Under the pieces are notes generated by a model. That model made no database searches. It was not told the origin of the DNA and saw only the letters and a list, made by a program, of their open reading frames with translations. Source: Natrinema salsiterrestre (GTDB lineage Archaea; Halobacteriota; Halobacteria; Halobacteriales; Natrialbaceae). From it: a DNA stretch of 64,000 nucleotides. This document shows, piece by piece, positions 1 through 64,000 of this stretch (its first letter is position 1; each line of letters starts with the position of its first letter). The position numbers and the translations under genes are program-made. The DNA lies in the NCBI RefSeq assembly GCF_029502005.1, contig NZ_JAMQOT010000007.1:1-64000 (forward strand). Direction: 5' to 3'.

Positions 1-119
1 CATGGGTCGGCAGTCGGGCGAGCGTCAGAGGATGGATTGAACAGTTCGTACACTACTATAACACACAGCGACCGCACCAGTCACTCAACGGACAGACGCC
101 AGCGGAGGTGCTAAACTAG
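1..119 (+). CDS. IS transposase, C-terminal fragment (DDE integrase core, IS3/IS481-like)
   Basis: Reading from position 3, an open frame runs to a TAG at 117-119. The decoded end contains QFVHYYNTQRPHQSLNG followed by QTPAEVLN, which is the typical C-terminus of rve-type DDE transposases of the IS3/IS481 groups (the last helix after the catalytic Glu). The gene begins before the window, so I cannot tell whether it is intact. It marks the left end of the window as mobile DNA. The inverted repeat of the element was not identified after the stop. Confidence 0.75.
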   Translation, partial: WVGSRASVRGWIEQFVHYYNTQRPHQSLNGQTPAEVLN

Positions 120-735
120 ACAGTGCCCCCCTTCTTTTTGTGTAAGGTAGTACAGTATTGGCCTGTCCTGAACACTACTCACCGTTCATCGGACAAACAC
201 AGGATGCTCTTCAAACTGCTCTATATCTCCCTGAATCAGCGGTAGTGGCGGTTTCTGTGTCGATATCGGACGTCACTGCTCGAGTAGAGAGTATCTCGGC
301 GATCTCCCAGTGGCGCACGTTCGGGAACCGCGAGCCGATGCTGTACGATGCTTTCCGTTCACCGCGGCCACGGCCCTCGATATCCCACTCGGAGAGTCGC
401 TCGGCGGTGATCCCGTCTGACAGTCGCACCCTGATACTGGTAACAGACCTGCTTGAACGGCGTGCAGTCAGCCGCCTCGAGGGCGATCGGGTCGGCGTCG
501 GGCCGCTGGTTCATCTCCTCGAAGCTCGCCGTTTGACTCGAGCCTGCCCACAGCCCACGCGGACCGCGTCGACAGGAATGCCGAATCGACTCGCCGCCGA
601 GCTCGCCGGCTCGGCCTCAACGACGCGGCTCATCGAGAACCACCGTCCTCGTAGTTAGCTCTCGTTGAGCGCGTACAAACGGGAGCGAATATCTCTCTGT
701 GACAAATTACGCGATATTTTTCACAGGAATTGAAG
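120..735. other. Accessory stretch with decayed coding remnants
   Basis: This 616-base stretch between the transposase tail and the first zinc-ribbon gene has no convincing intact gene. It holds the end of the IS, a frame-broken minus-strand gene remnant (listed separately), and an AT-richer patch near 700-725 with a possible TATA element (GCGATATTTTT) for the gene starting at 736. The long plus-strand frame at 158-658 has no recognisable protein features and runs opposite the remnant. Confidence 0.5.
211..560 (-). pseudogene. Frameshifted hypothetical gene remnant
   Basis: Two minus-strand frames look coding but do not join. The upstream part (about 560 to 430) reads SFEEMNQRPDADPIALEAAD then CTPFKQVCYQYQ, a clean protein-like stretch with no stop. 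The downstream part (429 to 211) reads RVRLSDGITAERLSEWDIEG and later SYSIGSRFPNVRHWEIAEIL. Switching frame near position 435 would join them into about 115 residues. No family was recognised. The broken frame next to an IS fragment suggests a decaying gene. The upstream limit is approximate. Confidence 0.35.
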
Positions 736-915
736 ATGGCTCGCTGCCCAGATCGGCATGGGGTGATCGCCTTGCGCGACCACAACCGAGTTGTGGCCGT
801 GTGCGTTCGCTGCGAGTCGGCATACGCAGCGAAAAAACTCCTGAACGGAAGCATCCGACCCATCGGGACAGCGGCCTGTTCCTGCGGGTCGAACAACTTC
901 CGCGTGCTGAGGTGA
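736..915 (+). CDS. Small zinc-ribbon protein (59 aa)
   Basis: The ATG at 736 follows an in-frame TTG (730) and gives a 59-residue protein. It carries two knuckles, CVRC (about residues 24-27) and CSC (about 48-50), a pattern seen in the many tiny zinc-binding proteins of haloarchaea. Such proteins usually lack an assigned function and may bind nucleic acid or act as regulators. A possible TATA (GATATTTTT) lies about 25 bases upstream, which fits a leaderless or near-leaderless mRNA. The second knuckle is unusual in having only one residue between the cysteines, so metal binding is uncertain. Confidence 0.5.
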   Translation: MARCPDRHGVIALRDHNRVVAVCVRCESAYAAKKLLNGSIRPIGTAACSCGSNNFRVLR

Positions 916-1095
916 ATCGCTCCGTTTCCCAACTGCTTTAGCTACCCTTTTTCGGACTGAAGTAGCCCGCTGACAGCTATTCTTTCCCTCTCTCCGAAGG
1001 TAGCGACGTATAATACGCAACTGTCAACATTCGCCCATCCAATATATCGGGGCCCCAGACTGATCTCCCCGTGACGGCTAGAGACCAGTTGCCGG

Positions 1096-1224
1096 ATGCT
1101 AGCTCGCTGCCCCAACTGTGATGATGGGCTGGGAGAGCGGGTCGCAAAATACGTTTCCGAGGGAGAGGCCGTCGCAAATTTCGTCTGTACAACCTGCGAC
1201 CACGAATGGTCGCTCCCGCTCTGA
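1096..1224 (+). CDS. Tiny CPxC zinc-finger protein (42 aa)
   Basis: This 42-codon frame begins MLARCPNCDDG and ends CTTCDHEWSLPL before TGA at 1222-1224. Two CxxC knuckles, CPNC (residues 5-8) and CTTC, are separated by a loop of charged residues, and the CxxCxHxW ending is the standard small archaeal zinc-ribbon layout. Such proteins are often missed by gene finders because of their size. It lies on the strand opposite a longer frame (942-1421 minus) that I regard as a shadow. Its role is unknown; nucleic-acid binding is a guess from the fold. Confidence 0.6.
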   Translation: MLARCPNCDDGLGERVAKYVSEGEAVANFVCTTCDHEWSLPL

Positions 1225-1404
1225 TCCGGCCAAATTCCAGCCTTCTTTTTACGAGCGCTATCGGTCGAGAATCGTCCGCGGTCGGCCCGACCGTCGCGAT
1301 CCTCGAGGGCCTGCCGAACGTCGGTATCAGTTGCTTGGTGGGCCGGATGGGCGATTAGCGACCGACTCTCGACATCCAACAGTTCGCTCCCCCGGACGAA
1401 CCCG

Positions 1405-1644
1405 TTACGCATCGTTACCACCTCCGTGACGGCCGGGCGACGTCTCTGGATCCGGAACCGAAACGTCGACGCCAGCTGCAGAGCCGCGGCTCAGTCGCGC
1501 GTCGGTATCGCCGTCGCCACAGCGGTGGGCCCGATCATCATCGTCACCGAAGACGCGACGGAACCGATCCGCGACGTGGGCATCGCAGTGGCGACACGTC
1601 GAGTTGTCGACCGACGGCCACGGCGCGACCGTCACGCCGACCAC
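1405..1644 (-). CDS. DUF7563-like small zinc protein
   Basis: The product (79 aa with the GTG start at 1644) contains CRHCDAHVADRFRRVFGD followed by a His-Cys. This matches the haloarchaeal DUF7563 pattern (CxxCxxHVxxRFxRVFGD...HxCPxC), whose members are short zinc-ribbon proteins of unknown function. The second knuckle is incomplete: after HRC comes GDGDTDARL with no second Cys, so metal binding may be impaired, or a small frame error may lie there. No other start with a clear promoter was found, and the true N-terminus may be shorter, near the CRHC motif. Confidence 0.45.
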   Translation of the reverse strand: MVGVTVAPWPSVDNSTCRHCDAHVADRFRRVFGDDDDRAHRCGDGDTDARLSRGSAAGVDVSVPDPETSPGRHGGGNDA

Positions 1645-1720
1645 CTCGAGAAAGCGGCCGCTAAGTGGTGTGGGAACGACCGAAGCAAAGCGGCAAAAAA
1701 GCTCGCTTTACTTATCTATT

Positions 1721-1745
1721 GTATGGGATCGCCCGGATTTGAACC
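1721..1745 (-). repeat. Duplicated 3' end of tRNA-Pro (att-like direct repeat)
   Basis: These 25 bases are identical to 1826-1850, which is the T-loop/T-arm/acceptor 3' end of the tRNA-Pro gene. Beyond the 25 bases the two sequences diverge and the T-stem can no longer pair, so this copy is not a tRNA. Duplication of a tRNA 3' end is the known mark of integration by tyrosine-recombinase elements. The intact tRNA reads towards this side, which is where an inserted element would lie. Confidence 0.65.
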
Positions 1746-1783
1746 ACGGTCGGAGCAAGCTCCTGCCTGACTCAAATCCGGGC
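1731..1783. repeat. 12-base perfect inverted repeat inside the att-like region
   Basis: GCCCGGATTTGA at 1731-1742 is matched by its exact reverse complement TCAAATCCGGGC at 1772-1783, with 29 bases between. The arm is the tRNA-Pro T-arm sequence, so the T-arm occurs here once in each direction besides the real gene at 1829-1901. This may be a recombination scar or a core-type site with inverted arms. Confidence 0.5.
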
Positions 1784-1795
1784 TCTTTCCGATTC

Positions 1796-1823
1796 CTGCT
1801 GCTCGCGGTTTTGCTCGCAGCAG
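1796..1823 (-). terminator. Hairpin just downstream of tRNA-Pro
   Basis: CTGCTGC (1796-1802) pairs with GCAGCAG (1817-1823) around a loop that includes TTTT. It lies six bases beyond the 3' end of the tRNA on its own strand, so it could mark transcript end or 3' processing. Archaeal termination depends more on T-runs than on hairpins, so this is only a candidate. Confidence 0.3.
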
Positions 1824-1828
1824 TAGTA

Positions 1829-1901
1829 TGGGATCGCCCGGATTTGAACCGGGGTCACGGGCACCCAAGGCCCGAAGTATACCAAGCTAACCCACGATCC
1901 C
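1829..1901 (-). tRNA. tRNA-Pro (anticodon TGG)
   Basis: The minus strand folds as a cloverleaf: a 7-bp acceptor stem (GGGATCG with CGATCCC and discriminator A), a D-arm with AGCTTGGTA, an anticodon stem CGGGC/GCCCG with loop CTTGGGT (anticodon TGG, Pro), and a T-arm with loop TTCAAAT. CCA is not encoded. No intron is seen. The gene is the intact copy of the sequence whose 3' end is repeated at 1721-1745. Confidence 0.93.
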
Positions 1902-1983
1902 GTACCACCCCTACCGGTCGCACGTCATAAAGGGTTTCGTTACGGTCCGAACCGTTTTGCCTGCCGCTGTGGTAGCGCCGGCC

Positions 1984-2238
1984 ATGACAGGCCTCGAGCT
2001 CCTGATTTTGGTCCTCGTTCTCGTACTCGTCCTCGCTGCGGCACGGATCGTGCGGGCGATCAGCCCGTTCATCGTCAACGCGGTGGTCGGACTCCTGGTG
2101 TTGTATCTCGCACAGGCGCTCTTCGGGTTCGCAGTGGCGGTGACGCCGGTTACGATCGCGATCGTCGCTATCGGCGGCGTTCCGGGGTCGCTGCTCGTCC
2201 TCGCGCTCTCGTTTTTCGGCGTCGGGTTCGTCCCCTGA
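1984..2238 (+). CDS. BofA-like (pro-sigmaK-processing inhibitor family) membrane protein
   Basis: The product is 84 aa from the ATG at 1984; an earlier in-frame start at 1957 would add a short extension. It is almost entirely hydrophobic, with an N-terminal helix of alternating L/V (about residues 4-22), then the hallmark IVNAVVGLLVLYLAQAL and a glycine-rich last helix with VAIGGVPGSLLV. This matches the BofA family (PF07441). In Bacillus BofA inhibits an intramembrane protease; in archaea, which lack sigma-K, the role is unknown. Expected location is the cytoplasmic membrane. Confidence 0.75.
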   Translation: MTGLELLILVLVLVLVLAAARIVRAISPFIVNAVVGLLVLYLAQALFGFAVAVTPVTIAIVAIGGVPGSLLVLALSFFGVGFVP

Positions 2239-2256
2239 GCCCGTCGAACGACCGGC

Positions 2257-2958
2257 TCACTTCCCGAGCATCTGTGCGATCTCCTCGTCGGTCGCTTCGG
2301 TGACCGTGTCCGGATCGGGCGTCAGGTCCACGGCTGATTCGTCTTCCCACTCGGCCAGTAGCGACGCGACCTCGTCGTCGGTCGCTTCCGGGAGGGAATC
2401 GTCGGCGTCGTCGGCGACGACGACGCTGTCGAAGATCGTTCCGAACGTGGAGACGACCCGATCCTCGTGGCGGGTCGGATCGAAGTGACAGTGTGCGTAG
2501 GCGTCGACGCTCGAGAGCCGGTTCGTGAGGACGTGCGTGAACTGGAAGACGTCCTTGGGTGAGGTGTGTCGGAGGAGGGCATCGAGGGAGTCGAAACAGA
2601 CCGTGATCTCCTCGTCGGTCTCGGCCCAGTGTTTACAGAATCGACTGACTGCGACGCCGATTTCCGAGAGGTCGGTCGGGTCGGGTACCGTGTCGGAGAC
2701 GACCGGCTCGGTGAAATCCGGGACTGACTCGGCGCCGTCGTCGGTCAGTACGTTCCCGACGGTGAGCAGTCCGAGTTTGCGGTCGACCGTTTCTCCGTCC
2801 GGATACGCCGGCACCTCGTCGTTGAACGTCACCGTGAGATGGGCCGTGCCGCCGTCGTCGTGACACAGCGCTTCGCAGGCGTCCGGCTCGTCGTGTCTCG
2901 AGTGGACGAGCAAAACGTTCGCCGGTGGATCGATCGCGGCTGGCGTAGTCGGTTCCAT
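2257..2958 (-). CDS. DUF7504-family protein
   Basis: The 233-aa acidic protein opens with PPANVLLVHSRHDEPDACEA and has a central CFDSLDALLRH followed by a stretch on Asn-Arg-Leu-Ser-Ser-Val. This resembles a RecA/KaiC-like core without a Walker A loop. I recognise it as the haloarchaeal family listed as DUF7504, whose function is unproven. A paralogue lies at 43239-43937 in this window (shared pattern: disease of signalling is not implied; both show the strand-SLxxLL-strand core). The C-terminus is rich in Asp/Glu with repeated ATDEE. It is convergent with the BofA-like gene (19 bases apart). Confidence 0.6.
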   Translation of the reverse strand: MEPTTPAAIDPPANVLLVHSRHDEPDACEALCHDDGGTAHLTVTFNDEVPAYPDGETVDRKLGLLTVGNVLTDDGAESVPDFTEPVVSDTVPDPTDLSEIGVAVSRFCKHWAETDEEITVCFDSLDALLRHTSPKDVFQFTHVLTNRLSSVDAYAHCHFDPTRHEDRVVSTFGTIFDSVVVADDADDSLPEATDDEVASLLAEWEDESAVDLTPDPDTVTEATDEEIAQMLGK

Positions 2959-3105
2959 GGTGACAGTGGTGGGGTCGTACCCCGTCGTTGACCACTGATT
3001 GTTTCCTCTCGTTCTTTACCGTTCCGGCCGGCGACAGGTTCGAAAAACGACTTTGGCCGCGCCACGGCTGGGATCGGACGGACTCGGTATCCCCGAACGC
3101 GACGG

Positions 3106-5172
3106 CTAGAGGTCCGTATCGCGAAGTTCGAGGTCCGCGACGAGCTCGTAGGGGTGGGCGTCCTTGCGGATGCCGTCGAGGAGCATGAACGCCTGCCCGG
3201 GCTCGAGGAAGTGTTCGGTGACGACCTGTCCCAGCGGCGTGGGTTCGAAGCCGTCGATGAAGTCGTACTCGAGGAGCTTCCCGATGGCGTGTTTGGTGGG
3301 GACTTCACCGAGCATGCGGTCGTTGAGCGCTTTCGCTGCCTTTCCGCCGACGGTGATGTTCGCGAGGGTTTCCTCGACAGCGGCGGCCTCGTCGTAGTGG
3401 GTCATCACCGACTCCATCTCGCCTTTGAGCAGTTTGAACGCGACCTCGTCTTCGGTCATCTCCATGGAGTTGTGGTAGACGGTGTCGGGCTCGACGAGGA
3501 CGTACACCGTGCCCTTGTCGTGGTAGTCGGGCCGGCCCGCGCGGCCGAGCATCTGGTGGAACTCCTGGACCGAGAGCCACTCGATCCCCATCGCCAGCGA
3601 GTCGAAAATCACCTGCGAGGCGGGGAAGTCGACCCCCGCGGCCAGCGCGGCGGTCGTGACGACGGCGGAGAGTTCCTGCTCGCCGAACTTGCGTTCGACC
3701 TCTTTCCGGCGCTTGTAGTCGAGGCCGGCGTGGTACGGTGCGGCGGAGTAGTCGAGCTTCCGCGAAATCTCGTGACAGCGCCGCCGGGAGTTGGTGAAGA
3801 TGATCGTCTGCCCGCGATACCCCTTCGAGGACTCGGTATCGAACTCGCGTCTGACGAGTTTGTTCTCGACGCGGACCTTCTCCTGGCCGTCCGCGAAGGT
3901 GACGTGGCGCTCGATCGGCACCGGCCGCTCCTCGAACTCGATGAGCGTCGCCTCGAGGGCCTCGGTGAGCTGTTCGGGGTTCCCGACGGTCGCCGAGAGG
4001 TAGACCCACTGCGCGCCGCCGTAGTCGTCCCGTCGCTTCGCTCGCTGCTCGCACGTGTATTTGAGCCGCGAAATCAGGCCGTCGAGTCGGTGACCTCGAT
4101 CCTCTTCCTTGAGGGTGTGGACCTCGTCGATGACGACGGTTCCGATGTCGCCCATGTCCTTGCCCGTTCGCAGGGCGTGGTCGATCCCCTCGTAGGTGCC
4201 GACGATGACGTCGGCGTTGGGGTCGAACCGCTCGCCCTCGTCGGCGACCCGGCTCGCGCCCACGCGAATGGAGACGTCGACGAGGTGGCCGTACTCGTCC
4301 TGAAAGTCCTCGTACTTCTGGTTGGCCAGCGCCACGAGGGGAACGAGAAAGAGCATCGTCCCCTTGTTGTTCAGTACGCGGTTGATCCCGGCCAGTTCGC
4401 CGATGAGGGTCTTCCCGGTCGCCGTCGCGGAGACGACGAGCTGGTCGTCGCCGTCGAAGAGGCCGTGCTCGACGGAGAGGCTCTGGACCGGCAGCAGGGT
4501 ATCGAACCGGTCCTCGAGCAGGTCCTGCAGCCCCGGATGCAGGTTCAGCGAGTCGGTCCGAACGGGGTCGACCTCGTCGGTCGTCGCCGAGATGGTATCG
4601 AACTTCGTCAGATCGGGATCGAGCTGGCCCTTGAGCAGGTTGACGATCCGCTCGAGGTCCTGGACCTCCATCATGAGGTCCTCGAGGCGGTCTTTCGCGG
4701 CACCCGACACCTCGCCGCCGCCGGAAAAGGACAGCTGGCGCTCGAGTTCCTGCCGTGCGCAGTCCCGGCAGATCCAGTCGTCGTCATCCTTGACGGCGGT
4801 ATCGGTCGTAATCGGCGAATATCGCCCCGCAGAGGCGCAGTAACGGCAGGTCCGGACGGTCTTGACTTTGTCCTCGAGCTGGTAGCCCGCGAGCATCTCT
4901 TGTAGGTCGCGTCGCCCCGCGGACGAGGTCTGCTCGGAGATGCGGATCCGCTTCGCTCGGCGAGCGAGCTCGACGAACTCGTCGGGCTGGCGCGGCTCTT
5001 CGCTCGAGCCCTCCTTCAGCCGGAACTTCGCGGGCCGGAGGCCGGCCGAGGTCTCGGAGAGCCCGAGTTTCGCCCGGAACAGCCGTTTGCCGTCACGTTC
5101 GACGACGATCAGATAGTCGTCGCCCGTCTCGTGACAGAAGATCGTTTCGACCTGCTGGACCTGCTTCGACAC
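3106..5172 (-). CDS. DEAD/DEAH-box superfamily 2 helicase with zinc knuckles
   Basis: The 688-aa protein has an N-terminal region with two CxxC pairs, CRYC (109-112) and CRDC (135-138), then a coiled segment (about 160-185), and a two-lobed SF2 helicase core. Motif I is ATATGKT (249-255), motif II is DEVH (349-352), SAT follows as motif III (LSATVGNP), and motif VI is QMLGRAGRPD near residue 540. This is the Ski2/Hel308-like style of helicase found in haloarchaea and methanogens with an N-terminal zinc domain. It likely unwinds nucleic acid using ATP, in repair or RNA turnover. It stands alone, with about 100 bases to the next gene. Confidence 0.8.
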   Translation of the reverse strand: MSKQVQQVETIFCHETGDDYLIVVERDGKRLFRAKLGLSETSAGLRPAKFRLKEGSSEEPRQPDEFVELARRAKRIRISEQTSSAGRRDLQEMLAGYQLEDKVKTVRTCRYCASAGRYSPITTDTAVKDDDDWICRDCARQELERQLSFSGGGEVSGAAKDRLEDLMMEVQDLERIVNLLKGQLDPDLTKFDTISATTDEVDPVRTDSLNLHPGLQDLLEDRFDTLLPVQSLSVEHGLFDGDDQLVVSATATGKTLIGELAGINRVLNNKGTMLFLVPLVALANQKYEDFQDEYGHLVDVSIRVGASRVADEGERFDPNADVIVGTYEGIDHALRTGKDMGDIGTVVIDEVHTLKEEDRGHRLDGLISRLKYTCEQRAKRRDDYGGAQWVYLSATVGNPEQLTEALEATLIEFEERPVPIERHVTFADGQEKVRVENKLVRREFDTESSKGYRGQTIIFTNSRRRCHEISRKLDYSAAPYHAGLDYKRRKEVERKFGEQELSAVVTTAALAAGVDFPASQVIFDSLAMGIEWLSVQEFHQMLGRAGRPDYHDKGTVYVLVEPDTVYHNSMEMTEDEVAFKLLKGEMESVMTHYDEAAAVEETLANITVGGKAAKALNDRMLGEVPTKHAIGKLLEYDFIDGFEPTPLGQVVTEHFLEPGQAFMLLDGIRKDAHPYELVADLELRDTDL

Positions 5173-5274
5173 GATACCCGATAGACGGGTGGCGTACTTG
5201 AGCGATTCGGACTCGGATACGGGGTCGGTCGTTCGAGTCGGAGTGAGAGAAGACGGCGGAGTCGGCCCGGTCGT

Positions 5275-6390
5275 CTAGAAGTTCCCGTTGACGATGTCGC
5301 TGACCCGCTGTGGATCGTACAGCTGCTCGTCGACGTCGTAGAGCTGTTCGGCCGCGCGCTGCGTGACGACGAGGTTCGTGATCGGCCCCTGATAGAGGGG
5401 ACCGCCGCGGTAGACGTCGTCGTTCTGGACCGCAGTCAGCTCGCGGGCGGTGTCGTCGTCTTCCATCTGCGAGACGATCTCGTCCCGGAACTCCGCGGCG
5501 GTCTTGGCTTCCTGTCCGCGGAACAGGATGATCTCGGGATCGATCTCGAGGAGCGTCTCGTAGTCGATCTTTCCGCGCGTGCTGTGGAAGTCTCGTACGT
5601 CCGTGTCGGCGAACGCGTCGTTGACCTTCAGCTCGCGCCACTGCTTGAAACTCGTTCCCTCGCCGATCAGGTACGGGGAGAACGAACCCATATCGCTCTC
5701 GACGGCCCACATGATCGCGACGGTCGGTCGCTCGCCCTCCGACGGGACGATATCCGCGACGTTCGACTGGAACTCGTCGTGGAGGGAGACGAACTCCTCG
5801 TATCGCTCGGTCTCCTGGAACACCTCGGCGAGCTTCCCGAACGCTTCGTACAGGGAGAGGTACGCGTAGTCTTCGTGCCACGGGTAGCCGGTCGAAAAGA
5901 TGCTGTTGCCGAAGAACGGCGCGATGTCGCGTTCGATGTCTTCGATATCGCTCTCGCTGACGTCGTCGCCGAACCGGTTCGTCAGGAAGTTGGGATCGAT
6001 GACGTGGACGTCGCCGTCGAGTTCGTAGAACGTCTCCGGATCGATGCCGTCGTCGGAGAGCCGCGTCATTCCGTCTTTGCTGACACTGACGTCGGGGATC
6101 TCGTCGTAATACTGCGTGTGGTATCGGGACGGCAGCCAGACCCCTTCCGGCGGCTCCTGTCCGAGCGCGATTCCCATGTCGGCCCAGCTGCCGTTGTTGG
6201 CGACCCACGTCTCCGGGACGTCGGGGAACTCGACTTCTCCGACCGGCTCCATCGTCACCGTGTACGAGTCGCCGTCCGATGGCCCTCCCTCGCTTCCCCC
6301 ACCGGTACAGCCGGCCAACACGCCCATACCGGCGATCGCACTGCTCGTTCGAATGACGTCTCGCCTCGTCCAGCTCCGTTCGTCGGTCAT
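5275..6390 (-). CDS. Iron/siderophore (Fe3+-hydroxamate type) ABC transporter substrate-binding lipoprotein
   Basis: The protein starts at ATG 6390 (a GTG at 6393 is one codon upstream). It has a Tat motif RRDVIR near residue 10 and a lipobox LAGC with Cys near residue 28, followed by a Gly/Ser-rich linker, so it is exported folded and lipid-anchored outside the membrane. The rest is a class III (FepB/BtuF-like) binding fold with the long central helix, including FHSTRGKIDYETLLEIDPEI. A TATA-like element (about 6413-6418) and the palindrome at 6395-6412 sit directly before the start, so it has its own iron-responsive, leaderless promoter and follows the ATPase gene. Confidence 0.85.
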   Translation of the reverse strand: MTDERSWTRRDVIRTSSAIAGMGVLAGCTGGGSEGGPSDGDSYTVTMEPVGEVEFPDVPETWVANNGSWADMGIALGQEPPEGVWLPSRYHTQYYDEIPDVSVSKDGMTRLSDDGIDPETFYELDGDVHVIDPNFLTNRFGDDVSESDIEDIERDIAPFFGNSIFSTGYPWHEDYAYLSLYEAFGKLAEVFQETERYEEFVSLHDEFQSNVADIVPSEGERPTVAIMWAVESDMGSFSPYLIGEGTSFKQWRELKVNDAFADTDVRDFHSTRGKIDYETLLEIDPEIILFRGQEAKTAAEFRDEIVSQMEDDDTARELTAVQNDDVYRGGPLYQGPITNLVVTQRAAEQLYDVDEQLYDPQRVSDIVNGNF

Positions 6391-6394
6391 CACG

Positions 6395-6412
6395 TTTTAG
6401 GCGAGCCTAAAA
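6395..6412 (-). promoter_or_regulatory. DtxR/Idr-type operator at the lipoprotein promoter
   Basis: TTTTAGGCGAGCCTAAAA is a perfect 18-base palindrome placed between a TATA-like stretch (TTATATTTTT on the minus strand) and the start codon at 6390. The half-site TTAGG with CCTAA is the recognition pattern known for DtxR-family metal repressors, including haloarchaeal Idr proteins. Binding here would cover the transcription start. Confidence 0.75.
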
Positions 6413-6443
6413 ATATAAAACCCTTCCGACTGCCGACGACCGG

Positions 6444-7301
6444 TCACCGGTCCGAAAGCGCTCGTTTGGGGAGGACCTGCAGTTCGGGCTCGTATTCGAC
6501 GGTGGCTTCGACCCCGAAGACGTCGGCGAGTAGCTGTTCTGTCACGACCTCTTCGGGCGGCCCCCAGTCGTACAGTTCACCGTCACGCATCGCGACCAGA
6601 TAGTCCGCGAAGCGAGCGGCCTGCGAGATATCGTGGAGGATGACGGCCACGGTGACGCCCTTCCGCTCGTTGAGCTGGCGGATCGTCTCGAGGACGCGAA
6701 ACTGGTGGTGGACGTCGAGGAAGGTCGTCGGCTCGTCGAGCAACAGGACGTCGGTGTCCTGTGCTAACACCATGGCGATCCACGCGAGCTGTTTCTGGCC
6801 ACCGCTCAGCTGGCCGAGTTCGGCGTCGCGGAGCGCTTCGATCCCCGCCAGTTCGATGGCGCGTTCGACCGCCGCGTGATCCTCGTCGCTGACGCCGTCG
6901 AAGAAACCCCGGTAGGGGTAGCGGCCGTGATAGACGAGATCCTCGACCGAGATCGAGCTCAGCGAGTCGTTCTCCTGCGAGAGGACGCCCAGTTCGCGCG
7001 CCAGCTCCTTCTGACTGAACGACTCGAGATCGCTGCCGTGGATCCGGACCGTCCCCGCGTCCGGCTCGAGGTGGTTCGAGAGCGCCTTCAGGAGCGTACT
7101 CTTCCCGCTGCCGTTCGGACCGACGAGTGCGGTCACCGCCTCCTCGGGAATGTCGAGGCGCGCACAGTCGACGACGGTCTCCTCGCTCGTCGGATAACTG
7201 AGCTCGAGGCTGTCGCCGACCAGTGCGCTCTCGACTGCGATGCCGTTGTCGTCAGTGATTCGCTCTTGCCCTCGGTCCGCGTCTCCCTGTGTGCGTGCCA
7301 T
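6444..7301 (-). CDS. Iron/siderophore ABC transporter ATPase
   Basis: This 285-aa ATPase has Walker A GPNGSGKST (61-69), a Q-loop near 109, the signature LSGGQ (165-169), Walker B VLLLDE (185-190) and the switch His in LHD. It is of the FepC/FhuC/BtuD type that drives class III importers. Its ATG shares one base with the stop of the permease gene (TAATG at 7299-7303), so the two are translationally coupled in one operon. The N-terminal 30 residues are an acidic extension with no known role. Confidence 0.9.
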   Translation of the reverse strand: MARTQGDADRGQERITDDNGIAVESALVGDSLELSYPTSEETVVDCARLDIPEEAVTALVGPNGSGKSTLLKALSNHLEPDAGTVRIHGSDLESFSQKELARELGVLSQENDSLSSISVEDLVYHGRYPYRGFFDGVSDEDHAAVERAIELAGIEALRDAELGQLSGGQKQLAWIAMVLAQDTDVLLLDEPTTFLDVHHQFRVLETIRQLNERKGVTVAVILHDISQAARFADYLVAMRDGELYDWGPPEEVVTEQLLADVFGVEATVEYEPELQVLPKRALSDR

Positions 7302-8416
7302 TATAGTTCACCCATCGACTGCTGTTTGCGCATCAGATAGAGGAAGTACGGGCCGCCGATAAGTCCGGTCACGACGCCGACGGGCATCTGCGTTCCCCCC
7401 AGGGCGAGCCGCGCGCCGACGTCGGCGGTGACCATCAGCGCGGGGCCGGCGAAGACGCAGCCGACCATCAGCCGTCGGTAGTCGCCCCCGACCGTGTTCC
7501 GGACGATGTGAGGAACGACGAGACCGAAGAAGCTGACGACGCCCGCCACGGCGATCGCGGCACTCGCGGCCAGAATGGCGACCGCCGAGAGGAAAAAGCG
7601 GACCCGCTCGACGCGCATCCCGAGCGAACGGGCGGTGTTCTCACCCAGCATGAGCACGTTCAACTGGCGCGCACCGGCGAGTGCGATCGCGATCGAAACG
7701 GCCGCCGGCAGGACCGCGATTCGGACTTCCTCCCAGCCGGTACCGGTGAACGAGCCCGTGATCCAGGCGATCGCCGTCTGTACGACCCCCAGATCGTCCG
7801 CGAAGAAGAACAGCCCCTGCTGGAGCGACTGGAAGACCATGTTGACGATCACGCCCGCGAGGACGAGTCGGACGGGGCTCGTGCCGCCTTTCCAGGCGAT
7901 CGTATAGACGATCGCGAACGCGACCGTCCCGCCCAGCGCGGCGATCAGCGGCAAAAACGGCGTGAGGCCGCTGAAGACGACCAGCGTCGCCAGAACGGCG
8001 AACCCCGCACCGGAGCTGACCCCCAGCACGAACGGACTCGCCAGTTCGTTACGCGTCACGGCCTGGAAGACCGCACCGGAGACCGAGAGCGTCGCACCGG
8101 TGATGATCGCGACGAACACTCGCGGTAACCGGAGATTCCAGACGACGACGCTCTCGGTGCTCATCTCCGGTCGCTCCGTCCCGAACAGGAACGACGACCA
8201 GGCGTCGAGGTCGAAGATCACGGCGGGGTTGAAGACCGCCGTCCAGGCCTGGCGGAACGTCATCGAGTATTCCCCGAAACTCACTTGCACGAGGCCGGCG
8301 GCGATGGTAACGACCATGCTCGCCAGACAGAAGAGGACGAGCGTCCCCGTGACCCATCCTTCCCGCTTCCGGGTGGTTGCGCGGTCCACCACCGACTGCG
8401 ATTCTGCCATTGGCAT
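7301..8416 (-). CDS. Iron/siderophore ABC transporter permease (FecCD family)
   Basis: The 371-aa membrane protein has about ten hydrophobic helices and the FecCD signature regions (VFVAIITGATLSVSGAVFQA, then NELASPFVLGVSSGAGF) and a conserved C-terminal LPVGVVTGLIGGPYF-type end (here QMPVGVVTGLIGGPYFLYLM). It forms the membrane channel for the ATPase encoded next to it and the lipoprotein at 5275-6390. Start: ATG 8416, with a second ATG at 8410. The palindrome at 8416-8431 overlaps the first, and the TATA-like element is about 25 bases before the second, so 8410 may be the real leaderless start. Confidence 0.88.
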   Translation of the reverse strand: MPMAESQSVVDRATTRKREGWVTGTLVLFCLASMVVTIAAGLVQVSFGEYSMTFRQAWTAVFNPAVIFDLDAWSSFLFGTERPEMSTESVVVWNLRLPRVFVAIITGATLSVSGAVFQAVTRNELASPFVLGVSSGAGFAVLATLVVFSGLTPFLPLIAALGGTVAFAIVYTIAWKGGTSPVRLVLAGVIVNMVFQSLQQGLFFFADDLGVVQTAIAWITGSFTGTGWEEVRIAVLPAAVSIAIALAGARQLNVLMLGENTARSLGMRVERVRFFLSAVAILAASAAIAVAGVVSFFGLVVPHIVRNTVGGDYRRLMVGCVFAGPALMVTADVGARLALGGTQMPVGVVTGLIGGPYFLYLMRKQQSMGEL

Positions 8417-8431
8417 TTAGGTATCCCTAAA
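8416..8431 (-). promoter_or_regulatory. DtxR/Idr-type operator at the permease-ATPase promoter
   Basis: TTTAGGTATCCCTAAA has perfect 6-base arms (TTTAGG/CCTAAA) around four bases, the same layout as the site at 6395-6412. A TATA-like TATACGTATTTT on the minus strand (about 8440-8429) runs into it. A bound repressor would block the transcription start. Two matching sites at the two units of one transporter strongly suggest joint metal control. Confidence 0.72.
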
Positions 8432-8537
8432 ATACGTATAGAAGTTGCGATTGTCGGATCGGGTGCCCCGCCGCTCGCTCTCGGTCGGCTGTTCCCCTCG
8501 ATTTGGTGCGTACGGTCACCGACCCGGCGAGGGGCCG

Positions 8538-8903
8538 TCACTCGAGCAATCGGATCTCGTCGTCCCCGTTCGGAACGGCACAGATGAACGCACTGGGCTC
8601 GTCGCCCTCGTTGCGGTACCAGTGGACCGTGCCCGCGGGGATGAGCAGCGAGTCGCCCGGTTCGACCGCGTACTCCTCGTCTCCTATCCCGACCGTGTAC
8701 TCGCCCGCGAGGACGTACTGCTCGTGTTCGACCTCGTTGGTGTGTTCCGGGACGGCGCCACCGGGCTCGAGGACGAACCGCCGGATCGCGAAGTTCGGCG
8801 CGCCGTGGTCGTCGGCGATCAGGACGCCCTTCTCGAGGCCGTCGGCGGCGGAGACCGTCTCGTACTCGATCTCGTCGCCGCGTCGCAGCACAGGCTCGGT
8901 CAT
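8538..8903 (-). CDS. Small cupin-domain protein
   Basis: The 121-aa protein is one cupin barrel. Motif 1 reads PEHTNEVEHEQYVLAGEYTVG (His, His, Glu metal ligands) and motif 2 reads PGDSLLIPAGTVHWYRNEGD (His ligand). It probably binds a divalent metal; the substrate cannot be read from the sequence. Such stand-alone cupins range from dioxygenases to isomerases and binding proteins. It lies downstream of the iron transporter on the same strand but is separated from it by that operon's promoter, so it is a separate unit. Confidence 0.8.
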   Translation of the reverse strand: MTEPVLRRGDEIEYETVSAADGLEKGVLIADDHGAPNFAIRRFVLEPGGAVPEHTNEVEHEQYVLAGEYTVGIGDEEYAVEPGDSLLIPAGTVHWYRNEGDEPSAFICAVPNGDDEIRLLE

Positions 8904-8969
8904 ACCGGACGTGGGCGTCGGATCTACAAAACCGTCCGGGTCGGACGCCGGCAGACGGCGTTCCCTGCC

Positions 8970-9089
8970 CTACACCGTCCGCCGAAGTTTCGTGAGAAGA
9001 TACCAGAGTCCGCCGACGATTCCACAGACGAGAACGAGATTGAACGCGATGACGAAGAGCTCCGGGATTCCGATCGAGAGCGTAGTCAT
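8970..9089 (-). CDS. Single-helix small membrane protein (39 aa)
   Basis: A 39-codon minus-strand frame with ATG at 9089 and TAG at 8972-8970 encodes a hydrophobic helix (about residues 9-31: LFVIAFNLVLVCGIVGGLWY) followed by a basic tail KLRR. This positive-inside arrangement is typical of real mini membrane proteins. A TATA-like stretch (GATATTATTTT on the minus strand) precedes the start. No family was recognised. It may interact with a larger membrane complex, which is only a guess. Confidence 0.5.
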   Translation of the reverse strand: MTTLSIGIPELFVIAFNLVLVCGIVGGLWYLLTKLRRTV

Positions 9090-9239
9090 AAAATAATATC
9101 CCAGTCATCGACTCCATAACAGTATCGGTCTTCGATCCGCTATGGATCGATAGCGATACGTTCGCCACCGACGACGGTGCCGTGGCTCGGGAGCGATAAA
9201 ATACTGCAGTCAAGTGCCGATACCGTTACGAATTCCGCC

Positions 9240-9434
9240 TTACAGGCGCTCGACGTTCGTCGCGCGCGGGCCCTTGGGGGCCTGCTCGATATCGAACTCG
9301 AGCTCCTGTCCTTCTTCCAGGTCGGGGCCGCCGATGTCTTCCATGTGGAAGAACACGTCGTCGTCCGCGTCCTCAGTCTCGATGAATCCGTAGCCGCCAG
9401 TGTCGTTGAAGAAATCAACGGTTCCTTTCGCCAT
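9240..9434 (-). CDS. cspA: Cold-shock domain protein
   Basis: From ATG 9434 the product is 64 aa, beginning MAKGTVDFFNDTGGYGFIET, with the RNP1-like GGYGFI and RNP2-like VFFHMEDI motifs and the usual ending GPRATNVERL. It is a full-length CspA-type OB-fold that binds single-stranded RNA or DNA as a chaperone. A longer frame to 9464 adds residues not seen in the family. A TATA-like CTTTATGTC near 9466 puts the transcript start a few bases before the ATG. Confidence 0.93.
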   Translation of the reverse strand: MAKGTVDFFNDTGGYGFIETEDADDDVFFHMEDIGGPDLEEGQELEFDIEQAPKGPRATNVERL

Positions 9435-9544
9435 TGCTTCTGAAGAGAAGCGCCAGGTAGACATAAAGCCTGCGACTCGAGAATCGGTTCGAAAAGCGGA
9501 TAGAACGGCGGTTCGCTGCTCAGCTGTTCCCTGTGGGCGTCATA

Positions 9545-9763
9545 TCACACACTGTCGCCGCCCTCCAGTCGCTGGATCGAAATCGCGATGAAGTAGACCA
9601 GCATGAACAGGAAGAACCCGCCGGACAGTCCGACGAGCTCGACGGTGCCGACGCCACCGGGGTTGAGTACGGCGAACGTCGCCATCCCGACGACGAACAC
9701 CCCGATGATGAACACCCCGACGCCGTAGTAGAACCCGAGATCGGACTCGAAGAACGATCGCAT
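9545..9763 (-). CDS. Two-helix membrane protein, hypothetical (72 aa)
   Basis: Starting at ATG 9763 (MRSFFESDLGFYYGVG), the protein has two hydrophobic helices, about residues 10-32 and 43-63, with a short Gly-rich loop. The longer frame to 9790 adds a proline-rich piece unlikely to be translated. No named family was recognised. It is monocistronic and divergent from the Lrp gene. Confidence 0.6.
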   Translation of the reverse strand: MRSFFESDLGFYYGVGVFIIGVFVVGMATFAVLNPGGVGTVELVGLSGGFFLFMLVYFIAISIQRLEGGDSV

Positions 9764-9915
9764 GGGTGCGGGTTTCGTCGGTACGACCAAAACGGTATCG
9801 ACACGCTCGAGGCGGTCTGCTCACCGCGGTCGACGGGTCCGAATCCGGCGGCCGTCTCGCTCGGCTCGGTTCTGTCAGCCGAAGTTCCTTATAGCACTCC
9901 GAACAAACGACCGGT

Positions 9916-10380
9916 ATGACGGAGTACGAGCTCGACGCGGTCGATCGGGAAATCCTCTACGCGTTACAGGAAGAGGCCCGGAACCTCTCCTCGAGCGAGA
10001 TCGCCGAGCGGACCGAGGCCTCCTCGAGTACGGTTCGAAAGCGGATTCAGCGGCTGGAGTCGGAGGGGGTCATCAAGGGGTACAGCGCGAACATCGATTA
10101 CACGGAGTCCGGCTATCCGATTCGAATGCTCCTGTTCTGTACGGCACCGATCACGGAGCGGGGCGAATACGTCGACGGGATTCTCAATATTTCCGGCGTC
10201 GTGTCGGTCCAGGAGCTGATACGGGGCGAGCGTAACCTCCTCGTAACGGTCGTCGGCGAAACTGATAGGGATATCACGCCGATCGCCCGGGAGATTTCGG
10301 ATATGGGGTTGACGATCACCGACGAGGTGCTCGTTCGCAGTCAACACTCGACGTCGTTCGACGAATTTTCGTCACGGTGA
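9916..10380 (+). CDS. Lrp/AsnC-family transcription regulator
   Basis: The 154-aa protein has an N-terminal HTH (residues about 5-55: LDAVDREILYALQEEARNLS then STVRKRIQRLESEGVI) and a C-terminal ligand-sensing RAM-like domain (about 70-150). Lrp proteins bind DNA as octamers and respond to small ligands. A TATA-like CCTTATAGC at about 9886-9894 lies 25 bases before the ATG (leaderless). It sits upstream of the dabB-dabA genes in the same direction, with a 310-base gap holding a palindrome, so it could regulate them; this is inferred from position only. Confidence 0.88.
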   Translation: MTEYELDAVDREILYALQEEARNLSSSEIAERTEASSSTVRKRIQRLESEGVIKGYSANIDYTESGYPIRMLLFCTAPITERGEYVDGILNISGVVSVQELIRGERNLLVTVVGETDRDITPIAREISDMGLTITDEVLVRSQHSTSFDEFSSR

Positions 10381-10690
10381 ACTCGATGCCGTCGGCGATC
10401 TCTCTTCGACGGGACGGTACAGACGCCGCTCGATCGGCCTGAGTTCAGCTGTTAGCGGCTCTATCCCGGCCTTCGTCCGATTTCCGCCCGACTTTTCGGT
10501 CGTCTCTGCCTCCTCGTCTCATCGAGTGCTATGCAGTACCAAACTAGATGTCGAACGAATTGTTCGAATCGAAGCCTATAATAACCACTCTGTTCATATA
10601 TCGTCTGAAGACGACCAGTTCTGCAAGTGTTGCCGCGAACGGCGCGCGGTGACAGGGCGAACCCCGCTGGTCCGCGTGTGAAACCGAAGT
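10381..10690. other. Intergenic region before dabB
   Basis: This 310-base gap has no gene. It holds the Lrp gene's end, a near-palindrome at 10552-10566, and TATA-like elements at about 10574-10583 and 10595, and so is mainly the control region of the dab genes with a leader of roughly 85 bases. Confidence 0.6.
10552..10583 (+). promoter_or_regulatory. Probable dab promoter with 15-base palindrome
   Basis: CGAACGAATTGTTCG (10552-10566) has 5-base arms CGAAC/GTTCG around GAATT and lies just upstream of a TATA-like CCTATAATAACC (10573-10584). An activator or repressor site next to the BRE/TATA is the usual archaeal layout. The Lrp-family protein encoded upstream is the obvious candidate, but this is not shown. 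Confidence 0.45.
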
Positions 10691-12184
10691 ATGATCGATG
10701 ACCCATCACTCGACGGCGACGTCGCACAACTCTCCGAACCGAGGCCACCGAGTTCGTTCGTTCCGCGAGCGTCGACCTGGACGGTCTGGGCGCTCTTTCT
10801 GTGCAGCGTCGGGGTACTCGCCCTGACGATCCGAAGCGGAGCCGGATGGGAGCTTTCGGACCTCCTGCGAGTCGACGGGCTGACGGCGATCATGTGGGTC
10901 GTGGTCACCTTCTTCAGCGGGATCGTCCACAGTTACTCCCGACGATACATGGCGGGCGACCGCGCTATCGATCGGTTCTACGCCCGCGTCTTCGCGTTCA
11001 CGCTCGTGGTCATGACGATGACCGCCGCGAATCACATCGCGCTGTTTGCGGCCGCGTGGCTGGCGATGGGGCTGGTGATGGCGTCGCTCATCGGACACGT
11101 CCGCGACTGGGCGCAGGCTCAGGCCGCCGCGGCGCTCGCTCGGCGGTACTTCCTCGCCAGCAGCGGACTGCTCGCCGCCGCGCTGGCCGCGCTGGCCTGG
11201 GCGACGGGGACGACCACCGTCACCGGCATCCTCGAGGCCCTCGAGAGCGCACCGAACGCGGTCACGTTCGTCGCCGCCGCGGCGATCGTTCTCGCGGCGA
11301 TCATCCAGTCCGCGCTCTTTCCCTTCCACAACTGGCTGCTGTCGTCGATGACCGCACCGACGCCGGCGTCCGCATTGATGCACGCCGGCTTCGTCAATGC
11401 GGGCGGCGTCCTGCTCACCAGATTCGCGCCGCTGCTCGCCGACGAACTCGTCGTCATGTCGGCGATCGTCGTCGTCGGCGCGTGCAGCGCCCTGCTCGGA
11501 CAGGCCATGGTGCTCGTTCAGCCGAACGTCAAACGCGAACTCGGCTGCTCGACCATGGCCCAGATGGGCTTTATGATACTGCAGTGCGGACTCGGCTTCT
11601 TCGCCGCCGCGATCGCACACCTCATCCTGCACGGCTTCTACAAGGCGTATCTCTTCCTGTCGGCGGGCGCGACCGTCGAGCGGACGGCGCCCGGACACGC
11701 CGACCACGCCCGACTCGGGTTCCCCGGCGTCGCCGTCAGCCTGCTCACGGCCGTCGGCGGCGGCGTCCTGTTCGGCGTCCTCACCGGGAAAGCGACGAGT
11801 CTCTCGTTGAACAGCGGCACCGTCTTGACGATCGTCGTCGTCCTGACGACGCTGACAGCCGCCCGCGATATCCTCCGACGGTCGACGCTCCCGACGTCGG
11901 TTCGGTTCGTCAGCGTTCCGCTGGTCGTCCTGTTCGCCATCGGCGGCTACGCCGCACTGTTCAACGCCGTCTCGACGATGCTCTCGGGAGTGCCGATGAC
12001 GTACGTGTCGACCGACCTGACCGTCGCCCACTCCCTCGTCGTCGCCCTGTTCGTCGGCTCGTATCTCGTGACCGAACTGGGCTGGCACCGCTCGAGCACT
12101 CGCCTCTACGTCTCGCTGCTGAACGTCTCGAAACCGGATCCGTCGACCGTTCTCACCACCAAGGAGGAATACGATGACGTCTGA
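10691..12184 (+). CDS. dabB: DabB: proton-conducting (NuoL/MrpA-like) subunit of the inorganic carbon pump
   Basis: The 497-aa protein is a polytopic membrane protein of the proton-conducting NADH dehydrogenase subunit family. It has the conserved helix regions FFSGIVHSYSRRYMAGD, FPFHNWLLSSMTAPTPASAL and a Lys-bearing helix near HLILHGFYKAYLFL. The next gene encodes DabA, and the start of that gene lies inside this one (11-base overlap at 12174-12184). Together they match the two-gene DAB system, which uses the proton gradient to drive CO2 hydration or bicarbonate uptake. Without DabA alongside I would call it a generic NuoL paralogue. Confidence 0.88.
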   Translation: MIDDPSLDGDVAQLSEPRPPSSFVPRASTWTVWALFLCSVGVLALTIRSGAGWELSDLLRVDGLTAIMWVVVTFFSGIVHSYSRRYMAGDRAIDRFYARVFAFTLVVMTMTAANHIALFAAAWLAMGLVMASLIGHVRDWAQAQAAAALARRYFLASSGLLAAALAALAWATGTTTVTGILEALESAPNAVTFVAAAAIVLAAIIQSALFPFHNWLLSSMTAPTPASALMHAGFVNAGGVLLTRFAPLLADELVVMSAIVVVGACSALLGQAMVLVQPNVKRELGCSTMAQMGFMILQCGLGFFAAAIAHLILHGFYKAYLFLSAGATVERTAPGHADHARLGFPGVAVSLLTAVGGGVLFGVLTGKATSLSLNSGTVLTIVVVLTTLTAARDILRRSTLPTSVRFVSVPLVVLFAIGGYAALFNAVSTMLSGVPMTYVSTDLTVAHSLVVALFVGSYLVTELGWHRSSTRLYVSLLNVSKPDPSTVLTTKEEYDDV

Positions 12185-14660
12185 CCACACGTCCGACCGC
12201 CGTCGCATCGACGACAGTATCGACCGCGCGGCCGACGCGCTCGGCTCGGTCTGGCCGCTGCACTCCTTCGTCACGGCCAACCCCCTCTCGGGGTTCGAAG
12301 ACGAGCCGTTTCACCGGGCCGTCGCGGACGGCGAGCGACTGTTCGGCGGCCGCGGCTACCCGCGTCCGTCCGTCTTCCGCCGCGCCTGGGACGAGGGCCG
12401 GATCGATCCGGACGTGCTGCGCGACGAACTCGAGGCCCGCGGCATCGACCGGGACCCCGAGACGCTCCTCGACGAGCTGGCCGAGGCCGAAACAGACGGC
12501 GGCACCGAGACCGATCCCGCGACGGCGACCGTCGACCGGGTGCTCTCGAAGTGGCTCGCCGCGTTTCTCGATCACGGCCAGGCGAAGTGGTCGATGCCCG
12601 ACCGCGAGCAGGGATTCTACGCCGCCTGGCGCGATGTCGCTCCGTACGATCGCGACGTCCCCGGCTGTAGCGACCCTGACGACCTCCCCGAAGCGCCGAT
12701 CGACGCGCTCGAGGCGGTCCTCAGCGACTATCCCGAAGGCCGCTGGGTGGACATCGTCGAACACCACCTCGCCGCGCTCCCCGGCTGGAGCGGATTCGTC
12801 AAACAGCGTGCCGACGGTGACGCCGATCCGTGGCAACAGGAGTACCCGATCACGCTGAACGGGTATCTCGCGGTGCGGCTAACGCTGGCCGACCTGCTGG
12901 ACGCACCGATCGATCCCGATGACGCCGACGCTGTCAGCGGGAGTACCGATACTACCGTTCCCGCCGATGGCGACGGCGAGGGCGACGAGGTGCCGCTCCC
13001 CGAAATCTGGTTGACCGCCTGGGAGGGGAGCTATCGAGAGCAGCTCCTCGAGGCGATCGACGACACGGTCACGGATCCGTCCCGCGGCGACGGCTCGCGA
13101 CCGGCGGCACAGCTCGTGTTCTGCATCGACACTCGCTCGGAGGTGATCCGCCGTCACATCGAGGCCCAGGGACCCTACGAGACGCACGGCTACGCGGGCT
13201 TCTTCGGCGTTCCGATGCGCTACCGGGGCTACGACGCCGAGATCGATATCGACGCCTGTCCGCCGATCGTCGACCCGGCCCATCGCGTCGTCGACCGTCC
13301 GGCGGACGATTCGGACGCCGCGACCGCCCGCGACCGGTGGACCGGACTGGTGAACGCGGCCCGCAAACACTTCGGGGCGCTCAAGCACAACGTCGTCTCC
13401 GCGTTCACGTTCGTCGAGGGCGGCGGGGCCGCCTACGGCTCCGCGATGGCGACGCGGACGCTGTCGCCCGGGACCGTCTCCGCGCTCGAGGGCGCCCTGG
13501 AGGAGCGCGTGCCGAGCCTTCAGGAGTTCTGTTCCCCCGCCGTCGACGAGGACGAGTACGGCGATCACGCCCACGGCGCGGCCGAGCTCCCGCAGGGGAT
13601 GCGCCTCGAGGAAAAGGTCGAGTACGCCGCCACCGCCTTCGAGCTCATGGGCTGGGAGGAGTTCGCTCGCCTGGTCGTCTTCACCGGCCACGCGAGCGAG
13701 ACGACGAACAATCCCTTCGACTCGAGCCTCGACTGCGGCGCCTGCGCCGGGAATCCGGGCGGACCGAACGCCCGCGTGCTCGCGGCGATCTGCAACGACG
13801 AGGACGTCCGCGAGGCCCTCCGCGATCGCGGCTTCGACGTCCCCGAGGACACCGTCTTCCTCGCGGGCGAACACAACACCACGACCGACGAGATCACCCT
13901 GTTCGACGATGCAGTACCGGAGAGTCACCGCGACGACCTCGAGACGCTCCGCGAGGACCTCGCCCGCGCGCAGACCGGGGCCGCGGCCGAGCGCACTCCG
14001 TCGGCGGACGACGCCGACGCGGCCGTCGACGAGGTGAAACGGAAGGCGGCCGACTGGGCCGAGACGCGTCCCGAGTGGGGGCTTGCCGGGAACGCCTCCT
14101 TCGTCATCGGCCCGCGCGAACTCACCGACGATCGGAATCTCGCCGGCCGCGCGTTCCTCCACTCCTACGACTGGACGACCGATCCGGACGGCGAGGCGCT
14201 CGAGGCGATCCTGGCCGGGCCGCTGGTCGTCACCCAGTGGATCAACAACCAGTACTACTTCGCGACCGTGGACAACGCCGTCTACGGGAGCGGCTCGAAG
14301 GTCACCCAGAACCCGGTCGGCAACGTCGGCGTCGTACAGGGCAACGGCGGCGACCTGATGACCGGCCTGCCGCTCCAGTCGTTGAAGAGCGGCGACGACC
14401 GACCGCACCACCAGCCGCTCCGCCTGACGGCGGTCGTCCACGCCCCGGTCGACCGCGTAACGGAAATCCTGCGCGAGCACGAGGACGTCCGTCGACTGCT
14501 CGACAACGGCTGGATCGGGGACCTGACCGTCGTCGATCCCGACCGCGGCAACGAGCGGTTCCGCTACGGCGGCGACCTCGAGTGGGAGACCGACGCCGAG
14601 ATCGAGGCCGCGGCGGAGAGCGAGCCCGCGCCGACGCCACAGCCGGCGGCCGACGACTGA
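12174..14660 (+). CDS. dabA: DabA: carbonic-anhydrase-like subunit of the inorganic carbon pump (DUF2309)
   Basis: The 828-aa protein is a full-length DUF2309/UPF0753 member. The predicted zinc ligands are all present: Cys317 and Asp319 in the CIDTRSE motif, and His506 and Cys521 in the GHASETTNNPFDSSLDCG region (15 residues apart, as in the bacterial DabA). DabA resembles a beta-carbonic anhydrase that is active only when coupled to DabB, and acts on the cytoplasmic side. The N-terminal PLHSFVTANPL motif is typical. The overlapping start couples translation to dabB. It is a working pump only if both subunits are expressed; no mutation is seen. Confidence 0.9.
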   Translation: MTSDHTSDRRRIDDSIDRAADALGSVWPLHSFVTANPLSGFEDEPFHRAVADGERLFGGRGYPRPSVFRRAWDEGRIDPDVLRDELEARGIDRDPETLLDELAEAETDGGTETDPATATVDRVLSKWLAAFLDHGQAKWSMPDREQGFYAAWRDVAPYDRDVPGCSDPDDLPEAPIDALEAVLSDYPEGRWVDIVEHHLAALPGWSGFVKQRADGDADPWQQEYPITLNGYLAVRLTLADLLDAPIDPDDADAVSGSTDTTVPADGDGEGDEVPLPEIWLTAWEGSYREQLLEAIDDTVTDPSRGDGSRPAAQLVFCIDTRSEVIRRHIEAQGPYETHGYAGFFGVPMRYRGYDAEIDIDACPPIVDPAHRVVDRPADDSDAATARDRWTGLVNAARKHFGALKHNVVSAFTFVEGGGAAYGSAMATRTLSPGTVSALEGALEERVPSLQEFCSPAVDEDEYGDHAHGAAELPQGMRLEEKVEYAATAFELMGWEEFARLVVFTGHASETTNNPFDSSLDCGACAGNPGGPNARVLAAICNDEDVREALRDRGFDVPEDTVFLAGEHNTTTDEITLFDDAVPESHRDDLETLREDLARAQTGAAAERTPSADDADAAVDEVKRKAADWAETRPEWGLAGNASFVIGPRELTDDRNLAGRAFLHSYDWTTDPDGEALEAILAGPLVVTQWINNQYYFATVDNAVYGSGSKVTQNPVGNVGVVQGNGGDLMTGLPLQSLKSGDDRPHHQPLRLTAVVHAPVDRVTEILREHEDVRRLLDNGWIGDLTVVDPDRGNERFRYGGDLEWETDAEIEAAAESEPAPTPQPAADD

Positions 14661-14716
14661 AGCCCCGTTCCCTCTTGTTCCGACGCCCGTTCTGGCTACC
14701 GAACGCGTTCCACTGA

Positions 14717-15421
14717 CTACCGAGAGAGGAGACTGCGGGTCGTGGCCTCGTAGCCCTCGGGAACGAGGGCCGCGAGCGCGTCGGGATCGGTCTCGCCGTT
14801 GACGGAGACGAGATACGTTCGGCCGGATTCGTCGCCGTAGATCCCCTGGAAATCGTAGACGAACCCGTAGACGTCGACGGTGTCCGGCACGTCGGCTGCC
14901 TCGCGGAGGGACCGCGCCTGGTAGTCGACGTTGTACTCGACGAGCTGGTTGATCACGCGCTCGTCGTCCGCGTCGGCGTCGACCAGCCCGCTCTCGAGGG
15001 CCTCCTCGACGACGGGAACGAGCATGTCGACCCACTTGTCGACCCCCTGCGGACCCGGCGGGCGCTCGCCGGTCGCGACCCGGTAGGCGGCGGTGACGGC
15101 GCCACAGCCGGTGTGGCCGACGACGGCGACGACGTCGGTCCCGGTGTGGTATATCGGATAGAGGATTCCCCCGTCGATGATCCGCTCGCCGTCGTCCTCG
15201 TCCCAGACCTGATTCCCGATGTTGCTCGGCGTGAAGACCGCACCCGGACGATCGATACCCCACATGCCTTCGTGTGAGACCCGCGAATCCGAACAACAGA
15301 TCGCGACGACGGTCGGGTGCTGGCCCGTCTGGACCTCCGCGAAGTAGTCGTCGGGCAGCGCCTCGACGTGGCGCTCGTTGCCCGCGAGGAGCCGCTCGAG
15401 GATCTCGTGATCAGTCCCCAT
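14717..15421 (-). CDS. Beta-class carbonic anhydrase
   Basis: The 234-aa protein has the beta-CA zinc motif CSDSR (Cys43, Asp45, Arg47) and the GHTGCGA motif (His103, Cys106), so the catalytic set is complete. It interconverts CO2 and bicarbonate in the cytoplasm. It is convergent with dabA, 56 bases away, so it is separately transcribed but likely works in the same pathway. Its length fits prokaryotic beta-CAs (about 200-240 aa). Confidence 0.92.
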   Translation of the reverse strand: MGTDHEILERLLAGNERHVEALPDDYFAEVQTGQHPTVVAICCSDSRVSHEGMWGIDRPGAVFTPSNIGNQVWDEDDGERIIDGGILYPIYHTGTDVVAVVGHTGCGAVTAAYRVATGERPPGPQGVDKWVDMLVPVVEEALESGLVDADADDERVINQLVEYNVDYQARSLREAADVPDTVDVYGFVYDFQGIYGDESGRTYLVSVNGETDPDALAALVPEGYEATTRSLLSR

Positions 15422-15560
15422 ACGTCACGTACACGGACGCGTCCCAAAAAGATTCGACCGACGAGGGCCTGAACTGTTGGTTTCGGCCGCTGCGGTGGTA
15501 TATTCTATCGTGAACTTCCGCGAGCCCAATATTAACCTACTGGAACTCCCATAGGGACGT

Positions 15561-16577
15561 ATGGCAGAAACCAGACAATGGCAACTCGCCAGCCGGCCCG
15601 TCGGCGAACCGACGCACGACAACTTCGAACTCGTCACCGTCGAGCGGCCCGAACCGGGCGACGGCGAGGTCCTCGTGAAGACGCTGTATCAGTCCGTCGA
15701 CCCCTATATGCGCGGCCGGATGCGCGACGCGGAATCGTACGCCGAGCCGTGGGACGTGGGCGACCCGATGCGGGCGGGGATCGTCGGCGAGGTCCTCGAG
15801 TCAAACGCCGACGGGTTCGACGAGGGTGACGTCGTCACCGGCGACCTCCTCTGGGCGGAGCACGCGGTCGGCGACGCGGACGAACTCCGGAACGTGAACC
15901 CGGAACTCGGCCCGGTCTCGACGGCGCTCGGCGTCCTGGGGATGCCCGGCGTGACGGCCTACTGGGGGCTGCTCGACGTCGGCGACCCGAAGCCCGGCGA
16001 CACCGTGTTCGTCTCCGCCGCCGCGGGAGCGGTCGGCTCCGTCGTCGGCCAGCTCGCCCGGCTCAACGGCGCGCGCGTCGTCGGAACCGCCGGTAGCGAC
16101 GAGAAGATCGACTGGCTCACCGAGGAGCTCGGCTTCGACGCCGCGATCAACTACAAGGAGACCGACGACCTCTCCGGCGCAGTGGCCGAGACCTGTCCGA
16201 ACGGGATCGACGTCTACTTCGACAACGTCGGCGGCCCGATCACCGACGCCGTCTGGCCCCGCCTCAACGAGTTCTCTCGAGTCGCGATCTGCGGCCAGAT
16301 CTCGCTGTACAACGAGACCGAGGTCCCGACCGGCCCCCGAAAGCTCGCGACGCTCATCGAGAAGCGCGCGAAAGTCGAAGGCCTGCTCGTCAGCGACTAC
16401 GAGAACCGCTGGGGCGAAGCCCTCACGCGACTCTCGCAGTTCATCGGCGAGGGCGAACTGCAGTACCGCGAGAACGTCGTCGAGGGCTTCGAGAACGCGC
16501 CCGACGCGTTCCTCGGGCTGTTCGAGGGTGACAACATCGGCAAACAGCTGGTCAAAGTCGCGGATCGAGACGCGTAA
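15561..16577 (+). CDS. NADP-dependent MDR-family oxidoreductase (zinc-independent)
   Basis: The 338-aa protein belongs to the leukotriene B4 dehydrogenase/CurA-like branch of the medium-chain reductases. It has the N-terminal GroES-like domain with NPxxxM-type DPYMRGRM, and a Rossmann domain with AAAGAVGSVVGQLA (about 152-165). No zinc-binding Cys cluster is present, as expected for enone reductases. It likely reduces unsaturated carbonyls with NADPH. It stands alone. Confidence 0.85.
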   Translation: MAETRQWQLASRPVGEPTHDNFELVTVERPEPGDGEVLVKTLYQSVDPYMRGRMRDAESYAEPWDVGDPMRAGIVGEVLESNADGFDEGDVVTGDLLWAEHAVGDADELRNVNPELGPVSTALGVLGMPGVTAYWGLLDVGDPKPGDTVFVSAAAGAVGSVVGQLARLNGARVVGTAGSDEKIDWLTEELGFDAAINYKETDDLSGAVAETCPNGIDVYFDNVGGPITDAVWPRLNEFSRVAICGQISLYNETEVPTGPRKLATLIEKRAKVEGLLVSDYENRWGEALTRLSQFIGEGELQYRENVVEGFENAPDAFLGLFEGDNIGKQLVKVADRDA

Positions 16578-16614
16578 GCGCGCGGACGAACGGAGGTTTC
16601 CGAATTTTTGTCGC

Positions 16615-17418
16615 TCAGTCCGTCAGCCCGTAGCCGATCTCGAACAGGTAGACGTCGATCGCCAGGACGAGAACGGTTCCCGTCGTGAGCACCCCGAGCG
16701 AGACCAGCGGCGCGAACTCGGTGTAGGGCGCGGGCAGGATGCCGACTCCGATCAGATCCGAGTAGCCCAGCAGTCCGTACCGGACGCTGTCGACCATGTA
16801 GACCATCGGGTTCAGCAGGGAGAGGTTCACCTGCCAGGCCTGCTCGAACGTCTCGAGCGAGTAGAAGACTGCGCCGAAGAACACCAGCGGCCGGAGGATG
16901 AACTGGTTCATCACGGTCAGGTCGTCGAAGTCCCGCGCGATGAGCCCGCCGATGATGCCGAACCCGGCGAACAGCGACGTGATGACGACCATCGTGGCCA
17001 CGAGGTAGAGGCCGTGTTTGATACCGATCGGGACGAACACCCGACCGACGGCGGCGATGATGAGGCCGACGACGAGCCCTCGCACCGCGCTGGCGCCGAC
17101 GTAGGCGACGACCATCTCGACGTAGGACAGCGGCGAGGTCAGCGTCTCGTGGATGTACTCGTTCCACCGGCCGTGGAAGATCGAGAACGAGGCGTTCTCG
17201 AAGGCGTTCGAGATCGCACCCAGCACGATGAGGCCGGGCACGATGAAGAGGATGTAGTCGTAGCCCGCGATCTGGTCGATCCGGTTGCCGAGGATCACGC
17301 CGAAGACGGCGAAGTAGAGCACGTTCGTGATCGCCGGCGGCATGAACGTGTTCTTGGGTCGGCGGACGAATCGCAGTATTTCACGGCGGAAGAGCGCGCG
17401 GAAGCCCACCGACAGCAT
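16615..17418 (-). CDS. ABC-2 type transporter permease
   Basis: The 267-aa protein has about six hydrophobic helices and the ABC-2 signature (N-terminal amphipathic segment, then PPAITNVLYFAVFGVILG). It forms the export channel with the upstream ATPase gene; the two overlap by one base at 17418 (TGATG), which is typical translational coupling. The exported substrate is unknown, but this family handles drugs, polysaccharide precursors or peptides. Confidence 0.88.
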   Translation of the reverse strand: MLSVGFRALFRREILRFVRRPKNTFMPPAITNVLYFAVFGVILGNRIDQIAGYDYILFIVPGLIVLGAISNAFENASFSIFHGRWNEYIHETLTSPLSYVEMVVAYVGASAVRGLVVGLIIAAVGRVFVPIGIKHGLYLVATMVVITSLFAGFGIIGGLIARDFDDLTVMNQFILRPLVFFGAVFYSLETFEQAWQVNLSLLNPMVYMVDSVRYGLLGYSDLIGVGILPAPYTEFAPLVSLGVLTTGTVLVLAIDVYLFEIGYGLTD

Positions 17419-18428
17419 CAGGCGACCCCCTCCTGCTCTCGCTCTCGCTCCTGCTCGCGGCTCACCGGTGGTTCCTCGTCCGCGCCGTCCGCCGACGACC
17501 GAGTCACGGTCCGATCCTCGCTTCGCGTCAGGTCGACGAAGATCTCCTCGAGCGAGGTCCGGGTGATCTCGAGGTCGGCGATCTCGTGGCCCATCGCCTC
17601 GAGGTCGTTGAGCAACTGCGGCGCGGTCGACCCGCCGTCGTCGACCCGGACCTCGAGTCGGTCACCCGAGACCGTCGTTTCGTGTGCGTAGGGGCCGAGT
17701 TCGGGCTCGACGGACGGTGCGGACTCGAGGCGCACGGCGATCGTGTCGGTGCCGCGCTGTTTCAGTTCGTCCGGCGTCGCGACGGTCACCTTCCGGCCCT
17801 CGTTCATGATCGCGACCCGATCACAGAGGCGTTCGGCCTCCTCGATGTAGTGGGTCGTCAGGAGGATCGTCGTCCCCTCCTCGTTGAGTTCCCGCACGAG
17901 TTCCCAGAGGTCGTGCCGGAGCTGGACGTCGACGCCGGCGGTCGGTTCGTCCAGGATCAGCAGGTCGGGTTCGGTCACCAGCGCTCGAGCGAGCAGGAGG
18001 CGGCGTTTCATCCCGCCGGAGAGCCAGTCGAAGCGCTCGTCGCGCTTGTCGTAGATTCCGACGCGCTTGAGGACCTCGTCGGCTCGGTCGGCCGCTTCGT
18101 CTTCGGGGACGCCGTGATAGCCCGCCTTGTGTTTCAACACCTCTCGAATCGTAAAGAACCGGTCGACGTTGAACTCCTGCGGTGCGAGCCCGATCGCGTC
18201 CCGAGCCCGTCGATAGTCGTCCTCGACGTCGTAGCCGAAGACTCGCGCCTCGCCGCCGGTCTTGCGAACCAGGCCGACCAGCGTGTTGATGAACGTCGTC
18301 TTCCCCGCCCCGTTGGGGCCGAGGAGACCGAAGAACTCGCCTTCCTCGACGGTCAGCGACAGCTCCTGCAGGGCGCGCAACTCACCATACTCCTTCACGA
18401 GGTCGACGGTCTCGATGGCCGGTGGCAT
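17418..18428 (-). CDS. ABC-2 transporter ATPase (DrrA-like)
   Basis: I start it at ATG 18428 (MPPAIETVDLVKEYG), since the longer frame to 18476 adds a stretch not seen in the family and a TATA-like element lies about 28 bases before 18428. It has Walker A GPNGAGKT, a Q-loop, signature LSGGMKRR, and Walker B LLILDEPTAGVD. A C-terminal extension (DUF4162-like) follows, ending in charged residues. It powers the neighbouring permease for export. Confidence 0.9.
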   Translation of the reverse strand: MPPAIETVDLVKEYGELRALQELSLTVEEGEFFGLLGPNGAGKTTFINTLVGLVRKTGGEARVFGYDVEDDYRRARDAIGLAPQEFNVDRFFTIREVLKHKAGYHGVPEDEAADRADEVLKRVGIYDKRDERFDWLSGGMKRRLLLARALVTEPDLLILDEPTAGVDVQLRHDLWELVRELNEEGTTILLTTHYIEEAERLCDRVAIMNEGRKVTVATPDELKQRGTDTIAVRLESAPSVEPELGPYAHETTVSGDRLEVRVDDGGSTAPQLLNDLEAMGHEIADLEITRTSLEEIFVDLTRSEDRTVTRSSADGADEEPPVSREQEREREQEGVA

Positions 18429-18529
18429 CGGCCCAGCATCGGCCCCGACCGCGGTTAAGAATGTTGGTCTCGGCACTCTCGCCGGCCGCTACGGCCGGTA
18501 CCGGCTCTCATACCCGCTCGCCGATCGGC

Positions 18530-19759
18530 CTAATCCGCGCTCTGCAGTCGACTCGAGAGCGCGACCGCACCGCTCTGTTGGACGATGTCGAAGGCCGTCA
18601 TCACGTCGGTCCGCGAGATCAGCCCCACGAGGTCGTCGTCTTCGCCCGGCGTCTCACTGCGCGAACCGTCAGCGGACCGGTGGTCCGCGCTATCGACGAC
18701 GATCAGGCGGCCGATATCGTGTTCCCGCATTCGTTCGATGGCCGTCATCGCGTCCGAATCGGCGGTGATCGTCTGCAGATCGGTCGTCATCACGTCTTCG
18801 ACGGTGTAGGCGTCGCGCTCGACCGGCTCGACGTCGCGGGCGTCGGACAGCGTCACGAGACCGACGAGTCGTTCCCCCTCGAACGCGTTGCTATCGACGA
18901 CCGGATAGCCGGTGTGGCGCTCCGTGAACATCCGCTGGATCAGCTCCGCGATCGTCGTCTCCGGCTCGACGGTGTGGAGATCCGCCGCCGACGTCATGAT
19001 GTCGCCGACGGTGACGTCCTGAAACGCGGCCTTCATCGTCACCTGTTGGGCTTCGCTCGAGGCCGCGATGTAGACGAAGAAGGCGACGCCGATCAGGATG
19101 GGGTTGAACGTGACGAAGAGGCCGAACAGCCCCATGGCGACCGCGAACAGCTTGCCGACGCTGGCTGCCTGCTGGGTCGCCCGCGCGTACGGTTGGTTAC
19201 GCGCCAACAGCGCGCGGAGAACGCGACCGCCGTCCATCGGAAACGCGGGGACCATATTGAAGAACGCGAGTGCGACGTTCAGGATGGCGAGGTAGCCGAG
19301 CACGAACCGCGCGCCGCTGAGGCTCTCGGGGGTGACGACGAAGAGCCCGTAGGAGCCGACGCCGACCAGGATGCTGACGATCGGGCCGGCGACGGCGATG
19401 GTGAGTTCCTGTCGCCAGTTCTCGGGCATCTCCGAGAAGGCGGCGATGCCGCCGAACAGCCAGAGCGTGATCGAGTCGATCGGAAACCCGTAGCGCTGGG
19501 CGGTCAGCGAGTGGCCGAGTTCGTGGAGGACGACGCCGACGAACAGGCCGACCGCGGCGGCCAGTCCGAGCAGCCACGGTGACAGGCCGCCGGTGACCGC
19601 ACCGATATCGATTCCCGCACCGAGCCCCTGGTTCAGTATCCCCGCGACCTCGTCGATCTGCGCACCGATGAGATACGCGAACAACGGGAGCACCAGCAGG
19701 AAGGTCAGATCCAGTTTGATCGGGATTCCGAAGAGGGAGCCGATCCGGAAACTCCTCAT
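18530..19759 (-). CDS. Site-2 protease-like M50 metalloprotease with two CBS domains
   Basis: The 409-aa membrane protein has the zinc site HELGH (79-83) and a second motif FPMDGGRVL (about 175-183), so it looks catalytically intact. Six hydrophobic helices precede a C-terminal CBS pair (about 245-395, opening VGDIMTSAADLHTVEPETTI) that binds nucleotides in related proteins and likely senses energy state. An Arg/Asp-rich insert splits the second CBS domain. The family cleaves membrane proteins within the bilayer. A TATA-like TATTTAAGG lies about 27 bases before the start, which fits a leaderless mRNA. Confidence 0.88.
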   Translation of the reverse strand: MRSFRIGSLFGIPIKLDLTFLLVLPLFAYLIGAQIDEVAGILNQGLGAGIDIGAVTGGLSPWLLGLAAAVGLFVGVVLHELGHSLTAQRYGFPIDSITLWLFGGIAAFSEMPENWRQELTIAVAGPIVSILVGVGSYGLFVVTPESLSGARFVLGYLAILNVALAFFNMVPAFPMDGGRVLRALLARNQPYARATQQAASVGKLFAVAMGLFGLFVTFNPILIGVAFFVYIAASSEAQQVTMKAAFQDVTVGDIMTSAADLHTVEPETTIAELIQRMFTERHTGYPVVDSNAFEGERLVGLVTLSDARDVEPVERDAYTVEDVMTTDLQTITADSDAMTAIERMREHDIGRLIVVDSADHRSADGSRSETPGEDDDLVGLISRTDVMTAFDIVQQSGAVALSSRLQSAD

Positions 19760-19975
19760 ACCAACCCGTTCCGGCGGCGGAACCTTAAATACGCCGACGA
19801 GATGACCGGTCGGTCGCGGAACTCCGTGACGGCACCGCGTGTTACCTGCATCCTAATTTTACATTGTGGGACTCATGACCGTCTCGAGAATAGTGTATAA
19901 ACACGATAATACGTACTAGTGACTATATACCCACTTCACCACAGACTTTTACGCGTGTTCGGCATCGGTGGTGGT

Positions 19976-20206
19976 ATGATGCGCGACGCCCAGACGACCG
20001 ATCCGATCACCCGGCTACCGTCCGAACTCGACTCCGCACAGAGCAAACTCGTCTACCTCACGCTCGAGGCCACCGGCGGAGCCACGACCGACGACCTGAG
20101 CCAGTTGCTGAACATGCAGAAACTCTCGATCCTGAGCGTCTGCGCCTCGCTCTCGAGCGAGGGGCTGATCGAACGGCCCGGTGCCGAGTACGTTCCCGTC
20201 AACTGA
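19976..20206 (+). CDS. Small winged-helix DNA-binding protein (76 aa)
   Basis: ATG at 19976 or 19979 (MMRDAQ) follows a TATA-like ACTTTTACGC by about 27 bases, so I reject the longer frame from 19919. The protein is one HTH: LDSAQSKLVYLTLEA, then TTDDLSQLLNMQKLSILSVC as the recognition helix region, and a wing EGLIERPG. It looks like a MarR/TrmB-type domain without a ligand domain. Targets are unknown. It lies upstream of ribosomal protein L16/L10e by about 105 bases. Confidence 0.75.
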   Translation: MMRDAQTTDPITRLPSELDSAQSKLVYLTLEATGGATTDDLSQLLNMQKLSILSVCASLSSEGLIERPGAEYVPVN

Positions 20207-20311
20207 GCCCCGGCGGCAGTCACCGGCTGTCGTCCCCGGAACTGTTCCGACGCGGCGCTTCGAAGCCTTTATCCGCGCGGTGGGCCTCCGTTTTCGTAAG
20301 TAACCACAACC

Positions 20312-20842
20312 ATGTCAGACAAGCCTGCCTCCATGTACCGGGAAATCAGTAAGCCGGCCTACACGCGCCGCGAATACATTACTGGTATCCCCGGATCGAA
20401 GATCGCACAGCACGATATGGGCGACGCCCAGGCGGACGCCGAGGACTACCCCGTCCAGATCAGCCTCGTCACGGAAGAAGAGGTCCAGATCCGCCACGGC
20501 TCCCTCGAGGCCTCGCGTCTCTCTGCGAACCGTCACATGCTGAAAAACGCCGGCGAGAACAATTACAAGATGGTTCTCCGCAAGTTCCCCCACCACGTCA
20601 TCCGGGAGAACAAGCAGGCGACGGGCGCAGGGGCGGACCGCGTCTCCGACGGGATGCGTCAGGCCTTCGGGAAGATCGTCGGCACCGCCGCTCGTATCGA
20701 CGCCGGCGAGCGCATCTTCACCATCTGGTGTGACGTGGACGACGCCGAGTTCGCCAAGGACGCGCTCCGCCGCTCCTACAACAAGATTTCGCCGCCGTGT
20801 CGCGTCATCGTCGAGCGCGGCGAGGAACAGCTGATCGCATAA
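20312..20842 (+). CDS. rpl10e: 50S ribosomal protein L16/L10e (uL16)
   Basis: The 176-aa protein has the archaeal uL16 start [20 protein letters not shown] with [11 protein letters not shown], and the region [16 protein letters not shown]. The length matches archaeal L10e. It binds near the tRNA entry and peptidyl-transferase region of the large subunit. A TATA-like CCTTTATCC near 20267 precedes it, and a strong hairpin lies after the stop. Confidence 0.95.
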
Positions 20843-21190
20843 ACCGAAGTTTTGCTCTGCGGGTGCGCCTTCGGCGCACCCTCGGCAAAAATTCGATTAA
20901 AAGCACTCCTCCTTCCGTTCGCTCGTCCTTCCAGTCCTCGCTCACATCAGTCGTCGGCCCGCTCGTTCGTGCCTTCGGCACTCACTCGCGGTCGGTTCGG
21001 TGAACTGCCTGCCCTCCCCCGAGTCGTGCGTCTCTCGCGTCTGCTCGAGACCCACTCCCGGCCGTAGGGAATTCGGGCGCTCGAGCGGTCCGCTCGTCTC
21101 CGTACTACACGCCGCGATCACGTCGGCATCGGTTTGTTCGGTGGCCGACCAGACGAAAGAATAACGTGGCGGCGCTGTGGCGTACGGCGT
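20843..21190. other. Intergenic region after rpl10e
   Basis: These 348 bases hold a terminator-type hairpin (20861-20881) and then a compositionally GC-rich run with no supported gene. Long frames here do not resemble proteins. A TATA-like AGAATAACG at about 21160 may serve the lipoprotein gene at 21191. Confidence 0.55.
20861..20881 (+). terminator. Hairpin downstream of rpl10e
   Basis: GGGTGCGCC pairs perfectly with GGCGCACCC around TTC, and TTTTGC/GCAAAA flank it and can extend the pairing. It begins 19 bases after the stop codon and so fits a transcript end or stability element. Confidence 0.6.
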
Positions 21191-21814
21191 ATGGATCGCC
21201 GCGGAGTCCTCGCCACTGCGGGAAGTCTGTTCACGATCTCAGCCGCAGGATGTGCCGCGTTCGAGTCCGAACCCGACGACGAGGACCCGCCGGAACCGAT
21301 CGTCGAAGACGTTCGAGTCCCGGCAGTCGAGCACGTCGACCGCGACGTCCTTCCGCCGGTCGAGTCGATCGACCCGGACTCCGACTCGGACCGCGAGTTC
21401 GCCGGGACGTTCGAAAACGCCGGCGACGCCGGTGACGCCGCGATCTCGCTGTACCTCCTCGAGGCAGACGACGCCGACGCGGACGTCCTCACGGCCGGCG
21501 CTCCCGCTCGCGTGACCGTCGTCCGCTTCGCGGCCGGCGAACGGCGCGACGTCACCTTTGACGACGTGTCGCCGGAGGGGGACGACGCCTACTACCTCGA
21601 GGCGCAGATCGGCAGCGTCGAGGCGGACGTCCGAAACGACGGCGAAGACGGGCTCGTGGAGGTGGTGCTCACGTCGCCGGACGGCGAACCGACGGGCAAA
21701 CGGCGGACGCTCGAGCTGGACGCGGACGCGACCGAGACCGTCTCGTTCGACGGGGCGTTCATGCGGGACGCGTACGACGTGCGGGCCGAGGCGGCCGACG
21801 AGCAGCGCCGGTGA
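21191..21814 (+). CDS. Predicted lipoprotein, hypothetical
   Basis: From ATG 21191 the N-terminus is MDRRGVLATAGSLFTISAAGC, with a twin-Arg near residue 3 and a hydrophobic stretch ending in a lipobox Cys, followed by a very acidic linker. The rest (207 aa in total) resembles a beta-rich extracellular domain with repeats of EAQIGSVEADVRN style. No family was recognised. It is probably exported and lipid-anchored; the acidic surface fits a cell-surface protein of a halophile. An earlier frame start at 21134 would add a non-signal piece. Confidence 0.65.
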   Translation: MDRRGVLATAGSLFTISAAGCAAFESEPDDEDPPEPIVEDVRVPAVEHVDRDVLPPVESIDPDSDSDREFAGTFENAGDAGDAAISLYLLEADDADADVLTAGAPARVTVVRFAAGERRDVTFDDVSPEGDDAYYLEAQIGSVEADVRNDGEDGLVEVVLTSPDGEPTGKRRTLELDADATETVSFDGAFMRDAYDVRAEAADEQRR

Positions 21815-21900
21815 TCACGATACGTTCTTTTCGTTTCGGTCCCGGTCTCCCGCTCGAGCCACGAGACACCTTTTTCCCCGTCTCCTCCCGAGTACCGCGT

Positions 21901-22767
21901 ATGATCGATCTCGCGGTCGCGAACGACCAGGAGACCTTCGAGCGGATGGGGGAGCCGCTGGCCGAGCGCGGCATAGCGGTTCACCACGTGCCCGTGCGCG
22001 AGCGCACGATTCCGCTCGGCGAACCGCCGTGGGGGCCCGACGAGTACGACGTCGGCTTCGTCTATCCGGGACGGCTCATGGAAGGCGGGGTCGCCGACGC
22101 TTTGCTCGAGATCCCGTGGCTCAACGACCACGAGACGGTGTTGACCTCGCGGAACAAGGGCGAGGTGCTGGCGCGCCTCGAGCGGGCCGACCTGCCGGTC
22201 CCGAGATCAGTCTATGTCTCTAACGATGTCAGTGAGGACGAGCTAGCGGCGGTCTTCGACCGGTTCGACCCGCCGGTCGTCGTCAAGCCCAACTCGACGA
22301 CGCGGGGGGTCGGCGTCGCGAAGGCCCACGATCTGGACTCCTTTCTGGGGATCTGTGACTACCTCTCATTGGTCCACGACTACCGGGCGACCGGCGACCA
22401 GTCCTTTCTCGTCCAGGAGTACCTGCCCAACGCGACCGATTACCGCGTGATGGTGCTCGAGGGGGAGTACGTCGGCGCGGTCGAGCGCCGACTCCCCGAC
22501 GAGGCGATCGGCGAGGGCCAGTGGAAGCACAACGTCCACCGCGGTGCCGAGGCGACCGGCGTCGAGCTTCCCGACGCGTGGCGCGAACTCGCCGAGTCCG
22601 TCGCCGCCGAACTCGAGATCCCGTTCGTGGGCGTCGATCTGCTCGAGACGGACGATCGGCTGGTGGTCAACGAGACGAACGCGCGGCCGACGATCGACGA
22701 GGAGACGAAGTACGAACCGGACTTCTACGATCGGCTGGCGGCCGCGATACGCACGACTGCCGACTGA
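21901..22767 (+). CDS. RimK-like ATP-grasp ligase
   Basis: The 288-aa protein begins MIDLAVANDQETF (ATG 21901), and the earlier frame start at 21811 overlaps the previous gene. It has the ATP-grasp lysine/glycine region VVVKPNSTTRGVGVAKA (about 127-143), VQEYLPN, and Mg ligands near NETNARPTI (residue about 258-266). RimK-type enzymes add Glu or other amino acids to a protein or small-molecule carboxylate. The substrate is unknown. It follows the lipoprotein gene by 86 bases. Confidence 0.8.
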   Translation: MIDLAVANDQETFERMGEPLAERGIAVHHVPVRERTIPLGEPPWGPDEYDVGFVYPGRLMEGGVADALLEIPWLNDHETVLTSRNKGEVLARLERADLPVPRSVYVSNDVSEDELAAVFDRFDPPVVVKPNSTTRGVGVAKAHDLDSFLGICDYLSLVHDYRATGDQSFLVQEYLPNATDYRVMVLEGEYVGAVERRLPDEAIGEGQWKHNVHRGAEATGVELPDAWRELAESVAAELEIPFVGVDLLETDDRLVVNETNARPTIDEETKYEPDFYDRLAAAIRTTAD

Positions 22768-22805
22768 AAATACCGAAACCGAACGATTCGACCGCGACTG
22801 CTCGA

Positions 22806-23207
22806 TTACTCGAGGCTGATGTCCGAGGACTGTTCGGCGCGATCGAAGACGACTTCGAGAACGCCGTTGTTGTAGGTCGCGGAGGCGGTGTGCTCGTTGA
22901 CTCGGGTCGGCAGGGAGACGCGCTCGTCGTACTGGCGGTGGTCGCTCTCGGCGGAGATGGTCAGGGTCGTGCCGTCGCACTCGAGTTCGATGTTGTCCTT
23001 CTCGACGCCGGGGAGGTCGGCGATGATGCGGACCTCGTCGTCGGTCTCGTGGATATCGACGTGCGTGTCCATGCCGAACCCGTTGTCGACGTCCCTGGAG
23101 GAGTCGAAATCGACGTTGCCGTCGGCTCCGTTCATCATCTCGTTCATCATTCGTTCGATCTCGCGGAACAGATCGTCGAAGGGTTCGTCGCGGTCGTCTC
23201 GGCGCAT
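22806..23207 (-). CDS. Hsp20/alpha-crystallin-type small heat-shock protein
   Basis: From ATG 23207 the product is 133 aa, starting MRRDDRDEPFDDLFREIERM. The alpha-crystallin domain contains VRIIADLPGVEKDNIELECDG (about 54-74) and the A-x-x-x-n-G-v-L motif as ATYNNGVLEVV near the end. It prevents protein aggregation and assembles into oligomers. The longer frame (to 23279) is rejected for its unlike composition. Confidence 0.9.
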   Translation of the reverse strand: MRRDDRDEPFDDLFREIERMMNEMMNGADGNVDFDSSRDVDNGFGMDTHVDIHETDDEVRIIADLPGVEKDNIELECDGTTLTISAESDHRQYDERVSLPTRVNEHTASATYNNGVLEVVFDRAEQSSDISLE

Positions 23208-23368
23208 GTGGCCACCTAGGGTGCGGCGTGGCAAAAACTTTCTGTCGTTGCAATACGAGCGGAAACGACCGCCGACCACCGACCGCCGTCGGGACGTTGC
23301 GTGAGGACTTCGCTCGCTCGTGGCGTCTCGACGATTCGGAACGGAATCGACTCGTTCGCGCGGACGGC

Positions 23369-24382
23369 CTACAGGCCGATCCCGAGCGTTTCGTCGGTCG
23401 TTTCGATGCTCTCCTGGGCGTCGGCCGCACCGGTCACGGCGCGGATCGCGTCGACGTTCTCCGGCACGACGTCGCTCTCCTGGTGGATCGCCTGGAAGCA
23501 GTAGAAGTCCCGTCCGACGGTCGAAATAGACTCCTCCCAGATGCAGTTCTCCCAGATGTCGCCGCGGGGCCGACCCGCGTCCAGGGCGTACTCCTTGAGT
23601 TTCCCGCTGCCGTCGATGTCCATCCGCTCGGGGATCGAAAAGAGGCGCGACTCGTCGGCGAACAGTTCGCGAACGTCCGCGGCGTCGACCTCCTCTTCCA
23701 GCGTGACGTTGAGGCTGTGCATGTGCATCTGCGTCGCGGGCACTTTCATCCCGAGCGTGTCGATGTCGAGATCGGGGAAGATGGTCTCGACGTCGGGGCC
23801 GTGGTGGGAGGGAATCGTCACCGGATTCGGGAGGATGTCGTTGATCGGGCCGCGGTCGGACTGTCCGGGGTCGCCGCCGCGGCGGACGAGCGTCGCGCGG
23901 ACCTTCTCGACGCCGTAGGCCTCTCGGAGCGGCGCGATGACTCGAGAGAGACCGGTCGTGTTACAGGAGACGACGCGCACGTGATCTGCGTCGACGGCGT
24001 CTTCGAAGTTCGAGCGCGCGTTGAAACTCACCTCGGCGAGGTCGGCGTCCTCGCCGCCCTGGTAGAGCGCGGGCGTGTCGTACTCCTCGTAGAGTTCTTT
24101 GTTCTGCGCGCCGATCCCCGACGGCGTGGCGTCGACGACGACGTCGGCCTCGGCGACGAGGTCCTCGACCGGCCCCGCGATCTCGAGACCGGCCTCGGCG
24201 AACAGCTCCGCGCGCTCCTCGACGGCGGCGTAGAGCGGGAATCCCTTCTCGATCGCCGTCTCGGCTTCGAAGTTCGGGCGCGTCTTCGCGACGCCCAGCA
24301 CCTCCATGTCGGGCTGTTGCCGAACCGCGTCCGCGACGCGTTTGCCGATCGTGCCGTAGCCGTTGATCGCGACCTGTTGCAT
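23369..24382 (-). CDS. gap: Type II glyceraldehyde-3-phosphate dehydrogenase
   Basis: The 337-aa protein begins [20 protein letters not shown] (Rossmann NGYGTIG) and carries the archaeal catalytic Cys140 in SCNTTGL. It belongs to the archaeal type II NAD(P)-GAPDH family, used mainly in gluconeogenesis by haloarchaea. The start fits the TATA-like GATTATCC about 27 bases upstream. It stands alone. Confidence 0.93.
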
Positions 24383-24610
24383 GTGCTCGGGAGTGAACCA
24401 CCGAAGGGGATAATCGTTTCGAGGCCTCTCAGCCGATATTCACTCGGTCTGGAGTTCTCGATCACTCTCGAGGCCGATCTCGAGACGCCGCTTCCCCGCT
24501 CGTTAGCCGATCGATTCGACCTTCCGGCACGGCACAGGGCCGAATCTGATCGAGAACCGCAAGCGGGGCCGAGGGCAAGACATATCGGCCCGCTGGACGG
24601 AGACGAAGGT

Positions 24611-25567
24611 ATGGCAGCACTTCGAGCCGCGGCGGAGACGGCGGTCCGCCAGTGTCTGAACCTCGAGGCCGAGGAGTCGTGTGCGGTCGTCACGGACGAC
24701 GAGCGCGAACCGATCGGAGAGGCGCTCTACGAGGTGGCGAGCGAGATCACCGACGACGCCGTGATCGTCCGCTATCCGCCGGGCGAGACCCACGGCAGTG
24801 AACCGCCGGAACCGGTGGCAGCGGCGATGGCCGGCGCGGACGTCGTCCTCGCGCCGACGACGAAGAGCCTGAGCCACACGCGGGCCCGCACCGAGGCGAA
24901 CGAGGCCGGAGCGCGGGTCGCGACGCTCCCCGGGATCACCGAGGACGTCTTCACGACGGGGCTCGACGCCGACTACGAGTCCATCGCGGCCCACTGCGAG
25001 GCGGTCCGCGAGCAGGTCGCCGACGCCGACGAGATCCGCGTCACGACCGACGCCGGGACCGACATCGCCTTCGGCGTCGGCAACCGGGAGTGGTTCTCGG
25101 ACACCGGTATCGTCCACGAAGCCGGCCAGATGTCGAACCTCCCGGCCGGCGAGGTGTTCGTCAGCCCGACCACGGCGAACGGTACGTTCGTCGTCGACGG
25201 GACGATGCGTCCCCATGGCCTGCTCGAGGACGGCCACCGGCTCACTTTCGACGTCGAAGACGGGCTCGTCACGCACATCTCCGACGACGAGATCCGGGCG
25301 ACGGTCGAGGACGCGGCTGACGAAGTCGGTGACGCCGCCTACAACCTCGCCGAACTCGGTATCGGCACGAACGTGGCCGTCACCGAACTCGTCGGTTCGG
25401 TGCTGCTCGACGAGAAGGCCGGCGGGACCGTTCACATCGCGATCGGCGACAACGCGGGCATCGGCGGCGAGACGGAAGCGCCGATTCACCTCGACGGAAT
25501 CCTTCGGGAGCCGACCGTCTTCGCCGACGGTGTCCCCATCGACCTTCCGCAATCGGACGATTTCTGA
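24611..25567 (+). CDS. M29-like aminopeptidase
   Basis: The real start is ATG 24611 (MAALRAAAETAVRQ), giving 318 aa; the frame runs back to 23228 only because it is open there. It has the thermophilic-aminopeptidase pattern with VTDDEREPIGEALYEV, ELGIGTN and HIAIGDNAGIGGETEAPIHLDG, the last holding His/Glu/Asp metal ligands. It probably removes N-terminal residues using two zinc or cobalt ions. Confidence 0.82.
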   Translation: MAALRAAAETAVRQCLNLEAEESCAVVTDDEREPIGEALYEVASEITDDAVIVRYPPGETHGSEPPEPVAAAMAGADVVLAPTTKSLSHTRARTEANEAGARVATLPGITEDVFTTGLDADYESIAAHCEAVREQVADADEIRVTTDAGTDIAFGVGNREWFSDTGIVHEAGQMSNLPAGEVFVSPTTANGTFVVDGTMRPHGLLEDGHRLTFDVEDGLVTHISDDEIRATVEDAADEVGDAAYNLAELGIGTNVAVTELVGSVLLDEKAGGTVHIAIGDNAGIGGETEAPIHLDGILREPTVFADGVPIDLPQSDDF

Positions 25568-25706
25568 TCGGTTCCGCGTCGCTCGACGCTCGAAGCCGTT
25601 TCGTTCCGATCCCGAGGCGAAATTCAGACTCTATCGATAGATTAAATCTTCACCGTTTCTGTGAGAACCTAGTGGTTTCAAGTGGAGATAGCGTGAGTTC
25701 CGACCG

Positions 25707-26288
25707 ATGAGCGAGACACAGGGGTACGACATTCGGGGAATCGAGTTGACTGACGACAGCTACACGGTCGAGCAGGGGCTCGTCCGAAACAAGTACAGGG
25801 CGCTCGACGCCGACGGGAACACCGTTCTCAAGGGGAAACAGAAGATGTTGAAGATGAAAGAGGAGTTCCCGTTTACCGACGGGGACGGCAACGAGGTGTT
25901 CACCGTGAAGGCCGGGGGAATCATCGACGTCGCGGGGAACTACGTCCTCTCGGACGCCCGGACCGGTGAGGATCTGGTCATTCTGGACAACGACTACTCC
26001 CTGCTGCAGGACACGTGGACGATCCGCGACGCGACCACCGAGGAGAAACTGGCCGAGATCAACTCCCGCGGTGCGATGGTGACGCTGGCGCGCAACAACG
26101 TTCCGTTCGGCGGCTGGATTCCGCACAAGTACGAGATCACCGATCAATCGGGCGCTCACGTCGGCTCGATCGACGGCCAGTTCTCGCTGCGCGACCGCTA
26201 CGAGATCACCATCGACGACGCCAGTTCCGTCCCGAAAGAGCCCGTCGTGGCCGCCGCGATGGTTATCGACGCGATTCAGGGACACTAG
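25707..26288 (+). CDS. LURP-one-related family protein
   Basis: The 193-aa protein opens MSETQGYDIRGIELTDDSYTV and is a single beta-barrel of the tubby-like LURP-one family, with the conserved KQKMLKMKEEFPFTDGDGNEVF, then DVAGNYVLSDARTGEDLVIL, SLRDRYEI. No catalytic residues are known for this family; plant members are linked to defence and the archaeal role is unknown. Confidence 0.85.
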   Translation: MSETQGYDIRGIELTDDSYTVEQGLVRNKYRALDADGNTVLKGKQKMLKMKEEFPFTDGDGNEVFTVKAGGIIDVAGNYVLSDARTGEDLVILDNDYSLLQDTWTIRDATTEEKLAEINSRGAMVTLARNNVPFGGWIPHKYEITDQSGAHVGSIDGQFSLRDRYEITIDDASSVPKEPVVAAAMVIDAIQGH

Positions 26289-26412
26289 CCGGTTTCGACC
26301 CGATCGTTCGGTTTCACCGGTCGACACGTCGGACCCCGCGCTGGGGTCGGTCGCCGGGGGAGCGCTACCGCGGGTTCAATCGCTTTTTAGGTACGTAGCC
26401 GCTACACCGTCC

Positions 26413-27066
26413 ATGAACGATATTCCGGAGCGCGTTCCGACGGTCTGTCCGTCGTGCTCGCCGGACCTCGAGACGGTCCACGAAGTACTCACGGACGGCG
26501 GCGGGACCCTCACCGTTCGGTGCAGCGAGTGCAGTCACGTCCACAAGATCCAGCCCGACCGCGAGCGCGAGGTCACGCTCGACGTCGTCGTCTCGCAGGG
26601 CGGCGAATCCTTCACCGCGAACGTCACGACTCCCGAGGACGAGACCATCGAGGTCGGCGACGAGTTCATCCTCGAGACGGAGGAAGTGCTCTCGACGGTT
26701 CGCGTGACCAGCGTCGAACTCGACGGACAGAAGCGTGTCGAGGAGGCTCCCGCCGACGAGATCGAGACCGTCTGGACCCGCGAGGTGGACAACGTCGGGG
26801 TCAACGTGACGGTTCACCCGCAGGACGGCTCGAGAGACGACAGCCGGAGCGTCACGGTCCACGTCCCCGGGGACTACGAGTTCGAGGTCGGCGCGGTCGA
26901 GTCCTTCGGCGACGACGAGTTCGAGATCGACGCCTTCGTCGTCCGGAAGGACGCGGACGGCTACCGCCGAGACCGCTTCGAGGAAGCGGGCGATACCGCC
27001 TTCGCGAAGGACATCAAGCGGGTCTACGCCTACGACGAGCAGAGCAGCGCCTGGTCGGCCTGGTAG
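26413..27066 (+). CDS. HVO_0476-type zinc-finger protein
   Basis: The 217-aa protein has an N-terminal zinc ribbon CPSC (residues about 13-16) and CSEC (about 38-41), then an acidic beta-rich C-terminal part including VHPQDGSRDDSRSVTVHVPGD. This matches a haloarchaeal family named after HVO_0476 of Haloferax. Its location just before the two methyltransferase genes is, from memory, also conserved in Haloferax. Function unknown. Confidence 0.75.
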   Translation: MNDIPERVPTVCPSCSPDLETVHEVLTDGGGTLTVRCSECSHVHKIQPDREREVTLDVVVSQGGESFTANVTTPEDETIEVGDEFILETEEVLSTVRVTSVELDGQKRVEEAPADEIETVWTREVDNVGVNVTVHPQDGSRDDSRSVTVHVPGDYEFEVGAVESFGDDEFEIDAFVVRKDADGYRRDRFEEAGDTAFAKDIKRVYAYDEQSSAWSAW

Positions 27067-27153
27067 GCGATCCGAGAATTCGTATGGGCGCCGAACCCCG
27101 GTACTCGCTACCCGATTCCCTACTGTCCTCGAGTGCGTACGTGATCGTACACC

Positions 27154-27783
27154 ATGTCCGACACCCACGAGGATCGCCGCCGACGGATGGTCGAGACGGT
27201 CGCGCCGCGCGTCGACGACGGCCGCGTCCTCGAGGCCCTCGAGGCGGTCCCGCGCCACGAGTTCGTCCCGCCGGACCGTCGGGACAGCGCCTACGTCGAC
27301 CGTCCGCTTCCGATCGGTGACGGACAGACGATCAGCGCGCCGCACATGGTCGCGATCATGGCCGACCTGCTCGAGCCCGACCCCGACGACACCGTCCTCG
27401 AAATCGGCACCGGCTGTGGCTATCACGCCGCGGTAACCGCCGAACTGGTCGGTGACGAGAACGTCTACACCGTCGAGTACGGCGAAGAGCTGGCCCAGCG
27501 GGCCCGCGACCGGCTCGCGGACCTGGGCTACGACGGCGTCTCGATCCGCGTCGGCGACGGTCGCGAGGGCTGGGCCGAGCACGCGCCCTACGACGCCGCC
27601 TACCTCACCTGCGCGACGCCGTCGCTTCCGGAGCCGGTCGTCGACCAGCTTCGACCCGGCGGTCAGCTGCTCGCACCGGTCGGGACCGGTCGCCAGCGGC
27701 TCGTGGCGGCGACGAAACGTCCCGACGGCTCGCTCGATCGGACCGAACGCGGCGGCGTTCGGTTCGTCCGGATGCGCGGCTAG
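27154..27783 (+). CDS. pcm: Protein-L-isoaspartate O-methyltransferase
   Basis: The 209-aa enzyme has motif I VLEIGTGCGYHAAV (about 78-91) and the pre-motif RPLPIGDGQTISAPHMV, both typical of PCMT. It methylates damaged L-isoaspartyl residues with SAM, starting protein repair. Start: ATG 27154. The following gene at 27838 encodes a diverged relative on the same strand, 54 bases apart, and both follow the zinc-finger gene. Confidence 0.9.
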   Translation: MSDTHEDRRRRMVETVAPRVDDGRVLEALEAVPRHEFVPPDRRDSAYVDRPLPIGDGQTISAPHMVAIMADLLEPDPDDTVLEIGTGCGYHAAVTAELVGDENVYTVEYGEELAQRARDRLADLGYDGVSIRVGDGREGWAEHAPYDAAYLTCATPSLPEPVVDQLRPGGQLLAPVGTGRQRLVAATKRPDGSLDRTERGGVRFVRMRG

Positions 27784-27837
27784 AGCCGCGGACCGCGCAA
27801 GCGCGCCATTGATTACGACCGCTCCGATAGCTGGCGT

Positions 27838-28608
27838 ATGGACCCCGCGGTACTGCGCGAAGATATGGTCGACGGCCTCGAGTCCCCGCCCAGGGACGTC
27901 CTCGCCGACGAGGACCTCGCCGTCGCGATGCGCGACGTCCCGCGACACGCGTTCGTCGGCGACGAGCGGACGGCCTACGCGGATCGCGATCACGAGGCGC
28001 TCGGCACCCGCGTTCTCGCACCGAGCACCGTCGCCCGCCTCTTCGAGGCGCTCGCCCTCGAGGAGGACGGTAGCGTACTGATCGTCGGCGTTGGAGTCGG
28101 CTACACGGCCGCGCTGGCGGCCGAGCTCGTCGGCGAGACGAACGTCCACGCCGTCGACATCTCCCGTCCGCTGGTCGTCGAGGCGCGACGGAACCTCGCG
28201 GAGGCGGGGTACGACGGCGTCCTCGTCGACTGCCGCGACGGCGCGAACGGGCTCTCCGAGTACGCCCCCTTCGATCGCATCCTGCTCGAGGCCGCCGCGG
28301 TCGATCCGCCCCGCGCGCTGCTCGAGCAGTTGTCCGATGAGGGACGACTGGTCCTCCCGCGAGGGACCCGGCAACAGCGGCTCGAGGCCGTCTCTGCTGA
28401 CGGTGAGACGGACGCGTTCGACCCCGTTTCGTTCGACCCGCTGTTGGTCGAGGGCGAACAGTCGGGTGCCGTCGAGCGGAATCGAACGACGCGCGAGGAC
28501 CGCGAGCGAGCACATCGTCGCGCCGAATCCCGGCGCGGCTGGGAGCAGGACTGGATCGAGTGGGAGGAGACGATCGACCGACAGTCCCGACAACAACGAT
28601 CTCGATAG
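27838..28608 (+). CDS. Diverged PCMT-like methyltransferase
   Basis: The 256-aa protein aligns with the PCMT gene just upstream over the first 200 residues: RHAFVGDERTAYADRDHEALGTRVLAPS against the RPLPIGDGQTISAPH region. Motif I is VLIVGVGVGYTAAL (about 80-93), where the usual E/G-T-G-C-G is changed, so SAM binding may differ. A C-terminal tail of about 50 charged residues (many R/E) is extra. It could be an inactive or differently specific paralogue. Confidence 0.75.
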   Translation: MDPAVLREDMVDGLESPPRDVLADEDLAVAMRDVPRHAFVGDERTAYADRDHEALGTRVLAPSTVARLFEALALEEDGSVLIVGVGVGYTAALAAELVGETNVHAVDISRPLVVEARRNLAEAGYDGVLVDCRDGANGLSEYAPFDRILLEAAAVDPPRALLEQLSDEGRLVLPRGTRQQRLEAVSADGETDAFDPVSFDPLLVEGEQSGAVERNRTTREDRERAHRRAESRRGWEQDWIEWEETIDRQSRQQRSR

Positions 28609-29248
28609 CAAATTGTCGCGGCGAACGTCCGTGCAGATCTGTTTCTGAAACGATTCCGACTGCTTCGCTCCGGGTTTCGCTCGAGCGACCGCCTGCTGGA
28701 AGTCCGGGAGTATCGAAATCGCAACTATCGGTCGTGTCTCGTCGTCTTCCGGGAAGCGGCGATGCGTCTGTCCGGTGGTCGGGTGGAAAGGGGTGGGGGG
28801 AAAGGGGGTGGCGACAGTCTGTCTCAGATCGCCACTTCTGGGTACACACTGGTGGGGGTTAAAAATAGCTTCTAACTGATTAGTGGGTCTTAATCGAAAC
28901 TCCTAATCAATTAGTGCCAATGGGGGAGATTACCGATAGCGATATTTAGTCAACAGCAACTACCTGCTTCGAAGCAGAATCCGTCGATGCGTCTCTCGAA
29001 AACGGTGCTATTCGCCCTGAAAAACCGCGACGGCGGCTGGTGCCGTGCGAAAGATCGTCTCCGTTCGTCCCGCTTCGTGTCTGAAGCCGACCGAGAGATC
29101 GCGGTCGCTATCGAACGGTAGTTCGCGGAAAGGGGGTGGGGGGATTGGGGTGGCGAGGGATAATCCCTGATCGCCATTCCGTGGTATGGTTTGTCGATTG
29201 TTAAGTATACCTTCTAACTGCTTAGGGTCCCCTCGAAACAGGCTCTAA
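28609..29248. other. Intergenic region with two duplicated 130-base units
   Basis: Between the methyltransferase genes and the Bat-type regulator, 640 bases have no confident protein gene. They hold two diverged copies of a unit with G-tracts, a hairpin, TATA-like sites and two palindromes (listed separately; the second copy extends to 29256, across the stop codon of the next gene). A 44-codon plus frame at 28987-29121 and a 75-codon minus frame at 28950-29177 are weak coding candidates. Confidence 0.6.
28785..28914 (-). repeat. Unit 1 of duplicated regulatory/RNA-like module
   Basis: Read on the minus strand it has CTAATTGATTAG (28914-28903), 19 bases, CTAATCAGTTAG (28883-28872), a TATA-like GCTATTTTTAAC (about 28869-28858), then a hairpin 28835-28808 with a perfect 7-bp stem GTGGCGA/TCGCCAC enclosing TCTG-AGA-CAGA, then a pyrimidine-rich tract. 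The unit matches 29127-29256 in every landmark, with 342 bases between copies. A GTG-GCG-ATC-TGA frame at the hairpin stops after three codons, so the hairpin does not encode the start of a protein here. Confidence 0.6.
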
Positions 29249-29256
29249 TCAATTAG
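29127..29256 (-). repeat. Unit 2 of duplicated regulatory/RNA-like module
   Basis: Landmarks on the minus strand: CTAATTGATTAG (29256-29245), CTAAGCAGTTAG (29225-29214), TATA-like GTATACTTAAC (about 29210-29200), hairpin 29176-29151 with outer TGGCGA/TCGCCA and inner GGGAT/ATCCC, then a C-rich tract. Inner stems differ in sequence between units but still pair, hinting at structure kept by compensatory change. The first palindrome overlaps the stop codon of the regulator gene (29249-29251). In this copy a 75-codon frame starts with ATG at the hairpin, unlike unit 1. Confidence 0.6.
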
Positions 29257-31372
29257 AATGCCCGTCGAAGGCCACCGTCACGAGCTTCCGTTCGGCTGCC
29301 CGCAGGTGATAGTGATACGTCGGCGACGAGACGTCGAGTGCATCCGCGAGGTCCTCGCCGGTACTCTCGCGCGGCCACTCGAAGAAGCCGCTGTAGTGAG
29401 CCGCCTGCAGCGCTTCGAACTGCTTGTCCGTGAGCCGTTCCGCGAGGTGGGCGTCGAGCCGTCGTGCCGAACGCGTATGTGTGGTCTCCCGTTTGGCCAC
29501 CAGTTCCGTCTCCGGATACTCCTCCCGGATCGCTTCCACCAGCGACCGCGTCTCGACTCCCTGTGGCACCTCGAGGACGAGCGTCGCCGTTCCGTCTTCG
29601 GCCGTCGCCATCCGTATCTGGACGTCGTAGGTCCGCAGGACGTCGAGAAACGGCGTCGACGTTACCGTTAGTTCGAACAGCGTCTCCTCGTCGCCCTCGG
29701 ACACCACCGACAGCGTCTCGATCGACGCCCACTCGTTCTCGAGAGCGGTCAACGACGCCGTCACCGGCGCGCTGACGAACAGTACGATCCCGTCCTCGCC
29801 GCGGTCGATGACGCCATCGAGCGTTATCCGTTCGCTGGCCGCAAGGTGGTCCGAGAGCCGGTTGAGCAGCAACCGCGAATCCCCGACGGCGAGTTCCAGC
29901 TCGAGCCGGCTGTCGGTTAGCATCGCCCGCGTTTGCTCGACCGACCGGATCGCGTGACCGATGGTTTCCCCGAGTTCGGCGAGGACCTCCCGCTCGCTCT
30001 CACCGACCGAATCGGCGCCCGCGACGTGGACGACGAGGACACCGTACCGGCGCTCGTCGGCGACCAGGGGAACCCCGAGCACCGTCTGGTAGCCGTACGT
30101 CAACGCTTCCTTGCGCCGCGATCGCCATTGCTCGTCCTCGAGGACGTCGTGTATCAGCCGTAGCCGTCCCGACTCGAGGGTCTCCCGAACCAGCGTGATC
30201 TCGGGGGCGCGATCGCCGTCGCCGCGGATCGTGTCGATGTAGGCTGCGTCGATCCCGGACCACGCGGTCGGCGTCGGCGGTTCGTCGTCGCTCGCGGCGA
30301 TCCAGGCGAAGCGATACCGGTCCGTCTCAGCGAGGCGATCGCACACCGTTTCCTCGATCGCCGCTCGCGTCGACGCCTGCGCGACGCCGTGGTTGATCTC
30401 CCGGACGATCTCGTTCGTGTGATTGAGTCGCGTCAGTTCCTCGTTTTGCCGCGTGAGCGTTCGGTCGTGGTCGCGGAGCAACTGCTCCCGTTCGGCCCGG
30501 TCCAGCGCGGCCTCGGTGTTGGCCGCCAGAATGTGCAACAGCTCGGTCATCGTCTCGTCGAACCCGTCGACGTCCTCGCAGCCCGCGACCAGCACGCCGT
30601 GTGTCCCGAGCGGAACGATCAACTCGCTCCGGCCCGACGCACCCGTCGCCTCGACGCCGTCCTCGCGCGTCACGTCCTCGTAGTAGGCGCTTTCCCCCTC
30701 CGAGAACACGTCCCAGACCAGCCCCTCACCGCGCTCGAAGGTCTCCGCCGGATCGCCACGTTCGGGGGATCGCCGCGTCGATGCCGCGTGCTCGAGACTG
30801 CCCGCCGTGGGTTCGAACGCGTACGACGCGGCGACCGCCACGTCGAGGATCTCGCTCGCGGTCTCGACCGCCGACCGGTAGATCTCGTCTTTGGTCTCCG
30901 CTCGCATCAGATCCCGCGTCGTCTCGTGTAACGTCGTCAGCGTCCGCTCGTAACGGCGCTCGCTCTCCCGGAGCTCCGTCTCCGTGCGGTACTGGGCGAC
31001 CGCGTTCGTGATCTGATTCGCCAGCAACGCGTACTGCTTCTTTCCGGATTCCTTCTGCAGATACTGCGTCACGCCCGCCGCGATCGCCTCGCTGGCGATC
31101 TCCTCCGATCCCCGCCCGGTGAAGAGAACGAACGGTAGATCGGGATCGTCCTCGCGAACGCGCTCGAGCAACTCGAGCCCCGTCATCTCCGGCATCTCGT
31201 AATCGCTGACGATGCAGTCGACAGCCCGCCGTTCGAGGATCTCGAGCGCTTCCGCGCCGTCCGTCGCCGCTTCGGCCTCGATCGCGTCGTGCTCGCGCTC
31301 GAGCATCTCTCCGGCGAGATCCGCGAATCCCGGTTCGTTGTCGACGACGAGTACAGTGATCGGTTTCGTCAT
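29249..31372 (-). CDS. Bat-type response regulator (REC-GAF-GAF-HTH_10)
   Basis: The 707-aa protein has an N-terminal receiver domain (1-120, phospho-acceptor Asp57 in IVSDYEMPEMTG), two GAF domains (about 145-295 and 330-490), a bacterio-opsin-activator-type domain (495-640) and a C-terminal HTH_10 (about 645-700: AERLTDKQFEALQAAHYSGFFEWP...TGEDLADALDVSS). Bat proteins activate genes in response to light, oxygen or redox. It is monocistronic; a CTAA-N4-TTAG site lies 50-61 bases before the start and two more pairs lie just past the stop. No kinase gene is adjacent. Confidence 0.88.
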   Translation of the reverse strand: MTKPITVLVVDNEPGFADLAGEMLEREHDAIEAEAATDGAEALEILERRAVDCIVSDYEMPEMTGLELLERVREDDPDLPFVLFTGRGSEEIASEAIAAGVTQYLQKESGKKQYALLANQITNAVAQYRTETELRESERRYERTLTTLHETTRDLMRAETKDEIYRSAVETASEILDVAVAASYAFEPTAGSLEHAASTRRSPERGDPAETFERGEGLVWDVFSEGESAYYEDVTREDGVEATGASGRSELIVPLGTHGVLVAGCEDVDGFDETMTELLHILAANTEAALDRAEREQLLRDHDRTLTRQNEELTRLNHTNEIVREINHGVAQASTRAAIEETVCDRLAETDRYRFAWIAASDDEPPTPTAWSGIDAAYIDTIRGDGDRAPEITLVRETLESGRLRLIHDVLEDEQWRSRRKEALTYGYQTVLGVPLVADERRYGVLVVHVAGADSVGESEREVLAELGETIGHAIRSVEQTRAMLTDSRLELELAVGDSRLLLNRLSDHLAASERITLDGVIDRGEDGIVLFVSAPVTASLTALENEWASIETLSVVSEGDEETLFELTVTSTPFLDVLRTYDVQIRMATAEDGTATLVLEVPQGVETRSLVEAIREEYPETELVAKRETTHTRSARRLDAHLAERLTDKQFEALQAAHYSGFFEWPRESTGEDLADALDVSSPTYHYHLRAAERKLVTVAFDGHSN

Positions 31373-31421
31373 TGATTTCGCTGTTCGCTGTTCCGTTTAC
31401 CGACACATCGATGAAGAAGTA

Positions 31422-31433
31422 CTAAACAATTAG
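31422..31433. promoter_or_regulatory. CTAA-N4-TTAG palindrome upstream of the Bat-type regulator
   Basis: CTAAACAATTAG lies 50 bases before the start codon. It is the fifth copy of a motif also found at 28872-28883, 28903-28914, 29214-29225 and 29245-29256. The position, upstream of any TATA, fits an activator site for autoregulation. Confidence 0.5.
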
Positions 31434-31492
31434 CATTCGACTCGAACCCGCTCGAACCACCTAGTATCTTCGTCGGCTCAAATCGGGGAAAC

Positions 31493-31930
31493 TCACGGAA
31501 TATCTCCGTCGAATTCGTATTCGTTCGCCCAGTTGATCGACGGATGATCGATTTCGGATTCGAATCGGAGTTCCATCTTCTGCTCCGTTGCGTCGACTGC
31601 ATCGATCCAATACAACTGCTCGTTTTCGGGATAGTAGACCAGAAACGCGTCGATTAACCCGTGATACGTCTCTTCGTGATAGACGCCGTTCTTCGTCGTT
31701 TGCGAGTGGGTGTTAAATCGGAGTGTTTCCGCTTTGTTCGACCAGCCAGTCTTGCACTGTATTCGGTGGAGCTCAGTCCCATCGTCGACGATGAGATCGT
31801 ACTTGTCGTTATCTCCGAACGGAACCGAGACGCTGTAGCCACATGCAACGAGTTCGGCTACTGCTCTTGCTTCGGTCTCGTCACCGACAGCTTTCGAATT
31901 TCGCACGGTACGATGAGCCTCGCTTTCCAA
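31493..31930 (-). CDS. Stand-alone PD-(D/E)XK endonuclease (group I intron-associated type)
   Basis: The 145-aa protein has the catalytic layout E20 in a first helix, D45 in KYDLIVDD, and Q58-x-K60 in HRIQCKTGW, followed by the typical YHGLIDAFLVYYPEN and WIDAVDATE. This is the PF11645-like family, found in introns as homing enzymes and in archaea as free-standing genes of unknown role. It lies just before the duplicated tRNA-Asp genes (98 bases), but no intron is seen in those tRNAs, so linkage may be chance or mark a past insertion. Its codon use seems less GC-biased than neighbours. Confidence 0.8.
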   Translation of the reverse strand: MESEAHRTVRNSKAVGDETEARAVAELVACGYSVSVPFGDNDKYDLIVDDGTELHRIQCKTGWSNKAETLRFNTHSQTTKNGVYHEETYHGLIDAFLVYYPENEQLYWIDAVDATEQKMELRFESEIDHPSINWANEYEFDGDIP

Positions 31931-32013
31931 TAAAAACGAACGGAGAAACCAGCGTTCCTGAGTCCTTTCGTTTCGTCTTTCGAGTATCAGCGACTCGCTT
32001 CGCTCGTCGATTT

Positions 32014-32143
32014 GTTCCTCGAAAAAGCGCCCGAGGCGGGATTTGAACCCGCGTCACAACCGTGACAGGGTTGTATGATGGGCCACTACACCACCCGGGC
32101 TCCCTGCAACTCTCCATTTCCCGGTAACAGTATTAAGGGTTTT
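32014..32143 (-). repeat. Duplicated tRNA-Asp block, copy 1
   Basis: Spans GTTCCTCGAAAAAG on the left, the tRNA gene, and a 5' flank ending in the TATA-like AGTATTAAGGGTTTT. It is repeated at 32389-32518 with an exact 375-base offset; the gene is identical and flanks differ by scattered changes, so the duplication included the promoter. Confidence 0.75.
32028..32100 (-). tRNA. tRNA-Asp (anticodon GTC), copy 1
   Basis: The minus strand has acceptor GCCCGGG/CTCGGGC with discriminator G, D-arm TGGTGTAGTGGCCCATCA, anticodon stem ACAACC/GGTTGT with loop CTGTCAC (anticodon GTC), and T-arm GCGGG-TTCAAAT-CCCGC. No intron and no encoded CCA. TATA-like CCCTTAATACT lies about 30 bases before it (32139-32129). 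Confidence 0.93.
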
Positions 32144-32402
32144 GCTCTCCGATCATGTGTCGTGTCCAGTGACAGATACTTTGTTTCGTGAGGCAAGAAA
32201 CGCGCCAACGTCGGTCAATGATCTCCGATAGGTAGGTCCTATTTGGAACATGATTGATGTGCACGATCGAGGGCGAACTGAACTCGGGATTCCCACTCGG
32301 TCTGCTCGGTCCGTCGGTCAACTCGCGTATCGAGCTCTCCCGAATGGGGATATCCGCTACATAGCGAGCTGGTGGCTCACTGGTTTGGGTTCCTCGAAAA
32401 AG
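32101..32402. other. Spacer between the two tRNA-Asp genes
   Basis: Apart from the promoter of copy 1 (32129-32139) nothing is recognised here. The minus-strand frames that cross it arise from tRNA-Asp sequence (motif VQIPPRALFRGT) and are artefacts. Confidence 0.6.
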
Positions 32403-32518
32403 CGCCCGAGGCGGGATTTGAACCCGCGTCACAACCGTGACAGGGTTGTATGATGGGCCACTACACCACCCGGGCTCCCTGCAACTCTTCGTTTCCCCGA
32501 CGGAGTATTAAGGGTTTT
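32389..32518 (-). repeat. Duplicated tRNA-Asp block, copy 2
   Basis: Partner of 32014-32143: same order of left flank, tRNA, and TATA-like AGTATTAAGGG at 32504-32514. The 5' flank differs at several bases between gene and TATA. Confidence 0.75.
32403..32475 (-). tRNA. tRNA-Asp (anticodon GTC), copy 2
   Basis: Identical in all 73 bases to the gene at 32028-32100. Loop CTGTCAC gives anticodon GTC. Its own promoter (32514-32504) suggests both are expressed. Confidence 0.93.
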
Positions 32519-32801
32519 CAATCGAACACCGTATGGTACGGTCAATCGGGACACGATTCCCCGATCGAGCCCGCCACGTATATCGTACCGTGATACCAAT
32601 CCGCACGGCCCACAAGGAATATAACTGAGAACCGGATACTCTCGAGTGTGATCGACGGTTCCGGTCAGGTCCGCCCGGCCGGATAGCTCCGCTTGTGCAT
32701 CGAGTTAGAAACCGTTAAATGCCTCCCGCCGCTACCTGCCTGTAGTATCTCGTGATAGCCGCTTCTCTCCCGATAGCCGACACGCACACCCACACCAATA
32801 C
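32476..32801. other. Control region of the RNA polymerase operon
   Basis: The 326 bases between tRNA-Asp and rpoH have no gene. The left 40 bases are the tRNA promoter. TATA-like elements GGAATATAAC (about 32610) and CCGTTAAATG (about 32710) could start the RNA polymerase transcript, the latter giving a leader near 60 bases. Confidence 0.5.
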
Positions 32802-33029
32802 ATGGTAGACGTAAGCCAACACGAACTGGTTCCGGAGCACACGGTCCTCGAGGACGACACGCTCGAGGAGGTGCTCGAGGAATACGACATCGATCGCACA
32901 GATTTACCGAAAATACAGCGCAAAGATCCCGCACTCCCCGACGAGGCGGAGATCGGCGACGTGATCAAGATCGTTCGCGACTCGCGGACGACCGAGCAGG
33001 CAATCATCTATCGACTCGTGGTAGAATAA
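32802..33029 (+). CDS. rpoH: DNA-directed RNA polymerase subunit H
   Basis: The 75-aa protein ([19 protein letters not shown]... ending AIIYRLVVE) is archaeal RpoH, homologous to the C-terminal domain of eukaryotic RPB5. It forms part of the downstream DNA jaw. TAA ends directly before the ATG of rpoB2, so it leads the polymerase operon. Confidence 0.95.
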
Positions 33030-34610
33030 ATGGCAATGGAACTGAATCGCGACAAACGACGAGAGATTTCACGCGAGTATTTCTCGAAGGAACGGATCGC
33101 CGAACACCACTACCGGTCGTTCAACGCCTTCCTCAACCGAGGGATGCAGGAGGTCGTCGACGAGAAGGCGACGATCGACACGGACATCGGCGACAAGGAA
33201 GGGGAAGAGCCGGTCCACGTCGAACTGGGCGACGTTCGCGTCGTCACGCCGCGCGTTCGGGAGGCGGACGGCTCCGAGGAACTGCTGTACCCACAGGAGG
33301 CGCGCCTTCGGAACATCACCTACTCCGCGCCGGTGTTCATGGAGATGTCCATCGTCAAGGGCGAGGAGGGCGACCAGCGGGTCGTCGACTCGACCGAGAC
33401 GAAGATCGGCCGGATGCCGATCATGGTCGGCTCCGATAAGTGTAACATCGCCGGTTTCTCCGACGAGGAACTGATCGAAATCGGCGAGGACCCCGCAGAC
33501 CCGGGCGGCTACTTCATCGTCAACGGCTCCGAGCGGGTGCTGATGACGAGCGAGGACCTCGCACCGAACAAGATCCTCGCGGAGTACGACACCAAGTACG
33601 GCGACGAGATTCAGGTCGCCAAGACCTTCTCCCAGCGCCGGGGCTACCGCGCGCTGGTGCTCTGTGAACGGACGCGCGACGGCCTGCTCGAGGTCTCGTT
33701 CCCCTCGGTATCGGGCTCGATCAACTTCGTGACGCTCGTTCGTGCGCTGGGCCTCGAATCGGACGAGGAGATCGTCCACAAGGTCTCGAACGACCCGGAG
33801 GTCGTCAAGTACATGCTGGAGAACCTCGAGGAAGCGGAAGTCCAGACCGAGGAGGAAGCCATCGAGGAACTCGGGAAGCGCGTCGCCTCCGGCCAGGGGA
33901 AGAACTACCAGCTCAAGCGGGCCAACTACGTCATCGACCGCTACCTCCTCCCCCATCTCCACGAGGACGGCGTCGAAGAGGAAGACGTCCGGATCAACAA
34001 GGCCCACTACCTCTGTCGGATGGCGGAGGCCTGTTTCGAACTCGCGCTCGGACGGCGCGAATCCGACGACAAGGACCACTACGCGAACAAGCGACTGAAG
34101 GTCAGCGGCGACCTGATGAAGGACCTGTTCCGGACCGCGCTGAACAAGCTGGCCCGGGACGTGAAGTACCAGCTCGAGCGCGCCAACATGCGCAACCGAC
34201 AGCTCTCGGTCAACACGGTCGTCCGCTCGGACGTCCTGACCGAGCGCCTCGAGCACCCGATCGCGACGGGGAACTGGGTCGGCGGGCGCTCCGGCGTGAG
34301 CCAGCTGGTCGACCGGACGGACTTCATGGGGGTTCTCTCCCACCTGCGCCGCCTTCGCAGTCCGCTCTCGCGGAGCCAACCCCACTTCGAAGCGCGGGAC
34401 CTGCACGCGACCCAGTGGGGTCGCATCGGCCCCTCCGAGACGCCGGAGGGACCGAACTGCGGACTGGTGAAGAACTTCGCGCAGTCGATGGAGCTCTCCC
34501 AGAACGTCGAGGACGAACAGGAACTCAAACGCGAACTCGCGTCGATGGGCGTCGAGGGCATTCCGGGCCTCGAGGGTATCGAACGGACGACCGCATCAGG
34601 GGACGACTAA
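33030..34610 (+). CDS. rpoB2: DNA-directed RNA polymerase subunit B''
   Basis: The 526-aa protein is the N-terminal half of RNA polymerase beta subunit, split as usual in halophiles. It has GSDKCNIAGF..., the lobe and fork parts NGSERVLMTSEDLAPNKI, and ends near fork LHATQWGRIGPSETPEGPNCGLVKN. Start ATG 33030 (a second ATG at 33036). Rifampicin-region residues are at the archaeal state. It pairs with rpoB1. Confidence 0.95.
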   Translation: MAMELNRDKRREISREYFSKERIAEHHYRSFNAFLNRGMQEVVDEKATIDTDIGDKEGEEPVHVELGDVRVVTPRVREADGSEELLYPQEARLRNITYSAPVFMEMSIVKGEEGDQRVVDSTETKIGRMPIMVGSDKCNIAGFSDEELIEIGEDPADPGGYFIVNGSERVLMTSEDLAPNKILAEYDTKYGDEIQVAKTFSQRRGYRALVLCERTRDGLLEVSFPSVSGSINFVTLVRALGLESDEEIVHKVSNDPEVVKYMLENLEEAEVQTEEEAIEELGKRVASGQGKNYQLKRANYVIDRYLLPHLHEDGVEEEDVRINKAHYLCRMAEACFELALGRRESDDKDHYANKRLKVSGDLMKDLFRTALNKLARDVKYQLERANMRNRQLSVNTVVRSDVLTERLEHPIATGNWVGGRSGVSQLVDRTDFMGVLSHLRRLRSPLSRSQPHFEARDLHATQWGRIGPSETPEGPNCGLVKNFAQSMELSQNVEDEQELKRELASMGVEGIPGLEGIERTTASGDD

Positions 34611-34613
34611 CTC

Positions 34614-36443
34614 ATGAGCAGCCAACAACGAGAGGCGAAAGTATACGTCAACGGGTCGCTGGTCGGGACGCATCCCGACCCGCACGAACTCGCAGAACAG
34701 ATCCGCGAAGCGCGACGCATCGGCGACGTCAGCGAGATGGTCAACGTCTCGGTGAAAGACCGCACCCGCGAAGTGATCGTCAACGCCGACGCGGGACGGG
34801 CCCGACGACCGCTACTGGTTGTCGAGGACGGCGAACCTCGCATCTCCCAGCAGGAGATCGAGGCGCTCCAGGACGGCGACCTCGAGTTCGAGGACCTCGT
34901 CGATCACGGCTACATCGAGTTCATCGACGCCGAGGAGGAAGAGGACATCCTCGTCGGCGTCGACGAGGACGATCTGACCGAGAAGCACACGCACCTCGAG
35001 ATCGACCCGTCGCTGATCTTCTCGATCGGTGCGGGGATGATCCCCTATCCCGAGCACAACGCCTCGCCCCGCATTACGATGGGGGCGGGGATGATCAAGC
35101 AGTCGCTGGGGCTGCCGAGCGCGAACTACCGGATCCGACCGGACACGCGCCAGCACCTGCTGCACTACCCGCAGCTCTCGATGGTGAAGACCCAGACGAC
35201 CGAGCAGATCGGCTACGACGAGCGGCCGGCCGCACAGAACTTCGTCGTCGCCGTGATGAGCTACGAGGGGTTCAACATCGAGGACGCGCTGGTCATGAAC
35301 AAGGCCAGCGTCGAGCGCGCGCTCGCGCGCTCACACTTCTTCCGGACCTACGAGGGCGAGGAACGCCGCTACCCCGGCGGTCAGGAGGACCGCTTCGAGA
35401 TTCCGAGCCAGGACGTCCGCGGTGCCCGCGGCGAGGAAGCCTACACCCACCTCGACGAGGACGGCCTCGTCAACCCCGAGACGACGGTCGACGAGAATAG
35501 CGTCCTGCTGGGGAAGACGAGCCCGCCGCGCTTCCTCGAGGAGCCCGACGATATGGGCGGTCTCTCGCCCCAGAAGCGGCGTGAGACCTCCGTCACCATG
35601 CGCTCGGGCGAGTCCGGGATCGTCGACACCGTCACGCTCATGGAGGGCGAGGACGGCTCGAAGCTCTCGAAGGTCTCCGTGCGCGACGAACGGATCCCCG
35701 AACTCGGGGACAAGTTCGCGTCGCGACACGGCCAGAAGGGGGTCGTCGGCCACCTCGCGCCACAGGAGGACATGCCCTTCACCGAGGAGGGCGTCGTCCC
35801 CGACCTCGTCCTGAATCCGCACGCGCTGCCGTCGCGGATGACCGTCGGACACATTCTCGAGATGATCGGCGGCAAACTCGGCTCGATGGAAGGACGCCGG
35901 GTCGACGGGACGCCGTTCCTCGGCGAGGACGAGGACGAGCTCCGCGAGGGGCTCGAGGACGCCGGCTTCAACTCCGCCGGCAAGGAGACCATGTACTCCG
36001 GGATCTCCGGCGAGAAGATCGACGCCGAGATCTTCGTCGGTGTCATTTTCTACCAGAAGCTCTACCACATGGTCTCGAATAAGCTGCACGCCCGTTCGCG
36101 CGGGCCGGTGCAGGTGCTGACCCGCCAGCCGACCGAGGGGCGCGCCCGCGAGGGTGGGCTCCGTATCGGAGAGATGGAACGCGACGTGTTCATCGGCCAC
36201 GGGGCGGCCATGACGCTGAAGGAACGACTGCTCGACGAGTCCGACCGCGAGTTCATCCACGTCTGTGCGAACTGCGGGATGAGCGCGGTCGAGAACGTCG
36301 AACAACGGCGCGTCTACTGTCCGAACTGCGACGAGGAGACCGATATCCACGAGATCGAGATGAGCTACGCCTTCAAGCTCCTGCTCGACGAGATGAAGGC
36401 CCTGGGTATCGCACCGCGACTCGAACTGGAGGACGCCGTCTAA
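34614..36443 (+). CDS. rpoB1: DNA-directed RNA polymerase subunit B'
   Basis: The 609-aa protein is the C-terminal half of beta. It has [30 protein letters not shown] (active-site wall), [13 protein letters not shown], and a C-terminal zinc site [11 protein letters not shown] with YCPNC. Four bases separate it from rpoB2, and rpoA1 follows after four. Confidence 0.95.
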
Positions 36444-36446
36444 ACC

Positions 36447-39377
36447 ATGCAAAACAGTAGCACACCGAAAGACATCGGACAGATCTCCTTCGGGCTCATG
36501 GAGCCCGAGGAATACCGGGAGATGAGCGCGACGAAGATCATCACCGCCGACACCTACGACGACGACGGGTTCCCCATCGACATGGGACTGATGGACCCGC
36601 GACTCGGCGTGATCGACCCCGGCCTCGAGTGCAAGACCTGCGGCAAGCACTCGGGTTCCTGTAACGGCCACTTCGGCCACATCGAACTGGCCGCGCCCGT
36701 GATCCACGTCGGCTTCACGAAACTCATCCGGCGGCTCCTGCGCGGGACCTGTCGGGAGTGTTCGAAGCTCCTCCTCACCGAGGACGAACGCGACGAGTTC
36801 CGCGATCAGCTCGACGAGTCCCGCAAGCTGAGCCGGGATCTCAACGACGTGACCAAGGCCGCGATCCGGCAGGCCCGCAAGAAGGACAAGTGTCCCTTCT
36901 GTGGCGAGATCCAGTACGATATCGACCACGAGAAGCCGACGACCTACTACGAGGTCCAGCAGGTCCTGACCAGCGAGTACTCCCAGCGCATCGCCGGTGC
37001 GATGCAGGGCGACGAGGAGGAGGGCATCGAGCGGACGACGCCCGACGAACTCGCCGAGAAGACCGAGATCGAACTCACTCGAGTCAACGAGATCCTCTCG
37101 GGCTCGTTCCGCCCGCGCGAAAGTCAGCGCAAGGCCATCGAGAAGGCCCTGGACATCGACCTGACCGAGGAGGACACGAACAAGCTGATGCCCAGCGACA
37201 TCCGGGACTGGTTCGAGAACATCCCGGACGAGGACATCGAGGTACTGGGGATCAATCCAGAGCGGTCCCGTCCCGAGTGGATGATCCTCACCGTCCTTCC
37301 CGTCCCGCCGGTCACCGCGCGACCGTCGATCACGCTGGACAACGGCCAGCGTTCCGAGGACGACCTCACGCACAAGCTGGTCGACATCATCCGGATCAAC
37401 CAGCGGTTCATGGAGAACCGCGAGGCCGGTGCGCCCCAGCTGATCATCGAGGACCTCTGGGAACTGCTGCAGTACCACGTCACGACGTTCATGGACAACG
37501 AGATCTCGGGGACGCCGCCGGCGCGACACCGCTCCGGCCGGCCGCTCAAGACCCTCTCCCAGCGACTCAAGGGCAAGGAGGGTCGCTTCCGCGGGTCGCT
37601 GTCCGGGAAGCGCGTGAACTTCTCGGCTCGGACCGTCATCTCGCCGGACCCGACGCTCAGTCTGAACGAGGTCGGCGTCCCGGACCGCGTCGCAAAGGAG
37701 ATGACCCAGACGATGAACGTCACCGAGCGAAATCTTCAGGACGCCCGTCGGTTCGTCTCGAACGGGCCCGAGGGCCACCCCGGCGCGAACTACGTCCGAC
37801 GGCCGGACGGTCGTCGACTGAAGGTGACCGAGAAGAACTGCGAACAGCTCGCCGAGAAGGTCGAGGCCGGCTGGGAGGTCAACCGCCACCTCATCGACGG
37901 CGACATCGTCATCTTCAACCGCCAGCCGTCGCTCCACCGGATGTCGATCATGGCCCACGAGGTCGTGGTCATGCCGTACAAGACGTTCCGGCTGAACACC
38001 GTCGTCTGTCCGCCGTACAACGCCGACTTCGACGGCGACGAGATGAACATGCACGCGCTGCAAAACGAGGAGGCCCGCGCCGAAGCGCGCGTCCTCATGC
38101 GCGTCCAGGAACAGATGCTCTCGCCGCGCTTCGGCGAGAACATCATCGGGGCCATTCAGGACCACATCTCCGGGATGTACCTCCTGACCCACGACAACCC
38201 CCGATTCAACGAGACGCAGGCGCTGGACCTGCTCCGTGCGACCCGGATCGACGAGCTGCCGGAACCCAGCGGCATCGACGACGAGGGCGAGCCGTTCTGG
38301 ACCGGTCACGCCGTCTTCTCCGAACTCCTGCCCGACGACCTCGACCTCGAGTTCACGGGCACGATCGGCGACGAGGTCGTCATCGAGGACGGCCAGTTGC
38401 TGCAGGGAACCATCGCCGAGGACGAGGTCGGCGAGTTCGGCGGCGAGATCGTCGACACGATCACGAAGGTCTACGGCAACACCCGCGCCCGGATCTTCGT
38501 CAACGAGGTCTCGACGCTGGCGATGCGTGCCATCATGCACTTCGGGTTCTCGATCGGGATCGACGACGAGACGATTCCGGAGGAGGCCCAGTCCCGCATC
38601 GACGAGACGATCGACGACGCCAACGACCGCGTCGAAGAGCTGATCGAGGCCTACGATAACGGCGAGCTCGAGAGCCTCCCCGGTCGAACGATCGACGAGA
38701 CCCTCGAGATGAAGATCATGCAGACGCTCTCGCGTGCGCGTGACAACGCCGGGAACATCGCCGACGAGCACTTCCAGGACGACAACCCGGCCGTCGTCAT
38801 GGCCAACTCCGGTGCCCGCGGATCGATGCTCAACCTGACCCAGATGGCCGGTGCGGTCGGTCAGCAGGCGGTTCGTGGCGAGCGAATCAACCGCGGCTAC
38901 GAGGATCGAACGCTCAGCCACTACGAGCCAAACGACCTCTCGGCGGAGGCACACGGCTTCGTCGAGAACTCCTATACGAGCGGGCTCACGCCGCGGGAGT
39001 TCTTCTTCCACGCGATGGGCGGCCGCGAGGGCCTGGTCGACACGGCGGTCCGGACCTCCAAGTCCGGCTACCTCCAGCGGCGGCTGATCAACGCCCTCTC
39101 CGAACTCGAGACGCAGTACGACGGCACGGTCCGAGACACCTCGGACACGATCGTCCAGTTCGAGTTCGGCGAGGACGGCACCTCGCCGGTCAAGGTCTCC
39201 TCGGGAGACGACAACGACATCGACGTCGAGCACATCGCCAGCCGCGTGCTCGACTCCGAGTTCGACTCTGAGGAAGAGCGCGAGGCGTTCTTCGACTCCA
39301 AGCCGCGGCCGACGAACCTCTCCGAACACGCCGACGATCGACTGACCGAGGGCACGGAGGTGACCTCCGATGACTAA
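36447..39377 (+). CDS. rpoA1: DNA-directed RNA polymerase subunit A'
   Basis: The 976-aa protein is the larger part of beta'. It has the zinc region [20 protein letters not shown] (about 61-80), a second Cys pair CPFCGE, and the catalytic Mg-binding [12 protein letters not shown] (Asp triad near 527-531). The C-terminus overlaps the start of rpoA2 by eight bases (39370-39377). Confidence 0.95.
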
Positions 39378-40563
39378 CGTCCACTACAACGTCGACGACG
39401 ACACGATCGCGGTCGTCGAGGACACCGACCTCCCCCGGCGGCTCAAGGACGAAGTCTACGAGACGCTCGAGGCCCGCGAGGGCGCGACGGTCGAGGAGGC
39501 CGACGAACTCGCGAAGGCGGTCGAGTCTCGGTACCTCGACACTCGCGTCGATCCGCTCGACCCCGTCGGGACGGTCTCGGCCCAGTCGATCGGCGAACCC
39601 GGCACGCAGCTGACGATGAACACGTTCCACTACGCGGGGGTCGCGGAGATCGACGTGACCCAGGGGCTGCCCCGGCTGATCGAGCTGGTCGACGCGCGGA
39701 AGACCCCGGACACGCCGATGATGACCGTCTACCTCGAGGGCGAGTACGCCACCGAGCGCGAGAAGGCCCACGAGGTCGTCTGGAACATCGAGGCGACCAA
39801 GATCCTCGCGCTGGGCGACGTCTCGACGAACGTCGCGGACATGCGCGTCCAGATCGCGCTCAACGAGGACACCCTCGAAGAGCGGATGATCTCCGCCGAG
39901 GAAGTCGCCGGAATCATCGAGGACTCGCTGGGCGTGAAGACGGTCCAGCAGGGCACGCAGATCGAGTTCGGCCCCGAGGAGCCGTCCTATCGCGACCTCC
40001 TCCAGCTCGTCGAGGAGCTCCGCGAGATCACCTTCAAGGGAATCGAAGAGGTCTCGCGCGTCGTCATCCGCCGCGAAGAACTCGAGGACGGCGAGGAGTT
40101 CGTCCTCTACACCGAGGGGTCGGCCTTCGGGGACGCCCTCGAGATCGAGGGCGTCGACGCGTCGCGGACGACGTGTAACAACATTCACGAGATCCACCGG
40201 AATCTCGGAATCGAGGCGGCCCGCGAAGCGATCATCGAGGAGACGAACAACACGCTCGCCGAGCAGGGGCTGGACGACGTGAACGTCCGGCACCTGATGC
40301 TCGTCGCGGACATGATGACGAACCGCGGCGAGATCGAGTCGATCGGTCGCCACGGGATTTCGGGCTCGAAGGAGTCCGTCCTCGCCCGCGCGGCGTTCGA
40401 GGTGACGGTCAACCACCTGCTCAACGCCGCGATCCACGGCGAGGTCGACGACCTCGACGGCGTGACGGAGAACGTTATCGTCGGCAAACCGATCAAGCTC
40501 GGGACCGGCGACGTCGATCTCCGGATGGGATCGACCACCTCCGGAAACAGTCAAGCCGACTGA
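39370..40563 (+). CDS. rpoA2: DNA-directed RNA polymerase subunit A''
   Basis: The 397-aa protein is the C-terminal part of beta'. It includes the trigger-loop region [17 protein letters not shown] (about 77-93) and [26 protein letters not shown] near the end. It joins A' to complete the catalytic centre. No intein is seen in any of the four large subunits. Confidence 0.95.
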
Positions 40564-40566
40564 TCG

Positions 40567-40992
40567 ATGGGAGTCACCCTCGACGACGACGCTCGGCAGT
40601 ACCTCGCCGCCTTCGAGGACGTAACGGGCGTGGACGGTCGGGACTGTCTCGTCACCGACGGCGGTGACAGCCTCCTGATCGTCGTCGAACGCGGCGGTAT
40701 GAGCGAGGCGATCGGCCCCGGCGGGCGGACTGTCCAGCAGTTCGAAGAGCGGACCGACGCACAGGTCCGCCTCGTCGAAGACGCGGACGAGGCGGAGGCG
40801 TTCGTCGCGAACGTCCTCGCACCGGCGGCGGTGTACAACGTCACGATCAGCGAGAACAACGACACCGTCGCCTACGTCGAGGTCGCGGAGGACGATCGCG
40901 GCGTCGCGATCGGCTCGAACGGGCGAACGATCGACGCCGCCCGCACCCTCGCGGAGCGCCACTTCGGAATCGACGACATCCAGCTGATCTGA
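40567..40992 (+). CDS. nusA: NusA-like transcription factor (KH domains)
   Basis: The 141-aa archaeal NusA has two KH domains and no S1 domain: GMSEAIGPGGRTVQQFEE and EDDRGVAIGSNGRTIDAARTLAERHF. Archaeal NusA binds RNA and belongs by context to the rpo operon, three bases after rpoA2. It may act in termination or rRNA processing. Confidence 0.92.
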   Translation: MGVTLDDDARQYLAAFEDVTGVDGRDCLVTDGGDSLLIVVERGGMSEAIGPGGRTVQQFEERTDAQVRLVEDADEAEAFVANVLAPAAVYNVTISENNDTVAYVEVAEDDRGVAIGSNGRTIDAARTLAERHFGIDDIQLI

Positions 40993-41184
40993 CGGTCCTC
41001 GCTTCGAGGGCGAACGTTCGGCTCGATGCACGACCGGTGTGATTTCTGACGTTCGGTTCCGTCCCTGACCCCGTAACAGTCGCGCGTCTCGCGTTCCGTT
41101 CGAGTTTTAGAGCACGGCTCGTTCGTCGGCAGCGATTTCGTTCGACGATAAAAACGGGTATCCCGCCGCCACCTCCCCAATCCC

Positions 41185-41415
41185 TTACCTCGAGCCCCCT
41201 CGCTTCCCCTCGAGGAGGTCGGCAGGGACCGGACACCCACAGGGCGTGGCCTTGTGGGTGATCGGGCCGTAGCTGACGACCAGCGCGATGGGGGAATCAC
41301 AGTGCGGACACCGAAGCGGCTCTTCTCCACCCGGCGAGTTACTGGCGGGGATCGAGTCCGCGTCGACCGTCAGATCGCCGAGCCCGGACGACTCGTCGAC
41401 ATCATCGTCGCTCAT
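41185..41415 (-). CDS. Small zinc-ribbon protein (76 aa)
   Basis: The start at 41415 (MSDDDVDESSGLG) fits the acidic N-terminus; the longer frame to 41457 is unlike it. It has one CPHCDSPIALVVSYGPITHKATPCGCPV block: CxxC then CxC, a likely zinc site. It is convergent with nusA. Family members are haloarchaeal and unstudied as far as I know. Confidence 0.7.
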   Translation of the reverse strand: MSDDDVDESSGLGDLTVDADSIPASNSPGGEEPLRCPHCDSPIALVVSYGPITHKATPCGCPVPADLLEGKRGGSR

Positions 41416-41503
41416 CGGCTCCCTCGTTCGGCTCGGTTCCGTTGTCGGAACGGCCACTCGAGCGCGGCGGCCAGTTGCGTGCGATACTGTCGTCGTGCGA
41501 GAC

Positions 41504-41511
41504 GTTTATGT
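41504..41511 (+). promoter_or_regulatory. TATA-like element before the structured RNA
   Basis: GTTTATGT lies 25-28 bases upstream of the first predicted stem base, the usual archaeal TATA-to-start distance. Confidence 0.4.
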
Positions 41512-41531
41512 CTCGGTGGGAGTAAGCGAAA

Positions 41532-41634
41532 CATGGCTTTCAGATCCCGGCTAGGGGATTGGAAGCCAGTCTCGGGTGTCCTATCACCCGGGGCACTTTC
41601 GTACGCCCCCGCTGGAGTCTGACTTCCAGCTAAA
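41532..41634 (+). ncRNA. Candidate structured RNA with four consecutive hairpins
   Basis: Four hairpins lie side by side: GGCTTTCAGATCCC/GGGGATTGGAAGCC (with small mismatches) around GGCTA; CGGGTG/CACCCG around TCCTAT; GGGGC/GCCCC around a loop with ACTTTCGTAC; and GCTGGA/TCCAGC around GTCTGACT. Spacers are only a few bases and there is no open frame. A TATA-like element sits about 25 bases ahead. The string of hairpins could be an H/ACA guide RNA or a leader for rpsL, but I could not place a clear ACA box or kink-turn. Strand is inferred from the TATA site. Confidence 0.5.
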
Positions 41635-41993
41635 TATTCGGCTGAATTCTACTTATATCTAATGGAAAATGGGAGGTAGGAAGCGGCGCTTCTATCGAAA
41701 GCTGCCATGGTGTGCATTCCGGCCGGTACTCGACAGTTCGACGCGCTTTGGTTCCGACTCGTTCGCGACCGACGGGTGGTTGCCCGTTCGCGTGCGACAG
41801 CTCACCGGTCGTCCCGCACGTGTGACAACCAAGAAACCTCTCGCCCGCCGAGCGTCGCTAACCATCGCTCCGACGGTAACTCGAGTCAGCGAAACGCCCG
41901 CAGAGTCGGCGAACAATGTGCCTAAAGCGATCTGGCGGCGTTACGGCGATTCGAAACGGGTCGCTTAAGTGCCTTCGTTGGGAAATCACCTCC

Positions 41994-42422
41994 ATGGCAA
42001 ACGGCAAATACGCCGCGCGCAAGCTCAAGAAGGACCGCCAGAATCAGCGGTGGTCCGACTCGGACTACGCGCGCCGCGCCCGTGGACTTCGCGAGAAGTC
42101 CGACCCGCTCGAGGGCGCGCCCCAGGCTCGTGGTATCGTACTCGAAAAGGTCGGCATCGAAGCCAAACAGCCCAACTCGGCGATCCGAAAGTGCGTCCGA
42201 GTGCAGCTGATCAAGAACGGGAAGCAGGTCACCGCGTTCTGTCCCGGTGACGGCGCTATTTCGTTCATCGACGAACACGACGAAGTCACCATCGCCGGGA
42301 TCGGTGGGGCGAAGGGTCGTGCGATGGGCGACCTCTCCGGCGTCAACTACAAGGTCGACAAGGTCAACGGCGTCGCGCTGAAAGAACTCGTTCGCGGAAA
42401 CGCCGAAAAGCCGGTGCGATAA
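41994..42422 (+). CDS. rpsL: 30S ribosomal protein S12
   Basis: The 142-aa protein starts at ATG 41994 ([20 protein letters not shown]); the longer frame from 41916 is rejected. It carries [25 protein letters not shown] (decoding-centre loop) and ends [10 protein letters not shown]. The archaeal S12 form binds 16S rRNA near the A-site. It is followed by rpsG after two bases. Confidence 0.95.
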
Positions 42423-42424
42423 TC

Positions 42425-43033
42425 ATGGCTGCAGAAGATCAACCGGATCCGGACGCCCCGGCCGGTGGCGCAGACGTTTCGGCGAAGCTGTTCGGCACGT
42501 GGGAGATCGGCGAGCTCGAGTACGCCGACCCCTCGACCGAGCGCTACATCACGGTTTCCCCCGTCGCTCACACCGCGGGTCGCCACGCCAGCAAGCAGTT
42601 CAAGAAATCCGAGATCTCGATCGTCGAGCGCTTCATCAACCGCTTGATGCAGACCGAGGAGAACACGGGCAAGAAACAGCAGTCGCTCAACTACGTCCGC
42701 GATGCGTTCGATCTCATCCACGAGCGCACCGAGGAGAACCCGATTCAGGTGCTCGTCACGGCCGTCGAGAACGCGGCCCCGCGAGAGGAGACGGTTCGCC
42801 TGAAGTACGGCGGGATTTCGGTCCCGAAGGCCGTCGACGTCGCCCCGCAGCGCCGCGTCGACCAGGCCCTGAAGTTCCTCGCGGAGGGCGTCTACAACGA
42901 GTCGTTCAAGACGACGACGGACGTCGAGGAGGCCATCGCCAACCAGCTCATCGGCGCGTCCAACTACGACGTTCAGACCTACGCGGTCAGCCAGAAAGAG
43001 GAGAAAGAGCGCGTCGCGGCAGCCGCACGCTAA
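42425..43033 (+). CDS. rpsG: 30S ribosomal protein S7
   Basis: The 202-aa protein has the uS7 core ERFINRLMQTEENTGKKQQSL and AVENAAPREETVRLKYGGISVPKAVDVAPQRR, ending with EEKERVAAAAR. It binds the 16S rRNA 3' domain. It shares the operon with rpsL; a T-rich run follows. Confidence 0.95.
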   Translation: MAAEDQPDPDAPAGGADVSAKLFGTWEIGELEYADPSTERYITVSPVAHTAGRHASKQFKKSEISIVERFINRLMQTEENTGKKQQSLNYVRDAFDLIHERTEENPIQVLVTAVENAAPREETVRLKYGGISVPKAVDVAPQRRVDQALKFLAEGVYNESFKTTTDVEEAIANQLIGASNYDVQTYAVSQKEEKERVAAAAR

Positions 43034-43047
43034 CGCGATTCGGCTTC

Positions 43048-43065
43048 GGTTTTCTTCGTTTTCTC
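43048..43065 (+). terminator. T-rich run after rpsG
   Basis: GGTTTTCTTCGTTTTCTCC begins about 15 bases after the stop codon, as expected for archaeal T-stretch termination. It is close but not long. Confidence 0.4.
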
Positions 43066-43238
43066 CGTCGCCACCAGTGACGTCGACGAGCCAGCACGGC
43101 GGTGTTTCGATGTCGATTCGATCGGCCTCGTGCGTGCGAGTCGAGTCGAAAGGGAGTCTATCGGACCGCCGAGCGTCGCGACGCCGACACTGAGCGGCTT
43201 GGCTCGTAGTATCGACGCGGAAGCCCTGTCGTGGTGCG

Positions 43239-43937
43239 TTACGCTCGATCTACCGGGAGCCAACCGGACGAGTAGGTGCCGTCGTCGATGACCCATCGTT
43301 CCTGTGCGTCGCCGTTCCGTTCCCGGAGTTCGACGACCACGTCGAAAAGCGGCGACAGGGTCGGGACGATCCTGTCGTCCCGGTCTACCGGCAGGTGGTA
43401 CTGGGCCATCCCGCCGACGTGCTGGGTTCGCCCGTTGATCAGGTGCAGAAACTTGAACACGCGCTGGTTTCCGTACGCCTCGAGGAGCGGGACCAGCGAG
43501 TCGATGCTGACCCTGACCTCGGCGGGCTCGAGCCCGTTCGCGTCGGCTTCGAAGGCGTCGATCGCGTTCGCGATGGCGATCCCGAGATCGGTTAAGGTGT
43601 CGACGTCCGTCGGTCCGGTTTCGCTCGGCCGGCTCGATACGGCACCGCGTGCAGCGACTGGGGGATCCGCCGGATCGTAGCTGATGACCGAGAGCGTGTC
43701 CGAGTCGACGTCGCCGACGAAGCGGGAAATGTGGTGGGGGCCGCTGGTCGTCGAGACGAGGACGCGTCGCCGGACCCGATCGCTGCCGCGGCTGAGGAGT
43801 CGCTGGCTGGCGTCTCGATGCCGGGCGGGTTGGACGGACCCGACGACGAGGACGCTCGTTCCCTGCCGTTTCAATCGCGACAGTTCGTTGGAAAACCCCT
43901 CTCCTGCCCTTCCCACGCGGTCCGTTCCCGAAAGCAT
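43239..43937 (-). CDS. DUF7504-family protein, paralogue of 2257-2958
   Basis: From ATG 43937 the 232-aa protein starts MLSGTDRVGRAGEGFSNELSRLKRQGTSVLVVG, the RecA/KaiC-like strand-loop start where a Walker A would be, but with no GKT. It continues with DVDTLTDLGIAIANAIDAFEA, VRVSIDSLVPLLEAYG and a C-terminal LPVDRDDRIVPTLSPLFDVVVELRE. The layout is the same as the DUF7504 protein near the window start. It lies on the minus strand inside the ribosomal/EF-2 cluster, so it is likely an inserted gene with its own promoter. Confidence 0.65.
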   Translation of the reverse strand: MLSGTDRVGRAGEGFSNELSRLKRQGTSVLVVGSVQPARHRDASQRLLSRGSDRVRRRVLVSTTSGPHHISRFVGDVDSDTLSVISYDPADPPVAARGAVSSRPSETGPTDVDTLTDLGIAIANAIDAFEADANGLEPAEVRVSIDSLVPLLEAYGNQRVFKFLHLINGRTQHVGGMAQYHLPVDRDDRIVPTLSPLFDVVVELRERNGDAQERWVIDDGTYSSGWLPVDRA

Positions 43938-44046
43938 CTCGTCTATGTTGCAGTAATATTGGTCCGTAAACAATAAGCGTTCGGGTCGAATTCCGTTTTT
44001 TGCAGCCTCGAGCGGTTGTACTGGCGTTTCAGCCGGGTTTGACGAA

Positions 44047-44802
44047 TCAGTCCGCGGCACGTCCGCCGCCGCCGACGTACGAGCGCGTCGCGTCGACGAG
44101 CACCTGTCGATAGGTGCTCGTATCGGGTTCCCGTGCGAGTTCCCTGAACCGGCGTTTGAACCCCTCGAAGTCGATCTCGGGGGCGTCCATCGCGGCCGCG
44201 TGCGCGAGATCATACAATCGATGGTCCTCGTCGACGAGGTCGTGGCGTTCCGCGAGCGCCAACGCGAACGCCGCGTTGACGGCCGTAATATCCGGATCGG
44301 CGCTCGCGGAGAGCCGCTCGAATCCCGGTCCCGGCGGCGTGCCCGGCCGATCGGCGACCGCCGTCGCGAGACTCGACTCGAGGAAGGAGAGGAGCTTCTC
44401 GCCGGGGCCGACCGAGAGCGTGATGTCGTCGGCGTAGATGTCCTTCATGTGATTGGCGATCTGGTAGCAATGAGACAGTTTGCGCCGTTCGACGCTCTTG
44501 CCGGCCAGCGCGAGGTAGAGCACTTCTTCGGTCGACTGCGTGTGGGAGGGGTGTTGTTGTTCGTGGCGGGCCATGTGGGCGAACTCGTGGAGGGCGAGTT
44601 CGCGGGCCATGGCGCTCGAGGCGGCCTGTCTCGAGATGTTCAGGACGTGGCGGTCGTCGTAGTGGCCGGCCCAGGTCCGTTCGTCGGGATCGTCGCGCAA
44701 CTGGACGTGGACCGGCAGCGACAGTTCCTGTTCGGTTTCGAAGAGGTCCCGGGCGCTGAGGAACGGAGAGGTCGGGCCCGGCCCCTGAACGCGGATATCC
44801 AT
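44047..44802 (-). CDS. DUF5781 metallopeptidase-like protein
   Basis: The 251-aa protein has HEFAH (about residues 72-76) in LALHEFAHMARHEQQHPSHTQS, the HExxH-type zinc motif with a further His-rich run, and a conserved N-terminus MDIRVQGPGPTSPFLSARD. I recognise it as the haloarchaeal DUF5781 family. The peptidase role is inferred from the motif. It sits before the EF-2 gene on the opposite strand, 244 bases away. Confidence 0.75.
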   Translation of the reverse strand: MDIRVQGPGPTSPFLSARDLFETEQELSLPVHVQLRDDPDERTWAGHYDDRHVLNISRQAASSAMARELALHEFAHMARHEQQHPSHTQSTEEVLYLALAGKSVERRKLSHCYQIANHMKDIYADDITLSVGPGEKLLSFLESSLATAVADRPGTPPGPGFERLSASADPDITAVNAAFALALAERHDLVDEDHRLYDLAHAAAMDAPEIDFEGFKRRFRELAREPDTSTYRQVLVDATRSYVGGGGRAAD

Positions 44803-45046
44803 GCGTGGCTATACCAAGAGGCCGACGGGATTTGACTCTTGCGTGCAGTTGCACGGGGTCGAACTCCCCGCCGAGACGCCGACGGCTCCCGCTCGAGGCG
44901 AGCGCTCGCCGTCACACCGGCGCGAATTATGAGAAGGGTTCACTCACTCAAATTGGATATTTCAGCGTTCGGACCGGGAAACCCGACGAATTCCGGCGGG
45001 GACGAAACACTACCCTTTTGACCCCGCTGGCGGTATTGGGGGATAT

Positions 45047-47233
45047 ATGGGCCGACGCAAGAAGATCGTCCAAGAGTGCGAACGGCTGATGGACGACCCG
45101 GAGAACATCCGGAACATCGCCATCGCCGCTCACGTTGACCACGGGAAAACGACGCTGACAGACAATCTGCTGGCCGGTGCCGGTATGATCTCCGACGAGA
45201 CTGCCGGCGAGCAGCTCGCGATGGACACCGAAGAAGACGAGCAGGAACGCGGGATCACCATCGACGCGGCGAACGTCTCGATGACTCACGAGTACGAGGA
45301 TCAGAACCACCTGATCAACCTCATCGACACGCCGGGCCACGTCGACTTCGGTGGCGACGTGACCCGAGCGATGCGCGCCGTCGACGGTGCGCTCGTCGTC
45401 GTCGACGCCGTCGAAGGGGCGATGCCCCAGACCGAGACGGTGCTCCGCCAGGCCCTCCGCGAGGGCGTCAAGCCGACCCTGTTCATCAACAAGGTCGACC
45501 GCCTCATCTCCGAGCTCCAGGAGGGGCCCGAGGAGATGCAGAAGCGACTCCTCTCGGTCATCCGCGACGTGAACGAACTCATCCGCGGGATGACCGAGGA
45601 CATGGACGACATCGACGACTGGACCGTCTCCGTCGAAGAGGGGACCGTCGGCTTCGGCTCCGCGCTGTACAAGTGGGGCGTCTCCATGCCCTCGATGCAG
45701 CGCACCGGGATGGACTTCGCCGAGATCATGGAGCTCGAGCGCGCCGACAAGCGCCAGGAGCTCCACGAGCGGACGCCGCTGTCGGACGTCGTGCTCGACA
45801 TGGTCTGTGAGCACTTCCCGAACCCGGTCAACGCACAGCCCCGTCGTATTCCGCGCATCTGGCGCGGCGACGCCGACTCCGACCTCGCCGACTCGATGCG
45901 TCTCGTCGACGAGGACGGCGACGTCGTCCTGATGGTCACCGACATCGCGATGGACCCCCACGCGGGCGAAGTCGCCAGTGGCCGCGTCTTCTCGGGCACT
46001 CTCGAGAAGGGTCAGGAACTGTACGTCTCCGGGACCGCGGGCAAGAACCGCGTCCAGTCCGTCGGCGTCTACATGGGCGGCGAGCGCGAGGAAGTCGAGG
46101 AAGTTCCGGCCGGGAACATCGCAGCCGTCACCGGTCTCAAGGACGCAATCGCCGGTTCGACCGTCTCCAGCGTCGAGATGACGCCGTTCGAGACGATCGA
46201 GCACATCTCCGAGCCGGTCATTACGAAGGCCGTCGAGGCGAAGAACATGGACGACCTGCCGAAGCTGATCGAGACGCTCCGACAGGTCTCCAAGGAGGAC
46301 CCGACGATCCAGATCGAGATCAACGAGGACACCGGCGAACACCTGATCTCCGGACAGGGCGAGCTCCACCTCGAGGTCATCACCCAGCGTATCGAGAAGA
46401 ATCAGGGCATTCCGGTCAACACCGGGGAACCGATCGTCGTCTACCGCGAGCAGCCCCAGGAAGCCAGCGATCAGGTCGAGGGCATCTCGCCGAACCGTCA
46501 CAACCGCTTCTACATCTCCATCGAACCGATGACGGACGACCTCGTCGAGACGATCCAGCGCGGCGAGGCCTCGATGGACATGCCCGAGCAGGACCGCCGT
46601 GAGGCCCTGCAGGAGGCCGGCATGGACAAGGACACGTCCCAGAACGTCGAGCACATGCACGGGACGAACATCCTCATCGACGACACGAAGGGTATCCAGC
46701 ACCTGAACGAGACGATGGAACTCGTCATCGAGGGCCTCGAGGAAGCCCTCGACAACGGCCCGCTGGCGAACGAGCCGGTCCAGGGGACGCTCATCCGGCT
46801 CCACGACGCCCGACTCCACGAGGACACCATCCACCGCGGCCCGGCACAGGTCATTCCCGCGACCCGGAACGCGCTCCACAAGGCGCTGATCGACGGGAAG
46901 ATCAAGATGCTCGAGCCGATGCAGGACGTCCGTATCGACGTGCCCAACGACCACATGGGCGCCGCGTCCGGCGAGATTCAGGGTCGTCGTGGCCGCGTCG
47001 ACGACATGTACCAGGAAGGGGACCTCATGGTCGTCGAGGGCATCGCGCCCGTCGGCGAGATGATCGGCTTCGCGAGCGACATTCGCTCCGCGACCGAGGG
47101 CCGTGCCTCCTGGAACACCGAGAACGCCGGCTTCGAGGTCATGTCCAACTCCCTCCAGCGCGACAAGATCATGGAGATCCGCGAGCGCAAGGGCATGAAG
47201 CTCGAGCTGCCGCCGGCGATCGACTACATATAA
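45047..47233 (+). CDS. fusA: Elongation factor EF-2
   Basis: The 728-aa GTPase has [15 protein letters not shown] (G1, about 24-38), [12 protein letters not shown] (G3), NKVDR (G4), and domain IV with the diphthamide-type His in [18 protein letters not shown]. It translocates tRNAs on the ribosome. The start follows a TATA-like element about 30 bases up. The gene is full length. Confidence 0.96.
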
Positions 47234-47262
47234 GTCGCTGCTGACTTCGGTTCCGAACTCTC

Positions 47263-47274
47263 CGGGTTTTTTCT
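47263..47274 (+). terminator. T-run after fusA
   Basis: CCGGGTTTTTTCTC lies 30 bases after the stop. Six Ts after a GC-rich stretch match archaeal T-dependent termination. Confidence 0.5.
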
Positions 47275-47361
47275 CTCGTATCGTACGTCGTTAGCGGTCA
47301 GTGTCTTGCGTGCAGGAACTTCCGTCTCACCCACCCGAGATCGACAAAACGCTTTTGATCT

Positions 47362-47379
47362 CGTAAAACGAGTTTTACG
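47362..47379 (+). promoter_or_regulatory. Perfect 18-base palindrome at the vapBC promoter
   Basis: CGTAAAACGAGTTTTACG ends two bases before the vapB ATG at 47382. Antitoxins usually bind such palindromes to repress their own operon, and here binding would also cover the start site of a leaderless transcript. Confidence 0.65.
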
Positions 47380-47381
47380 GC

Positions 47382-47615
47382 ATGGCCAAGATGATTCGCG
47401 TTCCCGACGAGTACCACGCGTGGGTGAAAGCACACAACCAGGAGGGTGAAACGATGTTCGAGACGCTTCGGCGACTGACTCGAGAGCCGGATCCGGAAGC
47501 ACTTGCGGGGATCTTGTCCTCGGATGAGGTTGATGACGCACGAGAAGCAGCGGAACGGTTCGGCGGCCGAGACGAGGAGCGACTGAAGCGCGCTCGAGAG
47601 GCGTTCAAAGAGTGA
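47382..47615 (+). CDS. vapB: VapB-like antitoxin
   Basis: The 77-aa protein begins MAKMIRVPDEYHAWVKAHNQEG, a ribbon-helix-helix-like start (PDEYHAWVK), and ends in a charged tail that would bind the toxin. It overlaps the toxin gene by four bases (GTGA at 47612-47615) and precedes it, the usual order of type II pairs. A palindrome sits just ahead of it. Confidence 0.8.
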   Translation: MAKMIRVPDEYHAWVKAHNQEGETMFETLRRLTREPDPEALAGILSSDEVDDAREAAERFGGRDEERLKRAREAFKE

Positions 47616-48007
47616 TTCTCGACTCGTCGTACATTTTCGATCTGATGGATGGAAGCCCGGAAGCGATCGAGAAAGGACATCGACTGACGAAAACGGGAGA
47701 GGTACAGTGGCTCCCATCACCAGTGGTCGCCGAAGTCTACTACGGTGTTGCGTATACGAAAAGCGAGGACGAACGACGGCAGGTACAGAACGCGTTACTC
47801 GGGTACCCGCGAGTCGATATCGACGAAGAAATAGCTCGTACGGCCAGTATATTGCTTGCCAGAGCCGACAGAGAAGCGAGTGGTGACAGCGGTGTCGAGA
47901 CGAACGATGCGTATATCGGTGCGGTTGCCGACGTGCTTGACGATGCTGTCCTGACAGCAAACTCGACGGACTTCGAGACGCTGGACGTCGACGTAGTCAC
48001 TTATTGA
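47612..48007 (+). CDS. vapC: VapC-like PIN-domain toxin
   Basis: The 131-aa protein (GTG start) opens MILDSSYIFDLMDGS (first acidic residue D4), has a central VVAEVYYGV and TNDAYIGAVADVLDD, and ends ANSTDFETLDVDVV. These give the PIN acidic site (D4, E41-like, D93-like, D112-like), an RNase fold. It likely cuts RNA when free of VapB. Coupled translation with vapB is consistent with a stoichiometric pair. Confidence 0.85.
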   Translation: MILDSSYIFDLMDGSPEAIEKGHRLTKTGEVQWLPSPVVAEVYYGVAYTKSEDERRQVQNALLGYPRVDIDEEIARTASILLARADREASGDSGVETNDAYIGAVADVLDDAVLTANSTDFETLDVDVVTY

Positions 48008-48109
48008 CATTCCGAGCAGTTCCCGCTCCCCAGCACCGTCTCACACAGGCTTCTTGTGTTCCTCGAGAACTGTCTGGACTTATTCCGGTTGAACAGGTAT
48101 TCTGTACTA

Positions 48110-48256
48110 TCAGGCCGGTAGGATCTTCACGTAGAAGGGGACCATCACGAGAAAGACGAAGAACGCGACCGCCCACGAGAACAGGGCCAGCGCACCGACG
48201 ACGAACATCACCCCAACGAGCAACGCGACTACTTTCTCTCGGAGATCGATATACAT
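48110..48256 (-). CDS. Small membrane protein, hypothetical (48 aa)
   Basis: From ATG 48256 (MYIDLREKVVALLVGVMFVVG), it has two close hydrophobic stretches (about residues 8-25 and 28-45) and a short polar end. No family was recognised. It is convergent with vapC by about 100 bases. Confidence 0.5.
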   Translation of the reverse strand: MYIDLREKVVALLVGVMFVVGALALFSWAVAFFVFLVMVPFYVKILPA

Positions 48257-48380
48257 AGGCTTCGATTCACGTTTCAATATATAGCTCTTTTGTTGATAGA
48301 AATTCCGGGGATCGAACCGGCTCATTCGTACGACCGGCCGCAGTCGCGAGACGCCGAAATTAGGACCGGACGCGGCCGTT

Positions 48381-49760
48381 TCACTCCCGCTCGCCCGCTC
48401 CCAGTGCGCTTTCGCCGACCTTCTCGTGGCCCTCGATGACTTCCTTGCCGCCCATGTACGACTGGAGGGGCTCGGGGATCGTCACCGTGCCGTCCTCGTT
48501 CTGGTAGTACTCGAGGACGGCCACCATGACCCGCGGAATCGCGAGCCCGGAGGCGTTGAGGGTGTGGAGGTAGTCGGCCGATTCGTGGCGCTCGGGCCGG
48601 TAGCGCAGGCCTGCGCGGCGGGCCTGGAAGTCCTCGAAGTTCGAGGCCGAGGAGACCTCGAGCCAGCGGCCGCCCTCCTCGGGGCCGTCGTCCATGTCGT
48701 CGCCGGGGGCCCAGACCTCGATGTCGTAGGTCTTGGCGCTGGCGAAGGTCAGATCGCCGGTACAGAGCTCGAGGATTCGGTACGGGAGGCCGAGCCGTTT
48801 GAGGACTTCCTCGGCTTCATCGAGGAGGTTCTCGAGGCGGTCGTAGCTCTCCTCGGGTTCGACGAAGTTGACGAGTTCGACCTTGTTGAACTGGTGGACG
48901 CGGACGATGCCCCGCGTTTCGGTGCCGTGCTCGCCGGCCTCCCGCCGGAAGTTCGGGGTGTAGGCCTGGTGTTTGAGCGGGAGGTCGTCCTGCAGGAGGA
49001 TCTCGTCGGCGTACATGTTGGTGACCGGCACCTCGGCGGTGGGACAGAGCCAGAGGTCGTCGTCCTCGTAGTCCGCCTCGTTGCTGCCGCCCAGCCGGTA
49101 GGCGTCGTCGGCGAACTTCGGCAGCTGACCCGTACCCCGCATCGCGGAACTCTTGACAGGAACCGGCGGAAATAGGTCGACGTACCCCTGCTCGCGGTGG
49201 AGGTCCAGCATGAACTGGATCAGGGCGTGCTCGAGTTGGGCGCCCTCGCCTTTGAGGAAGTAAAAGCCCGAGCCGGTCGTCTTGGCGGCGCGTTCCTCGT
49301 CGATGATGTCTAACTCCTCGCCGAGTTCGTAGTGGGGGGTGACCTCCTCGGGCAGGTCGTGGGCGTCGTCGAAGCCCCAGCGGCGGTCCTCGACGTTGTG
49401 GCGCTCGTCGACCCCCAGCGGGACGCTCTCGTGGGGGATCTGCGGGACCTCGAGCATCCGGTTCCGGAGCTCGTCCCGGAGCTCGGCGGCTTCGGCTTCG
49501 ACCTCGTCGATTTCGGCTTTGAGTTCCCGCGAGCGCTGGATGGCCTCTTCCCGTTCCTCGTCCTTGCCGTCGGCGACGAGTTCGCCGATCTTCTGGGTGA
49601 TCTGGTTGCGATCGTGGCGCAGGTCGTCGCCGCGGGCCTTCAGCTCCCGCCAGCGCTCGTCGAGGCCGAGGAGCTCGTCGAGGTCGACGTCGGCCCCGCG
49701 GTCGTCGAGGGCGGCGCGTACCTCGTCGGGGTTCTCGCGTAGATAGGTCCGGTCGAGCAT
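48381..49760 (-). CDS. serS: Seryl-tRNA synthetase
   Basis: The 459-aa class II synthetase has the N-terminal coiled-coil tRNA-binding arm (about 25-105, rich in E/R), and the catalytic core with PVPVKSSAMRGTGQLPKF (motif 1), the motif 2 loop NFRREAGEHGTETRGIVRVHQF and motif 3 SASNFEDFQARRAGLRYRP with LNASGLAIPR. It loads serine on tRNA-Ser. It is the standard, not the methanogenic, form. Confidence 0.95.
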   Translation of the reverse strand: MLDRTYLRENPDEVRAALDDRGADVDLDELLGLDERWRELKARGDDLRHDRNQITQKIGELVADGKDEEREEAIQRSRELKAEIDEVEAEAAELRDELRNRMLEVPQIPHESVPLGVDERHNVEDRRWGFDDAHDLPEEVTPHYELGEELDIIDEERAAKTTGSGFYFLKGEGAQLEHALIQFMLDLHREQGYVDLFPPVPVKSSAMRGTGQLPKFADDAYRLGGSNEADYEDDDLWLCPTAEVPVTNMYADEILLQDDLPLKHQAYTPNFRREAGEHGTETRGIVRVHQFNKVELVNFVEPEESYDRLENLLDEAEEVLKRLGLPYRILELCTGDLTFASAKTYDIEVWAPGDDMDDGPEEGGRWLEVSSASNFEDFQARRAGLRYRPERHESADYLHTLNASGLAIPRVMVAVLEYYQNEDGTVTIPEPLQSYMGGKEVIEGHEKVGESALGAGERE

Positions 49761-49885
49761 TGGTATTGGTGGTGCGTTCTTTGCGCCCGGGCAAAACCGT
49801 GTCGGAAGGCCGCGCGGTCAGTTCGAGCCGCCGCGGCGTCACCCAGCGGGAAACGCTTTTTCGGCGGGGGGTCCTCTCTCGAGCC

Positions 49886-51100
49886 ATGGACCCGCTCGAG
49901 GGCGAGACGTCGTCGGTGCCGATCGAGTACGAGCCCGTCAGCGTCAAGGACGTGCTGGTCGAGATGAAAGACACCGCCGAGCTGTTGATCGACCTCTCGT
50001 ACTCGGCCGTCCTCCACCAGAGCGAGCAGCTCGCGACGGAGGTGCTCCGGCTCGAAGAGCGGATGGACGTCCTCGAGATGCGGGCGCGAATGAGCCTCCT
50101 GATGGCCGCTCGGAAGCCGGCCGACGCGGAACAGCTCGCGCCGGTGCTGGGGATCGTCGGAGCCGCCGACGGGATCAGCGACGCCGCCGGCGACATCGCG
50201 AAGATCGTCCTCGAGGACATGGGCCTGCCCGAAGCGATGCGGGCCGCCCTCCCCGACGCCGCCGAGGCGCTCCTCCGGGGCGTCGTCGCGGCCGACTCGT
50301 CGTACGCCGGTCGAACGCTCGCGGACATCGACCTCGAGTCCGAGACGGGCGTGCGCGTGATCGCGCTCCGGCGAGGTAGCGACTGGCTGCTCAACCCGGG
50401 GCCGACGACTCGAATCGAGGCCGACGACGTCGCGTTGCTCCGCGGGCCGGAGGCGGCGATCGGCGACGTCTGCGAGGAACTGACCGGCGAGGTATACGAG
50501 GCACCGACCGCCGAAACGCCGGACATCGACGACCTCGAGCGCGCCGTGGACACGATCATCCACATGAAGGACTTCTCCGAGCTGGCGGTCGATCTGGCCT
50601 ACAGCAGCGTGCTGTTCGACAGCGAGGAGCTCGCAGAGGAGGTCCGCAACCTCGAGGTCGAGGTCGACGCGATGCAGTCCCGATTCGAAGCCTGGACGCT
50701 CCGGGCGGCCGCCGACGCCACGGATCCGGTCGTCCTCCGCGGACTGATCCAGCTGGGGAGCTGTACGGAGCGGATCAGCGACGCCGCGATCGAGATCAGC
50801 GAGGGCGTCCTCCGGGATATCGACGTCCATCCGGTCGTGCAGATGGCCGTACAGGAGAGCGACGAGATCATCACCCGGGTCGCGGTCGCCGAGGGGAGCG
50901 AGCTCGACGGAACCGCGGTGACCGCCGGCGTACCCGACGCCGAATCGACGATGTCGGTGATCGCCATCCGCCGGCCCGGCGAGGGGTGGTTGCTGGTCGC
51001 CGACGCCGACGCGGAGCTACGCGGGGGCGACGTGCTCATCTCGAAGGGGACCCGGACGGCTGCGGCGGCGTTCCGGGACCTCGCGTCCGCGTCCCCGTAA
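49886..51100 (+). CDS. PhoU-TrkA_C duplicated-domain protein
   Basis: From ATG 49886 the 404-aa protein has four modules: PhoU-like helices (about 15-125), a TrkA_C-type beta domain (about 130-200, with YAGRTLADIDLESETGVRVIALRRG), PhoU-like (205-315) and TrkA_C (320-395, with LDGTAVTAGVPDAESTMSVIAIRRPG). The two halves align, so the gene arose by internal duplication. TrkA_C binds ligands that regulate K+ channels or transporters. It is next to Mg transporter genes, so a cation-related regulatory role is likely. Confidence 0.78.
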   Translation: MDPLEGETSSVPIEYEPVSVKDVLVEMKDTAELLIDLSYSAVLHQSEQLATEVLRLEERMDVLEMRARMSLLMAARKPADAEQLAPVLGIVGAADGISDAAGDIAKIVLEDMGLPEAMRAALPDAAEALLRGVVAADSSYAGRTLADIDLESETGVRVIALRRGSDWLLNPGPTTRIEADDVALLRGPEAAIGDVCEELTGEVYEAPTAETPDIDDLERAVDTIIHMKDFSELAVDLAYSSVLFDSEELAEEVRNLEVEVDAMQSRFEAWTLRAAADATDPVVLRGLIQLGSCTERISDAAIEISEGVLRDIDVHPVVQMAVQESDEIITRVAVAEGSELDGTAVTAGVPDAESTMSVIAIRRPGEGWLLVADADAELRGGDVLISKGTRTAAAAFRDLASASP

Positions 51101-51260
51101 CCCGTTTCGGCGCGATGGAACGCCGTCCGCCACTCGTTCGGTAAGCGTGCTAGTTACGAGCTGCAGATGCGACGAGCGCACGGTTCCTTCTCGAGTGGCC
51201 TCTGATCGACGAGCGACCGAGTCCGACCACCCCGAGTCCGCTGCACTGTATCGCCGGAAC

Positions 51261-51842
51261 TCAGTTCAACACGACGATCGCGACCCCCGAGAGGACGATC
51301 ACGCCGAGGATGTCACAGACGTTCGTGACGACGGGAATCGTCGTGTCGTCGGGGTCCAGTCCTCGCGTGTAGGAGACGTAGGTCGCGACGAGGCTGAGGA
51401 CGATCGCGATCACGGCCAGCAGCATGCCGCTGACGATGGAGATGAGCACGAGATCGCGCAGTGCCATCGGTTCGGCGATGACCCGTCCGACGGCCCAGGC
51501 GGCGACGCCCAGCGCCGAGAAGATCGTCGCCGCGAGGGCCAAAATCGCCAGTATATTGGTCCACAGCACCTCGTCCCGGGGATCGAACTCGAGCAGGCCC
51601 AGATGCAGCCGCGTCGAGAGTCGCGAGGAGAGGATCGCGCCGAGGTTGCCGCCCATCCCGATCATCACGGGGACGAGTACGAGCAGCGTCGGGTTCGCGA
51701 GGTAGGTCTCCTTCAGCTCTTCGAGGATGTATCCCGACCCCATCTCGAGGACGGAGAGGACGAGCAAGATTGGAAACATCGTGCCGACGATGTGGCGGAT
51801 GGACCACGAGCCGAGCGAGTCGTCGGGACCTGCCGACGCCAT
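51261..51842 (-). CDS. MgtE/SLC41-type divalent cation transporter, half 2
   Basis: The 193-aa membrane protein starts at ATG 51842 (MASAGPDDSLGSWSIRH); the longer frame to 52397 crosses the upstream gene. It carries PVMIGMGGNLGAILSSRLSTRLHLG (the MgtE-C pore-lining pattern) and the TRGLDPDDTTIPVVTN end motif. It has about five helices. It overlaps the upstream gene (TGATG), so the two half-proteins probably form one heteromeric transporter. Confidence 0.8.
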   Translation of the reverse strand: MASAGPDDSLGSWSIRHIVGTMFPILLVLSVLEMGSGYILEELKETYLANPTLLVLVPVMIGMGGNLGAILSSRLSTRLHLGLLEFDPRDEVLWTNILAILALAATIFSALGVAAWAVGRVIAEPMALRDLVLISIVSGMLLAVIAIVLSLVATYVSYTRGLDPDDTTIPVVTNVCDILGVIVLSGVAIVVLN

Positions 51843-52417
51843 CAGAAGACCCCTCCCACGACCGTGATCGCGACGAAGAGGAAGATGACGCCGAAGACGT
51901 CGCCGAGCGTGGTGACGATCGGTCCGATCAGGTTGTCCGGATCGAGCCCGTGCTTGTAGCCCGCGAACACCAGCGCGAGGAGCCCGAAGATCAACGTGAT
52001 CGAGGTCAGGATACCGGAGATCAGCATGATCCCGAGGAGTTCGACGAGTCTGGCCGATTCGCGGCCGAGGACCCGCAAGATACCCCACGAGAGGACCGCG
52101 ATGATCACCGAGATCCCGATGCCGTTGATAAACGAGGCGGCGACGGCGTTGACGAGCCGTCGGTCCCACGAGAACGACGGATCGATCATCCCCTGATGGA
52201 GCCCGCTCGAGATGCGCGCGCCCATCGCGCCGTAGACGTTCCCCCGCGTCGCGAGGAAGGCGGGGAGCAACAGTAGGAGCCCGGGAAATCGCTCGAACCC
52301 CTCGGTCATCCCCGCCGATCCGAGGACCGAGCCCGCGAAGATTCCGCCGGCGAGACTGACCACGAGAATCGGCAGCGACTCGCGGTAGATTCGCCACGCG
52401 TTTCGGCGCGCCTCCAT
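51842..52417 (-). CDS. MgtE/SLC41-type divalent cation transporter, half 1
   Basis: The 191-aa protein has the same fold as the next gene: LLLLLPAFLATRGNVYGAMGARISSGLHQG and YKHGLDPDNLIGPIVTTLGDVFG. In bacterial MgtE one protein has a cytosolic domain plus this domain; here two stand-alone domains lie in tandem with no cytosolic Mg sensor. Mg2+ transport is the likely function. Confidence 0.8.
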   Translation of the reverse strand: MEARRNAWRIYRESLPILVVSLAGGIFAGSVLGSAGMTEGFERFPGLLLLLPAFLATRGNVYGAMGARISSGLHQGMIDPSFSWDRRLVNAVAASFINGIGISVIIAVLSWGILRVLGRESARLVELLGIMLISGILTSITLIFGLLALVFAGYKHGLDPDNLIGPIVTTLGDVFGVIFLFVAITVVGGVF

Positions 52418-52555
52418 AGCGTCGTCTAACGGAGTCCGAACATAAACCTACCGCGGGTCGAACGCGAACGGATCGCTCGATGTCGTGTCGATTGCGACCG
52501 TTCGTGACCGATCGCTAACGGGTTTCGACCGGGCCCGTCGCGGGAAGGTCGGTTC

Positions 52556-52990
52556 TCAGACGGGACTGACCGTGACGAGGCCCCACGCGAGCCCGATCGC
52601 TGCGAGCGAACCGGCGAGGTTGATCGCGGCGTTGGCGACCGCGAGTGCTCGATCGCCGCGTTCGTACAGCCGGAGCGTCTCGACCGAAAAGGAGGAAAAC
52701 GTCGTGAACGAGCCACAGATTCCCGTTCCGACGAGTTGGATCGTCGATTCGCCCACGCCGGCGAAGACCGCGAGGCCGAAGACGAAACTGCCGACGACGT
52801 TGACCGCGATCGTCGCGTACGGGAACCGTTCGCTCCCGGCCCGTTTAGCGACCAGCTGTGAAACCCAGTATCTGAAGATCGCGCCGATCGCCCCGCCGGT
52901 GCCGACGACGTGGGCCGGGTCGGGATCGACGGTGATGGCCGCTCGAGCGAGCAGCACGCCGGCTTCGAGTCCCTCGAGCGGTGCGCTCAT
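52556..52990 (-). CDS. crcB: Fluoride exporter CrcB (Fluc), subunit 1
   Basis: The 144-aa protein has the CrcB motifs GGAIGAIFRYWVSQ and NVVGSFVFGLAVFAG with GICGSFTTFSSFSVETLRL (the central phenylalanine/threonine site). Four helices. The gene overlaps the next one by four bases, and the two form the dual-subunit type of Fluc channel. Confidence 0.9.
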   Translation of the reverse strand: MSAPLEGLEAGVLLARAAITVDPDPAHVVGTGGAIGAIFRYWVSQLVAKRAGSERFPYATIAVNVVGSFVFGLAVFAGVGESTIQLVGTGICGSFTTFSSFSVETLRLYERGDRALAVANAAINLAGSLAAIGLAWGLVTVSPV

Positions 52991-53394
52991 GCGGTCTCAC
53001 CGCCGGCGGGACGGGGGTCGTCGACTCGGCGCGCGAGCGCTCGTCCCGCGAGCACGCCGACCAGTCCGAGTCCGTAGTTCGCGGCGACGATGCCGCCGAC
53101 CGCGAGCGGCGTCGCTGCGAGCGCGGTCTGCAGCGCGAACGTGCTGTAGGTCGTCAGCGACGAGAGAAAGCCCGTCGTGAAGACGAGTCGGGTCCGCGAT
53201 CCGAGGTGACCCGCGTACTCGGCCTCGTAGACGACGAAGGCGAGGACGGCACTCCCGACCGCGTTGACGAGGACGATCGAGGCGACGTCCGGGAGCAGCC
53301 CCATCGCGAACGAGCGGAGGTTCGACCCGGCGAAGCCGCCGACGGCGATCAGCGCGAGCGTCTCGAGTCGGACGAGCGGGTGAGCGTCCGTCAT
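52987..53394 (-). CDS. crcB: Fluoride exporter CrcB (Fluc), subunit 2
   Basis: Starting at ATG 53394 (MTDAHPLVRLETL), the 135-aa protein has GGFAGSNLRSF, NAVGSAVLAFVVYE and GFLSSLTTYSTFALQT, the same motif set with changed spacing. Heterodimeric Fluc channels have opposite topologies for the two subunits. Longer start to 53475 rejected (unrelated Arg-rich sequence). Confidence 0.88.
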   Translation of the reverse strand: MTDAHPLVRLETLALIAVGGFAGSNLRSFAMGLLPDVASIVLVNAVGSAVLAFVVYEAEYAGHLGSRTRLVFTTGFLSSLTTYSTFALQTALAATPLAVGGIVAANYGLGLVGVLAGRALARRVDDPRPAGGETA

Positions 53395-53567
53395 GGCTGG
53401 GTGGTCGCGCGGGGACCGTCGGCCGACCGACGCTCGACGCGCGCTGTCATCGAATCTCACCTCTCGTGGGGTCACAATGAGGATTGCGATAGCCGCGCCG
53501 ATCGAGAGCGGGCGGCGTCGAGCCGCGGAAGGAAAGACCCAAGGTTAGACTGGCTCTAAATCGAACC

Positions 53568-54482
53568 ATGTCCGAAGACGTTGCCGCGGACGGCGGCCGG
53601 AGCGCGTTCGCGAGAGCGTCCTGGGCGAACGTACTGGGCAACGTCGTGAAGATCGTCGTCGAAGGTGCGGCGGGCTACGCGTTCGGGAGCGTCGCCCTGC
53701 TGGCCGACGCGGCGCACTCGGTCGCGGATCTCGTCGCGAGCGTCGTCGTCCTCGTCTGGGGGCGGAGCGCGTTCGACGAACCCGACGATACGCACCCCCA
53801 CGGCCACACCCGAATCGAACCGCTGACGGCGCTGTTCGTCGGTGCGGTGATCGCACTCCTCGGATTGAACTTGCTCTATCGGTCGATCCAGGGGCTCCTC
53901 GCCGGACCCGACATCGAGTTCAGCGTCCTGTTGCTCGCGGCGCTCGCGTTCTCCATTGCCGATATGTATCTGGTTTACCGGTACACGATCGGAATCAACG
54001 AGCGCCTGCAGTCGACGGCGCTCGCGGCGCTCGCGAAAGACTGCCTGAACGACATTTACACCTCCGTCGCCGCGGTCGTCGGCGTCCTCGGCGTGCTGGT
54101 CGACCTCCCGATACTCGATCCCATCGCCGGCGGTCTCGTCAGCGTGTTGGTCGTCTATCAGGGCGTCGAGATCGGCCGGGAAAACGTCGACTACCTCATC
54201 GGAGCGGCACCCGGCCCGGAGAAACGCACTGAGATCACCGACTGCCTGCGGCGGCACGCGGCCGTCGAGGGGGTCCACGACCTGACAGTCTTCTACGACG
54301 GCACCGTCCTCGAGGTCGAAGTCCACGTCGAGGTCGACGGCGATATGCCGTTTCGGGACGCCCACGACATCGAGTCGGAACTGGTCGACTGCCTGCGGCG
54401 GCTCGAGAACGTGGGGGACGCACACGTCCACCTCGATCCCTCGGGAATCGGCGAGTGGAAGGAGTCGGCCGACGATCGCTGA
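53568..54482 (+). CDS. Cation diffusion facilitator metal exporter
   Basis: The 304-aa protein has LLADAAHSVADLVASVVVLV with the metal-binding HSxAD type site, DDTHPHGHTRIEPL, six helices and a C-terminal cytosolic domain including VHDLTVFYDGTVLEVEVHVEVDGD. It exports Zn2+, Fe2+, Mn2+ or Co2+ in exchange for protons. No operon partners. Confidence 0.9.
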   Translation: MSEDVAADGGRSAFARASWANVLGNVVKIVVEGAAGYAFGSVALLADAAHSVADLVASVVVLVWGRSAFDEPDDTHPHGHTRIEPLTALFVGAVIALLGLNLLYRSIQGLLAGPDIEFSVLLLAALAFSIADMYLVYRYTIGINERLQSTALAALAKDCLNDIYTSVAAVVGVLGVLVDLPILDPIAGGLVSVLVVYQGVEIGRENVDYLIGAAPGPEKRTEITDCLRRHAAVEGVHDLTVFYDGTVLEVEVHVEVDGDMPFRDAHDIESELVDCLRRLENVGDAHVHLDPSGIGEWKESADDR

Positions 54483-54485
54483 CCG

Positions 54486-55637
54486 TCAGTCGAGCGCCGG
54501 CTCGTCGACCGCAGACGTCGCGTGCGGCAGCGTGACGACGAAAACGCTGCCGTCCGAGCCGGTTTCGGCCAGTTCGACGCTGCCGCCGTACCTGTCCGCC
54601 AGGATGTGGGAGAGGTAGAGTCCGAGGCCGTGATTGTTCGACTTGCGCTCGAACAGCGTCTCTCTGACGTCGTCGGGGATCCCCGGCCCGTCGTCGGCCA
54701 CCCTGACGGTGACCGTTTCGGGCGTCGCGTCGACGGTCACCCGAACGCGCGCCGTCCCGCCGTCGTTGTGCTCGATCGCGTTCTCGAGGAGGTTCGAAAA
54801 GATCCACGTCAAACCCTTGTTTCCCCTGACGAGTGCCGTCTCCGGGAGGTCGACCTCGAGCTCGACGTCGTCGGATCGGGCACGGAACGCGTCGATCTCC
54901 TCCGTCAGCAAGGCGGTGAGATCGACGACGGAGTAGGGTTCGGGTCTCCGATTCGCGTCGAGCATCGCCCGCACGTCCGTGATCACGTCGATGAGCTCGT
55001 CGCTCTCGCGTTCGATCGTCTCGAGGCGGTCGCGAGCACCGTCGTCGTCGCACTCCGTCCGGAGCAGCGACGCGTGACCGCCGATGATCTGGGAGGAGTT
55101 CAGCACCTCGTGTCGCAGGAGGTCGTTCAGGTAGGTGAGCAGTTCGCGCTCGTCCTCGAGTCGTTCGGCGCGGACGGTGGCGGCCGTCGCCTCGACCTCG
55201 CGCTGGATGGCCCTCGCTTCGACGTAGCCGACGGTGAATCCGCCGACAGCGCCCGTATTGATCGAGGAGTGCGCCCAGAAGACGTTCCCCGCCAGATCGT
55301 GCCAGGGAAAGAAAGCCATCGTCAGGAGGTTGAGCGACAGGAACCCGACCGCACCACCGACGAACCACTGGCACACTCGTCCGTACCGGTTCGCCTCGAT
55401 CTCGCTGCGCTCGAGTCGGTAGCCGCCCCAGAGCAGCCCCAGTGCGGGACCGCCGATCGTGACGATACCGAGCAGGAAGCCGGTGAGACCGATTACCGCC
55501 GCGAACGCGATCCCCCAGGCGGCGAGGAACGCGACGGAGAGTGCACCGAACACGCTTACGAGCCGGGGGCTGTGTGCCCCCTGGAGACACGGAACGGACG
55601 GGAATGAGCGGGTTTGGTCCGGCGTATCGAGGCTCAT
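54486..55637 (-). CDS. Sensor histidine kinase with membrane-spanning N-terminus
   Basis: From ATG 55637 (MSLDTPDQTR) the 383-aa protein has about four hydrophobic helices (25-140), then a coiled linker, H-box LLRHEVLNSSQ (His176) and the HATPase core with NLLENAIEHNDGG (N-box), DDGPGIPDDV (G1) and SNNHGLGLYL (G2). It autophosphorylates and signals to an unlinked response regulator. It is convergent with the CDF gene, with only three bases between their stops. Confidence 0.88.
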   Translation of the reverse strand: MSLDTPDQTRSFPSVPCLQGAHSPRLVSVFGALSVAFLAAWGIAFAAVIGLTGFLLGIVTIGGPALGLLWGGYRLERSEIEANRYGRVCQWFVGGAVGFLSLNLLTMAFFPWHDLAGNVFWAHSSINTGAVGGFTVGYVEARAIQREVEATAATVRAERLEDERELLTYLNDLLRHEVLNSSQIIGGHASLLRTECDDDGARDRLETIERESDELIDVITDVRAMLDANRRPEPYSVVDLTALLTEEIDAFRARSDDVELEVDLPETALVRGNKGLTWIFSNLLENAIEHNDGGTARVRVTVDATPETVTVRVADDGPGIPDDVRETLFERKSNNHGLGLYLSHILADRYGGSVELAETGSDGSVFVVTLPHATSAVDEPALD

Positions 55638-55783
55638 TTCGGCGCGAGCGACAGTTGTGATTTGCGGGCGATACGGGGCATCTACCGTATCCAAGAGAGG
55701 GGGCCGTAAAGTCTGTAACGGCTCCCGACTCGGGCGAGTCACTGCGACGGGAGCTTTATCCTGTCGGATGACGGGGTACCGAT

Positions 55784-56704
55784 ATGGAAATCGGAGACGT
55801 CCGCCAGGTCACGACCGGCGACTGTTCGGATCTCTACTGCCTCGACACGGGAATGTACGACACCAGCGAGTACGGAGCCGTCTACATCCTCGACGACGAC
55901 CGCCCCGCCGTCGTCGACACCGGGATCGGAACCAACTACGATCGCCTCCGCGAGGCGCTCGCGGAGGTCGGAGTCGAGCTGGACGACCTCGAGGTCATCG
56001 CGCTCACCCACGTCCACCTCGATCACGCCGGCGGGGCCGGGTTCCTCGCCGCCGACTGTCCGAACGCCGAGGTCTACGTCCCCGCGCTCGGAGCCGATCA
56101 CATGGTCGATCCCTCGCGGCTGGTCGCGGGGACGAAAAACGCCGTCGGCGACCAGTGGACGCACTACGTCGAACCGGAGCCCGTTCCCGAGGAGCAGGTC
56201 GTCGCTATCGAGGACGGCGACGTCATCGATCTGGGCACCCACGAACTGCGCGTCCACGCGGCCCCCGGTCACGCGCCCCACCAGGTGGTCTTCGAGGATC
56301 CCGCGAACGACGCCGTCTTCGTCGCCGACGCCGCCGGCATCTGGGTCCCCGAAACCGAGGCGATCAGGGAGACGTCGCCGCCGTCGAACTTCGACCTCGA
56401 GCAGTGCCTCGCGGACCTCGAGACGCTGAAAGCGATCGATCCCGACGTGTTCTGTTATCCCCACTTCGGCCCGCGCTACGTCGGCGACGACGTTAAGGGG
56501 GCGCTCGCGGCGTACGCGACGGTCCTCGAGGAGTGGGTCGACGCCGTCGCGGCGAAGCGAGCGGAACTCGAGGACGACGAGGCCGTCGTCGAACACTTCG
56601 CCGAGGTGGCCGAAATGAGCGACGTCTGGGGCGAGGAGAAAGCGAGCGAGGAGGCGAAGCTGAATACGCGCGGCGTGCTCGGCTATCTCGACCACCGGGA
56701 GTAA
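55784..56704 (+). CDS. MBL-fold metallo-hydrolase
   Basis: The 306-aa protein has the metallo-beta-lactamase signature HVHLDH (76-81) with further metal ligands in APGHAPHQV and VADAA. The fold fits many hydrolases (glyoxalase II-like, lactonase-like), and the substrate is not readable. The TAA stop lies just before the hairpin of the TnpB element, which inserted here without visible damage to the gene. Confidence 0.85.
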   Translation: MEIGDVRQVTTGDCSDLYCLDTGMYDTSEYGAVYILDDDRPAVVDTGIGTNYDRLREALAEVGVELDDLEVIALTHVHLDHAGGAGFLAADCPNAEVYVPALGADHMVDPSRLVAGTKNAVGDQWTHYVEPEPVPEEQVVAIEDGDVIDLGTHELRVHAAPGHAPHQVVFEDPANDAVFVADAAGIWVPETEAIRETSPPSNFDLEQCLADLETLKAIDPDVFCYPHFGPRYVGDDVKGALAAYATVLEEWVDAVAAKRAELEDDEAVVEHFAEVAEMSDVWGEEKASEEAKLNTRGVLGYLDHRE

Positions 56705-56707
56705 ACT

Positions 56708-56763
56708 GCCCCACCCTACTTCGCTCGGGGGCAATGGCCCCGCTCGCTCGTTGAGGGTGGGGC
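56708..56763. repeat. TnpB element right-end hairpin (likely omega-RNA scaffold region)
   Basis: GCCCCACCCT (56708-56717) pairs with AGGGTGGGGC (56754-56763), with an inner GGGGC (56728-56732) and GCCCC (56737-56741) around AATG. It lies downstream of the tnpB stop (56783), where IS200/IS605 right ends and the overlapping guide RNA scaffold occur. It begins four bases after the MBL stop codon. Confidence 0.6.
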
Positions 56764-56782
56764 TTTCGCGTGGACTCCCGTT

Positions 56783-57991
56783 CTACGCCGCATCAGCGGC
56801 GGGAAGGTTGTACTCTCCACTCACGTTTAACGTCCCGCGATTCAAGCGCACGTCTACGGGTGCGCCTCCGTCGTCTGCGTTTTGCCGACGCCGGAGATAC
56901 TGCAATCCGATGTTCTTCGCCGCGTTGTAGTCGGCGTGGTTCTGATAGCCGCAGTCCTGACATTCGAACTCCTCACCGTGGCGGTTGTCGTCGTGGGTAA
57001 ATCCACAGGTCGAACACCGCTTTGAAGTGTTCCGTGGGTCTACTTGCACTGCTTCGACGCCCTGCTCTCTGGCTTTGTAGGCGACGTACTCGTAGAGGCG
57101 ACGGAACGCCCACAGATGGTGCCACGACGCCTCTGGCACGTTCTCACGAATGTCGGTCAGGTCCTCGAACACGACGCGCGAACAGTCGTGTTCGACGGCT
57201 TCAGCCACGATTTCGTTGGCGATACGATGCAGGAATATCTCGAAGCGTCCATCTTCTTTCCGCTCGACGCCTGGTATCGCATCGTGCGCCGCCCGTGTCC
57301 CGCACTGCTGGAGGTCGCCACGCCGCTTTTCATACTCTCGCTTCCAGTGGTTGAACTTGTCTGCCGACCAGAACCGCCCAGTCGAAGCGACCGCGAGCTG
57401 ATTCACACCGAGGTCCACACCGAGGACTGTTCTGTGCCCGGTGGTGTCGGTGTCGTTGCCGTCGACTTTGAGCATCGACGCATGGAGATACCAGTCGCCG
57501 TCACGTCGATGCAGTGTTGCCCGCCGAAACTCGTACTTCTCGTTGGTGACGTACTTCGTCGGCGGTACGTCGGTGTCGTCGGGAAGCAGATAGTCGCACT
57601 CGATACGTCCGTCCGGTGTTGACAGCGAAACGTGGTCACGGTGGAACGTGGCGCTTCGCTTGTCGTAGATAGCAGTATCCGCCGAGAACGTCGGACGAGA
57701 CGTGTCTTGGTCGTTCTTGAGGCGTTCGACGCCGCTTTTGATGGCTTCGACGGCCTGATGAATCCCCTTTTGGACGAGATTCGCGGTCAACTCGGTGCCC
57801 TCGCGTAGCTGGTCGTACAGCGCATCTTCGGCCTTGGCTTTCGATGTGACGTGGTAGCCGTCGTCACCGTGCCAGCACCACTCGCTCGCGGTGTTGGAAC
57901 AGTATTTGAACTGCTCGATAGTCTCCCGCAGATGTGTATCCGCACCTTCGGGCGTGTCGAGCTTGATAACAGCAGTACGACGGTACTCCAT
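56783..57991 (-). CDS. tnpB: TnpB RNA-guided nuclease (IS200/IS605-family, solo)
   Basis: The 402-aa protein has the complete RuvC-like site: Asp193 in LGVDLGVN, Glu276 in VFEDLTD and Asp354 in NHADYNAAKN, and a zinc ribbon CSTCG/CQDCG (326-329, 344-347). TnpB cuts DNA guided by omega-RNA made from the element's right end. No tnpA is nearby, so it cannot transpose by itself and is an IS1341-type element. The frame is intact, so an active nuclease is likely. Confidence 0.9.
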   Translation of the reverse strand: MEYRRTAVIKLDTPEGADTHLRETIEQFKYCSNTASEWCWHGDDGYHVTSKAKAEDALYDQLREGTELTANLVQKGIHQAVEAIKSGVERLKNDQDTSRPTFSADTAIYDKRSATFHRDHVSLSTPDGRIECDYLLPDDTDVPPTKYVTNEKYEFRRATLHRRDGDWYLHASMLKVDGNDTDTTGHRTVLGVDLGVNQLAVASTGRFWSADKFNHWKREYEKRRGDLQQCGTRAAHDAIPGVERKEDGRFEIFLHRIANEIVAEAVEHDCSRVVFEDLTDIRENVPEASWHHLWAFRRLYEYVAYKAREQGVEAVQVDPRNTSKRCSTCGFTHDDNRHGEEFECQDCGYQNHADYNAAKNIGLQYLRRRQNADDGGAPVDVRLNRGTLNVSGEYNLPAADAA

Positions 57992-58409
57992 GATAGTTTC
58001 ATATCTTTCTGTAGTTATTTAATTATTGGGGATAGAAGGGAATAATATGGCGGCAGGTCACTACCGGGTCGGCTTCCTCCCCACCCTACTCCCTCGTGCT
58101 TCCGCCGGGGCCGGAAGCCCGGCGCTCTCTCCTCGCGGGCCGCGGGCCCGTTCGGATGGTCAGAGGGATCTCCGAACCCTCACGACTTGAGGATGGGGCC
58201 TCCGCCTCGAATTAGGTGAGTCACTGATCACTCACGAGCGGCCCCGGTCGCCGACGCGTCCACAACCAACGTTCGGTACTTTTCCGTGGAGCGGGCGAAC
58301 GCTGCCGTCTGAGTCCTCGTTCGCCGGCTCGAGTGTGGTTGATAAACTCTGTCACTTGCTAAATCAGTTTCATCACGTTTTATCGCACGGGGGTGTCTCT
58401 CACAGGAAT
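57992..58409. other. Region between tnpB and the acyl-CoA synthetase gene
   Basis: Of these 418 bases, the first 60 are AT-rich and form the tnpB promoter (TATA-like AATAATTAAATAAC on the minus strand). The 12-base CCCCACCCTACT at 58079-58090 repeats 56709-56720. GC-rich hairpins follow (for example GCCGGG/CCCGGC near 58100-58120). A TATA-like CGTTTTATC near 58376 serves the next gene. No protein gene is seen. Confidence 0.5.
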
Positions 58410-60356
58410 ATGGACTGGCGGGATGCGGAACGAGAGTACGAGGACGAGGTAATCGGGGAAACGACGCTCGCGCGGATGTTCGAGGACTCGGCCGAGCGCA
58501 ATTCCAACCGGCCGGCACAGAAGTACAAGGGCGGGATCTACGAGCGATCGCTGGCGGAGTCGGTCGTTCCCGAAGCGGCAGCCGGCGAGTACCGGACGCT
58601 CTCCTACGCGGAGATGCGCGATATCGTCCGGACGCTGTCGGCGGGCTTTCGGGAACTGGGCGTCGACACCGGGGATCGGGTCGGCCTCTTCTCGAACACT
58701 CGAATGGAGTGGGCGCAGTCTGACTTCGCCCTGCTGGGTGCCGGGGCAGTCATCACGACCGTCTACACGAGCTCCTCGCCCGATCAGGTCCGGTACCTGC
58801 TCGACGACCCCGACGCGGACGGCGTCGTCGTCGAGAACGAGGAACTGCTCGAGAACGTCCTCGCGGTCGAGGACGACCTCGACCTCGAGTTCATCGTCTC
58901 GATGGACGAGGTCGAGGGCTACGACGACCGCGACGACGTCTTGACCCTCGGCGAGGTCTACGCGCTCGGCGACGAGAGCTTCGACCTCGAGGCCTACGAG
59001 GAGCGGATCGACGCGACCGAGCTGGACGATCTCGCGAGCCTGATCTACACCAGCGGGACGACCGGCCAGCCGAAGGGAGTGCAGTTGACCCACCGGAACT
59101 TCCGGTCGAACGTCAACGGCCTCCGGAAACGCGTCGGGCCGCGGCCGGACAAGGACGACGACGTGCCGGTGTTAGACGACGAGACCCTGGCGGTGTCGTA
59201 CCTGCCGCTCGCGCACGTCTTCGAGCGGACGGCCGGCCACTTCGTGCTGTTCGCGAGCGGTGCATGCGTCGCCTACGCGGAGAGCCCGGACACGCTGCAG
59301 GAGGACTTCAGCCTCGTCCAGCCGACGACGGCGACGAGCGTCCCGCGCGTCTACGAGAAGATCTACGACGGCATCCGCGAGCAGGCCAGCGAGTCGGGCG
59401 CGAAACAGCGGATCTTCGAGTGGGCGACCGACGTCGGGGTCGAGTATCAGCGGACCGACTCGCCGGGGCCGATCCTGAAAGCGAAGCAGGCCCTGGCCGA
59501 CAAACTCGTCTTCTCGACGGTCCGTGAGGCCCTCGGCGGCGAGATCGAACTGCTCACGAGCGGCGGCGGGAGCCTCTCCCCGGAACTCTGTCGCCTCTAC
59601 CACGCGATGGGACTGCCCATCTTCGAGGGGTACGGGCTGACCGAGACGGCCCCGGTCGTCACGACGAACCCGCCCGAGGCGGCCGAGATCGGCACGATCG
59701 GGCCGGCGCTGTCGAACGTCGACCTGCAGATCGACGAAACGGTCGCCGATCAGGAGGCGTTCGAAGACGACCCCGGCGAGGTCGGCGAACTCCTCGTCAA
59801 GGGCCCTAACGTCACCCAGGGCTACTGGAACAAGCCCGGCGCGACCGAAGGGGCGTTCACCGAAGACGGCTGGTTCCGCACCGGCGACATCGTCCACATG
59901 CGACCCGACGGCTACCTCGAGTTCCGCGACCGCGCGAAGCAGATCATCGTCCTCTCGACGGGGAAGAACGTCGCGCCCGGGCCGATCGAGGACGGCTTCG
60001 CCGCGAGCGAAGTGGTTGAGCAGGCCATGGTCGTCGGCGACGGCGAGAAGTTCATCGGCGCGCTCCTGGTCCCCAACATGGCGCACGTCCGTCAGTGGGC
60101 CGACGACGAGGGGATCGACCTGCCGGACGATCCCGAGGCCCTCTGTGACGACGATCGGGTCCGCGAGTACGTCCAGCGGGAAGTCGACCGCGTCAACCGC
60201 GACTTCGAAAAACACGAGACGATCAAACAGTTCGAACTCGTCCCCCTCGAGTTCACCGAAGAAAACGACATGCTGACGCCGACGATGAAGAAGAAACGGC
60301 GCGTCATCCTCGAGCAGTTCGAGGATCGCGTCGAGCGGCTCTACGGGGACGAATAG
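58410..60356 (+). CDS. Long-chain acyl-CoA synthetase (AMP-forming)
   Basis: The 648-aa enzyme starts at ATG 58410 (MDWRDAEREYEDEV); the earlier frame to 58335 has no signal of use. It has the AMP-binding motif YTSGTTGQPKG (about 214-224), the FEGYGLTETAPVV region and the DGWFRTGD / FRDRAKQIIVLSTGKNVAPGPIE region with a catalytic Lys near the end. It activates fatty acids to CoA esters. Confidence 0.9.
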   Translation: MDWRDAEREYEDEVIGETTLARMFEDSAERNSNRPAQKYKGGIYERSLAESVVPEAAAGEYRTLSYAEMRDIVRTLSAGFRELGVDTGDRVGLFSNTRMEWAQSDFALLGAGAVITTVYTSSSPDQVRYLLDDPDADGVVVENEELLENVLAVEDDLDLEFIVSMDEVEGYDDRDDVLTLGEVYALGDESFDLEAYEERIDATELDDLASLIYTSGTTGQPKGVQLTHRNFRSNVNGLRKRVGPRPDKDDDVPVLDDETLAVSYLPLAHVFERTAGHFVLFASGACVAYAESPDTLQEDFSLVQPTTATSVPRVYEKIYDGIREQASESGAKQRIFEWATDVGVEYQRTDSPGPILKAKQALADKLVFSTVREALGGEIELLTSGGGSLSPELCRLYHAMGLPIFEGYGLTETAPVVTTNPPEAAEIGTIGPALSNVDLQIDETVADQEAFEDDPGEVGELLVKGPNVTQGYWNKPGATEGAFTEDGWFRTGDIVHMRPDGYLEFRDRAKQIIVLSTGKNVAPGPIEDGFAASEVVEQAMVVGDGEKFIGALLVPNMAHVRQWADDEGIDLPDDPEALCDDDRVREYVQREVDRVNRDFEKHETIKQFELVPLEFTEENDMLTPTMKKKRRVILEQFEDRVERLYGDE

Positions 60357-60451
60357 TCTCGTTTGGCACGAATTCTGCCGTTTTCGAACGACCGCCGCCG
60401 GGAGAACTCGAGCACGAGAGACGGGCCCGACTCGAGCGGGTGGGACCCGAA

Positions 60452-60865
60452 TCAGGTCGCGACGAGGCCGACGGCGATCACTGCGAGTCCCAGCCCGGCC
60501 ACGTTCGTCGCACTCAGCTGTGCGTCGAAGTAGAAGACGCCGACGACGGCCGGGATGACGAAGTACAGCGCGGCGATCGCCGAGACGATCGCCATGTTCC
60601 CGCGTGCGAGACCGGCGTAGAAGCTGATAGACGCGGCCGCGAGGAACGCACCGGAGACGAGCGCGAACGCGACGTCGACTCGGGTCCCGGCGATCGGGCG
60701 ACGGAGCGTGAGGACGTAGCCGCCGACGATCACGAGGCTCGCGACGTAGGAGAGGAACACCGCGTTCACGGGCGAGAGCGATCGCGTCGCGACGCCGCCG
60801 GTCACCGCCCAGCCGCCGTACAGCAGCAACGCACCGAGTGCGAACAGGATCGCCGTGTTGACCAT
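60452..60865 (-). CDS. Half-size EamA-family transporter
   Basis: The 137-aa protein has one EamA repeat of about five helices (MVNTAILFALGALLLYGGWAV... FYAGLARGNMAIVSAIAALYFVIPAVVGVFYF). Full DMT transporters have two repeats; this one must dimerise to work. Such small single-repeat proteins are common in archaea. Substrate unknown. Confidence 0.78.
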   Translation of the reverse strand: MVNTAILFALGALLLYGGWAVTGGVATRSLSPVNAVFLSYVASLVIVGGYVLTLRRPIAGTRVDVAFALVSGAFLAAASISFYAGLARGNMAIVSAIAALYFVIPAVVGVFYFDAQLSATNVAGLGLAVIAVGLVAT

Positions 60866-60942
60866 GGATGGCGCTTTTCCGTGACTCGGAAAAACGTTCC
60901 GTCATGGAAACCGGTTCGACTCTCGATTCCGACGCCTCGCGT

Positions 60943-61536
60943 TCAGGCGTCGCCGACGGGTCGCTGTTCGTGCTCGCCGGGCAGGATATCGCCCAGCGAA
61001 CCGCCGAGCGCCATCGCCGTGAAGACGACCGAGACCTGACAGAGATTGAGCCACGGCTCGTCCCACGTTATCCGACCCCACAGGGTCATCAACCCCGCGG
61101 CGGTCGCGTACGCGATCAGCAACACCCAGACGGGACGTCGCGGAACCAGGCCGAAGTAGGGGTTTTTGATGTGTACCTCGCGGAAATCGGCGACGTAGAG
61201 GATCCCGACGACCAGCCCGACCGTGAACAGGAAGTTCACCACCAAGAGGATCGGGTGGGTCGCGAGGAACGCCCCGATACTGAACACGCCGTCCTCGACT
61301 AACATCGGTAAGCCGATGACGACGCTCCCCACGAACGCCTCCGCCTTGTCCTTCCGGGTGAACCCGGTGATGACCCTCCCCACCGTCTGATTGTGCGAGA
61401 GCCGGCTGACCAGCCGCATCGTCCGGTGTACCTCCGTCCGTTCGTGGGACGTGTCGACCGTCTCCTCGAGCGCCTCGAGTTGCTCGTAGACGTCGTCGAT
61501 CGTCGTCTTTTCGTGTTTTTCCTCCGGCTCCGACAT
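60943..61536 (-). CDS. DUF2391 integral membrane protein
   Basis: From ATG 61536 (MSEPEEKHEKTTID) the 197-aa protein has an acidic coiled N-terminus (1-40) and about five membrane helices, including VVIGLPMLVEDGVFSIG, ILLVVNFLFTVGLVVGILY, PVWVLLIAYATAAGLMTLW, ending AMALGGSLGDILPGE. This matches DUF2391 (TIGR02587-like). No function is known. The start at 61815 gives a long, unlikely extension. Confidence 0.75.
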   Translation of the reverse strand: MSEPEEKHEKTTIDDVYEQLEALEETVDTSHERTEVHRTMRLVSRLSHNQTVGRVITGFTRKDKAEAFVGSVVIGLPMLVEDGVFSIGAFLATHPILLVVNFLFTVGLVVGILYVADFREVHIKNPYFGLVPRRPVWVLLIAYATAAGLMTLWGRITWDEPWLNLCQVSVVFTAMALGGSLGDILPGEHEQRPVGDA

Positions 61537-61691
61537 GGACACGACCAGACACCGCGGGTAGATAAAGACGGCCGACCGCGACCGATGCGGTCGACGATCT
61601 TCGCCCGCGTAGTGTCGAACGGAAACCACTACCGGCGAATCTGCCCGAAAAACCGGTACCATTTTGCGGCCGTGCCCCCCATTGTAGTAGT

Positions 61692-63380
61692 ATGAAACAC
61701 GTCCGGGGACCGCTGTGTTCGATCGACGTTGGAGAGCGAACGGCCGAAACCGAGGATATCGACGACATCCTCGAGTCGTATATCGGGGGGCGTGCACTCG
61801 GAACGAAGCTCGCACACGAACGGATCCCGTTCGACGCCGATCCGCTCGGGGCGGACAATCGGCTCTACTTCGCGACGGGGCCGATGCAACACTCGACGAT
61901 GAGCTTCACCGGTCGGATGTCGGCGACCGGCCTCTCGCCGCTGACCGACGGCCTGCTGTCCTCGAACGCCGGCGGCTTCCTCTCGCGGAACTTCACCGGA
62001 ACGGGCCACAGCGCCGTCGAGATCACCGGTGCCAGCGACGAGCTCGTGATCGTCCACGTCACCGACGAGGGCGTCGAGTTCGAGGAGGTGCCGGAACTCG
62101 AGGAGGCCACCGTCTTCGAGACCTGCGACTACATCGAGGAAGAACACGACCTCGGTCCGGAACACACCGCGGTCGTCGGCCCGGCCGGTGAGAACCAGGT
62201 CCGCTTCGCGTCGATCATGACGTCCAAGGAGCGCGCCTTCGGCCGCGGCGGACTCGGTGCACTCCTCGGCTCGAAGAACGTCAAGGCGATCACCTTCGAC
62301 GGCGACTCGACCAACGAGGTCGAGATCCCGGCGCTGCAGATGGAAATTCACGGCGAGGCCGCGCAGGCCGAGCATCCGATGAAAGCACAGGGGACCACCT
62401 CGGTCGCGGAGTACGCGAACATGGTCGAGGCCCTCTCGAGTTACTACTTCTCGGAACTCTCCTTCGAGGGCATCGACGGGATCAGCGGCGATCGCGTCGA
62501 GGAGAAGAAGTACAAGAAAGGCACCTGCTCGTCGTGTGCCTTCGCCTGCAAACTGCCGACGCGAGACGAGGAGTCCGGCCTCGAGACGGAAGGCCCCGAG
62601 TACGAGACGCTGATGGCGTTCGGATCGAACTCCGGCGTCGACGACATCGTCGACGTGATGAAGTCGAACCGGCTGTGTGACGAGTACGGCCTCGACACCA
62701 TCTCCTGTGGCGACACCGTCGCGGCCTACCTCGCCAGCGAGGACGAGTTCGGCAACGTCGACCTCATTCACGACCTCGTCGAGAAGATCGCGTACCGAGA
62801 CGGTATCGGCGACCAGCTCGCGGAGGGCATCGACCGGGTCCACGACGAACTCGGCGTCGAGAACTGGTCCGTCAAGGGCATGGAGTTCTCCGCCCACGAC
62901 GGCCGCACCCTGAACGGGCAGGGACTCGCCTTCGCCACCTCGAACCGCGGCGCCGACCACATGTACGCCGAGTTCTACCCCTACGAGTACCCGCTCGTCG
63001 ACGCCGACGACGCCTTCGACAAGTCCGGCCTCGAGGGGAAACCGCCGAAGGTCGTCGAACTCGAGAACATCAACGCGATCAAAGACAGCGCCGTCCTCTG
63101 TAAGTTCTCGCGGGACTTCGTGACCGAAGAGCGCATGGAGACGCTGCTCGACGCCGACATCGACGACCTGCTCGCGCTCGGCGGCGAGGTCGTCGCGATG
63201 GAACGGCACTTCAACAACCAGCGCGGCTTCGACCGGGGCGACGACTCCCTGCCCTACGAGATCCCCGGCTTCGATCAGGGCCTCGACGAGTACTACGCCG
63301 AGCGCGGCTGGAACGACGACGGGACCGTCCCCGACGCGCAGTTCGAGGGCGGCAGCGCCGCGACGCCGGCCGACGACTGA
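61692..63380 (+). CDS. Aldehyde ferredoxin oxidoreductase (tungsten-pterin)
   Basis: The 562-aa protein has the AOR-type N-terminus (SYIGGRALGTKLA) and the middle FGRGGLGALLGSKNVKAI. The 4Fe-4S ligands are CSSCAFAC (CxxCxxxC, about 278-285) plus a later Cys in VLCKFS (about 469). It likely oxidises aldehydes to acids with ferredoxin as acceptor, using a W- or Mo-bis-pterin centre. Pterin-binding stretches are recognisable. Somewhat shorter than the usual 600-residue AORs. Confidence 0.86.
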   Translation: MKHVRGPLCSIDVGERTAETEDIDDILESYIGGRALGTKLAHERIPFDADPLGADNRLYFATGPMQHSTMSFTGRMSATGLSPLTDGLLSSNAGGFLSRNFTGTGHSAVEITGASDELVIVHVTDEGVEFEEVPELEEATVFETCDYIEEEHDLGPEHTAVVGPAGENQVRFASIMTSKERAFGRGGLGALLGSKNVKAITFDGDSTNEVEIPALQMEIHGEAAQAEHPMKAQGTTSVAEYANMVEALSSYYFSELSFEGIDGISGDRVEEKKYKKGTCSSCAFACKLPTRDEESGLETEGPEYETLMAFGSNSGVDDIVDVMKSNRLCDEYGLDTISCGDTVAAYLASEDEFGNVDLIHDLVEKIAYRDGIGDQLAEGIDRVHDELGVENWSVKGMEFSAHDGRTLNGQGLAFATSNRGADHMYAEFYPYEYPLVDADDAFDKSGLEGKPPKVVELENINAIKDSAVLCKFSRDFVTEERMETLLDADIDDLLALGGEVVAMERHFNNQRGFDRGDDSLPYEIPGFDQGLDEYYAERGWNDDGTVPDAQFEGGSAATPADD

Positions 63381-63418
63381 TCGCGACCGCAACGCCATCT
63401 CCCTCCGACTGCCGGTTT

Positions 63419-64000
63419 TCACTCGATTTGGATCCGCGTGACCGTCCGATCGGTCGATCTGATCGGAACGCTCGGTTGCTTTTCGTCGGCACGCGACTCG
63501 AGGTCGTCGAGCCGCCGCTGAACGCCGTTGTGGTGGCCCGCGCCGATGACCGCGACGACGTCGTGTCCCTCGCTCCGAAGCGCGTGGAGCCGCCCCGCCA
63601 TGGCTCGGTCGCGCCGGTCGATCATCACCGCCGCGATGTCGGGAAACAGCCGCCGCAGGTGGTCGATCGCCGGCTGCACGTCGTCGCCGCTCGTGATTTC
63701 TTCGAACGGCAGTGACAGCATCTCGATCTGGTCGGCGTACTCCTCGGGTCCCATCGACTGCATCCGGAGCATCGTTTTCGGGATCGTCAGCGGCCCGAGA
63801 CGACGCGAGAGGGCGGCCACGATCTCGTCGATCGGTTCGTCGATGAGCGCGACGTCGGTGTCCCGCTCGGCGGCGGTCTCGATGGCCGCCTCCATGTCGG
63901 TCTGCTCGGGATCGAGGCCGTACAGTCGGACCACCGTCCGCTGGAGTGTCTGCAACATGCTGTAGGCGATCGCCATCGGGGGCGGCAGTTCACGGGTCAA
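63419..64000 (-). CDS. TraB/PrgY-family protein, partial (N-terminus beyond window)
   Basis: The 193 residues run to the window edge; the start is outside. The part seen has GPLTIPKTMLRMQSMGPEEYADQIE and a conserved RRDRAMAGRLHALRSEGHDVVAVIGAGHHNGV near the end, the TraB family C-terminal signature (the Arg/Asp and Gly-x-Gly-His-His). TraB/PrgY and eukaryotic TIKI relatives are membrane-linked predicted metalloproteases. The visible part ends in a charged tail. Confidence 0.75.
   Translation of the reverse strand: MTRELPPPMAIAYSMLQTLQRTVVRLYGLDPEQTDMEAAIETAAERDTDVALIDEPIDEIVAALSRRLGPLTIPKTMLRMQSMGPEEYADQIEMLSLPFEEITSGDDVQPAIDHLRRLFPDIAAVMIDRRDRAMAGRLHALRSEGHDVVAVIGAGHHNGVQRRLDDLESRADEKQPSVPIRSTDRTVTRIQIE

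Follow-up and report, generated by a model that had tools for sequence, protein, structure and literature searches.

Within the window (the whole analysed stretch of DNA, 64,000 nucleotides long), a response-regulator gene is followed, on its own strand, by two short modules of similar build, beyond which lies the convergent gene pcm (27838–28608). The features of the locus, in minus-strand order, are given below, with R1 denoting a covariance model built from the hairpin and tail of the predicted RNA.

31453–31464: degenerate second site CTAGGTGGTTCG (minus strand), 31 bp from the next palindrome, 6 of 8 matches
31422–31433: palindrome CTAATTGTTTAG (minus strand), predicted autoregulatory site, starting 61 nt upstream of the regulator ATG
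29249–31372, minus strand: regulator gene, 707 aa, REC + GAF + GAF + BAT + HTH_10 (Pfam)
29245–29256: distal operator of copy 1, palindrome CTAATTGATTAG (minus strand), overlapping the end of the regulator gene
29214–29225: proximal operator of copy 1, palindrome CTAAGCAGTTAG (minus strand)
29200–29209, minus strand: TATA-like box of copy 1, TATACTTAAC
29127–29179, minus strand: predicted RNA copy 1 (unit 2; R1 52.4 bits, E 2.4e-12), with its 5' end near 29178–29179, hairpin 29152–29175, G-free C-rich tail 29127–29151 and T-run 29129–29131
28903–28914: distal operator of copy 2, palindrome CTAATTGATTAG (minus strand), 31 bp from the proximal one
28872–28883: proximal operator of copy 2, palindrome CTAATCAGTTAG (minus strand)
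28858–28868, minus strand: TATA-like box of copy 2, CTATTTTTAAC (from position and information content)
28781–28837, minus strand: predicted RNA copy 2 (unit 1; R1 75 bits, E 3.1e-19, with fold and tail statistics), with its 5' end near 28836–28837, hairpin 28810–28833, G-free C-rich tail 28781–28809 and T-run 28787–28789

The earlier note on this DNA had described two units carrying the same landmarks 342 bases apart, each with a pair of CTAA-N4-TTAG palindromes at a spacing of 31 bases. Both units are present, as are all four palindromes. A repeat search of the window recovered the units as a 60-nt direct repeat (72% identity) at that offset, together with 26-nt repeats at 28858, 28889, 29200 and 29231 (spacings of 31, 311 and 31). 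On the minus strand, the two palindromes of a unit, with 19 bp between them, precede the TATA-like box, and the hairpin, the C-rich tail and the T-run come after it in that order. Unit 2 is the nearer of the two to the regulator, and unit 1 terminates ahead of pcm. On the other side of the regulator, between it and a tRNA-Asp gene, lies a PDDEXK_5 nuclease-like gene (31493–31930, minus strand), which is conserved there in several genera; its counterpart in G010 (L058) reads as a different, membrane-protein-like gene. Two tRNA-Asp (GTC) genes (32027–32100 and 32402–32475), 375 bp apart and with similar flanks, are found upstream of rpoH/rpoB''.

The palindrome is rare. Eleven exact CTAA-N4-TTAG sites occur in the 4.79-Mb genome, and five of these fall within the 2.6 kb of the locus—four in the modules and one upstream of the regulator—for which a Poisson estimate of chance occurrence (at least five sites in 2.6 kb) is about 6e-14. 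Relatives within the genus are similar, with 4–18 sites per genome. As a pair at 31-bp spacing with 0 mismatches, the palindrome is confined to the two modules genome-wide. When up to three mismatches are allowed, only four places are returned: the two modules, the promoter of the regulator gene itself, with 2 mismatches, and a single 3-mismatch site, which could be due to chance.

In the same genome, only these two copies of the RNA are significant by R1. A DNA search matched 27 of the 29 genomes searched in the genus (this one included), and within the family R1 matched 104 of 125 genomes and 26 of 29 genera. When 392 genomes were sampled across the order, 84 were positive, 83 of them in the same family and the one outside it marginal. 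The search of the units across haloarchaeal genomes that the earlier note had called for shows them to be far commoner in this family than that note could have foreseen, and present essentially nowhere else. Three further model matches (L189, L190 and L193) were discarded by eye as likely chance matches, as they are without operators and tail. Relatives of the regulator occur in Natrinema, Haloterrigena, Natronorubrum, Natrialba, Natronococcus, Halopiger and Halovivax, genera of a family that we take to be the Natrialbaceae. No copy of the RNA was found in plasmid and phage sequences.

Across 133 copies, the promoter region keeps a fixed geometry. The distal palindrome starts at −77 from the start of the model in 108 copies, and in 127 the start of the proximal palindrome is at −46; the two are 31 apart in 105, and 31 bp corresponds to three helical turns. 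Distal sites mostly have 7–8 of 8 matches and proximal sites 6–8, against at most 6 in control windows. The TATA-like box lies about 25–33 nt upstream of the hairpin, as judged from its fixed position and information content in 46 copies from the genus and near relatives. Thus, box and operator offsets give the unit a promoter of its own at a fixed distance, as expected of a small RNA gene. Given the position of the box and archaeal promoter geometry, transcription is predicted to start at a conserved A or purine 3–4 nt before the hairpin. The operators sit just upstream of the box, and it is this position only that leads us to prefer activation, which it fits, over repression. In L049 (G012), the first palindrome of RNA copy 1 is disrupted and the RNA start displaced; an inverted repeat beside that copy, CTATAGTAGCCGTT, is perhaps the remnant of an insertion.

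From this start, the hairpin, the tail and the T-run end, an RNA of about 50–55 nt is predicted. The tail is 69% C and 0.5% G (further downstream, G rises to 30%), extends for a median of 29 nt to the first G and, in 122 of 132 copies, carries a T-run close to the end. Copies differ in tail length and in the exact lengths of the runs but agree in composition. Between G000 and its closest species, in which the regulator is 98% identical, the RNAs are 94–95% identical and the spacers 74–82%; copy 1 is unchanged from the hairpin through the T-run, next to a spacer of 74% identity.

The conservation has no coding explanation. Candidate coding frames on either strand were rejected, as none matches a family and none is open in all copies; tail lengths show no preference for any of the three frames, and the start codon is not conserved. 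In unit 1, the frame at the hairpin stops after three codons (GTG GCG ATC TGA), just as the earlier note had read it, and its argument that shared protein coding does not account for the conservation stands. The units are non-coding, as small RNA genes should be. Between the modules, a 44-aa frame (MRLSKTVLFALKNRDGGWCR...) is open on the plus strand (28987–29121).

These observations bear on two readings in which no separate RNA gene exists. In the first, the hairpin and C-tract form the 5' leader (an attenuator, or a riboswitch-like element) of a longer mRNA. A hairpin at a transcript start can indeed be a leader, and in copy 1 a 75-aa frame begins at the hairpin. However, neither this frame nor the 44-aa one has a Pfam or NCBIfam match, the tail lengths are not multiples of three, and in several genomes about 20–30 nt separate the end of the tail from the stop codon of convergent pcm, a distance that leaves no room for a downstream gene. 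It is chiefly this nearness that weakens the leader alternative, and we regard it as highly improbable. In the second, the unit is a DNA element, whether a bidirectional terminator separating convergent genes or a structure formed by the C/G tracts (G-quadruplex or i-motif), and no functional RNA is made. The G-runs on the opposite strand would suit such an element, as would its location between convergent genes in most genomes, but the TATA-like box and operators are held at fixed spacing from the hairpin, the G-free tail with its T-run end occurs on one strand only, and copies that are not beside pcm (L116, genus g9) keep the same internal order. A DNA element thus appears very unlikely too. 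The best-supported reading is the one that the earlier note had inferred, with two small RNA genes under the adjacent Bat-type regulator; the leader hairpins that it had allowed as an alternative have lost ground.

What the hairpin itself contributes is a more qualified matter. It is conserved as GGCGA...UCGCC, 6–7 bp, with a conserved apical loop, and the two hairpins of the locus fold at −13.8 kcal/mol (z −3.5) and −16.2 kcal/mol (z −2.0). Many copies were gathered with a pattern that requires the stem and then rechecked by the covariance model; the invariance of the outer stem is therefore partly circular, and the count of 68 of 70 distinct hairpins in which it folds is inflated by that pattern. 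Inspection by eye showed that in a few cases a change on one side had turned a pair into G-U, and that the innermost pair is broken in two different ways. Covariation is essentially absent from the stem in the collected copies, many of them selected by the stem pattern, and could hardly be demonstrated where the outer stem is nearly invariant. The earlier note had taken the inner stems, which differ in sequence and yet both pair, as a mark of structure under selection. The pairing is real in these two copies; as evidence of selected structure it fails, since apical pairing in the family equals that of the copies' own shuffles (mean fraction 0.48), and inner-stem compensation was discarded on that ground. 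The apical sequence is nevertheless conserved despite pairing no better than shuffled, which suggests that the loop is recognised.

The regulator is a Bat-type (HTH_10) response regulator, with Pfam scores far above cut-off, and its association with the RNA is close. For all 37 orthologues (57–100% identity, in genomes of the family), the RNA is found on the strand of the regulator no more than 1 kb downstream; 21 of them are followed by two copies, and the first RNA most often begins 72–84 nt past the regulator stop. Among 12 other genomes of the family compared, which are without an orthologue, the RNA is present in only 6 (Fisher p 6.6e-5, a figure computed on related genomes that are not independent). 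The palindrome also recurs upstream of the regulator's own gene: a perfect site lies 54–99 nt from the start in 29 of 30 genomes, and the remaining one has 7 of 8 matches, a conserved arrangement of the kind expected of autoregulation. A second, weaker site is often present exactly 31 bp away, and the offset −31 averages 4.8 of 8 matches over the 30 genomes against 1.9 at other offsets. The own-promoter site may, as a tentative suggestion, overlap the TATA box and repress. In G017 (C3:567606-569822), the regulator match is in two pieces, possibly through a frameshift or a sequencing error, and both RNA copies are intact.

Genomes that have lost the regulator show what becomes of the operators. 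In G043, G122 and G029, as in g16, the locus has kept the RNA without the regulator, and the palindromes are partly eroded. G048 has no close orthologue of the regulator; its RNA is found at another genomic position, with neither palindrome beside it. From the linkage and this joint decay, we infer that the regulator binds the palindromes. Genus g9 has one RNA copy beside a REC-BAT regulator of 49–51% identity. A second copy with the same kind of palindromes is located elsewhere, downstream of a different HTH_10 gene (L117, L119 and L122), which in L117 and L119 stands beside paaA-like genes (paaA assigned by eye).

Taken together, the family-wide conservation, fixed promoter spacing, autoregulatory site, linkage in all 37 cases and erosion of the palindromes favour RNA genes. 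We propose that the locus is probably a self-contained circuit, in which a single response regulator drives its own gene together with one or two non-coding RNAs of very small size. The REC-GAF-GAF-BAT-HTH_10 protein, an activator of the response-regulator type, would bind CTAA-N4-TTAG palindromes, both upstream of its own gene, for autoregulation, and at the RNA promoters, where it would occupy a pair of sites separated by three helical turns and directly preceding the TATA box. The neighbouring gene, or pair of genes, would then yield a non-coding RNA of the predicted length, starting at the hairpin or 3–4 nt before it, continuing as an unstructured, G-free and C-rich tail (CCACCCCCAAUCCCCCCACCCCC) and ending at a short U-run. 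The 5' hairpin presumably caps and protects the RNA. Being G-free, the tail could not fold on itself through G-C pairs and would be free to act in trans, hypothetically through base pairs with G-rich mRNA segments or as a binding site for a protein. Sequence comparison supports the architecture, conservation and non-coding nature of the unit, the link between palindrome and regulator, and the finding that this genome has hardly any other operator pair; that the RNA is transcribed, and that the regulator activates it, we infer.

As to how the tail acts, its reverse complement was searched against the genome itself and yielded no convincing base-pairing target. Outside the locus no near-perfect complement occurs; the best match 13 of 15 positions and are mostly unremarkable. 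Matches to the tail complement were two-fold above a reversed control, a control that differs in dinucleotide content, with five of the matches equal to or overlapping the locus itself. This lack of a strong complementary target would agree with a reading in which the RNA is real and sequesters an RNA-binding protein, through its C-rich tail or its loop, rather than pairing with mRNAs. A tail that varies in length and run lengths and keeps its composition, an apical loop conserved in sequence with no gain in pairing, and tandem copies, which suit titration, all point the same way. This reading is, however, without a candidate protein, and short G-rich seeds in mRNAs may have escaped the search done. 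We consider sequestration a reasonable possibility, if on balance somewhat doubtful.

In bacteria, tandem small RNAs controlled by response regulators are known from GacA-RsmY/RsmZ and LuxO-Qrr. The present system resembles these in that a response regulator would work through small RNA genes that are present in redundant copies and have palindromes upstream of the promoter. It differs in having an archaeal TATA promoter and an HTH_10/BAT regulator, a predicted RNA that measures no more than about 50 nt and has a C-rich tail devoid of G, and RNA genes placed directly downstream of the regulator gene, with no Rfam match. RsaE/RoxS are small RNAs of Gram-positive bacteria with C-rich seeds. The shared traits are an unpaired C-rich region suited to G-rich translation start sites and a two-component link; here again there is no Rfam match, and the likeness is that of a predicted RNA for which no target was found. 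Bat, the bacterio-opsin activator, acts at the upstream activating sequence of bop. The regulator described here has the same BAT and HTH_10 domains and sites immediately upstream of the TATA box, and is distinguished by its N-terminal REC domain, the site CTAA-N4-TTAG and its predicted targets, namely the RNA genes and itself.

Characterised archaeal small RNAs include sRNA132 of Haloferax (PMC6560208) and sRNA162 (PMC3510493) and sRNA154 (PMC5867862) of Methanosarcina. These are likewise small archaeal non-coding RNAs, and the available portions of their descriptions, rather than a comparison of sequences, set them apart, in that no dedicated adjacent regulator is reported there. No Rfam model (of 4227) has a hit in the region, either at the gathering cut-off or with E up to 1. 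As far as literature searches reached, there is no published description of the RNA, nor of an archaeal response regulator with tandem RNA genes of its own. Because it matches no described RNA family, we report the RNA as a new family, and the system as a new archaeal variant of the response-regulator/small-RNA logic.

Archaeal small RNAs whose controller or mechanism is known are, to our knowledge, few. The system outlined here offers a conserved operator, a promoter, predicted limits of the RNA, a regulator that seems dedicated to it and natural genomes from which the regulator has been lost, and both halves of the circuit are therefore genetically testable in cultivable Natrinema or Natrialba. 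For Natrinema sp. J7-2, RNA-seq at three salinities has been published, as PMC8303175 mentions. The regulator may even be wholly dedicated, with itself and one or two RNAs of about 50 nt as its only direct targets, and with these RNAs in turn controlling many mRNAs or an RNA-binding protein across the Natrialbaceae, a proposal to which we would give not quite an even chance. If true, the circuit would provide a function for one member of the large and mostly unstudied class of BAT/HTH_10 regulators.
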